Virus record (IMG/VR): IMGVR_UViG_3300001450_000022
Coordinates: 9,947-47,268 of that record
Source of the DNA: a virus
DNA: 37,322 nt
Direction: 5' to 3' (one strand)
Shown here: piece after piece, positions 1 through 37,322 of the stretch
Position numbering within the stretch: position 1 is the stretch's first letter
Layout of the letters: each line of letters starts with the position of its first letter
Position numbers and translations under genes: made by a program
Notes under the pieces: model-generated
Told to the model about the DNA's origin: nothing
The model's database searches: none
The model's input: only the letters and a program-made list of their open reading frames with translations

Positions 1-6
1 AGGGAA

Positions 7-297
7 ATGAACAGATGCGTGGATACGGATTCTTATATGTACATAGTCGTAGAAAAATCAATAAAAAAAATATATAAGGATTATTTTCCTGGTAAAAAAA
101 TAACAACGCTCAACTGGGCGTTTTCAAACCTAGTAAAACTTCAGCACGAGTTCCCTAGGAATTGTCAGTTTGTATTTACCGAAAATAGAGAGCAAAGTGA
201 ATTAATAATTCCAAAATTATTGGCGTTAGGTAAAGAGCTTTGGGAAACAGATATTCAATATTATATAGATTGTCAAGATGTCTTGGGAGAAAGGTAA
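7..297 (+). CDS. Hypothetical protein upstream of terminase, possibly 5'-truncated
   Basis: I do not recognise this protein of at least 96 residues. The first ATG is at base 7, but the frame is open to base 1 (codons AGG, GAA), so the true start may lie outside the window. It has no signal peptide, membrane segment or obvious motif; the composition is mixed, with aromatic residues spread throughout. It ends 20 bases inside the terminase gene, so the two are probably translationally coupled. A gene directly before the large terminase is often the small terminase subunit, but I see no DNA-binding helix-turn-helix here and do not assign that role. Confidence 0.6.
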   Translation: MNRCVDTDSYMYIVVEKSIKKIYKDYFPGKKITTLNWAFSNLVKLQHEFPRNCQFVFTENREQSELIIPKLLALGKELWETDIQYYIDCQDVLGER

Positions 298-2131
298 TCA
301 AAAGCCTCTTAAAAAAGAGGATGTAAATAAACAAGTCTTAGAACTCGAGGGATACCTTGATGATAATAAGGCTAAATATTGGTTGTACAAATTTCTAAAA
401 GAGAATATAACATTCACTACTGAGCTTTTAACAGGCATAGAACTGTTTCCATTTCAACACATGGCAGTTAAGGCTATGATGGAGAACGACTACTTCCTAG
501 GCATATGGTCTCGTGGTATGTCAAAATCCTTTTCTACGGGTATTTTCGCCCTTCTAGACGCATCTCTGAATCAAGGCGTGCACATAGGAATCATATCCAA
601 GTCTTTTAGGCAGTCTAAAATGATTTTTAGAAAGATTGAAGATATAGCTGCAGATAAAAAAGCAGAGCTGTTTCAACAGTGTATAGGTAAGGTTACTAAA
701 TCTAATGATGAATGGTCTATGCAAATAGGTAAGAGTCGTATTACTGCCTTGCCTCTTGGTGATGGTGAAAAACTTCGTGGTTTTCGTTTCCAAAGAATTA
801 TTGTTGATGAGTTACTTTTGATGCCAGAGAAAATTTATAACGAGGTTATCATGCCATTCTTGGCTGTTGTGGAAAACCCAACAGAAAGACAAAAAATAAG
901 AGATGCTGAAGATCAAATGATTAAGGCTGGTAAAATGAATGAAGAAGAAAGGACTGAATGGCCAAGTAATAAAATGATAGGGCTTTCATCTGCATCTTAC
1001 AAATTCGAGTATCTCTACAAACTTTATCAAGCTTATGAGAATATGATTTTTAATCCAGGAGCAAAGAATCAAGGTAGGAGATGTATAATGCAGTTTTCTT
1101 ATGATGCAGCTCCGAAAGCTTTGTATGACGAAAATTTAATTACACAAGCTAAAGGTTCAATGAGTCAATCTCAGATTGATAGGGAGTTTAACGCTATATT
1201 TACTGATGATAGCGCTGGTTATTTTAAAATTAGTAAAATGACTGATTGCACTATTGTTGATGGAGAATCTCCAGCTGTAGAGGTTGCTGGCGATCCAGAT
1301 GCAGAATACATTATGGCATTTGACCCTTCTTGGTCTGAATCTGAAACCTCTGATGATTTTGCCATACAGGTAATAAAATTAATGCCAGAGCAGAAGAAAG
1401 GTGTAGTTGTGCACAGTTACGCTTTACCAGGAACCAATTTAAAGAAACACATAATATATTTTAAATATTTAATAGATCACTTTAATATAATAATGGTGGT
1501 AGGAGACTACAATGGTGGAGTGCAGTTCTTGAACTCATGTAACGAAAGCGACATATTTAAAAGAGATAAATTAAACATAGGTTGTTTTGATGCTGATTTC
1601 ATACACCCACAGAATTATACAGCTGATTTAAAAGAGGCTAGAAGACAATACAATAGATCTAGCAATGTTATATGTAACTTGAGAAAGCCTACGTCTCAGT
1701 GGATAAGAACTTCAAATGAAATGCTACAAACATCGTTTGATAGAAAAAAACTTTATTTTGCTGCAACAGCTATGGACGACAATTACTCACTACAAAAATC
1801 AAAAAAAATACCAATAAAAGATTTAAAGTTTTCTAAGTATGAAGATGAAAAAAATGTTGGCGCCAAGATGATTGAATTTATAGAGCATCAGAAAGATATG
1901 CTAGACTTAACAAAAGCAGAATGTGCACTTGTGCAAGTATCAACCTCTGCTGGAGGCACACAAAGTTTTGACCTACCTCCAAATTTAAAAAGGCAAAAAG
2001 GCGCAGATAGACCAAGAAAGGATTCTTATTCCGCTATAATACTGGGAAACTGGGGAATGCACATATATTATGACATGATGAACATCCCAAAAGAAAGTAA
2101 TGTTGGGTTTACTCCAATGTTTATTAATTAA
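278..2131 (+). CDS. Terminase large subunit
   Basis: This is the ATP-driven DNA packaging motor and headful nuclease that docks on the portal. The N-terminal ATPase has a Walker A-like loop SRGMSKS at residues 78-84 (a deviant form common in phage terminases), a Walker B with catalytic acid IIVDE at 174-178, and a coupling-motif-like SSAS at about 237-240. The C-terminal RNase H-like nuclease shows acidic positions in IMAFDPSW (D349) and VVGDYNGG (D410), plus a late aspartate in RKDSYSAIILGNW near the C-terminus. The length of 617 residues is normal for the family. The start overlaps the upstream gene by 20 bases. The portal follows after 51 bases, the usual packaging order. Confidence 0.95.
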   Translation: MSWEKGNQKPLKKEDVNKQVLELEGYLDDNKAKYWLYKFLKENITFTTELLTGIELFPFQHMAVKAMMENDYFLGIWSRGMSKSFSTGIFALLDASLNQGVHIGIISKSFRQSKMIFRKIEDIAADKKAELFQQCIGKVTKSNDEWSMQIGKSRITALPLGDGEKLRGFRFQRIIVDELLLMPEKIYNEVIMPFLAVVENPTERQKIRDAEDQMIKAGKMNEEERTEWPSNKMIGLSSASYKFEYLYKLYQAYENMIFNPGAKNQGRRCIMQFSYDAAPKALYDENLITQAKGSMSQSQIDREFNAIFTDDSAGYFKISKMTDCTIVDGESPAVEVAGDPDAEYIMAFDPSWSESETSDDFAIQVIKLMPEQKKGVVVHSYALPGTNLKKHIIYFKYLIDHFNIIMVVGDYNGGVQFLNSCNESDIFKRDKLNIGCFDADFIHPQNYTADLKEARRQYNRSSNVICNLRKPTSQWIRTSNEMLQTSFDRKKLYFAATAMDDNYSLQKSKKIPIKDLKFSKYEDEKNVGAKMIEFIEHQKDMLDLTKAECALVQVSTSAGGTQSFDLPPNLKRQKGADRPRKDSYSAIILGNWGMHIYYDMMNIPKESNVGFTPMFIN

Positions 2132-2137
2132 AGTTGT

Positions 2138-2156
2138 CAAAGTTACTTTAACTTTG
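2138..2156. repeat. Inverted repeat before the portal gene
   Basis: Perfect 7-base arms, CAAAGTT (2138-2144) and AACTTTG (2150-2156), are separated by ACTTT in the short gap between terminase and portal. The last base of the right arm is the first base of the GTGTAAA element. It has no T-tract, so it is not a good terminator; an operator or mRNA hairpin is possible. Confidence 0.45.
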
Positions 2157-2162
2157 TGTAAA
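2156..2162 (+). promoter_or_regulatory. GTGTAAA element before the portal gene
   Basis: GTGTAAA lies 20 bases before the portal ATG, in a 51-base intergenic gap, and is followed six bases later by TATAAT. The same heptamer recurs just upstream of several other starts in this window, which is why I read it as a promoter element rather than chance. No -35 hexamer is shared between the copies. Confidence 0.5.
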
Positions 2163-2182
2163 GAACTTTATAATAAAACTAT

Positions 2183-4141
2183 ATGGCTAGAAAATATACA
2201 AAAAAATCAAACTACTGGGAGAAATTCAATAAGCAAGCACCTCAAATATCCCAAGCGCAAGAGAATGTTGAACCAGCTGCAATGGGTGAGTCTTATTTTG
2301 TTTCAGAAGCGTCTTATAATAGAAGTGGTGGATCTGGTGGGTCCACAAGCACAAGGATAAACAGATCTGCAGTAGCAAATACTGCTAATAAATTTAGTCA
2401 AATAAGAGGTGGTTTGTTGCCTTATGAGCTTTCAACTGACGGGGTTAATGTTAGAGATGCAATCGAACTTTGCCAAAAAGCTTATGCCAATGTTCCTATT
2501 TTTAGAAATACCATAGATATGATGTCTGAGTTTGCAAATTCAGAATTATATTTAGAAGGTGGCAACGCTAGCTCTAGACACTTTTTTGATAAACTTTTTG
2601 ATAGAATTAAAATATGGGATCTAAAAGATCAATACTTCAGAGAGTATTACAGGAGTGGTAATATATTTTTGTATCGTATAGATGGAGAATTTAAACTAGA
2701 AGATTTTAAGAAAATATCTAAAACAGTGTCCGAGTTACCTGCTAAAAACAAATTCCCTTTAAAATACATACTGCTTAACCCTTTTGAAATTGTAGCCAAA
2801 AGAAGCACGGTTTTTAGTACAAAAGATGGAGCTTACGCAAAAATACTTTCTGAATTCGATATGGAAAGATTAGCTAATCCTAAGAATGATTACGACAAAG
2901 AAGTATTTGATGCGCTAGAACCAGAAACCAAAAAACTAATTAAAGAAGGAGCGTATTTCAAAGATGGTTTAAAAATTAATTTAGAAAACGAAAGAATAGC
3001 CTATAGTTTTTACAAGAAGCAAGATTACGAGCCATTCGCAATACCTTTTGGATACCCAGTCTTAGAAGACATAAACGCCAAAATGGAAATGAAGAAAATG
3101 GACCAAGCAATCATGAGAACTGTAGAGAATGTGATCCTTATGATAACTATGGGCACAGATCCAGAAAAGGGAGGCATAAATCACAACAACGTCAAAGCTA
3201 TGCAAACTTTGTTTCAAAATGAATCAGTAGGACGCGTACTTGTTTCTGACTACACAACAAAAGCTGATTTCGTTATTCCAGACATTAACAAGGTAGTTGG
3301 AGCTCAAAAATATGAGGTAATCAATAAAGATATTAAAGAAGGTTTGCAAAACATTATCCTTAACGATGACAAATATAATGGAGCACAAATAAAAGCTAGA
3401 GTTTTCTTAGACAGGTTAAAAGAAGCTAGAGAGGCATTTATCAATGATTTCTTACAGCCAGAAATAAGAAGGATAGCAAAAGATTTAGGTTTCAGATCAT
3501 ACCCAACTGTAAAATTTAAAGATATTGATCTAAGGGATGAAGTCCAATTGATGAGAGTGGCTACAAGATTAATGGAACTGGGTATATTAACAGCAGAGCA
3601 AGGTATGGAAATCATGCAAACTGGAAGGTTCCCTGGATCTGATGAATTAGATAAAGCTCAAGGAAAATTTGTAGAGCAAAGGAAGAAAGGATATTTTAAT
3701 CCAATAGTTGGTGGTATACCAATGATTGAAGACGAAGACCCGAATCCAAGTGAACCAGTCGATGAACAAAAAGTACCTGGACAGCCAGGAAGACCAATGG
3801 ATACAACCGAGGCACACGGCACTCTTTCTAGGGATGCTATACAAACCACAATATACGAAGTAGAAGCTTTGCACTCATTAGCCAGCAAAGAAATGCGTGA
3901 AAAACTAAACAAAAAAAGGTTAAATAAACAGCAAAAAGAAATGCTGGACAAACTATGCGAATCAGTGGTCTGCAGTAGCGAAAAAGAAAATTGGACAAGT
4001 ATGATGATTTCTTGTGTAAATGACTTTAGTAATATAGAGAAACTAAATATTTTAAATGAAATTTATGACGTTTCAGATTCTCATCAACTAGAAATTTATC
4101 CATCAGCAATTTTATACCATTCAAATGAAAAAAATCAATAA
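2183..4141 (+). CDS. Portal protein
   Basis: This forms the dodecameric ring at the capsid vertex through which DNA is packaged and to which connectors bind. The 652-residue protein follows the terminase and has a typical portal layout. An N-terminal region includes TIDMMSEFANSELYL and an aromatic stretch REYYRSGNIFLYRIDGE. A central segment runs KMEMKKMDQAIMRTVENVIL. A long helical stem/clip region includes LNDDKYNGAQIKARVFLDRL, a pattern I associate with phage portals that bind linear epitopes. The C-terminal 120 residues are charged and probably form a crown. The start context is ATGGC, preceded by a GTGTAAA element. The 3' end overlaps the next gene by 17 bases. Confidence 0.88.
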   Translation: MARKYTKKSNYWEKFNKQAPQISQAQENVEPAAMGESYFVSEASYNRSGGSGGSTSTRINRSAVANTANKFSQIRGGLLPYELSTDGVNVRDAIELCQKAYANVPIFRNTIDMMSEFANSELYLEGGNASSRHFFDKLFDRIKIWDLKDQYFREYYRSGNIFLYRIDGEFKLEDFKKISKTVSELPAKNKFPLKYILLNPFEIVAKRSTVFSTKDGAYAKILSEFDMERLANPKNDYDKEVFDALEPETKKLIKEGAYFKDGLKINLENERIAYSFYKKQDYEPFAIPFGYPVLEDINAKMEMKKMDQAIMRTVENVILMITMGTDPEKGGINHNNVKAMQTLFQNESVGRVLVSDYTTKADFVIPDINKVVGAQKYEVINKDIKEGLQNIILNDDKYNGAQIKARVFLDRLKEAREAFINDFLQPEIRRIAKDLGFRSYPTVKFKDIDLRDEVQLMRVATRLMELGILTAEQGMEIMQTGRFPGSDELDKAQGKFVEQRKKGYFNPIVGGIPMIEDEDPNPSEPVDEQKVPGQPGRPMDTTEAHGTLSRDAIQTTIYEVEALHSLASKEMREKLNKKRLNKQQKEMLDKLCESVVCSSEKENWTSMMISCVNDFSNIEKLNILNEIYDVSDSHQLEIYPSAILYHSNEKNQ

Positions 4142-4688
4142 TCCATTACAAGCAAACGTCGATCGATCAAACGGAGACATCGAAATTTCTATAGCTAAAA
4201 AATATTCTGAAAAAGAAGAAGCTACATATAAGTCATTTATGTCGGTTTGCGCAATGCAAGATAAAGATTTAGTTGACACTTCTGCGATGGACGATGATCA
4301 AACAATGAAAGCGTGTGGCATGCAATACGATAAAATGAGAGCCATGATAAATGAAGTTGGTAAAGGAGGTTTAACCGATAAACAAAAAAAATTACCCCCA
4401 GCTCTTCAAAAAGCTATTTTAAATAAAATGAAAAAGGATGGCAAAATCTCCAAGGAAGAAGAAGAAGCGGAGGCAAAATTACTTTCAAAGGATGATCAAT
4501 CTAAAAAAGAAGTCGGACCAGAAGGCGAAATGAAGGTTGTCGAAAATCCAAAAGAACCAAAAGTTTCTAAGGCCGCACACGAACTGCCAGCAGATGCTAA
4601 AAAAAAGCTAGCTAAAATAGCAAGCGAATTAGATAGTGCCGTAAAAATGCACACAAGCCAAGCAGAACGTCTCAGAGATATGCTGTAA
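4125..4688 (+). CDS. Small charged phage protein between portal and protease
   Basis: The function is unknown. The protein has 187 residues and is very rich in lysine and glutamate. It has an N-terminal region with a conserved-looking CAMQDKD...CGMQYDKMRAM stretch, the segment LPPALQKAILNKMKKDGK in the middle, and a predicted coiled-coil tail ending SQAERLRDML. The start overlaps the portal gene by 17 bases and the stop lies two bases before the protease start, so it is part of the packaging/head operon. Its position suggests a head-assembly accessory, but no domain supports a specific role. Confidence 0.75.
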   Translation: MKKINNPLQANVDRSNGDIEISIAKKYSEKEEATYKSFMSVCAMQDKDLVDTSAMDDDQTMKACGMQYDKMRAMINEVGKGGLTDKQKKLPPALQKAILNKMKKDGKISKEEEEAEAKLLSKDDQSKKEVGPEGEMKVVENPKEPKVSKAAHELPADAKKKLAKIASELDSAVKMHTSQAERLRDML

Positions 4689-4690
4689 AA

Positions 4691-6238
4691 ATGCCTGACT
4701 ATAAATACACAACTGCTTTTGATTTTGAAGTTAAGGCCTGCAGAGAAATTGCAGGCATTGACATTTCTAAGGCTAATATAGCAAATCTAAAATCATTAAT
4801 ACCCACAAACGTCGATTTAGATAAAAATATCGATCTAATGGGAGTTGCATTTAACGCTGCAGTTGTTAACGAATTTAATAAAAATGGAGATGGCATTAGC
4901 ACAAAAACAGCTATCGATTCTGTACAACAATTTGTACATAAACCCACAAACATAGAACACAATAAGAAAAAAATTGTAGGTCATATAGTCAATGCTGGCT
5001 TCAGTGATTATTCTGATAGTTCAATCATTGTTAATGTAGACGAGAATGAAACAAACCCTTTTAACATAGCTTTAGGTGCAGTTGTATATAAAACTGTTGA
5101 TAAGGAATTTTTTGAAACTTTAGAAAAAAGTACAGACCCAAAAAACAAATTGCACAACGCTGTTTCTGCTAGTTGGGAAGTCGGATTTAGTGATTATAAA
5201 ATTGCTGTAGGTAGTAAAAATTTAAAAGAAGCAGAAATAATTTCAGACCCAAATCAAATAATGGAAATGAAAGCTAGACTAAAAGCTTTCGGTGGGAAAG
5301 GAACCATGGATGACGGAACTCCTTTGTATAGATTAATTGTCGGCAATGTATACCCCTTAGGTATAGGTTTTACAATGAAACCAGCCGCAAATGTAAAGGG
5401 AGTAATATCAAATCAGAGAGAAAATTTAGAAGAAAAAAAAGAAGAAACTAAAGCTATAGTCTTGAATGAAAATGTGGAGCAAAGCAAGCAGTTAGAAAAA
5501 ATAGCTGCCAAAATTTCACAAAATTTAAAAAAGACTGTAAACAATAACAATATTATGGACATAGAAAACCTATTATCAGAACTCAAGAGCGATCTTCAAG
5601 AGAAGAAATTTTCTCAAGAAGCTATCGCAGGCATGACATCAACTTTTGCTGATGCCATTAAAACCAAAGACGAAGAGTACAAAACTTCTCTTGAGGCTGC
5701 GGAAACTGAGAAGGCCGACATCGCAAAAGCGAACGAAGATCTTAAGAGTTCTGTAGAATCAATTAAAGAAGAGTTAAAAGCTGCTCAAGAACGCATTACA
5801 GAGTTTGAACAAGCTAAAGCTGCTGAAGAAGCAGTCGCTTCATTTAACTCCCGTATGGAAGAAATTGATTCAATTTACGATTTAGAAGAAAGTGATTCTT
5901 CATTCATAGCTGAAAAATTAAAAGGTCTCGACCAATCAGAAGAAGCATTTGCTTCTCTTAAGTCAGAGCTAGAAGTTTTTTGGTCATCAAAGAATAAAGA
6001 AGCTAAAGCAAAATTCGAAAGTGAAATTCAAGCTCGCGTAGACGAAGAAGTTACTAAACGCCTTAGTGGTGCAGAAGTAGCAGAAGCTTCAGAAGACGCA
6101 GATTTGGAAGACGCTTTAGACAATGCAGAAGCAACTACTTCTGAAATCCCAAACAATAACGAAGCACAAGCTTCATCTAATCAAACTTTAAAAGAAAAAT
6201 TTGCAGCTGCATTCAGCCGTGAAAACATCTTAAAATAA
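4691..6238 (+). CDS. Prohead maturation protease fused to scaffold-like domain
   Basis: Likely the capsid maturation protease with the scaffold as its C-terminal half. Residues 1-250 look like the HK97/U35-type herpesvirus-fold protease: candidate histidines at 83 and 90 (in FVHKPTNIEHNKKKIVGH) and a candidate nucleophile serine at 159 or 161 (in AVSASWEVGF), about 70 residues later as expected. Residues 250-288 are a charged, asparagine-rich linker. Residues 289-515 are a long acidic coiled coil rich in Glu, Lys and Ala, typical of scaffold. All four arginines before residue 289 use AGA and all five after it use CGC or CGT, suggesting that the C-terminal half is also made separately from Met289. 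The gene sits between portal and capsid genes, as expected. The protease assignment rests on motif reading only. Confidence 0.75.
   Translation: MPDYKYTTAFDFEVKACREIAGIDISKANIANLKSLIPTNVDLDKNIDLMGVAFNAAVVNEFNKNGDGISTKTAIDSVQQFVHKPTNIEHNKKKIVGHIVNAGFSDYSDSSIIVNVDENETNPFNIALGAVVYKTVDKEFFETLEKSTDPKNKLHNAVSASWEVGFSDYKIAVGSKNLKEAEIISDPNQIMEMKARLKAFGGKGTMDDGTPLYRLIVGNVYPLGIGFTMKPAANVKGVISNQRENLEEKKEETKAIVLNENVEQSKQLEKIAAKISQNLKKTVNNNNIMDIENLLSELKSDLQEKKFSQEAIAGMTSTFADAIKTKDEEYKTSLEAAETEKADIAKANEDLKSSVESIKEELKAAQERITEFEQAKAAEEAVASFNSRMEEIDSIYDLEESDSSFIAEKLKGLDQSEEAFASLKSELEVFWSSKNKEAKAKFESEIQARVDEEVTKRLSGAEVAEASEDADLEDALDNAEATTSEIPNNNEAQASSNQTLKEKFAAAFSRENILK
5535..5541 (+). promoter_or_regulatory. 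CTGTAAA element before internal scaffold start
   Basis: CTGTAAA, one base from the GTGTAAA consensus, lies 13 bases before the in-frame internal ATG at 5555, inside the asparagine-rich linker of the protease gene. The context resembles other GTGTAAA-to-ATGG arrangements in the window. Confidence 0.35.
5555..6238 (+). CDS. Nested scaffold protein (internal start in protease gene)
   Basis: An in-frame ATG at codon 289 of the protease gene would produce a 227-residue, almost purely coiled-coil scaffold protein that guides capsid shell assembly and is later removed by the protease. The evidence is a CTGTAAA element 13 bases upstream, an ATGG start context, an A/T-rich leader, and an abrupt change from AGA to CGC/CGT arginine codons at this point. 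The latter style continues in the major capsid gene, as expected for highly expressed genes. Lambda C/Nu3 is the precedent for a scaffold nested in the protease gene. It could instead simply be the scaffold domain of one fused polypeptide. Confidence 0.5.
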   Translation: MDIENLLSELKSDLQEKKFSQEAIAGMTSTFADAIKTKDEEYKTSLEAAETEKADIAKANEDLKSSVESIKEELKAAQERITEFEQAKAAEEAVASFNSRMEEIDSIYDLEESDSSFIAEKLKGLDQSEEAFASLKSELEVFWSSKNKEAKAKFESEIQARVDEEVTKRLSGAEVAEASEDADLEDALDNAEATTSEIPNNNEAQASSNQTLKEKFAAAFSRENILK

Positions 6239-6258
6239 CAAAATAATTAAAATTTATT

Positions 6259-6903
6259 ATGGCACTTAGATTATTACCATTCAGACAATATGACGAAAAC
6301 GACGTAGTTAACCTATTCGCTTTCGATCCAGCCGTTGCCCTCGACGCTACTACAGACGACGGGCAGGCTTCGCAAGGTAGTATCGTGAAAGTATCAAAAG
6401 GCAATTTCAATGAAGATCTTATTACATATGGCTCAAACAGCTATCTTGGTAAGACTGATTACCCTTTTGTTGGTTCCGATATGTATCCTACTCAATCATC
6501 ATTACTTATTACAGGTTGTGGAGTAAGTGATTCCAAAGGATCAGTCCTTGGTGTTACTCTTAACCAAACTGCTAAGAATGACGAAAACGGAGAGAAATTA
6601 CTCTATAACGTAACTAAGAAAGAAGAGCTTCAAGCTGTTCTTCCTGGACAAACAGTTCCTGTAGCAACTAAAGGTATCTTTACTTTTGGTGGAGGCGCTT
6701 TTGACCAGACTAACACATCTTTCGTAGTTGGAGCTGGTGTCGGAACCGCAGCAAATGGTCAAATCACTGGTTTGACACTTGGTGTTACTGGTCAAGACAA
6801 TACTGATCGAGTGATCGGAATGGTTCTTGGAACTGGATCTAGAGTTTCTCGTGGAACTACAGACCAATTTGCTGGTAAATACGTCGTCGTTAAACTTGGA
6901 TAA
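6259..6903 (+). CDS. Putative head decoration/stabilisation protein
   Basis: This 214-residue protein is encoded between the scaffold and the major capsid gene, where phages often carry a decoration or cement protein. It is rich in Gly, Thr, Val and Asn with an alternating hydrophobic pattern suggesting beta structure, for example VLPGQTVPVATKGIFTF at about 129-145 and a glycine-rich second half. It has no signal peptide, coiled coil or enzyme motif. The start is ATGGC, 20 bases after the upstream stop. The role is inferred from position and composition; I cannot identify the family. Confidence 0.6.
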   Translation: MALRLLPFRQYDENDVVNLFAFDPAVALDATTDDGQASQGSIVKVSKGNFNEDLITYGSNSYLGKTDYPFVGSDMYPTQSSLLITGCGVSDSKGSVLGVTLNQTAKNDENGEKLLYNVTKKEELQAVLPGQTVPVATKGIFTFGGGAFDQTNTSFVVGAGVGTAANGQITGLTLGVTGQDNTDRVIGMVLGTGSRVSRGTTDQFAGKYVVVKLG

Positions 6904-6923
6904 TTAAAAGAGAAAATTTATAT

Positions 6924-8078
6924 ATGAAAATTACTTTAAAAAACACTCCAGAACAAGTCGAGCTTATTAAAGCAATGGCTTCACGCAATCGTTCGGTTGC
7001 TTTCGAAGCTCAAACTGCTTTAGCTGAGTTTATCGGACCTGTATTAGCAGAGGTTGTAAATAATGCTCCCGCATTATCCAATCTTTTCACATCACTTCAG
7101 TACAATGCTGATGATAACCCTTCTATTCCATTAGATCTATATCACGATATTTCTGATGAGGATTACGTACAGGTTTATTCTCAATCACGTGCTGGTGGTT
7201 TGCCAACTTCAGAAGTTCTTCCAACATCTTCAGAGTTAAAACTTGCTACTTATTCACTTGATACAGCAGTTAGCTTCGATCGTCGCTATGCAGCTAAATC
7301 ACGTATGGATGTTGTCGCAAAAACAATGACTCGTGTTGCTCAAGAAATTCTTTTGAAACAAAACACAATTTCAGCTAACGTTATCATGAAAGCTGTTGCA
7401 AATGCAACAACTAACAGTGTAGCCCACATTGAGGAATCATCTGCAGTTAAACGTTTTGTTCTTGCAGACCTTAATCGTATGATTACCCGTTCTAAGAGAA
7501 TCGGAGCATCATTTGTTGGTGGTACTCCAGACGTACGCAGCGGTAAAGGTGTTACAGATATTATCTGTTCTCCAGAAATCGTTGAAGAGTTAAGAGCTAT
7601 TGCTTACAACCCGATTTCAACTAAAGCAGCTCCTATCGCTTCAGCTTTATTGACTTCTAACAATGCTCCAGACTTCATTGCAGAACAAGCATTTAATGCT
7701 GCTGGAGCTCCAGAGTTCTATGGCATTAATGTTATCGAGCTTAATGAAATGGGAGGTAGTGGACTTGGTTCAGCTTCACAAAAATTCAACAACATCTTCG
7801 TAGCAGAGCAAAGCGGAAACGTAGCTCTTGCTGGTGGTGGCTCAGGCGACCAAGCTGCTGCTGGTGATGATGAATTAGTTCTAGGTATCGACCGCTCACG
7901 CGAATCATTGATTCGTCCTGTAGCAGTTGACGCTGAAAACGGAGCAGAGTTCAACTTAATTGCTGATGATCAATATAGCATCCGTCAAAACAAAATTGGT
8001 TACTTCGGTTCACTCGAAGAAGGCCGTGTAGTTCTTGACAATCGTGCATTAATTGGTACGTTGGTTATGGGAGCCTAA
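6924..8078 (+). CDS. Major capsid protein
   Basis: Likely the HK97-fold major shell protein. The 384-residue product has a helical N-terminus (PEQVELIKAMASRNRSVAFE), a phage-capsid-like central part with VAKTMTRVAQEILLKQNTISA (helix) and DIICSPEIVEELRAIAYNP, and a beta-rich C-terminal part ending DNRALIGTLVMGA. Seventeen of its 19 arginine codons are CGC or CGT, although AGA prevails in most of the window, consistent with the most abundant phage product. It follows scaffold and decoration genes and is followed at once by the strongest terminator in the window. Confidence 0.87.
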   Translation: MKITLKNTPEQVELIKAMASRNRSVAFEAQTALAEFIGPVLAEVVNNAPALSNLFTSLQYNADDNPSIPLDLYHDISDEDYVQVYSQSRAGGLPTSEVLPTSSELKLATYSLDTAVSFDRRYAAKSRMDVVAKTMTRVAQEILLKQNTISANVIMKAVANATTNSVAHIEESSAVKRFVLADLNRMITRSKRIGASFVGGTPDVRSGKGVTDIICSPEIVEELRAIAYNPISTKAAPIASALLTSNNAPDFIAEQAFNAAGAPEFYGINVIELNEMGGSGLGSASQKFNNIFVAEQSGNVALAGGGSGDQAAAGDDELVLGIDRSRESLIRPVAVDAENGAEFNLIADDQYSIRQNKIGYFGSLEEGRVVLDNRALIGTLVMGA

Positions 8079-8104
8079 TAAAGCCTCATACAAGTTTAAA
8101 ATTT

Positions 8105-8135
8105 GGGTCACTCTTCGGAGTGGCCCTTTTTTTTT
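8105..8135 (+). terminator. Rho-independent terminator after the capsid gene
   Basis: A nine-pair stem (8105-8113 with 8118-8126, one T-G wobble) closes on a TTCG tetraloop flanked by C and G, the exceptionally stable cUUCGg type. Nine T residues (8127-8135) follow. It separates the capsid transcript from the next gene. Confidence 0.93.
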
Positions 8136-8141
8136 GAAAAA

Positions 8142-8148
8142 GTGTAAA
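8142..8148 (+). promoter_or_regulatory. GTGTAAA element after the capsid terminator
   Basis: GTGTAAA lies six bases after the terminator T-tract and 17 bases before the ATG at 8166. TATAAT follows six bases later, as before portal. Placement directly after a strong terminator argues for a new transcription start here. Confidence 0.55.
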
Positions 8149-8165
8149 TAAAGTTATAATAACTT

Positions 8166-8822
8166 ATGGAAGATAATAAAAACACAGAATTACCAGAGGC
8201 ACCAAAACCTCTTTCTGCAGAAGCTATAGCTCGAATGGCGGAAAAAATAGAAAAAGAAATTGATCAAAAAAAAACTACAGAGGACTTAGATCAGAATCTA
8301 GAGGAACTAGAAGAATCAAACGGAAAGGATGCTTCGGAAGAAGTAGATTTAGGAGACCTTGAATATGCAGATGGCAAAGAAAGGGATGAAGTAGATTTAA
8401 TCGAAGAAGAAGAAAAGATCTACGGCATAGATATATTAAGCCCTTTTAAAACAGCAGATAGAAAAGTTTTAAATAGAAGACTTGAATCAATGACCGCAAA
8501 TCAAAAACGATCATTGTGTGAAAGGGTCGGCGGACGAGTAGTATCTACAGAAGATCAATTAGATACAGAATTAAATAGAACTTTTAATGACTGGTTGTCG
8601 CTAAACGGATCGTTTCAAACAACAGCCTCAAAAAAAGCAGAAAAAGGAGCAAGATCAAAAGCTTTTGAGGGCTCTGAAAGTGTAAAAGGTTTAGAAGAGA
8701 AGCTTAAATCTAAAACATTATCAGACCTTCAGGCTACAGCAGCTCGTTTAGGTTTTAATCCTGGTTTTGATAAAGATAGGCTTGTAACACTAATTAAGCA
8801 AGAATACCAAAGACAAAATTAA
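8166..8822 (+). CDS. Acidic protein with C-terminal SAP/Rho-N-like motif
   Basis: This 218-residue protein has a strongly acidic N-terminal half rich in Glu and Asp, probably partly disordered. It ends in a helix-extended-helix-like segment at about 182-212 (KTLSDLQATAARLGFNP, then DKDRLVTLIKQEY) that resembles the small SAP/HeH or Rho N-terminal motif found at the ends of phage head and neck proteins. It is the first gene after the capsid terminator and has its own GTGTAAA element. The stop is one base from the next start. A head-neck accessory role is suggested only by position. Confidence 0.7.
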   Translation: MEDNKNTELPEAPKPLSAEAIARMAEKIEKEIDQKKTTEDLDQNLEELEESNGKDASEEVDLGDLEYADGKERDEVDLIEEEEKIYGIDILSPFKTADRKVLNRRLESMTANQKRSLCERVGGRVVSTEDQLDTELNRTFNDWLSLNGSFQTTASKKAEKGARSKAFEGSESVKGLEEKLKSKTLSDLQATAARLGFNPGFDKDRLVTLIKQEYQRQN

Positions 8823-8823
8823 C

Positions 8824-9297
8824 ATGGCTTTATATGGAAATATAAGTGGTTTAGCGAATGACATATTCGTAAATGAACTTGACTCAACTGGAGTTACTTT
8901 TACTTCCGTATCTGGATGGCTTAATGAAAACATAGGAATGTTAAATACATACCTATATACAAGTTTTTCTGGTAGTGACGGACAAGTGTCTGGAATGGGC
9001 TTAGAAGAGCGCGACATATACAAAGAGATGTATCTGTACCATTACTACACAAAACAAGCCAGAAACACTCTTAGGGGCATTGTAAACGATACCAATGGTA
9101 ATATCGTAAGCGTAAGAGACGGCGACAACAGTATAAACTTTGTAAACAAAAACGAAGTATCTAAAACATACAAAGGATTCGCAAGAGATTCTTACGAAAA
9201 AATGCTCAGAATGAGTCAAAGCTACAATAGCTACAATGCAGCCCCAAGACAAGTTGGTGGCATAGAATCTTCACTACCTACAGGTAGAGGTTATTAA
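8824..9297 (+). CDS. Putative head/neck structural protein
   Basis: The family is not recognised. The 157-residue protein has an N-terminal region with VSGWLNENIGMLNTYLYTSF, a helix with EERDIYKEMYLYHYYTKQA, and a basic C-terminus rich in Ser, Tyr and Asn. It has no membrane segment. It begins one base after the preceding stop, in an ATGGC context, and is the last gene before a bidirectional terminator. The location after the capsid and before connector genes fits a head-completion or adaptor protein, but nothing in the sequence proves it. Confidence 0.65.
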   Translation: MALYGNISGLANDIFVNELDSTGVTFTSVSGWLNENIGMLNTYLYTSFSGSDGQVSGMGLEERDIYKEMYLYHYYTKQARNTLRGIVNDTNGNIVSVRDGDNSINFVNKNEVSKTYKGFARDSYEKMLRMSQSYNSYNAAPRQVGGIESSLPTGRGY

Positions 9298-9338
9298 TTA
9301 ACAAACACTTTCGATTGCAAAGCATTAATAATGTGCGC

Positions 9339-9369
9339 AAAAAAAAAGCCACTCATTAGAGTGGCTTTT
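9339..9369. terminator. Bidirectional terminator between convergent genes
   Basis: GCCACTC (9348-9354) pairs with GAGTGGC (9359-9365) around the loop ATTA. It is extended by A-T pairs and flanked by nine A residues on the left (9339-9347) and TTTT on the right. It can terminate the plus-strand gene ending at 9297 and the minus-strand gene ending at 9389. Confidence 0.88.
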
Positions 9370-9388
9370 CGTTTGTAAAGGTTAGGGA

Positions 9389-10648
9389 TTATTGTGAATC
9401 TCCGTCTCCATCGAACGCTCCAGTAAACATATCTGTTGGTGTTGCGAATGCTATATCGTTGTCTTTTTGGAAATTTCCAGAGAACAAAACGTTATTAGTA
9501 GTATCAATTGGTCCACCAATTTGTGTTGAGAATGTTAAATCAACTGTTTTGTTAGATCCAATACTTGAACTAAATGATTCTGAATCTAATTTAGCATTAA
9601 TGATTTTGAAAGAAGCTTGAGCTGTTGATGTGCTTCCAGGCTCAAAGAAACTAACTTGACAGTCAACACCAGCTTGGTTATCGATAATTGTTGTAAGATT
9701 TCTAGCTGTTGTTTCACCTACGATAGCGCTAACACTGAATGAAGCATTAACTGGGAAATCAACTACTCGAGCAAATGGGAATTTAGAACCAAGTCTTTCG
9801 ATTGGGCTTCTGCTTAATCCTACGTTAAGTGAAACACTTTGAACGTGAGCAGAACCAGCACCAGTTAATTGAACTATAGGTCCATTATCTACATTGGCTC
9901 CATCATTGAGTGCAGCATTTCCAAAAGTAACTTTAACATCTCCAGGACGAAGCGCTGTAATTGATGATGAAGTACCAGTTGTTAAAGGAGGTAACATAAC
10001 TACTGGATTAGCATGTAATGAAGTTCCTAATTCTTGGTTAACTCCTGGAGTAAGGATTCCAGATAAACCAGAATGTTGTACGGTAACAGCACCCCCAAGA
10101 CTCGCTTGCCGACCAGCATGAACACCAGTTAAGCTACCAGAAATACCTTCGGATTGAGCTCTAATGTTAACGCCTTCCATACTAACTGAAGCGGTAGGTA
10201 TAGAACCCACAGATGCATCAATTGTATAATCAGAAACATACATATTACCTAATGAAATAATTGAGGTAGGTGTAGAATTTGATTGATTGGCATCAGTACC
10301 ATCAGCAGAAGTCACAATATAAACATTTTGACCAGATGAAGAGACTAAGTGTCCAGACGCAAAACCCACAGAGAATGCATCATTCGCTGAGAATTTTAAC
10401 GCTTGTTCGTTAAATCCATTTGTTAAATAATATGTCATATCGAATGACACAGTTGGCGCTTCCAGCACGACTGAATCAATACGCGCCAATTGTCCATATT
10501 GATTAATGTCTTGACGCGAAATATTAAACGAATAATTCGCGGATTGAACTCTTTCAAGTTGCACGTGATCAAACGCACCCGTAGAGGATGCGTCTTCTGA
10601 TATGTACAGAGCTTCTGATTGATAAATTACTCGATTTCTACTACTCAT
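9389..10648 (-). CDS. Major tail tube protein, two-domain
   Basis: Likely the tail tube subunit. The 419 residues contain the same motif twice: VQSANYSFNISRQDI at 34-48 and VQSVSLNVGLSRSPIERLG at 269-287, each followed by a beta-rich stretch, so the polypeptide seems to carry two tube domains, as in T5 pb6. A conserved-looking segment LGNMYVSDYTIDASVGSIPT (133-152) lies between. Composition is Ser, Thr, Val and Asn-rich and beta-type throughout. It is encoded on the minus strand with connector genes upstream and ends at a bidirectional terminator. A CTGTAAA element lies 15 bases before the start. Related domains occur in the protein at 23127-25583. Confidence 0.75.
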   Translation of the reverse strand: MSSRNRVIYQSEALYISEDASSTGAFDHVQLERVQSANYSFNISRQDINQYGQLARIDSVVLEAPTVSFDMTYYLTNGFNEQALKFSANDAFSVGFASGHLVSSSGQNVYIVTSADGTDANQSNSTPTSIISLGNMYVSDYTIDASVGSIPTASVSMEGVNIRAQSEGISGSLTGVHAGRQASLGGAVTVQHSGLSGILTPGVNQELGTSLHANPVVMLPPLTTGTSSSITALRPGDVKVTFGNAALNDGANVDNGPIVQLTGAGSAHVQSVSLNVGLSRSPIERLGSKFPFARVVDFPVNASFSVSAIVGETTARNLTTIIDNQAGVDCQVSFFEPGSTSTAQASFKIINAKLDSESFSSSIGSNKTVDLTFSTQIGGPIDTTNNVLFSGNFQKDNDIAFATPTDMFTGAFDGDGDSQ

Positions 10649-10663
10649 AATATTTTAATAGTC

Positions 10664-10670
10664 TTTACAG
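10664..10670 (-). promoter_or_regulatory. CTGTAAA element before the tail tube gene
   Basis: On the minus strand CTGTAAA, one base from the recurring GTGTAAA, lies 15 bases before the tube ATG, in the 43-base gap after the upstream gene. A separate start for the abundant tube subunit would make sense. Confidence 0.4.
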
Positions 10671-10691
10671 TTAATTTGTTTAAATGTGAAA

Positions 10692-11543
10692 TTATAGTCT
10701 TGGGAATCTATGTTGGTGAACTTCAAAGTCAATAAATCCAATTTTTAAGCTACCTATGGATTGTTTTTTTGCTTGATCAGAAAGTTTAGAAACAACAACA
10801 TCATCTATATACATTTGACCATTTCCTATACTGTCTTTTAAGGTGTCGTAATTGTAGCTACCTCCATCTAAATCTCCGTATTCTGTTGCTGGATGACCAC
10901 TAAATGGTATGACGTCTATATTGCTTCTTGTTGAATCAGCGAATATGGATAGTATGCCATCCAAACTATAAGAGTCTTCTGCCATCACAACAGCTTTAAT
11001 TGAAATTCTAGTTTCGTCTTCCCCGCCAAATGCAAATGGAGCATTGTTCACCGATTCATTATTTATAAAAACTGCGGGAACGACTTGATCGTATGGTTTG
11101 ATACCTGTGTTTAAATCGCTTCCATACCTACTGTTTGATACAAATTTACTTTCCAAAATCAAATCTTCTTCTGTTTCATTTGTTAAATAAACATTAAAAT
11201 CTTTTACTGCAAATGTCCCAGTAATAACTTTGTCTGTCCCCAGATGATTTCCAGTATCTATAACTCTACCGTTTTCAAAATCAAAAACTAAACTTTGACT
11301 TCTGCCACTTGGGGTAGAGGAGTCACCTACAAAAACTCCATCGACAACATTTGTAATCGATGAATCATTAACCCATTGTTTATAAGGACTGGCGTAAACA
11401 TTGTATGTATCTGGCAACCTTGTATCATTAAAATATTGAAGTGTCCCAGTTTTGCTAGAAAAAGCTTCTCCCTTATTTAATAAGTAATTATCAAACCATA
11501 GCAAAAAGCTAGTCATGACTGTATGTTGATATTGGGGCTTCAT
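10692..11543 (-). CDS. Putative tail/neck structural protein
   Basis: I do not recognise the family of this 283-residue protein. It starts with a hydrophobic/aromatic helix (TSFLLWFDNYLL, about 11-22), then beta-rich segments with many Asn, Asp and Ser residues, and ends EVHQHRFPRL. Its ATG overlaps the stop of the upstream gene by four bases (ATGA), so the two are coupled, and the tail tube gene follows after 43 bases. Between putative connector genes and the tube gene, tail terminator or tail-completion proteins are common, but this is only a positional guess. Confidence 0.65.
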   Translation of the reverse strand: MKPQYQHTVMTSFLLWFDNYLLNKGEAFSSKTGTLQYFNDTRLPDTYNVYASPYKQWVNDSSITNVVDGVFVGDSSTPSGRSQSLVFDFENGRVIDTGNHLGTDKVITGTFAVKDFNVYLTNETEEDLILESKFVSNSRYGSDLNTGIKPYDQVVPAVFINNESVNNAPFAFGGEDETRISIKAVVMAEDSYSLDGILSIFADSTRSNIDVIPFSGHPATEYGDLDGGSYNYDTLKDSIGNGQMYIDDVVVSKLSDQAKKQSIGSLKIGFIDFEVHQHRFPRL

Positions 11544-12118
11544 AATTTTATGTTTTCAAATTCTTTTTTATATTTTTTTAAAAGCGCGGAAATATAGGTA
11601 GTGTTTCTAAACTTTACACCTTTTCTAACTTTTTTTTCTACTTGGATGCCTAAACCAGATCTGGAACCTTGTCGTTTGTTTAAGTAATAACCTAAACCAG
11701 AAAGTCCAGATTCAATACCTTTAACCCAACTTCTTCCAAATGCCCAAGGTAGCGGTGTTTTTTGAAATATTTCAGATGCCTCTGGTAAAGTAACTTCGTA
11801 TTCTAATTCTTGTCTATTTATTTTTAAGAATCTTATATTAGTGCTTAGAAGCATATCTTCTATAACTTCTGTGGGGTCTGCACCGTCTTCAAACCCTATA
11901 AAAGAATATAGATTTGTTATACCATTTAAAGTTCCACTTATGTTGTCAGAGTTTATACCTCCCTGTATTTCTCTAGTAACAGGATGACCCTGGAACTCTG
12001 CAATCATTTGATTTTTCTTTTTTTGAAAAGCTTTAGTAACTAAATTACGAGCTTCTGTTTTTAGTAAATTTGGTAATTGGTTTTTTAATGATTGTTTGAC
12101 TGCTAAATCTAAGGACAT
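11540..12118 (-). CDS. Putative head-tail connector (gp10/neck-like)
   Basis: This 192-residue basic protein starts with a helical N-terminus (LAVKQSLKNQLPNLLKTEAR), has a mixed middle including SFIGFEDGADPTEVIEDML, and ends in a lysine-rich tail around VRKGVKFRNTTYISALLKKY. The C-terminal pattern resembles HK97 gp10-type tail-completion proteins, but the match is loose. It overlaps the upstream gene stop by one base (TAATG) and the downstream gene by four, so it belongs to a tight minus-strand operon of connector-type genes. Confidence 0.65.
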   Translation of the reverse strand: MSLDLAVKQSLKNQLPNLLKTEARNLVTKAFQKKKNQMIAEFQGHPVTREIQGGINSDNISGTLNGITNLYSFIGFEDGADPTEVIEDMLLSTNIRFLKINRQELEYEVTLPEASEIFQKTPLPWAFGRSWVKGIESGLSGLGYYLNKRQGSRSGLGIQVEKKVRKGVKFRNTTYISALLKKYKKEFENIKL

Positions 12119-12576
12119 TATTCATCTAGAGGTTTTAAGAAAAAATGATAATACTGTGGACCAAAAATGCCCGTTGGATTACCTTTACTAACTATTTCAT
12201 ATTTGCGACCATCAAATTCACACCTTTTAGCTTCCCTCAATATATCGTATCCAGCTCCATCAACAGTAAGTCTAACAGAACCATTAATCAATTCAATATC
12301 AAGTTGAGAACCAATTTGAGAATCAGATAGGTTTTCTCCTTCTGCATTTATATATTTTATTCTAGCTTTGATACTATGAGAAACAACTGTTCTGGAAACT
12401 GAAGAGCTACCAGTATTTGTTTTACCATAAATACCATTGTAAGTAGCGCTAGCAGCTATCAAAACCCTTTCTCCTTCTTCGTAAACAGTAATGGTTCTGG
12501 CAAAGGTTTCGTGTATATCGTCTATTATAGATTGTATCGATGTTTTTTGCGAATCTGAGATAAAAGATGTAGCCAT
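12118..12576 (-). CDS. Putative head closure / head-tail joining protein
   Basis: I chose the ATG at 12576 (protein begins MATSFISDSQK, 152 residues) rather than an in-frame start 57 bases earlier, because the longer form would run through the GTGTAAA dyad and over the divergent gene start, and the ATGGC context is favoured in this phage. The protein has a helical N-terminus, then ARTITVYEEGERVLIAAS and a beta-rich C-terminal part with GAGYDILREAKRCEFDGRKY. This layout is typical of head-closure/connector proteins that plug the portal after packaging. It is the first gene of the inverted connector-tube block. Confidence 0.65.
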   Translation of the reverse strand: MATSFISDSQKTSIQSIIDDIHETFARTITVYEEGERVLIAASATYNGIYGKTNTGSSSVSRTVVSHSIKARIKYINAEGENLSDSQIGSQLDIELINGSVRLTVDGAGYDILREAKRCEFDGRKYEIVSKGNPTGIFGPQYYHFFLKPLDE

Positions 12577-12583
12577 AATACTT

Positions 12584-12590
12584 TTTACAC
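12584..12590 (-). promoter_or_regulatory. GTGTAAA element, minus strand, divergent site
   Basis: GTGTAAA read on the minus strand lies seven bases before the ATG at 12576. It is one arm of a perfect inverted repeat with the plus-strand copy at 12597-12603, separated by TTTTTT. If transcription starts just downstream of the element, the message would be nearly leaderless. Confidence 0.55.
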
Positions 12591-12596
12591 TTTTTT

Positions 12597-12603
12597 GTGT
12601 AAA
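12597..12603 (+). promoter_or_regulatory. GTGTAAA element, plus strand, divergent site
   Basis: This is the plus-strand partner of the dyad, 18 bases before the ATG at 12622. The leader has a purine-rich GAGGGATAAGG, one of the few Shine-Dalgarno-like sequences in the window. Confidence 0.55.
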
Positions 12604-12621
12604 TATAGTGAGGGATAAGGT

Positions 12622-12912
12622 ATGAATGCACAAGATTTTTTAAATGATAGGTCAGATCATCATGTAAGATTTTTATTTAAGGCTTCGCTTGCGATGTTAG
12701 AAGACTTAAGGAGATCACATGAAATAAATTTCAAAAAGCTATATGATTGTCTTCCAGAAGATAAACATGATTTAATTAGAATGGGTGATTATTTTGATGA
12801 TAATTATTACCAACTTTATAGAAAAAAAATATTAGATATTGGAAATTCTGTTCTTAGGGATTATAATAGTGAGTTGGAAACACTAACGGTAGAATTTAAA
12901 TTTAAACAATAA
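12622..12912 (+). CDS. Small hypothetical protein before tail chaperones
   Basis: The function of this 96-residue protein is unknown. It is mostly helical, with DHHVRFLFKASLAMLEDLRR near the N-terminus and a charged C-terminus. It has no membrane segment or enzyme motif. It is the first gene of the rightward tail operon, has its own GTGTAAA element and a recognisable Shine-Dalgarno, and ends where the next reading frame begins. Its place next to tail-assembly genes suggests a tail or neck accessory. Confidence 0.65.
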   Translation: MNAQDFLNDRSDHHVRFLFKASLAMLEDLRRSHEINFKKLYDCLPEDKHDLIRMGDYFDDNYYQLYRKKILDIGNSVLRDYNSELETLTVEFKFKQ

Positions 12913-12941
12913 TGCTGGACTACGGCAAAGGAAAAAAAAAT

Positions 12942-13676
12942 ATGGCAAAAGGTAATATATACAATTTTAAAATAGATCAAAAAACAAAGAAAAAGGTCGA
13001 AACAAAACGCAAAAATAAAGAAACAGGCGAAGAAGAAGTTGTTATAGTTAACAAAACTGTAAATGATCCTGTAGAATTTACTGTTAAAAGACCAACCCGA
13101 AGGGTCACAGATGAGGCTGAAACTCATTATGCCGTAGAATTAAGCAACGCTTTAAAAAAGGGCATTATATCAAAAGCAATGTTAGCTAAACAGTATTCAG
13201 ACACTGGAGGCCCGTTAACAGAAAATGAAACTAAAGAAGTTTTAGTCTTAATTAGAGAGATTGGGGATTTGGAAAACGAATATAAGTTACTACATTCTAC
13301 CGAAAGTGCTAATAAAAAAGACAAGAAAATAGAAGAAATAGAAGAGCAAATAATTGTAAAGAGAAAATTACTTCTTGATTTAGAAACCGCAACTCAAGGA
13401 ATTTATCAACACACGGCCGATTCAAAAGCTGAGAGATCTTTGCTTCTGTGGTATACGATTGCGCTTTCATATGTTGTAAAAAACGGAGAAGAAGAACCTT
13501 ATTTCAAGGGAGCTATTTACGAAGAGCAAGTAGAAGATTTATACACCAAAGAAGAATCCGAAGGTTTTGATAATGATGCTGTAAATAAATTAATGAAAGT
13601 AGTTTCATACTGGTTCTATTCTCAATCAACCGATATAAAAGAAATAGAAAAGTTTTTAGAAGCGGCAGATGAATGA
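12942..13676 (+). CDS. Putative tail assembly chaperone 1
   Basis: I chose the ATG at 12942 (MAKGNIYNFKI, 244 residues): the context is ATGGC, as at many starts here, with AAGGA shortly upstream. An alternative ATG at 12912 overlaps the previous stop (TAATG) and adds ten residues. The N-terminus is highly basic. The middle is coiled coil (about 115-160) with many Lys and Glu residues. The C-terminal part has LLLWYTIALSYVVKNG and an acidic tail. Two helical soluble proteins directly before a tape measure are typically tail assembly chaperones, like lambda gpG/gpT, and this is the first of such a pair. No sequence motif confirms it. Confidence 0.6.
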   Translation: MAKGNIYNFKIDQKTKKKVETKRKNKETGEEEVVIVNKTVNDPVEFTVKRPTRRVTDEAETHYAVELSNALKKGIISKAMLAKQYSDTGGPLTENETKEVLVLIREIGDLENEYKLLHSTESANKKDKKIEEIEEQIIVKRKLLLDLETATQGIYQHTADSKAERSLLLWYTIALSYVVKNGEEEPYFKGAIYEEQVEDLYTKEESEGFDNDAVNKLMKVVSYWFYSQSTDIKEIEKFLEAADE

Positions 13677-14649
13677 TGATTTATTATCTGATTTAATTGG
13701 CGAAATATTTGAAGGGCGCTCAATAGTTAATTCAAGCTTTGGCAAAGTTTACTTAAGGCATTTTGATCAATTAGAATCTAGAAAAATCATAGCTCAAAGA
13801 CCTTTTTTTATAGAAGAAGCTAAGAACAAAGGTATTCAAGATGAAGAAGAAGCCTTGGCTAGACTCATTGAAGATAAAATGTGGTCTAAAGAAGAAGAGG
13901 ACTTCATTCAAAAGAAATTAAAGTTTATTGAAAGCTTGAAGGCTGGCACTGTAAAAATTAAAATACCTTCCAAAAGAGAAGTTCATAAAAAAATGATTCG
14001 TATGGAAGAGGACAAACTTCAATCGAAAGTTAAAGAAAGAGCATCCTTGTTAGGTCTGACTTCCAAAATATTTGCAGACCAAAAGATAAACAAAATGTTT
14101 TTAGATTCAATTGTTTTTATAAACGAAGAGATGACAAAGCCAGCTATGGAAGATTTAGATTACACAGAAGTCGATAAAGAACTAGAAATAACAAAAATTC
14201 AAAAAGATTTTTTCGATAAATTTTCAGATGGTAATATATCTAAAGCTGCCCTTTGCCCGTTTTTTGGTCCATATTTAACCTGTACAGAAGATGTTTTGGG
14301 TTTATATGGTAAACCAATGAAAGATTTAACAACTTTTCAATTAAGACTTATTGCTTATGGAAGAAGTTTTTTAAGTATTTTCAAAAATGCTAAAAAAGAA
14401 ATACCCCCATATATAGCTAAAGATCCAGAATTATTAATGGAATTTCATGAAGCTGAAAAAAATAACGCTCCTCAAAGAAAAACAAAAGCCTCAGAGGGAA
14501 GCGGTGGGACAACTTATTTTGGGGCAAATGAAAAAGATATAGAAAGTTTAGCGGAAGATGATGAAAAAGCTGTTAAGTTATCTGACGAAATAAACAAAAA
14601 GGGTGGTCAGCTGAATATGCAACAAATGATGGAACTACATGGACTTTAA
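13669..14649 (+). CDS. Putative tail assembly chaperone 2
   Basis: This 326-residue, mostly helical and highly charged protein is encoded immediately before the tape measure. Its start overlaps the previous gene by eight bases, in a +1 relative frame. Features include an N-terminal LLSDLIGEIFEGRSIVNSSF, a long Lys/Glu helical middle, a compact region with ALCPFFGPYLTCTEDVLGLY (about 198-217), and a low-complexity acidic C-terminus ending QQMMELHGL. Position and composition fit a tail chaperone that binds the tape measure. I looked for a slippery heptamer that would fuse it to the upstream gene and found none convincing. Confidence 0.6.
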   Translation: MNDDLLSDLIGEIFEGRSIVNSSFGKVYLRHFDQLESRKIIAQRPFFIEEAKNKGIQDEEEALARLIEDKMWSKEEEDFIQKKLKFIESLKAGTVKIKIPSKREVHKKMIRMEEDKLQSKVKERASLLGLTSKIFADQKINKMFLDSIVFINEEMTKPAMEDLDYTEVDKELEITKIQKDFFDKFSDGNISKAALCPFFGPYLTCTEDVLGLYGKPMKDLTTFQLRLIAYGRSFLSIFKNAKKEIPPYIAKDPELLMEFHEAEKNNAPQRKTKASEGSGGTTYFGANEKDIESLAEDDEKAVKLSDEINKKGGQLNMQQMMELHGL

Positions 14650-14656
14650 GTGTAAT
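14650..14656 (+). promoter_or_regulatory. GTGTAAT element before the tape measure gene
   Basis: GTGTAAT, one base from GTGTAAA, overlaps the end of the upstream gene's stop region and lies 15 bases before the tape measure ATG. TATATA follows five bases later. Confidence 0.4.
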
Positions 14657-14671
14657 TATCCTATATAGGAT

Positions 14672-17600
14672 ATGGCTAAAGCAAAAATAGGTGTAGAATT
14701 TGATCCAGTAAATACTAAAAAGGTAGATGCTGCGTTCGCTAGGCTCCAATCAAAGGCTAAAGGCGTAGATTTTGGTGGAGGTGTTAAGAGTTTAGATAAA
14801 TTATCTAGACCTTTGGGAAAAATAACTGGTCAAGCTAATGAGTTCCAAAAATCTTTAGAGGCTTCAAATGCCCGTGTTTTAGCTTTCGGCGCATCAGTCG
14901 TTGTAATAAATAAACTTTCAGAAGCTTTTCAAGCTTTAGTAAACAATACCGTTAAGGTAGAAGCTACGTTTGCTAAAATAGGTGTCATATTAGGAGGCAC
15001 AAGAAAAGAGCTTGAGCAATTTGGCCGAGGAATATTTGAGGTAGCAAAAAATACTGGGACAGCTTTTGATCAGGTTGCTGAAGGTGCTTTAGAATTAGCA
15101 CGTCAAGGTCTTGGCGTAAGTGAGTCGTTGGCTCGAGTAGAAACAGCTTTAAAATTAGTTCGTGTTGCTGGTATAGATTCTCAACAAGCGGTAGCTGGTT
15201 TAACTGCCGCGATTAAAGGTTTTGAAGGCGCTGGATTAACTGTAGCTCAAATTGGAGATAAATTAGCAGAAGTTGATACCAAGTTCGCTGTTTCAACCGA
15301 AGATTTAATTAATGGTCTTGAGCGTGCATCTGCTTCAGCTCGTGTAGCTGGAGTTTCTTTTGATGAACTTTTAGCTGCAGTCACCACAGTTCAAGAAAGA
15401 ACTCAACGTGGTGGTGCTGTCATTGGTAATGCATTTAAAACAATTTTTGCTAGAATTGGTAGGCAAGACACTTTACAAGCTTTAAGAGAATTAGGTATTG
15501 AAGTTTTAGACTCCTCTGGAAATGTAAGGGATGCTATACCTTTGTTTAGAGATTTAGCTGTTGAATTAGATAAGTTAGGTTTGCAGAGCGTAAAGGCTGG
15601 AGATATTATACAAAAAGTAGCTGGCGTAAGACAACGAGATATTTTAATTAACTTAGTTGAAGATTTAAATTCTAGTCAAAGTAAATTTGCGCAAGCTTTA
15701 ATTGTTTCAGGTAATGCCGTTGGATCTTTAGACAGTAAAAATGCAAAATTAAATCAAACACTTGAAGCATTAATTAACAATCTTTCAGTTAGTGGACAAC
15801 AACTAGCTTCTGTTTTAGGTGAAATTGGTTTTACTGATGCAGCTGGTGATATTTTAAAAACCTTTTCGGGGGTAGTTAATAAAATAAACGAAATTTTACA
15901 GGGTGAAGGCGTAGGTGCTAAATTTGCTCAAGGTATAGTTAAGGGTGTTGGGTCGGTGTTAACTGGTCCAGGTCTTGGATTAGTTGGAGCAATATTTTTA
16001 AAACTGTTTATTGATTTAGCAAAATTCGGGGGTACATCATTAAAATCTTTGCTTGGTGTAAACTCAGCCGCGCAAGCTCAGAGTTCTTTACAGGCATCCA
16101 TACTTCAAACACTTCTCCAAAACGAAAATGTTCAAAGAGAAATTTTAGCGCTTGAAGGAAATAAGGTAGCGCAAGAACAATTACTTTTAAAGATATACAA
16201 CCAACAAGCCGCTGCTATGGCTCGTGTTCAAAAGGCTGCAGCTGTGGTCACTCCAGGAATTTTTAAAAAGGGTTTCAGAGGTGGAGAAGCTGGTGTAGGG
16301 AAAGCTGCTGGTGGATATATTGCCGCTGAGGCAGGAGATGTTTCGCGTGGTGTTGGTGGCGCAAGTCCTGGCTCAAGTATAGTTTCTATTCCTAACTTTG
16401 CTTTTGGTGGTGGTAAAAAAGGAACAATGATAGCTAACAGTAGCGAATATCATGTTCCAAATTATGCTGGAGGCGGTGACGCAATATTTAATCAAAATAT
16501 GGTTCGGTCTATGGGACTTCCATCTGGCGCAAGAAAGATAACGGCCGCTGGTGGATATGTACCTAATTTTGTAAGACCGCAAATTTCTCTTGGTAAGTCT
16601 GGAATAACATCACCACAAGCTGCTAGACAAGCTGGCTATAGTGAATCTCAAATTTCTAGTCGTTTTGGTGCTCAAGGAATGAGAGCTAAAGAAAGATCTA
16701 AAAGAAAATTCGAAGATGTACCACTTGGACAATTTGCTATGATTATTCCTAGGCAAGGAGTCAATCAAGTTGTAAGAGGAGCGAAAGGCACATCAAATGA
16801 AGGTTTGAATTACACTGTCGCTGGATTCAAGGGAATGGCCGCGACAAGAAGGGGTGTATCTAATGATGAAAAATTAGATAACGGAGTTAAAAAATACGCA
16901 AGAGAAACAGCGCTTAGAGAAGCCAAATTAATTAGTGGAAACAGGCCAAAACCAGGTGCCATAAGAGAACTAGCTAATAAAGGAGCTTCTTCTGGTTTGG
17001 CAGGAGCTATATTTGAAACATCTGTTAGTTCTATATTAGGTTCAACTGATTTTGACGCAAACATAGATCCAAATAGAAGATTCGATTATACTGGGAAACA
17101 GGGATTAGAAGAATTATTTGACGTGCCGCTTAACGCGCAATTTGTAGAAGCTAAAATTAGAAACAGCACAGAGCAAAGAACAAGCATGTTTGGCAAAATG
17201 AAAAAACAACTGGGTAGAGCTGCTAGAGGATTCACACCGTTGGGTGATGCAATCAATAGGGAGCAAGCTGCAGGCGTTCCTATAAATCAAATTAGAATTA
17301 ATCAAAGTGGTAAATTAAAAAATTCAAAAAATCCAAGTGGACTTGCTGTGACAAACACAAGAGACGAACCAACAGGCAATATTCCTAACTTCGCAAAAGG
17401 AGGGCAAGAAGGCCTTAATCAAGGTTTAGATGGTTCTATAACTAAGCTGTTTGCTTTGCAATTAGCTGTAGGTGGATTAACCACTGTAATTGGTAAAACG
17501 GGAGAAGAGGCAAATAATTTCCAAAAAACTGTATCGCTTTTAGGTGAATCCACAATGACTGCAGTAAACGCTATGTTGGTTATGTCTACGATTGGAGTCA

Positions 17601-20122
17601 ATCCATTTGGAGCAAGTAAACAATTTGGTGGGCTAGGAAAAGGAGCAAGTGCGGTTATACCTGCTTTGGGAAGATTAAATAAATTTGCAAGTCCTTTGAT
17701 CAAGCTTTTTGGAGTTTTAGCTAGATTTGCTGGACCGATTGGTTTAGCTTTGGTCGCATTTACTTCATTAAATTCTGCGCTTAAAACTTTTACTGGTAAA
17801 GGTATTTTAGGTCAATTTGGGATTGGTGTAGAAAGCGCTTCGGATAGTTTAAAAAGATTAACTGAAGCATCTGACAAGTTAAATTTAGAACAATCAAAAA
17901 GAAGACAATCTGAAATTAGTAAGGAAATAGAAGAAGAGAGAATAAGACAGAGAGCGGGAATTCAGAGAAAATTAGATAAAGCACGAGATACCGCTTCTGG
18001 TTCGGGCTCTTCCTTTTTTAGAAATATAGCAAAAAGAGATATACCAATATTCGAAGATAGATTAGCTGGAGTAGAAGACAACGAAAAAATAATAAATCTT
18101 CAAAAAGAAAGCGAAATTTTAGATGAAAGAATTTTAGATCTACAAGAGAAAAAAACACAAGAATTACAAAAACAAGTAAAAGCTACAATTACTGCTTTCC
18201 AGGCCGATAGACAAATAGAGGCTAGATTAAGATCAGTAAGAAGTGGAATAGAAGATCGTTTTGATACTGGTGATATTAAATCAAGAATTTCAATAGGAGG
18301 AATTGGTTCGGACGCTAAAAGAGATTTAACATTCCAAGCGGAATCTCTTGAGTTGCAAGGTAAACAAGAGTTGGCGCAATTTGATATCGTTAAAAGTTAT
18401 ACAGAACAATTGAAGGTTGAGAAAAATTTAACCGATCTTCAAAAAGATAAAATAGATGGAATTTCTAAAGAAATAACAGCAGAAACCACTTTAGAGCAGA
18501 TCAGAGAAAAATTTAATGATTTAGGATTAACTGGCGTTTTAAATGAAGAAAAAATATTTCAAGCATTATTGGGTCAGAGAGCTGCTTTAATAGATAATGA
18601 AGTAATAGCCACCAGAAGATTAGAAAAAGAACAAAACCTAAAAAAAGCCATAGACGAACAAACACAAGGTTTAACTGGTTACGTTAATAAAAATAAAGAG
18701 GAATTAGATAGACTCCAAAAAGAATTCCCAGCCACAATGGCTCAAAATTTAGAAAGCAGTTTGAATAATGTTTTTGATAGTGTAGCGGATGGAGCATACA
18801 GTTCTGTTGGAGAAGCTTTGGGCGCAATAGCCGTTCAGTTTGGTAAAGATTTATTGGCTGAACAAAGAAAAATATATATAAAAAATATATCAACAAATTT
18901 AGCTAGTTCAGGTCCTGGAAAAGGTTTTCTTGATGCACTTAATCCATTTAAAAAAGCTTCTGGAGGTTTTATATCTGGAGGCGGCGGAGTTATAGATGAT
19001 GTTCCAGCAATGTTAACTGGCGGAGAATACGTTATTAAGAAATCAGCTGTTCAAAAATATGGAGTAGATTTTTTAAGCCGATTAAATGCTGGGGAAATGA
19101 GCGGATATAATAGCGGAGGATATGTGCAGGGAGGCGACAACGTAAGGAATACTAGATTTTTTGATGATGCAAGTGGTAACATGTTTGGTGGTGCACAATC
19201 CGATGCAAGATTAGCTAGAGCTAGATCTATGGATTTCTTTGCCCCTGGACAGAGAGGCGCTGGGTCTATAGTTGGAAAAGAAAATTTATTAGCATTTTCT
19301 GAGCAACAAATGACCTCTGGATCAACTGATAGAATCGGCAGTGGATCTATAAATTTAGAATTACAAAGTAGTAGATTAACAGCCTTTGGAAGAAGAAGGA
19401 TGTCTCCAGCAAGAGCGGCCCTTCAAGAAGCACAAGAACAGGCTAGGGGTTTAGCAATGCAATCTGCGGCGGAGGAAGAAAGAGTTTTTGCTGAAAACAG
19501 GGATGCTAAAAAAGCAAGATTAAAACAATTACAAGCGAATGTAGCGGGTGCATTTTTAGATGCTAGCGTAGCTGGCATAAGTTCGGCTATGGCACCTAAA
19601 CCTAAAACTAAAGGATTATCATCGGTTAATGCATTCGAAGCAGAATCAAATTTAAGGTTACAAGAAGGGTTCTCTGTGGATTTAGGTTTATCAACAAGTC
19701 CAGGAACTTTTTTGGATTTGGGTGCAGGGCAAAAAATTAATACGTCTTTATTTAATAGACAAGCTAATGGTGGTGTGAGTGTAGGAGGAGGTTCGATGTT
19801 AACTTCTGGAGAATTTGTTATGAGCGCTGCTTCTTCATCTCAATTAGGTAGAGGAACTTTAGATTCCATAAATCAAATGACATATGCAAATGGTGGAGCG
19901 GTTGGATCAGTAGGATCAAAATCGGGTTCTGGAAAAGCAGATGTTGAAAATGTAAATATAGTAATTAATATAGAGAAGGACGGAAGCGCAAATGCTTCAG
20001 CACAAGGTGGAGGAAATCAAGAACAAGCGAGAGAATTTTCTAGGAAAGTTAAGGATGTTGTATTGAACGTTATTAACGAAGAGAAGAGAGTTTCTGGAAC
20101 CTTGTTTACGAGAAATAAATAA
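14672..20122 (+). CDS. Tail tape measure protein with embedded nuclease-like domain
   Basis: This protein sets tail length and is ejected with the DNA. Residues 100-330 match the TP901-type tape measure core (for example QFGRGIFEVAKNTGTAFDQ). Hydrophobic segments lie near 432-452 and 1011-1033, and long helical coiled-coil regions follow 1060. The C-terminal part has tape-measure signatures GGEYVIKKSAVQKYG (about 1449) and SGEFVMSAASSSQLG (about 1712). IPNFA-type repeats sit at 573-577, 595-599, 630-634 and 904-908, usually next to Gly-rich turns. Between the third and fourth repeats lies a candidate PD-(D/E)XK nuclease signature: E782, D805 and E826-A-K828. At about 0.15 nm per residue, 1816 residues would span roughly 270 nm, less if inserts do not contribute. 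It is preceded by chaperone-like genes and followed by tail-tip genes. Confidence 0.93.
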   Translation: MAKAKIGVEFDPVNTKKVDAAFARLQSKAKGVDFGGGVKSLDKLSRPLGKITGQANEFQKSLEASNARVLAFGASVVVINKLSEAFQALVNNTVKVEATFAKIGVILGGTRKELEQFGRGIFEVAKNTGTAFDQVAEGALELARQGLGVSESLARVETALKLVRVAGIDSQQAVAGLTAAIKGFEGAGLTVAQIGDKLAEVDTKFAVSTEDLINGLERASASARVAGVSFDELLAAVTTVQERTQRGGAVIGNAFKTIFARIGRQDTLQALRELGIEVLDSSGNVRDAIPLFRDLAVELDKLGLQSVKAGDIIQKVAGVRQRDILINLVEDLNSSQSKFAQALIVSGNAVGSLDSKNAKLNQTLEALINNLSVSGQQLASVLGEIGFTDAAGDILKTFSGVVNKINEILQGEGVGAKFAQGIVKGVGSVLTGPGLGLVGAIFLKLFIDLAKFGGTSLKSLLGVNSAAQAQSSLQASILQTLLQNENVQREILALEGNKVAQEQLLLKIYNQQAAAMARVQKAAAVVTPGIFKKGFRGGEAGVGKAAGGYIAAEAGDVSRGVGGASPGSSIVSIPNFAFGGGKKGTMIANSSEYHVPNYAGGGDAIFNQNMVRSMGLPSGARKITAAGGYVPNFVRPQISLGKSGITSPQAARQAGYSESQISSRFGAQGMRAKERSKRKFEDVPLGQFAMIIPRQGVNQVVRGAKGTSNEGLNYTVAGFKGMAATRRGVSNDEKLDNGVKKYARETALREAKLISGNRPKPGAIRELANKGASSGLAGAIFETSVSSILGSTDFDANIDPNRRFDYTGKQGLEELFDVPLNAQFVEAKIRNSTEQRTSMFGKMKKQLGRAARGFTPLGDAINREQAAGVPINQIRINQSGKLKNSKNPSGLAVTNTRDEPTGNIPNFAKGGQEGLNQGLDGSITKLFALQLAVGGLTTVIGKTGEEANNFQKTVSLLGESTMTAVNAMLVMSTIGVNPFGASKQFGGLGKGASAVIPALGRLNKFASPLIKLFGVLARFAGPIGLALVAFTSLNSALKTFTGKGILGQFGIGVESASDSLKRLTEASDKLNLEQSKRRQSEISKEIEEERIRQRAGIQRKLDKARDTASGSGSSFFRNIAKRDIPIFEDRLAGVEDNEKIINLQKESEILDERILDLQEKKTQELQKQVKATITAFQADRQIEARLRSVRSGIEDRFDTGDIKSRISIGGIGSDAKRDLTFQAESLELQGKQELAQFDIVKSYTEQLKVEKNLTDLQKDKIDGISKEITAETTLEQIREKFNDLGLTGVLNEEKIFQALLGQRAALIDNEVIATRRLEKEQNLKKAIDEQTQGLTGYVNKNKEELDRLQKEFPATMAQNLESSLNNVFDSVADGAYSSVGEALGAIAVQFGKDLLAEQRKIYIKNISTNLASSGPGKGFLDALNPFKKASGGFISGGGGVIDDVPAMLTGGEYVIKKSAVQKYGVDFLSRLNAGEMSGYNSGGYVQGGDNVRNTRFFDDASGNMFGGAQSDARLARARSMDFFAPGQRGAGSIVGKENLLAFSEQQMTSGSTDRIGSGSINLELQSSRLTAFGRRRMSPARAALQEAQEQARGLAMQSAAEEERVFAENRDAKKARLKQLQANVAGAFLDASVAGISSAMAPKPKTKGLSSVNAFEAESNLRLQEGFSVDLGLSTSPGTFLDLGAGQKINTSLFNRQANGGVSVGGGSMLTSGEFVMSAASSSQLGRGTLDSINQMTYANGGAVGSVGSKSGSGKADVENVNIVINIEKDGSANASAQGGGNQEQAREFSRKVKDVVLNVINEEKRVSGTLFTRNK

Positions 20123-23100
20123 TGAGTTTCGCAAGTCAATTTAATTACAACAAAGATAAAATAGTTGTAGAATCAACAGCTATAAATGCTAATCTTGCTA
20201 CCTATGTAGATCATGCTTATGGTTTCAGAAAAATACACCCAAACTATACGGGATTTTGCTGCAGAATAAGAAGGGAAGAAGATTTAGAGGAAGCAGATGT
20301 TTACTTTGATGGTAATGGTAGATTTTCTTTGGATTCTGTAGCTAAGACTTGGGAGGGCCCAACTGGTTTTAAACCTCGGGGCAATGAAACATTTGCCTTT
20401 AACAACGGAAAGATAACAGGAACGAATGTAAGAGAGTTTATTGGTAACGGAGACGCGGCTTTAACTAGAATTTATGACCAAGGTGGCATTGGCCAACTTG
20501 ATGATTCAGCAAGAGTTGATTTAAAATATTTTACTGGATATCATTCCCACAATACCAGCAGTAAAACCACATACGCAAGAATAGCACCAGGGGCAAATGG
20601 CGCAGGTCATAGCGAACCTTCAATTATAAAAAATGGTGCACTAAGAACGAGAAACGGTAGGCCTTCCGCCGAATTAACGGGTAGTGGCATTTTGCAATTT
20701 CAATCTCCAAATTATGCAAAGAATTTGGGTCTTGAAAAGAATACTAACAGAATATTACACGCACCTAGTGGACTTCATGGACACGATGGAATTAGTGAAA
20801 CATTTTTAGTTGGTTCTATAGGAGTTCAATGTAAAGACGTTGGGGGTATTAGATACACTGGGCAGGTTAATAAAACAACTGCTACAAATTTTGGTAACAA
20901 CATATATAAACATAATCATCTATTGGGAGGACATGTTAATGGTTTTATAAGCGATTTAGGTATAGGAGTTAATAAAACTGGGGGAGATGTAACCGTTGAT
21001 GGTAATGTGGGTTTAGGTTTTAGGGATAATCAACAGTTTGTTTTTTATTATGAGGATCTAAATCAGGTTTCAGCGTGTATAACTGGAGGTGTTGCTCAAT
21101 ATGACGAGCTTTTACTTTTTTCATCTTTCACGAACCCCGTTGAAGCTGGTTTTAAGATTAATAATTTCAGACAAACAGGTCAAAGAACTAGAGATGGCAA
21201 TAGTCTTAATATTCACAACAACCAGGGAACAGTTGCGAGACCAACTGGCGTCTCTGATTCTGTATCACCAAAATATTTATTTTTAGGAGGACCAACTAGA
21301 TTTTCACCCGTACATAATGCGGGAACTGGATCTTTTAGTGAGTTGATATTTTCTACTCAAAACTTAAATGATCAAACAATAAGATTTGGTATAGAGAAGT
21401 ATATGAACGATGAGTTCAGAATGTTTAATATTACAGGTATGGAAAATTTATCAGACGCCCAAAGAAAAAGTCTTGGGGTTGATATATTTATACCTAACTA
21501 CGGCGCAACTGTATCTTTTAAATCTAATAACAGCTCATGGAACGGCTCTAGTTTTTACAACTTTACCACACCAAAGGGACTAAACAGTTTGTCTGCGGAA
21601 ATTGATTTATCTTTTACATTAAACAAAAACGATACTAGGAAATTATTAAGAAGACTGGAATCTTCTTCTTCTGGGCCATTGACTGGTAATGTGGCTTTTT
21701 CTGGTTCAGACAGCGTTATAAACTTCGGAGAAGAGAGAAACAATTTTCAAATTAATTTAGACACTGGTTATTATCAAAACTTTAAGGGCTCTGAAATCAG
21801 TTCTTATGATATAAATTTTATTTCTCATGAACTTTATCAAGTAAATTTAAAATTATATAACAACAGAATCTCTTCTTTTTTAAATAATGGAACTGGTTTT
21901 GTGGCTAATCGTTTAGTTGACGGGAACTCAACAACTAAAAAAATATTTGATGTTTTTTCTGGAGATGTGACGACCTTTAATAGCAACGTATTTGATAATT
22001 ATTTTTATCTAACCAAAGATAGAGATAATCAATTTCAACCATTTCAGGTCGGAAGTAACGCAATTCTGTCGCAACTAGCAAATAGCGGTGGCCCCTTTGG
22101 TAGTGGAACCGCTTTTACCTCGACTGTTAATTCGGATGGTGGTCCAGGGTCTTTTAATATAAGGATGCCAGATACAAATTTAGTACATCAAGGCCCATCT
22201 GGTGTTGGCCAGACTCAAGAAGAGATAGGTGGTACCTCAACTAACGAAATAGGGTCGACTAGGATAATAAGTTTTTTAAAAACGCCAATACCTTTTAGGC
22301 AACCAGCAACAGATGTGCCAATGGATTCTTTAAGGTCAACAATAACATGTCGATTTAAAGTAGATGAATTTACCAGTACAAGAAGTGATGGAGATTTAGC
22401 GCAGTTAGGACTGGTTACTACTCATCCAAATGATTACGGTTTTCAAGGTTATGGATTTGGTTTTTATACTCCAGAGTTTCATAGGAAAAACGGAATTCAG
22501 CAAACTCAAGCGGCAGGATTGTACTTTGGGTTTGAAGACGTGGGAAGTACGTTGGAATATGAATTTCAACCATTTGACTTGAGCAATGGAGTAGAAAGAT
22601 TACTTAGAATTGGTGGTATAGCGTTTATTGTAGGCTCTGGAGAACAACTTAAAGTTTCGGATGTTAAATTTGATATTGATTTCACTGGATTTGAGTTAGA
22701 TTATTCAAATGTAGGAACAGCTTTAAAAGGGTTAACAACTTATACTGGATTTTCTGGTAACGCAACTAGAACATTTTTCTTCCAACCTGATATGCAAACG
22801 AATTTAAATTTTGACCATAGTTATAGAAGGGCTGATTTTAATAATTCATTTAGTAAGTCTTTAAATATTTCTAGAAATCAAAACCGTATAGGTTCTGTAG
22901 ATTTGACATTTAGCAACAGGGGTCAGAACGAAACATACGCAATGATTCATTTTTTAGAAACCCATTTGGGTTACAAACCATTTGTTTATAAGTACGATGA
23001 CGATTTAATTAAAAGAGACAGGGTTTTTTACTGTGATGAGTGGTCGCATACATTTAATTATAAGGACTCAAACACAATACAGGCAAAGTTCACAGAAATA

Positions 23101-23127
23101 GTTAACCCAGCAACACCTACTTTTTAA
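20122..23127 (+). CDS. Tail tip protein with arabinofuranosidase-like module
   Basis: This 1001-residue structural protein starts at the last base of the tape measure stop (TAATG). Residues 30-125 resemble the concanavalin-like arabinofuranosidase-B catalytic-domain family seen in phage tail proteins: YGFRKIHPNYTGFCCRIRRE (33-52), DVYFDGNGRFSLD (59-71) and TRIYDQGG (115-122). The beta-sandwich probably extends to about 430. The middle is beta-rich. The C-terminus (about 885-1001) has SKSLNISRNQNRIGSVDLTF and a DRVFYCDEWSHTF segment typical of minor tail/distal tail proteins. I infer a tail-tip component that may bind host glycans; enzyme activity is not implied. The next gene carries a related module. 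Confidence 0.75.
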   Translation: MSFASQFNYNKDKIVVESTAINANLATYVDHAYGFRKIHPNYTGFCCRIRREEDLEEADVYFDGNGRFSLDSVAKTWEGPTGFKPRGNETFAFNNGKITGTNVREFIGNGDAALTRIYDQGGIGQLDDSARVDLKYFTGYHSHNTSSKTTYARIAPGANGAGHSEPSIIKNGALRTRNGRPSAELTGSGILQFQSPNYAKNLGLEKNTNRILHAPSGLHGHDGISETFLVGSIGVQCKDVGGIRYTGQVNKTTATNFGNNIYKHNHLLGGHVNGFISDLGIGVNKTGGDVTVDGNVGLGFRDNQQFVFYYEDLNQVSACITGGVAQYDELLLFSSFTNPVEAGFKINNFRQTGQRTRDGNSLNIHNNQGTVARPTGVSDSVSPKYLFLGGPTRFSPVHNAGTGSFSELIFSTQNLNDQTIRFGIEKYMNDEFRMFNITGMENLSDAQRKSLGVDIFIPNYGATVSFKSNNSSWNGSSFYNFTTPKGLNSLSAEIDLSFTLNKNDTRKLLRRLESSSSGPLTGNVAFSGSDSVINFGEERNNFQINLDTGYYQNFKGSEISSYDINFISHELYQVNLKLYNNRISSFLNNGTGFVANRLVDGNSTTKKIFDVFSGDVTTFNSNVFDNYFYLTKDRDNQFQPFQVGSNAILSQLANSGGPFGSGTAFTSTVNSDGGPGSFNIRMPDTNLVHQGPSGVGQTQEEIGGTSTNEIGSTRIISFLKTPIPFRQPATDVPMDSLRSTITCRFKVDEFTSTRSDGDLAQLGLVTTHPNDYGFQGYGFGFYTPEFHRKNGIQQTQAAGLYFGFEDVGSTLEYEFQPFDLSNGVERLLRIGGIAFIVGSGEQLKVSDVKFDIDFTGFELDYSNVGTALKGLTTYTGFSGNATRTFFFQPDMQTNLNFDHSYRRADFNNSFSKSLNISRNQNRIGSVDLTFSNRGQNETYAMIHFLETHLGYKPFVYKYDDDLIKRDRVFYCDEWSHTFNYKDSNTIQAKFTEIVNPATPTF

Positions 23128-25583
23128 TGGCTATAAATTTAAACAGACCAACCATAACATATGAAAATATAGCTTTGTTTCAAAGCTCTTCTCCAGCATA
23201 CTCTACTTTCACAAACAGTGGTAGGGCGTTATCTTACTTGCCTTTAGTTCAGTCTTTTTCTTTTGGATTTGATCAGAATAGAACAAATTCTTCAGCGTTG
23301 GGTTCTAAGACTTTTATAAATCAATCTGTTCAACAAAACCCAGACATAAATATAAGCATTGATGTTATAGAAGATTTTGGAAAATTGTTTTCTAACTTGG
23401 TTGAAAAGAATCACTATTACGCGAACGAAAAATTAAAAATAAGAAAAAACCTAAATAACGACATGAATTTGTATGCAATGCTGGGTAGCCACAGATCGCT
23501 AGACGTAGCTACAAGCACTGGTTCGGCAATAGGGTTCGGAAATTGTCTTTTAAACGGTTTGAGGATGTCTCAGTCCGTTAATGGGGCTCTTACGTCACAG
23601 TATTCATTTGTTGCAAATAACGTAGAGGCTCAAAACTTAAGAACAGGAACAATAAAATCGATGTTTACTGGTAGAAATCCAGCACTAAGCACTGGTCAAG
23701 ATTTTTTAATTAGCACCTCTAGTGGTAACGACTATCAATTAAATAACGTAGCTTTCACTGGAATAAGTACATATATTTCAAGTAACACTGGCCAGATAAT
23801 GCCGTCTTACAACACGACAATAACAATAAATTCTAGCGAAAACCCTAATGATAAGGAAATAATTTTATTTAAAGATGATCAAATACAAAACTTTGAATTA
23901 GATTTACCCATAACAAGAAAAACTATACGTACATTGGGTCTTAATCATCCGTTAAGTAGAAAAGCTATACTTCCATCCCAGGGAACTTTTGGTTTCAATA
24001 ATTTAATTTCAGAAATAGAGGGGGGTAATTTAAGAAACGATTTACAGTTAGATAAAAATTACGATATAGATATATCTTTTAAAGATAATTCTTATGAAAG
24101 CAATACTCAACACCCTAGCTCTTTAAATAATGTAAACCTTCAAATAAAGAAAGCTAAATTAAATAATAGAAGTTTTACTAGTGCGTTTGGTGGAAGAAGT
24201 AATACGGATACGTCTTTTAGTTTTGCTTTGAATAATTTTAATGTAGAAACTTTCCCAGAATATTGTTTAACTGGAATAGCGCATGGATATGGAATTGAAA
24301 AATTAAACGGAAACTATACTGGCGCAGCGATGGAAATAAAAAGAGAGGTTGATAATAAGTTTTTTAATGCGGGCGCTGTAATTTATTTTGACGATGAAAA
24401 TAAAATAAGTAGGGATTCTCCGATAGAAGTTTTAAGTGGGTCTAGAGCAAATACCTTGGGTGGTTTTATGGATGAAGAGCCTTCTGCTGATGGAAATATT
24501 GTTTGGTGGTACGATCAGTTTGGAACTATTAATTTAAGCGGTTCGGGTATCGCTCGTTATCCAAAAATTTACAAAGAGGGAGTCCTTTATGATGGGGTAA
24601 GAATAGAAAACACTACTAGGGGTGGAGGTAGTACTTCAGCTGAAACTTTAGGTACCTCTTTTCAGTTTAAAGGTAATATAGGAGGAGATGGATATAGAGA
24701 TGCTGTTTTTTCTGAAAATATTTCTGCTATAATGAAGATTCATTCACCTGCTACAGCAAGTGAAAGAATTAATGCTTTTATGGGGACTTATACTGGAGGC
24801 GCCAGTGATTATATTTTCTTTGACCATACTGGACTAAATAATGCTGATTATCAACTTAGCATTGACGGCAATATAGGAAGCGTAGGATCTTATTTTTCAG
24901 ATGGAATACAAAACAATAGAGTTAATGCAGGCTCTGAAAAGCACTTTGATGGTAATTTGATGACTGGTGTTTTTCACGAACACAGTATATTTTACGATAC
25001 ATTAAATTATGGTTTTAAAGTATTAGGTGCTTTTGCGGGAGGAGACACTCACTACTTTGGAAATCTAACAATAAAACAATTGATAATGGCTTCTGGAAGT
25101 CAGATTTCTGGTCAATACGAGAAATACCAAACTGGTATAATGAATAGATATGGACCCAGTATTCAAATTTTTCGTAATTTAGCGCCGTTCGAAACAAATA
25201 GAACTGCAGCAAAATTAGAGGTTAGTGGAGATTACGTAACTATAAAAGATATTCATGATAACGTAAGCGATAGCGATGGCCACACAAGCTATGAAGCCAG
25301 GGATCAAATAGAAATTTTAGATACAGGTTACGATGGAATTAATCAAGCATTTAATGTAAGCAGTATTTTTGACGAAAGACATAGGGAACTAGTCGATAGA
25401 AAAGGACACATTGATTTGGGTTTTAACATCCCAGCGGGAGACAATTTAAGTCCTAACATCTCCGTTAATGGGGCAAGACTTCAAGTAAGCGGTGCTGGTA
25501 CTAGCGCAGGAAGAATGGTTATTTCAGATTGGGATGGAACTAGTCCAGTTATAAGTATTGGTTTCTCTACCCTATCAAGTTAA
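23127..25583 (+). CDS. Tube-like distal tail protein fused to arabinofuranosidase-like module
   Basis: In this 818-residue protein, residues 1-370 resemble the two-domain tail tube protein of the same phage: LVQSFSFGFDQNRTNSSALG (40-59) and LPITRKTIRTLGLNHPLSRK (260-279) match the tube's two VQS...SR...LG motifs, and GFGNCLLNGLRMSQSVNG (136-153) matches its LGN...SVG segment. Residues 386-680 carry an arabinofuranosidase-B-like sandwich (HGYGIEKLNGNYTGAAMEIK, VIYFDDENKISRDSP, WWYDQFG). The C-terminus is beta-rich. A tube-fold ring at the tail tip, displaying a glycan-binding module, is the simplest reading. It starts at the last base of the upstream stop (TAATG) and its stop overlaps the converging gene by four bases. 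Confidence 0.72.
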   Translation: MAINLNRPTITYENIALFQSSSPAYSTFTNSGRALSYLPLVQSFSFGFDQNRTNSSALGSKTFINQSVQQNPDINISIDVIEDFGKLFSNLVEKNHYYANEKLKIRKNLNNDMNLYAMLGSHRSLDVATSTGSAIGFGNCLLNGLRMSQSVNGALTSQYSFVANNVEAQNLRTGTIKSMFTGRNPALSTGQDFLISTSSGNDYQLNNVAFTGISTYISSNTGQIMPSYNTTITINSSENPNDKEIILFKDDQIQNFELDLPITRKTIRTLGLNHPLSRKAILPSQGTFGFNNLISEIEGGNLRNDLQLDKNYDIDISFKDNSYESNTQHPSSLNNVNLQIKKAKLNNRSFTSAFGGRSNTDTSFSFALNNFNVETFPEYCLTGIAHGYGIEKLNGNYTGAAMEIKREVDNKFFNAGAVIYFDDENKISRDSPIEVLSGSRANTLGGFMDEEPSADGNIVWWYDQFGTINLSGSGIARYPKIYKEGVLYDGVRIENTTRGGGSTSAETLGTSFQFKGNIGGDGYRDAVFSENISAIMKIHSPATASERINAFMGTYTGGASDYIFFDHTGLNNADYQLSIDGNIGSVGSYFSDGIQNNRVNAGSEKHFDGNLMTGVFHEHSIFYDTLNYGFKVLGAFAGGDTHYFGNLTIKQLIMASGSQISGQYEKYQTGIMNRYGPSIQIFRNLAPFETNRTAAKLEVSGDYVTIKDIHDNVSDSDGHTSYEARDQIEILDTGYDGINQAFNVSSIFDERHRELVDRKGHIDLGFNIPAGDNLSPNISVNGARLQVSGAGTSAGRMVISDWDGTSPVISIGFSTLSS

Positions 25584-25990
25584 AGCTCTATATTTATTCC
25601 AGCTTTGTTTGCTTTTTCTTTAGCTTTTTTAAAGTTATCCTTCATCTGTTGTGGGTGAAGTTTACCGTTTGTCTTTTTATTGTAATCGGCATAATACTTT
25701 TCTTTAACTGGGTCTTTGCCATATTTTTGCGATCTTTTTTCGGAGGACTCTGCGGATTTTTCAAATAATTCTCCGTATGTGTAGTTTTTATTTAGAGAAG
25801 ACGCTACAAAAGATTTTGAGCTATTGTCGTCTACATTAGTGTCAAAAGATAAGTTAGGATTAACAAAAACACGCCTCCAAAGCCCTTGCTCCCTACCGTT
25901 GGAACCTTTGTACTCATGTAACTCAGACATCCCTTGAAGGACCTCAACAACTTCTCCAGTTTCTTTATTTTCATATAAATATAATGGCAT
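25580..25990 (-). CDS. FmdB-like small protein without zinc cysteines
   Basis: The N-terminus of this 136-residue protein (MPLYLYENKETGEVVEVLQG, then WRRVFVNPNLSF) resembles FmdB-type zinc-ribbon regulators common in phages, in which the first strands read MPxYxY...G. No cysteine is present anywhere, so no zinc ribbon can form. The C-terminal half is a lysine-rich helix. It is the last gene of a minus-strand cluster, and its stop overlaps the stop of the converging tail gene. It follows the Hsp20 gene and its terminator. The function is unknown. Confidence 0.65.
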   Translation of the reverse strand: MPLYLYENKETGEVVEVLQGMSELHEYKGSNGREQGLWRRVFVNPNLSFDTNVDDNSSKSFVASSLNKNYTYGELFEKSAESSEKRSQKYGKDPVKEKYYADYNKKTNGKLHPQQMKDNFKKAKEKANKAGINIEL

Positions 25991-26010
25991 AAATTTAAAT
26001 AAATTTTTTT

Positions 26011-26050
26011 AAAAAAAAACCCCCTATATGTTTTTACACATGTAAGGGGT
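26011..26050 (-). terminator. Rho-independent terminator after hsp20, minus strand
   Basis: Arms 26019-26031 and 26038-26050 form a 13-base stem with one C-A mismatch and one wobble, capped by six bases. On the minus strand it ends in nine T residues (26011-26019 read in reverse). It should end the transcript arriving from hsp20. The loop region also holds a minus-strand GTGTAAA (26033-26039). Confidence 0.8.
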
Positions 26051-26057
26051 AAAGTTC

Positions 26058-26381
26058 CTATTTAATTTCAACTTGAACAGATTTAGAAACTTCTACTTTA
26101 GGCATAGTTATTTCTAAGATTCCGTCCTCTAGTTTAGATGAAATAGATTTTAATTCTACAAGACCACCGAGATGAAATTGTTTTAAAAGTACGTTTTCCT
26201 TGTCATCTTTTTTGTAAACTTTAAGATAATCGCTATTTGCTTTTATAGAAAGTTTTTCTTTTTTGATTCCAGGTAATACAGTACGAGCAATGTAAACATC
26301 GCCAGAAGATTCGACCGAATCAATTTGATCGCCGAACCCATCTAGGCCGTGAAATATATCTTTTAATATTGAATTATACAT
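26058..26381 (-). CDS. Small heat shock protein, Hsp20/alpha-crystallin family
   Basis: This ATP-independent holdase protects unfolding proteins. The 107-residue protein is essentially an alpha-crystallin domain: beta-strand DVYIARTVLPGIKKEKLSIK (28-47), then YLKVYKKDD, FHLGGLVELKSISSKLEDG with the conserved L...DG before the final strand, and ILEITMPKVE. It has a short N-terminal arm and almost no C-terminal IXI tail; VQVEIK is the end. Phage-encoded Hsp20 is known from T4-like cyanophages and other aquatic phages. It lies 33 bases after the glycosyltransferase gene and ends at a terminator. Confidence 0.92.
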   Translation of the reverse strand: MYNSILKDIFHGLDGFGDQIDSVESSGDVYIARTVLPGIKKEKLSIKANSDYLKVYKKDDKENVLLKQFHLGGLVELKSISSKLEDGILEITMPKVEVSKSVQVEIK

Positions 26382-26414
26382 ATGTTTTGTTTTGCATTTG
26401 TCGTGCCAAAATAG

Positions 26415-27500
26415 CTAAAGCTTCTTGAGCTCAGTAAGTAAGAGGTCTGCAGTCTTTTCGTAAGAAAATTCTTCTTTTAACTTTTCTCCATTTGTGTTAA
26501 TTTGTCCCTTTTTAGAGACAGCTTTATCCATGGCTTGAGACACGATGTCGCTATCCCAATCATATATAGAGCCTTGATTAAATGGGCCTCCTTGAGCAAA
26601 GAACTTACCGTCGTATGATGGTATTTTTTTTGAAGATGGAACTGAGATACAATTATTTTCATTAGACCAATCTTTGTGCGAGGTTTCGTTTAAAACAATA
26701 CTCCACTTACCTAAACAAGTAGCGTTAAAAGCTGGTAGATTCCAGCCTTCTGCTCCACTTAATCCAGTTAGGTCAATATCCAATGAATTTATTAAATCGT
26801 TAACTTCTGAATTTTTCTGTAAATAAGGTAGTATATTTATATTTGTGTACCTTTTGCCTTGAAAACAATTAGACAGAACAGCATTCATTTCTTCTGGCTT
26901 AAAAAATGGGTTTGTAACACATATAGATAATTGATATTTATTGTTGTTACCATACTTAGAAATCCACAACTTTATAATTTTTTCAGTATGCTTTCTTTTT
27001 TCAAACTTACCCATCAAACCAAAGTGTATAATTTCTGGATTTAGGTATTTTTTATTTGTTCTGTGGAAATCTTCATCAAAACCAATAGGAATATTACTAC
27101 ATTCGATACCATTAGACACGAATGAATCAGATGCATATTTCGAAGAAAAGATCGTTTTGTTTTGAAATTTAGCTAAATTAATCTCAGATTTAGTTGGTTC
27201 ATCTAGTTCGTAAAAAGTATAAAGTAATTGCTTTTCTCCAATCCTAGACTGAGAACCATTTAAGTGCCAAAGTTTTAAACAAGGTACTTTAGGATCTATG
27301 GATTCGTTAGATTTTTTCGACGAATCGCTTAAAAATTTTAAAAAATCACCGTCAGCTTTATCGAATGATTTGAAATCTGCATTCCCGCCCAATGGAAACC
27401 ACATAAGGTCAATACCCTTCCGCCAAAATTGACGGAGGATATTGTAACTTACGTTCCCAAAAGAAAGAGAATTTATGGGAGCTTCTACAGTTAAACGCAT
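26415..27500 (-). CDS. Glycosyltransferase, GT-B/GT4-like
   Basis: Probable nucleotide-sugar-dependent glycosyltransferase of 361 residues. The C-terminal half has the GT4-type pattern, HFGLMGKFEKRKHTEKII (about 158-175), a hydrophobic NINILPYL, and LSGAEGWNLPAFNATCLGKW (about 251-270), where EGWNLP corresponds to the donor-binding E...G loop. The N-terminal half has LWHLNGSQS and SSKYASDSFVSNG, typical of the acceptor domain. It begins on the last base of the ssb stop (TAATG) and is followed by hsp20. A glycosyltransferase between DNA-replication genes is unusual; base modification (as in T4) or surface glycan modification are both possible, and sequence cannot decide. Confidence 0.78.
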   Translation of the reverse strand: MRLTVEAPINSLSFGNVSYNILRQFWRKGIDLMWFPLGGNADFKSFDKADGDFLKFLSDSSKKSNESIDPKVPCLKLWHLNGSQSRIGEKQLLYTFYELDEPTKSEINLAKFQNKTIFSSKYASDSFVSNGIECSNIPIGFDEDFHRTNKKYLNPEIIHFGLMGKFEKRKHTEKIIKLWISKYGNNNKYQLSICVTNPFFKPEEMNAVLSNCFQGKRYTNINILPYLQKNSEVNDLINSLDIDLTGLSGAEGWNLPAFNATCLGKWSIVLNETSHKDWSNENNCISVPSSKKIPSYDGKFFAQGGPFNQGSIYDWDSDIVSQAMDKAVSKKGQINTNGEKLKEEFSYEKTADLLLTELKKL

Positions 27501-27862
27501 TAGAAGGGAATATCTTCGTCGTTTCCTGCAGGTGCCGCAGCTGTTGCTGCTTCCGCCTCTTTTTTGCCACCTAAGAACTGAACATTGTCAGCCTTAATGT
27601 AGATTTTGGAGTTTTTCTTTCCGTCCTTTTCCCAAACGTCTTGGAATAAACGACCTTCGACTAGAACTTGACGGCCCTTTGCTAAATACTTAGCACAGTT
27701 TTCCGCTGTCTTGTTCCAGGTTTCTACATCAATGTAATGAGCTTTATCTTTTTTCACTACATCATTAACGGCTACAGTAAGCCGTGTCACTTGGTTGTCT
27801 CCAACCTTCTTATTTTCTGGATCCCTTGCGAGATTGCCCATGATTATTGATTTATTGAACAT
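27500..27862 (-). CDS. ssb: Single-stranded DNA-binding protein
   Basis: OB-fold single-stranded DNA-binding protein for replication and repair. The 120 residues begin with FNKSIIMGNLARDPENKKV, the standard SSB first strand. Next comes RLTVAVNDVVKKDKAHYIDVETWNK (in order), then KYLAKGRQVLVEGRLFQDVWEKDGKK. The protein ends in the acidic protein-interaction tip DEDIPF after a short Ala-rich linker. It is shorter than bacterial SSB, which carries a long linker. The start overlaps the sigma-like gene by 11 bases. Confidence 0.96.
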   Translation of the reverse strand: MFNKSIIMGNLARDPENKKVGDNQVTRLTVAVNDVVKKDKAHYIDVETWNKTAENCAKYLAKGRQVLVEGRLFQDVWEKDGKKNSKIYIKADNVQFLGGKKEAEAATAAAPAGNDEDIPF

Positions 27863-28412
27863 AATTTTTTATTTCCTCTAAATAGTTATTGTGTATATTA
27901 ATACATCCTTGAATCGATAAGTCAAGCTTTTTTGCAATTTTTTTCCAAGGAGTTAGTTTTCTGTTTCCAGAATACCTCATTTTAAATATCTTCTTTATCC
28001 TTGGATCACCGCAGTTATCGACAAATTTATAAACTTTTCTTATACTTTCTAGGTCTTCTACTTTTTTTATTTCAGAATCGCAAGATAACTTTTCTAGCTT
28101 TAAAGACTCTATGTTTTGTTGTGGAAACTTTATGCTTTTGTTGTATATGTTTAAACAACGCCATTTCGTTAAGTTCCCTAAATATGTGCTGAATTTAGTA
28201 TTCTTTGTTTCATCAAACTTTATAACAGCGTTGTATATTGAATAATCTTTCTCTTCAAGCAGATCTTCTTTATTTACCCCATTAAATGATTTTGGCATAT
28301 ACTTGTTAATCATATCAACGTATATACCAGAATGCTTTTGAATCAGTTCCTTAAGACTATCTCCGTCTTGTGTTTTTTTGATTTTATCTATTAACTCAAA
28401 GTCTTTTGCCAT
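27852..28412 (-). CDS. Sigma-70-like RNA polymerase factor
   Basis: Putative phage sigma factor of 186 residues. Residues 20-90 look like sigma region 2: LIQKHSGIYVDMINKYM, then EDLLEEKDYSIYNAVIKFD and NTKFSTYLGNLTKWRC, matching the classical pattern of an acidic helix, A..KFD and FSTY. Residues 130-186 look like a region 4-type helix-turn-helix: IFKMRYSG...LTPWKKIAKKLDLS and a recognition helix. There is no region 1 or 3. T4 gp55 is the known precedent for a small phage sigma that switches late transcription. It would be the natural partner of the GTGTAAA element. It overlaps the dNMP kinase by 22 bases and ssb by 11. Confidence 0.8.
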   Translation of the reverse strand: MAKDFELIDKIKKTQDGDSLKELIQKHSGIYVDMINKYMPKSFNGVNKEDLLEEKDYSIYNAVIKFDETKNTKFSTYLGNLTKWRCLNIYNKSIKFPQQNIESLKLEKLSCDSEIKKVEDLESIRKVYKFVDNCGDPRIKKIFKMRYSGNRKLTPWKKIAKKLDLSIQGCINIHNNYLEEIKNYVQ

Positions 28413-28981
28413 AAATTTTTCCTATCCTCACTTAACATTTGCCATAAAACTTCCGCATGATCTTGACATGTATCCATATTGTTTGGGTGACAAATCGGCC
28501 ATGAATGTTTTATGTCTGATTTCTTTCTAACCAACGGATCGTTTAGTTTCTCAGTATCATTAGGCTCTATATCGTTATTTATTTTGGATATATGTATGAC
28601 ACAGCCATTTAAATCTTCTTTGATAAAATCAGCTTCAAAGTCAAATCTAACATCAGAAACTATGTAAAATATTTTTTCGAGCTTAGATTTCTCTTGCATT
28701 TTATTGTTTAGTTTTCGAAGCCACACGTCTTTTCCGTGCTTCTTCTTCATAGCCTCTCCGTATGAAACCAATATAGGTCTAATCAATTCTTTTTCTTGAT
28801 TATTCTCAGTAAACACCAAGCAATTTAATTTAGTTGATATCAACTTATCTAGATCGCTTTTCAACTCGTCAGCAAGATGCACTATTTCAACTTTGCACTT
28901 TAACTCCCTTTCCACAATCTTTTTCAAGCATTGTGCCATTGTATCTTTTCCAGCTCTAGCTAAACCGCTTACACCTATCAT
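28391..28981 (-). CDS. Deoxynucleoside monophosphate kinase
   Basis: Likely phosphorylates dNMPs to dNDPs to supply phage DNA synthesis, as T4 gp1 does. The 196-residue protein has a P-loop GLARAGKDT at 6-14, a LADELKSDLD segment following, SYGEAMKKKHGKDVWLRKL in the middle (dNMP-binding region of this family), and IVSDVRFDFEADFI at about 107-120, the conserved DVRF. It starts at an ATGA overlap with the upstream gene and sits with ssb and, across the divergent region, with ribonucleotide reductase. Confidence 0.85.
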   Translation of the reverse strand: MIGVSGLARAGKDTMAQCLKKIVERELKCKVEIVHLADELKSDLDKLISTKLNCLVFTENNQEKELIRPILVSYGEAMKKKHGKDVWLRKLNNKMQEKSKLEKIFYIVSDVRFDFEADFIKEDLNGCVIHISKINNDIEPNDTEKLNDPLVRKKSDIKHSWPICHPNNMDTCQDHAEVLWQMLSEDRKNLWQKTLS

Positions 28982-29280
28982 TTTTCGAAAATCTCCTTTA
29001 ACGCTCTTGATTCTTTATGCATACCTATATCCGACAATATTTGATCCATTCTAACTAGGGAATCAGAAATTTCAAATTTTTCTTTGATTTTTTTCACCAT
29101 CAAAACTGCGGAGACGTTAAAATCTAAGCCAGACCCTTTAACCATATTGCTTACAGCTGAAGAAGCTGCTTCGAAATCGTTTTTAGCTAAAACTATGGTT
29201 GTCCAATCTGAGCACGCACAAAGATAAAAATCTTCTTCGTCTTCATCGAATTTAAATAACATAAACTCAAACATGGACAT
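28978..29280 (-). CDS. Small acidic hypothetical protein
   Basis: The family of this 100-residue protein is not recognised. It starts MSMFEFMLFKFDEDEEDFYL (a second Met is at residue 3), has a short helical middle (NDFEAASSAVSNMVK) and a charged helical end. It has no membrane segment or metal ligands. It is the first gene of the minus-strand replication/transcription cluster, overlaps the dNMP kinase by four bases, and is preceded by the A/T-rich divergent region. Confidence 0.65.
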   Translation of the reverse strand: MSMFEFMLFKFDEDEEDFYLCACSDWTTIVLAKNDFEAASSAVSNMVKGSGLDFNVSAVLMVKKIKEKFEISDSLVRMDQILSDIGMHKESRALKEIFEK

Positions 29281-29338
29281 TTTTTTTAAAATGTCAATAG
29301 TATTTATAATTATTTCTATATTACTCTAATATATTTTA

Positions 29339-29358
29339 TAAATACTTTAAAGTATTTA
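29339..29358. repeat. 20-base perfect palindrome, possible operator
   Basis: TAAATACTTTAAAGTATTTA is a perfect dyad in the divergent region, about 60 bases upstream of the minus-strand gene. It could be an operator for a dimeric repressor. A/T-rich sequence raises the chance of random dyads. Confidence 0.35.
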
Positions 29359-29501
29359 ATATATTTATTATATATATAAACTCACTCGACTTGAGGTCTC
29401 GTTCGTTCATAAAACTAAATTATACACTGAAAATTACAAAATTCAAGTAAAAAATTATTTTTTTTTATTTAGTATATTTGACTTGACTAAACGCAATCAC
29501 G

Positions 29502-29508
29502 GTGTAAA
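29502..29508 (+). promoter_or_regulatory. GTGTAAA element before nrdB
   Basis: GTGTAAA lies 12 bases before the nrdB ATG. It coincides with a possible sigma-70-type site (TTGACT, 16 bases, TAAATT), so the two readings compete at this copy. Nucleotide-metabolism genes are usually early or middle, which would argue that the element is not strictly late. Confidence 0.5.
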
Positions 29509-29520
29509 TTCTTATTACAT

Positions 29521-30492
29521 ATGTTATTCGAGGAACAAGTATCAAGGAAACCAAATCTCTATCCCTGGACGGATGAATTTGTTAACGCCATGCACAATGG
29601 CTTTTGGACAGATAAGGAGTTTAATTTTCAATCTGACGTGCAGGATTTCAAGGTAAATCTAAACGATCAAGAGAGGGAAATTATCAAAAGAACTCTTTCT
29701 GCTATCGGGCAGGTTGAAGTTTCGGTAAAGAAATTTTGGGCCAACCTAGGCAATCATTTACCGCACCCAGGAATCACTGACTTGGGCTACGTGATGGCTA
29801 ACATAGAAGTCATTCATAACAACGCCTACGAGCGATTGTTGAGCGTTCTAGAGCTAGAGGACGTATTTGAGGAGAACCTCAAACTACCAATCATTAAGGG
29901 CAGAGTTGATTATTTGAAAAAATACCTAGAAAAGTGCTACAAAGATGACAAAAAACAATACATTTATTCTATGATATTGTTCACTTTGTTTGTTGAAAAT
30001 GTATCATTATTTAGTCAGTTTTACATAATTAACTGGTTCAATAGATTCGAAAACGTATTAAAAGACACCGCTCAACAAGTGGCATACACAAGCAAAGAAG
30101 AAAATATTCATGGTTTGGTTGGTACAAAAATCCTTAATACATTGAGGGAGGAGTACCCAGAATTATTCAATGCTGATCTACCAGAAAGACTTAAAGAAGA
30201 AGCTCAATGCGCATTTGAAGCTGAAGCTAATATAATCGATTGGATTCTAGGAGATTACTCAAAAGAAAACATAGATGCAGATATCCTCAAAGAGTTTATT
30301 AAAAACAGATTAAACGAATCATTGGAACAAATAGGTTTCGATAAGGTTTTTGATGTTGACAAAGAAAAACTTTCCCTTACTATATGGTTTGATGAGGATG
30401 TGTTAGGTAATTCTGCTACGGACTTTTTCTTTAAAAGGCCCACAGAATACTCTAAGAAAGACAAATCGTTTGACGAAGAAGATTTATTTTAA
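29521..30492 (+). CDS. nrdB: Ribonucleotide reductase class I, beta subunit
   Basis: Radical-generating di-iron subunit that, with NrdA, reduces ribonucleotides to deoxyribonucleotides. The 323 residues carry the expected iron ligands: E66 (AIGQVEVSVKKFW), E96 and H99 (NIEVIHNNAY), E159 (FVENVSLFSQF), and E194 and H197 (EENIHG). The radical tyrosine is present at Y103. The C-terminal acidic tail ends EEDLF, which in this family docks to NrdA. It begins with its own GTGTAAA element, and the stop shares a base with the nrdA start (TAATG). Confidence 0.95.
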   Translation: MLFEEQVSRKPNLYPWTDEFVNAMHNGFWTDKEFNFQSDVQDFKVNLNDQEREIIKRTLSAIGQVEVSVKKFWANLGNHLPHPGITDLGYVMANIEVIHNNAYERLLSVLELEDVFEENLKLPIIKGRVDYLKKYLEKCYKDDKKQYIYSMILFTLFVENVSLFSQFYIINWFNRFENVLKDTAQQVAYTSKEENIHGLVGTKILNTLREEYPELFNADLPERLKEEAQCAFEAEANIIDWILGDYSKENIDADILKEFIKNRLNESLEQIGFDKVFDVDKEKLSLTIWFDEDVLGNSATDFFFKRPTEYSKKDKSFDEEDLF

Positions 30493-32138
30493 TGAAAGAT
30501 TATTATTGGCTTAACAGGGATTCAAGAACATTCTTGAAAAGAGGATACCTAGAAGAAGGAGAAACTCCAGAGGATAGGATTAAACACATAGCTGATTCAG
30601 CTCAAAAAACACTGGCTATTCCAGGTTTTTCTGAGAAGTTTCAAAACTATATGGCTAAAGGATGGTACTCTTTATCTTCACCCATTTGGGCTAACTTTGG
30701 AAAACAAAGAGGTTTACCCATATCTTGCTTTGGCTCTTATATAGATGATACTATGGAGTCTATTTTGAAAAAAAGCTCTGAAGTTGGTATGATGACCAAG
30801 TGCGGTGGTGGAACTTCTGGTTATTTTGGAGCTTTGCGTGAGCGTGGATCTGAGATTGGAAGTGGTGGTAAATCAAATGGACCAATTCATTTTTTAGAAA
30901 TTTTCGAAACAATCGCTAACGTGGTATCACAGTCAAACGTTAGGAGGGGTAGTTTTGCCGCTTATTTACCAGTTGAGCACCCAGATATTTTAGAATTTTT
31001 ACAAATAAGAAATGATGGTCATGCAATTCAAAATTTATCTATTGGGGTTACAATCAGCGACACCTGGATGAAAGAAATGCTTTCTGGAGACAAGGATAAA
31101 CGTAAGGTTTGGGGAGCGATCATCAAGAAAAGATTTGAAAGTGGCTACCCTTATATATTGTTTAAAAATGCAATGAACAGAAATGCGCCTCCAGTTTATC
31201 AAGATAAAGGTTTGGAAATTTTTGCAAGTAACCTATGCTCTGAGATAGCATTACATTCAAATCCAACAGAATCTTTTGTTTGCAACTTATCTTCTATGAA
31301 TTTACTCCATTACGACGATTGGAAAGACACAGATGCACCAGAAATCTTAACATACTTTTTAGATGCAGTAATGACAGAGTTTATAGACAAATGTAAAACC
31401 CAACCATTTATGGATGCACCAAGAAAGTTTGCCGAGAATCAAAGAGCTTTGGGTATCGGTGTTTTGGGGTGGCATTCATTACTACAGTCTAAAATGATTC
31501 CATTTGAATCAATGGAAGCTAAATTTTTAAATACAGAAATACACAAAGTAATTCAAGAAAAAACTAAATATGCTACAAGAGAATTAGCTAAAGTTTACGG
31601 AGAGCCGCCTTTATTGAAAGGTTACGGAGAAAGGAACGTCACAACTATGGCGGTTGCCCCGACAACATCAAGTTCATTCATTCTTGGTCAAGTTTCTCCT
31701 AGTGTTGAACCATTAAATTCAAATTACTTTGTGAAAGATTTAGCAAAAGGAAAATTTACATATAAAAATCCATATTTAGAAGCTTTACTAGAAGAAAAAG
31801 AAAAAAATACACCAGATGTTTGGAAGACAATACTTATAAAAAGTGGTTCAGTTCAACATCTAAAGTTCTTATCCGAAGATGAAAAAAATATTTTTAAAAC
31901 TTTTGGAGAAATTAGTCAAAAAGAAGTCGTTATACAAGCGGCTCAAAGACAAAAATATATAGATCAATCTCAAAGTTTAAACATTATGGTACACCCAAAA
32001 TCATCACCCAAAGATGTTAGCCAACTTATGATTTTTGCTTGGGAACAAGGTATAAAAACACTTTATTACCAAAGAGGGACTAATCCATCTCAAGAATTAA
32101 GCAGAAATCTTTTAGAATGTGCGTCTTGCGAAGGATAA
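30492..32138 (+). CDS. nrdA: Ribonucleotide reductase class I, alpha subunit (compact)
   Basis: Catalytic subunit, 548 residues. The redox cysteine pair is present as C79 (PISCFGSY) and C264 (FVCNLSSMN). The thiyl-radical cysteine C249 is flanked by the catalytic Asn and Glu in NLCSE (247-251), and the C-terminal shuttle pair is CASC at 543-546. TTSSSFILGQVSPSVEP is the conserved late loop. It is much shorter than the roughly 760 residues of the E. coli enzyme. The protein starts directly in the barrel region and lacks the N-terminal ATP cone, so dATP inhibition through that domain is not expected. It is coupled to nrdB. Confidence 0.95.
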   Translation: MKDYYWLNRDSRTFLKRGYLEEGETPEDRIKHIADSAQKTLAIPGFSEKFQNYMAKGWYSLSSPIWANFGKQRGLPISCFGSYIDDTMESILKKSSEVGMMTKCGGGTSGYFGALRERGSEIGSGGKSNGPIHFLEIFETIANVVSQSNVRRGSFAAYLPVEHPDILEFLQIRNDGHAIQNLSIGVTISDTWMKEMLSGDKDKRKVWGAIIKKRFESGYPYILFKNAMNRNAPPVYQDKGLEIFASNLCSEIALHSNPTESFVCNLSSMNLLHYDDWKDTDAPEILTYFLDAVMTEFIDKCKTQPFMDAPRKFAENQRALGIGVLGWHSLLQSKMIPFESMEAKFLNTEIHKVIQEKTKYATRELAKVYGEPPLLKGYGERNVTTMAVAPTTSSSFILGQVSPSVEPLNSNYFVKDLAKGKFTYKNPYLEALLEEKEKNTPDVWKTILIKSGSVQHLKFLSEDEKNIFKTFGEISQKEVVIQAAQRQKYIDQSQSLNIMVHPKSSPKDVSQLMIFAWEQGIKTLYYQRGTNPSQELSRNLLECASCEG

Positions 32139-32141
32139 TAG

Positions 32142-32148
32142 GTGTAAA
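32142..32148 (+). promoter_or_regulatory. GTGTAAA element before the holin-like gene
   Basis: GTGTAAA lies three bases after the nrdA stop and eight bases before the next ATG, in an 18-base gap. The close spacing would leave almost no leader if transcription starts just downstream. Confidence 0.5.
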
Positions 32149-32156
32149 ATATTTTA

Positions 32157-32444
32157 ATGCCCGAAAACGAAGATAGATTAACTCGTATGGAGGAAAAGAT
32201 AGATAAACTATCTGATGCCATTATATCCATTGCTAGAGCTGAAGAAAAATTAATTCAGTTAGGTACCCTTACAGATGTCCTATTTAAAAAAATAGATGAT
32301 ATGGGTGAAAGGTTAATAGAATTGGAAAAAACCACAGCAGAAACAAAAGCTTTTATGAATGGTTTCAACAGAATGACCTGGGTTTTTGTTAGTGGTTTGC
32401 TTACTGCTTTAGCTGCCACAGTAGCTTACAAACTTTGGGGGTAA
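32157..32444 (+). CDS. Coiled-coil protein with C-terminal TM segment (holin-like)
   Basis: This 95-residue protein has a long amphipathic helix/coiled coil (about 5-70, rich in Glu, Lys and Ile), followed by one membrane segment at about 74-92 (WVFVSGLLTALAATVAYKLW) and no positive tail beyond. This layout is that of XhlA-type haemolysin/holin-associated proteins in phages. A lysis role is inferred; I see no endolysin next to it. Small tail-anchored phage membrane proteins of other function look similar. It has its own GTGTAAA element. Confidence 0.65.
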   Translation: MPENEDRLTRMEEKIDKLSDAIISIARAEEKLIQLGTLTDVLFKKIDDMGERLIELEKTTAETKAFMNGFNRMTWVFVSGLLTALAATVAYKLWG

Positions 32445-32460
32445 TATTTTTTTAAAAAAA

Positions 32461-32467
32461 GTGTAAA
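32461..32467 (+). promoter_or_regulatory. GTGTAAA element before the DUF5824-like gene
   Basis: GTGTAAA lies seven bases before the ATG at 32475. It follows a run of seven T and seven A residues. It is the third copy within 3 kb in this strand-uniform stretch. Confidence 0.5.
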
Positions 32468-32474
32468 GATCATC

Positions 32475-33485
32475 ATGGAGTTAGATTTTACAAAAGAGAT
32501 TGTTGCAGGTAGACCTGGACCAAAAAGTTCTGCACAGACACCAGCAAAACCAGAAGATAGAAAAAAAGGTTCATCTAAGAATGAGCCTGGTTCCGCTGGC
32601 ACTTCTCCAGACTCTAAGAAAAAAGCTGAAAAAATCCTAAAGAGACAGGATGACAAAACAAAAATAACAGCTGCAATAACTTTCAGCGCAAAAGTCACCA
32701 CTTCCCTCAAAAACAAGGTCAAAGAGCATAACGAAAAAAGTTCCAGAAAAGTGACTCTGGGTATGCTAAAAAAGGTTTACAGAAGGGGTGCTGGTGCATT
32801 TTCTGGTTCTAGTAGACCTGGTCAATCTCGAGCTTCTTGGGCTATGGCTAGGGTAAATACATTTTTAAGAATGATGAGGGGCGGTAAAGTAAAGGACGCA
32901 TACCGTAAAGCCGATTCAGATATTGCCAGAGCTTCAGAAAAAGATTTGCATGATTTACATATTCATCAAGAAACATGGTCTCCATCAGACTTTAGTGAAG
33001 CTAGAGATATATCTGACATAGAATTTTCACTAGCTAGAATCGATTTATTAGGTTGTGGATGCACACACGACGAAATACTAGAAGATGATGTTTCTTTCGA
33101 AGATCCCGTAATACCAATTATAAATGAAGCTACAGCTGAAGAAATAGAAGCAAAGGAAAAAAAAACTTTAAATAAACCTTTTAGATTAAGCGGCGATAAA
33201 AAAAAATTCGGAGTATACGTTAAAAACGAAAAAGGCAACGTTGTAATGGTAAAATTTGGGGATCCCAATATGAGTATCAAAAGAGATGACCCCGCTAGGC
33301 GTAAATCTTTTAGAGCTCGTCATCAGTGCGACACAAATCCTGGCCCTAAATACAAAGCTAGATACTGGTCTTGTAGACAATGGAGAGCTGGCAAAAAAGT
33401 TGAAGCTGAATTAGAATCTGACGCAAGTATTTTAGAGATCGACCCATCTTTATCAACGGTCGAAATAGTTGAAGATATGGATTGA
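32475..33485 (+). CDS. DUF5824/DUF6321-like phage protein
   Basis: This 336-residue protein has two recognisable but uncharacterised phage segments. At about 90-145, KVTLGMLKKVYRRGAGAFSG and SRASWAMARVNTFLRMMRGG resemble the DUF5824 pattern. At about 235-315, KFGVYVKNEKGNVVMVKFGD, RDDPARRKSFRARHQCDTNP and ARYWSCRQWR resemble DUF6321. The N-terminal 80 residues are Lys/Pro/Ser-rich and probably disordered, and the linker is acidic. Conserved Cys, Arg and His suggest nucleic-acid or metal binding, but no function is established to my knowledge. Family names are from memory and should be confirmed. Confidence 0.75.
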   Translation: MELDFTKEIVAGRPGPKSSAQTPAKPEDRKKGSSKNEPGSAGTSPDSKKKAEKILKRQDDKTKITAAITFSAKVTTSLKNKVKEHNEKSSRKVTLGMLKKVYRRGAGAFSGSSRPGQSRASWAMARVNTFLRMMRGGKVKDAYRKADSDIARASEKDLHDLHIHQETWSPSDFSEARDISDIEFSLARIDLLGCGCTHDEILEDDVSFEDPVIPIINEATAEEIEAKEKKTLNKPFRLSGDKKKFGVYVKNEKGNVVMVKFGDPNMSIKRDDPARRKSFRARHQCDTNPGPKYKARYWSCRQWRAGKKVEAELESDASILEIDPSLSTVEIVEDMD

Positions 33486-33495
33486 CTTTTTCAAA

Positions 33496-33514
33496 ATGCG
33501 ATTTAGTATCGCAT
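33496..33514 (+). repeat. Hairpin just before the WavE-like gene
   Basis: Perfect arms ATGCGAT (33496-33502) and ATCGCAT (33508-33514) flank TTAGT and end two bases before the ATG at 33517. There is no T-tract. A hairpin here could control translation of the first gene of the glycan cassette. If translation instead starts at 33496, the arm lies in coding sequence. Confidence 0.45.
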
Positions 33515-33516
33515 TA

Positions 33517-34284
33517 ATGAACTTAAGTAAAGAAAATATAACTGTAGTCTTACAAGGCCCAATAGACGATAGAACTTTTGAGGCTATAGATTCTTACAAC
33601 GATCAAGGCTTCGGTGAAGTAATTTGTTCCACGTGGAACGATGAAAATATAGATTTACTTGCACCATCAGACAATCAATCTTTTAAGTTAGTGACTTCCA
33701 AGTATCCAGACATGACTGGAATAAATAACGATGGTTGTAGATTTTTTGTCGCAATTACAGCTGGCGTAGGGTGTCATCATGCCAGCAAAGATTTTGTTTT
33801 AAAAGTTAGAACTGATGAATTTTATCCAGATCTTTCTAAATTTATTGAAAACTGGCAAAAATTTCCACACAGAGCTCATACAACAAACAATGGTTTTTGG
33901 AAGTTTGTTCCTTTCAACTTTTCAAATCATATGTATTTATGTAAAAAAGAAATATTATTTCAAGCTTGCTCTTCAATAATACATCATTCAAGTGGTAAAA
34001 TTTTAAAAAATTTAGATTTCACATCTTCAGAGCAAGCAACTGGTTACTTTTTGATGCTTGCCATGGGACACGACTTAGAGAAATCTGATTGGAGAAAAGT
34101 GTTTTCAGAAAATGTTTTTATTACACCTTGTTCTGATTTACCAGGTCATTTGCATTCGGGACAAACTTTTACTAACTTTAAATTTAAAAGAGTTCCAGAC
34201 TATCCTAACAACAGAAAAGATAGCTCTGTTTTAAAACATTGTACAGAAAGTATTTTTAATCATCACAAAGAATTTTTATTATGA
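33517..34284 (+). CDS. WavE-like glycan biosynthesis protein
   Basis: I chose ATG 33517 (MNLSKENITVVLQGPI, 255 residues), which places the family-typical ITVVLQGPI close to the N-terminus; ATG 33496 would add seven residues. The VVLQGPI strand followed by EVICSTWND (about 35-43) and a later VLKVRTDEFYPD (about 98-109) fit the WavE lipopolysaccharide-synthesis family, a GT-A-type transferase-like group in which the TDE acids could bind the nucleotide sugar. Its stop overlaps the neuB-like start by four bases. A role in making or attaching a surface glycan is inferred from the family and the cassette. Confidence 0.68.
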   Translation: MNLSKENITVVLQGPIDDRTFEAIDSYNDQGFGEVICSTWNDENIDLLAPSDNQSFKLVTSKYPDMTGINNDGCRFFVAITAGVGCHHASKDFVLKVRTDEFYPDLSKFIENWQKFPHRAHTTNNGFWKFVPFNFSNHMYLCKKEILFQACSSIIHHSSGKILKNLDFTSSEQATGYFLMLAMGHDLEKSDWRKVFSENVFITPCSDLPGHLHSGQTFTNFKFKRVPDYPNNRKDSSVLKHCTESIFNHHKEFLL

Positions 34285-35114
34285 AAAAAACCTACATTAT
34301 TGCAGAAATAGGAATCAACCACAACGGAAGTTTGGATGTTGCTAAAAAATTAATCGATATTTCAGCCGCAGCTGGTTGCGACGCCGTCAAGTTTCAAAAG
34401 AGAAACCCAGATGTCTGTGTTCCAGAACACCAAAAATCTGTTATGCGAGACACGCCTTGGGGCAAAATGACGTATTTAGATTATAAATACAAAGTAGAAT
34501 TTGGAAAAGAAGAGTATGACGAAATAGACAAATACTGTAAACAACAAAATATTTCTTGGAGCGCATCTCCTTGGGATCTAGATAGTTTAGAATTTTTAAA
34601 CCAATACGATATTCCATTCATCAAGCTTCCTTCTGCAATGATTACAAATATAGAACTACTCAAAGCATCTTGCAAGACAGGCAAAAAAGTTATAATTTCA
34701 ACAGGAATGAGTAGTATAGATGAAGTTAATGATGCTCAAAGAATTTTATCTAGAGAGGCGAAAGATTTTGCAATCTTACATTGTAATTCTACCTATCCAG
34801 CTCCGATTGAAGAACTTAATTTATCTTGCATTAAAACATTAAAAGATAAATACAAATGCGAAGTTGGATATAGCGGTCATGAATTTAGATTAGGCACATC
34901 AGTTGCTGCAGTTTATCTTGGCGCATCTATAATCGAAAGACATGTCACCTTAGATAGAACAATGTGGGGCTCCGATCATATGTCTTCTGTTGAACCGCAA
35001 GGTTTATTTAAATTAGTTAGCGGTATTAGAGAACTAGAAAAATCTTACGGCAATGGAAAAATAGAAGTCACAGAATCCGAAAAACCTGTTAGAAAAAAAT
35101 TAAGAGGCAACTAA
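34281..35114 (+). CDS. NeuB-family nonulosonate synthase without SAF domain
   Basis: Condenses phosphoenolpyruvate with a hexose-derived sugar to give a sialic, legionaminic or related acid. The TIM-barrel motifs are intact: IAEIGINHNG (7-16), DAVKFQKRNPD, SASPWDLDSLEFL, IKLPSAMITN, IISTGMSSIDE, ILHCNSTYPAP, VGYSGHE and IERHVTLDR. The protein is 277 residues and ends KPVRKKLRGN, where bacterial NeuB/SpsE (about 340 residues) continue into the antifreeze-like SAF domain. That domain helps close the active site in the dimer, so its absence is notable. The substrate cannot be told from sequence. It is coupled to both neighbours by overlapping starts and stops. Confidence 0.88.
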   Translation: MKKTYIIAEIGINHNGSLDVAKKLIDISAAAGCDAVKFQKRNPDVCVPEHQKSVMRDTPWGKMTYLDYKYKVEFGKEEYDEIDKYCKQQNISWSASPWDLDSLEFLNQYDIPFIKLPSAMITNIELLKASCKTGKKVIISTGMSSIDEVNDAQRILSREAKDFAILHCNSTYPAPIEELNLSCIKTLKDKYKCEVGYSGHEFRLGTSVAAVYLGASIIERHVTLDRTMWGSDHMSSVEPQGLFKLVSGIRELEKSYGNGKIEVTESEKPVRKKLRGN

Positions 35115-35905
35115 TGGACTTGTACAGAAAAGATATATTTTCTGGTGGATGGTTTTCTTTTCACTCACCTAAAGACAATTGGGTTTATAATATTTCTCAA
35201 AAAATATACAATCAATATTTTAATACAGAGCTGTTAGACAAAGAGTTTGGAGAATCAGAAATAACAGAAGATTTATTTTTAAAAAGCGATTTAAACTTTG
35301 ACTTTGTAAAAGGTAAAAGCGTTTTGGTTGTTGGAGGAGGGCCATCATCGTCCAAACTAAATAAAGATTTAATTGACTCCTACGACCTTATTTTTAGTTG
35401 CAACAGTTTTTATAAAAACGAAACATTAAAAAAACACAAAGTAGATTTAGCTCTAATATCGGACGAGGTTAATTTAAAAGATAAAGACTTCATAGACTAC
35501 ATTACCGAACATAATACAATAATAGGTTTCGAGCATGGCAATAGACATGATAGTGATGAAATCATAAAACTAAAAGAAGATTTTTATCCATTTGTTTATC
35601 TCACTAGATACTTCTCCAGATTAGGTTTTGCTATAAGAGCTTGTGTGTTGGCTAGGTTATTAGGCGCAGAAAAAATACATTTTATTGGAGTTGACGGTTT
35701 TAAAAACAAAAATACACCACACCTTTTTGAGTCAAACAAAAAACCACCATACTTCAATGATACTGAAAAATTTCAAGAGTCAATGATTGTTTTTTACGAA
35801 TACATGTTGAGGGATTTAAAAACAAAAGAATTAAAAAATTTATCAGAAGATGAAGACGACAGCATATATTCTGGTATATTAGAAAAGGTTAAAAACTCTT
35901 TATGA
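35114..35905 (+). CDS. GT42/DUF115-like putative sialyltransferase-type protein
   Basis: This 263-residue protein has a Rossmann-like strand GKSVLVVGGGPSSSKL (about 66-81), then YDLIFSCNSFYKN and VDLALISD. Later it has RLGFAIRACVLARLLGAEKIHFIGVDGF (in order), which resembles bacterial sialyltransferase GT42 and DUF115/Maf-type flagellin-glycan proteins. Placed directly after a NeuB-type gene with a one-base overlap, transfer of the nonulosonic acid is a sensible hypothesis. No CMP-sugar synthetase (NeuA) is visible in the window, so the donor would have to come from the host or from genes beyond the edge. Confidence 0.62.
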   Translation: MDLYRKDIFSGGWFSFHSPKDNWVYNISQKIYNQYFNTELLDKEFGESEITEDLFLKSDLNFDFVKGKSVLVVGGGPSSSKLNKDLIDSYDLIFSCNSFYKNETLKKHKVDLALISDEVNLKDKDFIDYITEHNTIIGFEHGNRHDSDEIIKLKEDFYPFVYLTRYFSRLGFAIRACVLARLLGAEKIHFIGVDGFKNKNTPHLFESNKKPPYFNDTEKFQESMIVFYEYMLRDLKTKELKNLSEDEDDSIYSGILEKVKNSL

Positions 35906-36678
35906 AGGTAGCGTTGTGTTATTCTGGACAAATTGGCGGTCTTAAAAAAGCCATACATAATCAAAGAAAATGCTTTCTAAAAGATTCTTTTGATGTATAT
36001 GCTTACACATCTAACTTAGTTAGCCATAAAGGTTTGCCCCAACCGCACATTAATCCAAATTCAGAAGTTCATGAATATTTAAAAGGGGGAGTGGGGTGGA
36101 GAAAGCATTTGCCGTCTTACGGTATTGTATATAAAATAAAAAGTACAATTGTCCAAGACTTTTTAAATTTACTTAATCCAGTAAAACAATTTATTGAAAA
36201 CGAATCACTTGAAGACACTTTAAACGATTCGAATATGACAAAATGGGAGTGGTTGCGAAAAAGACAACTTAAAAAAATGTATGAGTGCAACAAAATGATT
36301 ACAGGAAATTACGACATTGTCGTAAGGTCTAGGTTTGAGTTCAGCCCATATATAAATATCGACATAGAAGAAATATACAAAAAACACGGAAACGATAATA
36401 GAATTTTTGTTTTTGGTGGTTGGTCCTGTGTTCCACCAATGGTTTTTATGAACCCATTTTTTTGTGATGGTTTTGTCTTTGGCTCACCTAAAGTTATGGA
36501 TATTTTTACATCTTTGTATTTAAATAAAGAGGCGTATCCATTCGACCCCAAATATAAGGAATGTTGGGATAAATACGGTGACAACGTTGAATATCAATTA
36601 AAAAAACACTTAGAAAAGCACGATATAGAATTAATATACATAGGAGGTCAAAGATCAATGTATCACCTAGAAAGATGA
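35902..36678 (+). CDS. Glycosyltransferase-like protein
   Basis: This 258-residue protein begins MKVALCYSGQIGGLKKAIHN, a pattern shared with uncharacterised glycosyltransferase-like proteins in bacterial surface-polysaccharide loci and large phages. YDIVVRSRFEF (about 138-148) resembles the DxxxRxR-type segment of that group, followed by GWSCVPPMVFMNPFFCDGFVFG. There is no membrane segment. It is coupled by four-base overlaps to both neighbours in the glycan cassette. The donor and acceptor are unknown. Confidence 0.6.
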   Translation: MKVALCYSGQIGGLKKAIHNQRKCFLKDSFDVYAYTSNLVSHKGLPQPHINPNSEVHEYLKGGVGWRKHLPSYGIVYKIKSTIVQDFLNLLNPVKQFIENESLEDTLNDSNMTKWEWLRKRQLKKMYECNKMITGNYDIVVRSRFEFSPYINIDIEEIYKKHGNDNRIFVFGGWSCVPPMVFMNPFFCDGFVFGSPKVMDIFTSLYLNKEAYPFDPKYKECWDKYGDNVEYQLKKHLEKHDIELIYIGGQRSMYHLER

Positions 36679-37322
36679 GAAAAATATTTATAGATTGTGG
36701 TTCACATGATGGTTGTTCTGTTAGAAAATTCAAAGATTTACATGATAAATCAAATGAATTCGAATATTTTTGTTTCGAAATAAACAAGCTTCTGGAACCC
36801 CTATATAAAGATATAAAAGATCAAATCACCCTAACGTTTAAGGGTGTCGCCACAAGCTATAAAAAAGTCACTTTTTTAAGAATGGGTATGACTGGTGGAA
36901 GCACTATAACGGCAGGAAAAGCAGATAATTTATATAGAAAACAATATAATAGGAAAGATTGCATGCTCTTTGATTTTGATCAAGTTTGTAAAAATGGAGA
37001 ATTAAAGACATCAAAAATCGATACAATAGATTTATCACACTGGATAAAAGAAAATTTTTCTCAAGATGATTATATAGTTTTAAAAATAGATGTCGAAGGC
37101 GCTGAATACGAAATATTAAATCATTTAATAAAGAATAGATGTGTGAAATTTTTAAATGAATTAAAAATAGAATTTCATAATGGTGGCGAAGACAGATACA
37201 TAGAAAGATTAAAAATGCACAATAGAAATCTAAAAATCGATTCGACGTGGGACGCCATGCATCCACCATATCTTTTAAATAAGCAGTCTGAAGAATATTA
37301 CAAAACTTACGAAAAAAACAAA
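36675..37322 (+). CDS. FkbM-family methyltransferase, cut by window edge
   Basis: Probable SAM-dependent methyltransferase of the FkbM type. The ATG at 36675 overlaps the upstream stop (ATGA), and the frame is open for 216 codons to the end of the window, so the 3' end is missing. The SAM motif is KIFIDCGSHDGCSVRKF (3-19), the second strand YFCFEINK, and the family-typical VLKIDVEGAEYEIL appears at about 136-149. FkbM enzymes methylate sugars and small molecules and are frequent in surface-glycan loci, which fits the preceding genes. Confidence 0.85.
   Translation, partial: MRKIFIDCGSHDGCSVRKFKDLHDKSNEFEYFCFEINKLLEPLYKDIKDQITLTFKGVATSYKKVTFLRMGMTGGSTITAGKADNLYRKQYNRKDCMLFDFDQVCKNGELKTSKIDTIDLSHWIKENFSQDDYIVLKIDVEGAEYEILNHLIKNRCVKFLNELKIEFHNGGEDRYIERLKMHNRNLKIDSTWDAMHPPYLLNKQSEEYYKTYEKNK

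Follow-up and report, generated by a model that had tools for sequence, protein, structure and literature searches.

The tape measure protein (TMP) of a phage fills the tail tube, exits before the DNA, and probably inserts into the inner membrane. For example, the TMP of lambda is ejected before the DNA and associates with the inner membrane, and SNIPE, a host-encoded defence that binds the TMP, places a nuclease at the site of phage DNA entry (PMC13190303). Enzymes joined to tape-measure-like proteins have been reported in bacterial contractile injection systems (CIS). Tme of Streptomyces davawensis is a CIS effector with a C-terminal endonuclease domain of the EndA type, bearing DRGH and H-N-N motifs (PMC11126660), and the reconfigurable effectors of the Sle1 type carry exchangeable C-terminal domains in bacterial particles, with no mention of a nuclease (PMC13277306). 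Delivery within the virion is also a property of the polyvalent proteins of phages and conjugative elements, which combine several enzymatic domains in one protein and were surveyed from MuF, DarA/B, and N4 RNAP seeds, tape measure proteins being unmentioned (PMC5512222). The PD-(D/E)XK nucleases, on the other hand, are recognized by motifs I-IV, with E9, D33, E46, and K48 as the residues of Hjc, and new families of this superfamily are known to evade profile searches (PMC1913061). In the open literature, most subscription journals lying outside our search, we found no paper on a nuclease domain within a phage tape measure protein.

Here we describe a candidate for such a domain in a window of 37,322 nucleotides from an uncultured marine phage (positions 9,947 to 47,268 of IMG/VR record IMGVR_UViG_3300001450_000022, the whole stretch analysed). 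The TMP open reading frame is large and lies among tail genes; it matches PF10145 with an E-value of 6e-26 (91.9 bits against a curated cut-off of 33.2) and PHROG tape measure families at E 2e-43. We assign residues ~688-853 of this protein, with a probability of about 0.6, to a divergent metal-dependent nuclease-like domain of the PD-(D/E)XK type, which would be delivered by the TMP as an exchangeable early effector. The features are given below, with residue counts from a 59-sequence alignment (A6), elements predicted by AlphaFold2, and PNF repeats read from the sequence.

14672..20122, plus strand: TMP gene, 1816 aa; PF10145 (PhageMin_Tail) at aa 124-305, PHROG tape measure families
15956..16012, plus strand: hydrophobic segment aa 429-447 (Kyte-Doolittle 1.89), candidate membrane segment before the domain
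16388..16402, plus strand: PNF repeat 1, IPNFA, aa 573-577
16454..16468, plus strand: PNF repeat 2, VPNYA, aa 595-599
16559..16570, plus strand: PNF repeat 3, VPNF, aa 630-633, upstream edge of the slot; identity between TMPs drops just after it
16700..17272, plus strand: modelled nuclease-like segment, aa 677-867 (core about aa 688-853), from alignment A6 and AlphaFold2
17003..17017, plus strand: putative motif I, G778-A-I-F781-E782, in predicted helix aa 770-788 (G 59/59; F/Y/L; E 57/59, D 2/59)
17084..17086, plus strand: putative motif II, D805 (F804-D805-Y806), in a short predicted strand (D 59/59, the top conserved column)
17147..17155, plus strand: putative motif III, E826-A-K828, in predicted strand aa 824-827 (30 E, 29 D; K 59/59)
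17195..17197, plus strand: candidate motif IV, K842, in predicted helix aa 833-853 (49 K, 10 Q)
17237..17377, plus strand: conserved module PLxxAIxRExxAGVPxNQIRINQ..NPxGLAVTNTRDEPTG, aa 856-902, anchor in 114 viral stretches
17381..17395, plus strand: PNF repeat 4, IPNFA, aa 904-908, downstream edge of the slot
17705..17761, plus strand: hydrophobic segment aa 1012-1030 (Kyte-Doolittle 1.92), candidate membrane segment after the domain

The translation confirms that E782 (codon 17015-17017), D805, and E826-A-K828 lie inside the TMP, between PNF repeats, at the positions named in the original prediction. That prediction had set the domain between two IPNFA repeats, which is correct for the downstream border, the nearest upstream repeat being YVPNF instead. 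The spaced motif GxxFE-FD[YF]-ExK has a single occurrence in the window versus none in 100 shuffles. Short [IV]PN[FY][A] repeats, of which at least two are present in 48 of 51 independently selected TMPs, mark the domain borders and are possible processing, binding, or recombination sites.

The first close relative came from a viral contig, with 69% identity in the best segment, and motif and profile scans of viral contigs yielded some 15 TMPs, mostly of ~2100 residues, in which the domain likewise lies between PNF repeats and the third acidic residue is already either D or E. Alignment A6 comprises 59 divergent TMP domains with a mean column identity of 22%. The only invariant columns are G778, D805, and K828, and ranking of 150 columns by information content gave the order D805, E782, F781, E826, G778, and K828, so that the four residues originally singled out take ranks 1, 2, 4, and 6 and clearly withstand the original test of conservation among homologues. 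The near-equal division of position 826 corresponds literally to the D/E alternation of PD-(D/E)XK motif III, and the K/Q position 842 falls within the helix that follows. The residue preceding D805 is F, L, I, or W in homologues, the proline of "PD" being absent, and the 22 most conserved columns contain no histidine. As read from these sequences, the domain carries putative motifs I-IV of PD-(D/E)XK nucleases, including the D/E alternation.

Because the nuclease motif itself served to trim and select the A6 sequences, a TMP set independent of it matters as a test. A second set was therefore picked by an N-terminal TMP motif only and comprises 51 new TMPs that continue for 700 residues or more downstream. 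The A6 profile matches 41 of them at 10 bits or more, whereas reversed sequences gave no match at this level (best, 6.4 bits), and the best identity of the 41 domains to any A6 row lies between 29 and 72%. Of the 41, 39 retain all four residues, in agreement with the conservation found in A6; one exception is truncated by the contig end, and the other aligns E at the D position. The candidate motif IV position is K in 33 and Q in 7. A motif-free scan anchored on the downstream module (NTRDEPxGxxI), with the nuclease motif unused, returned 114 viral stretches, all within large TMP open reading frames, from which 81 unique upstream segments were left once short and duplicate cases were dropped. 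A loose core motif (GxxFE, then D between hydrophobic residues, then [D/E]xK) is present in 76 of these 81. Shuffled segments average 0.1 matches in 81, none of 329 other segments from the same TMPs has the motif, and the five upstream segments without it carry variants of the motif, as judged by eye.

The AlphaFold2 model of aa 677-867, built from the 59 sequences, has a pLDDT of 84.9 and a pTM of 0.78. Its strands span residues 688-695, 698-702, 713-719, two residues at D805, and 824-827, which includes E826, and its helices span 732-755, 761-767, 770-788, which carries E782, and 833-853. The predicted order of a helix with the E, a short strand with the D, a strand with ExK, and a helix agrees with the PD-(D/E)XK nuclease core, although the model has no strand between helix A (E782) and the D805 strand, where the canonical core would have one. 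The modelled segment ends before the predicted strand QIRINQ and would not extend to the C-terminal strand of a canonical core; the QIRINQ strand appears, at low confidence, in a model from 10 sequences (pLDDT 37.8). Foldseek of the domain model against PDB and BFVD gave no match (best E above 1), and VIA-align found no PD-(D/E)XK chain, its best hit (Z 3.6) being to unrelated chains through short helical matches. Profile searches with the domain against Pfam, PHROGs, and PDB, and with four subfamilies and the closest group against PDB, returned nothing, and hhalign scores against Mrr_cat and HSDR_N_2 were background, no better than response regulators or reversed profiles. The missing Foldseek or VIA-align match to a predicted model does not exclude a restriction-endonuclease fold, but because there is no Foldseek match in PDB and the profile scores are background, the PD-(D/E)XK fold stays a candidate. 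The proposed PD-(D/E)XK nature of the domain thus holds for residue conservation, motif order, and the order of elements in the model, and the helix-strand-strand-helix arrangement of the expected restriction-endonuclease core is predicted, whereas neither a fold nor a profile match accompanies them and the strand after helix A is absent. No result singles out the Holliday-junction resolvases, which the original prediction had given as an example of the superfamily.

Comparison of 68 TMPs gave median pairwise identities of 46% over the 350 residues before the slot, 25% in the domain, and 76% in the downstream module. Among 571 TMP pairs whose N-terminal regions share more than 60% identity, 367 have domains below 28%. 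Unrelated versions (14-28% identity) occur in TMPs that share as much as 93% identity ahead of the domain, the extreme pair showing 93% there versus 14% within it. In five TMP pairs, an identity of 70-98% gives way to one of about 20-30% immediately past the third PNF repeat and recovers to 66-88% at the downstream module, so that the slot edges are sharp. The stretch from the module to the C-terminal part of the TMPs is also variable; therefore, the nuclease slot is not the sole variable region. Within subfamilies, the median dN/dS is 0.24 (119 within-type pairs), indicating purifying selection and therefore that the domain versions are maintained. From these alignments, the domain appears to occupy a swappable slot bounded by PNF repeats, with the apparent nuclease signature retained and the remainder of the domain swapped across dozens of related phages.

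With respect to mechanism, E782, D805, E826, and K828 would constitute the active site, and the slot domain would reach the cell with the TMP and then fold. Flanked as it is by hydrophobic segments at aa 429-447 and aa 1012-1030, it could come to lie on the cytoplasmic side after membrane insertion. There it would cut DNA early in infection, the likeliest substrate being DNA of the host, a resident element, or a competing phage; the original suggestion was that it could act on genome ends or host DNA. We propose that phages differ in domain version because the targets or their inhibitors diversify. That close relatives have swapped unrelated versions speaks for an antagonistic target, such as rival phages, resident elements, or host defence, rather than for an unvarying role on the DNA of the phage itself. 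A nuclease arriving just ahead of the phage's own DNA would need a mechanism of self-protection; none was identified, and a partial Pfam scan of about 50 open reading frames of the 84.8-kb record found no DNA methyltransferase among them.

The active-site motifs would apply equally to a nuclease for the phage's own DNA, trimming or nicking the genome end beside the TMP or processing DNA at entry or packaging. Such a routine task would suit a domain that is near-universal in these TMPs (41/51), and the contact between the TMP and the genome end awaiting ejection also counts in its favor. However, routine tasks seldom need unrelated versions in TMPs that are so nearly identical elsewhere, and in some TMPs of the same clade the slot lacks a nuclease or is occupied by other domains, leaving this explanation a minor possibility. 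Another reading is that of an enzyme in which acids and a lysine cluster similarly on a different fold, acting on a different substrate such as RNA or a nucleotide. The confident model without a PDB match and the background profile scores permit a different fold, and neighboring slots in other TMPs resemble other effector enzymes, but the order E, D, (D/E)xK, and K/Q together with the D/E alternation suits PD-(D/E)XK best of the families considered, and we regard this reading as unlikely. It is very improbable that the domain is a non-catalytic structural, metal-binding, or partner-binding part of the tail, even though its host protein is structural and family matches are to tail proteins only, given that the conserved set is minimal and mostly polar while the rest drifts to 22% identity, a pattern usual for catalytic sites rather than for binding scaffolds.

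The preferred reading of a TMP-borne nuclease-like effector may be one instance of a broader diversity across these phages. TMPs without the nuclease-like domain appear to carry other enzyme-like domains, and several TMPs of the independent set have other or extra segments between PNF repeats. For example, one TMP (L266) has a metallopeptidase-like segment recognized by eye, with HExGH twice and a Reprolysin_4 match at E 0.0013, another (L277) has ADP-ribosyltransferase-like (TLYRGM..TTTSF..EREVSLF) and kinase-like segments, also by eye, and L318 and L328 have P-loop and HAD-like segments by eye. Further nuclease-like segments were seen by eye between PNF repeats in L316, L318, and L325, and L281 has a tandem duplicate. 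Because the candidate strings in L277, L316, L318, and L328 were read by eye and Pfam support is weak or absent, these other slot domains are leads. It is about an even chance that the TMP is a polymorphic effector carrier in a large, mostly marine clade of uncultured phages, with PNF-delimited slots that exchange enzyme domains among otherwise close relatives, so that a changing set of enzymes is injected with the tail protein ahead of all phage gene expression; the commonest content would then be the nuclease-like domain, with candidate metallopeptidase, ADP-ribosyltransferase-like, kinase-like, P-loop, and HAD-like domains elsewhere.

The module AIxRExxAGxPxxQIRINQ..NPxGLAVTNTRDEPTG is ~76% identical between TMPs with unrelated neighboring domains. 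We considered whether it completes the fold and rejected this, the domain being present without the exact NTRDEP string in 25 of the 41 independent TMPs; a looser version of the module is found in 25 of 51. A distant TMP of at least 2731 aa (L006:1-8196) shows the E-D-ExK pattern as GNLFE, FDF, and TEAK, between PALLTPGEFV-type instead of PNF repeats, and matches the A6 profile at 22.9 bits, having been selected by motif. A small separate protein, encoded by a 220-aa open reading frame on the minus strand of a viral contig (L012), has a classic-looking PD-(D/E)XK motif, GDIFE..PEPDFKGWEIKT.

Among the cultured phages searched, none was found with the domain. A tblastn match to a Gordonia phage was due to chance, lying on the opposite strand of its TMP gene, as were matches to Synechococcus phages, which are confined to the C-terminal portion of the query with its PNF repeats. 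The domain occurs in 1 of 395 bacterial genomes drawn from one phylum, solely inside large TMP-like frames, and an origin from a host toxin was not traced among them. As for other genes of the phage, an ordinary PDDEXK_1 nuclease and an ERCC4-domain protein lie apart from the TMP (L257:15127-16119 and L256:9320-10240), and a match to ATE_C, the C-terminal domain of arginine-tRNA-protein transferase, occurs in the phage record (L258:4888-5649, E 4.5e-6). A surface-sugar cluster (window 33469-36675 and L257:2728-8342) encodes NeuB, CST-I/MptE-like and WavE-like proteins, a polysaccharide synthase, an aminotransferase, and a cytidylyltransferase, which suggests that the phage has a pathway for a nonulosonic (sialic-type) acid.

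If the preferred reading is true, TMPs would be not only rulers and entry channels but also vehicles for swappable enzymes active at the onset of infection, linking phage tails to bacterial CIS with tape-measure-derived effectors. It would also provide a large new nuclease family as a resource and make both the role of the TMP inside the cell and phage competition at entry testable. A signature kept across phages while the rest of the domain is swapped would suit a tool or weapon that is injected.

Compared with the PD-(D/E)XK superfamily, the domain shares the order and nature of motifs I-IV, the alternation in motif III, and the K/Q in the following helix. The E-D spacing is 23 versus 24 in Hjc and the D-E spacing 21 versus 13, and the domain differs in lacking the proline before D and the strand from helix A to the D strand, in its predicted N-terminal β-strands, and in having no detectable fold or profile match. 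SNIPE is similar in linking a nuclease to the TMP at the point of DNA entry but is not itself a TMP domain. With polyvalent proteins, the window's TMP would share virion delivery of enzymatic activity directed at nucleic acids, one such domain being found in it. Tme offers an endonuclease domain on a tape-measure-like protein delivered by a phage-tail-like particle, whereas here the protein is a phage TMP and the domain is internal, with no conserved histidine and without the EndA-type motifs. Effectors of the Sle1 type, although bacterial, resemble this TMP in combining a tape-measure-related platform with exchangeable functional domains.
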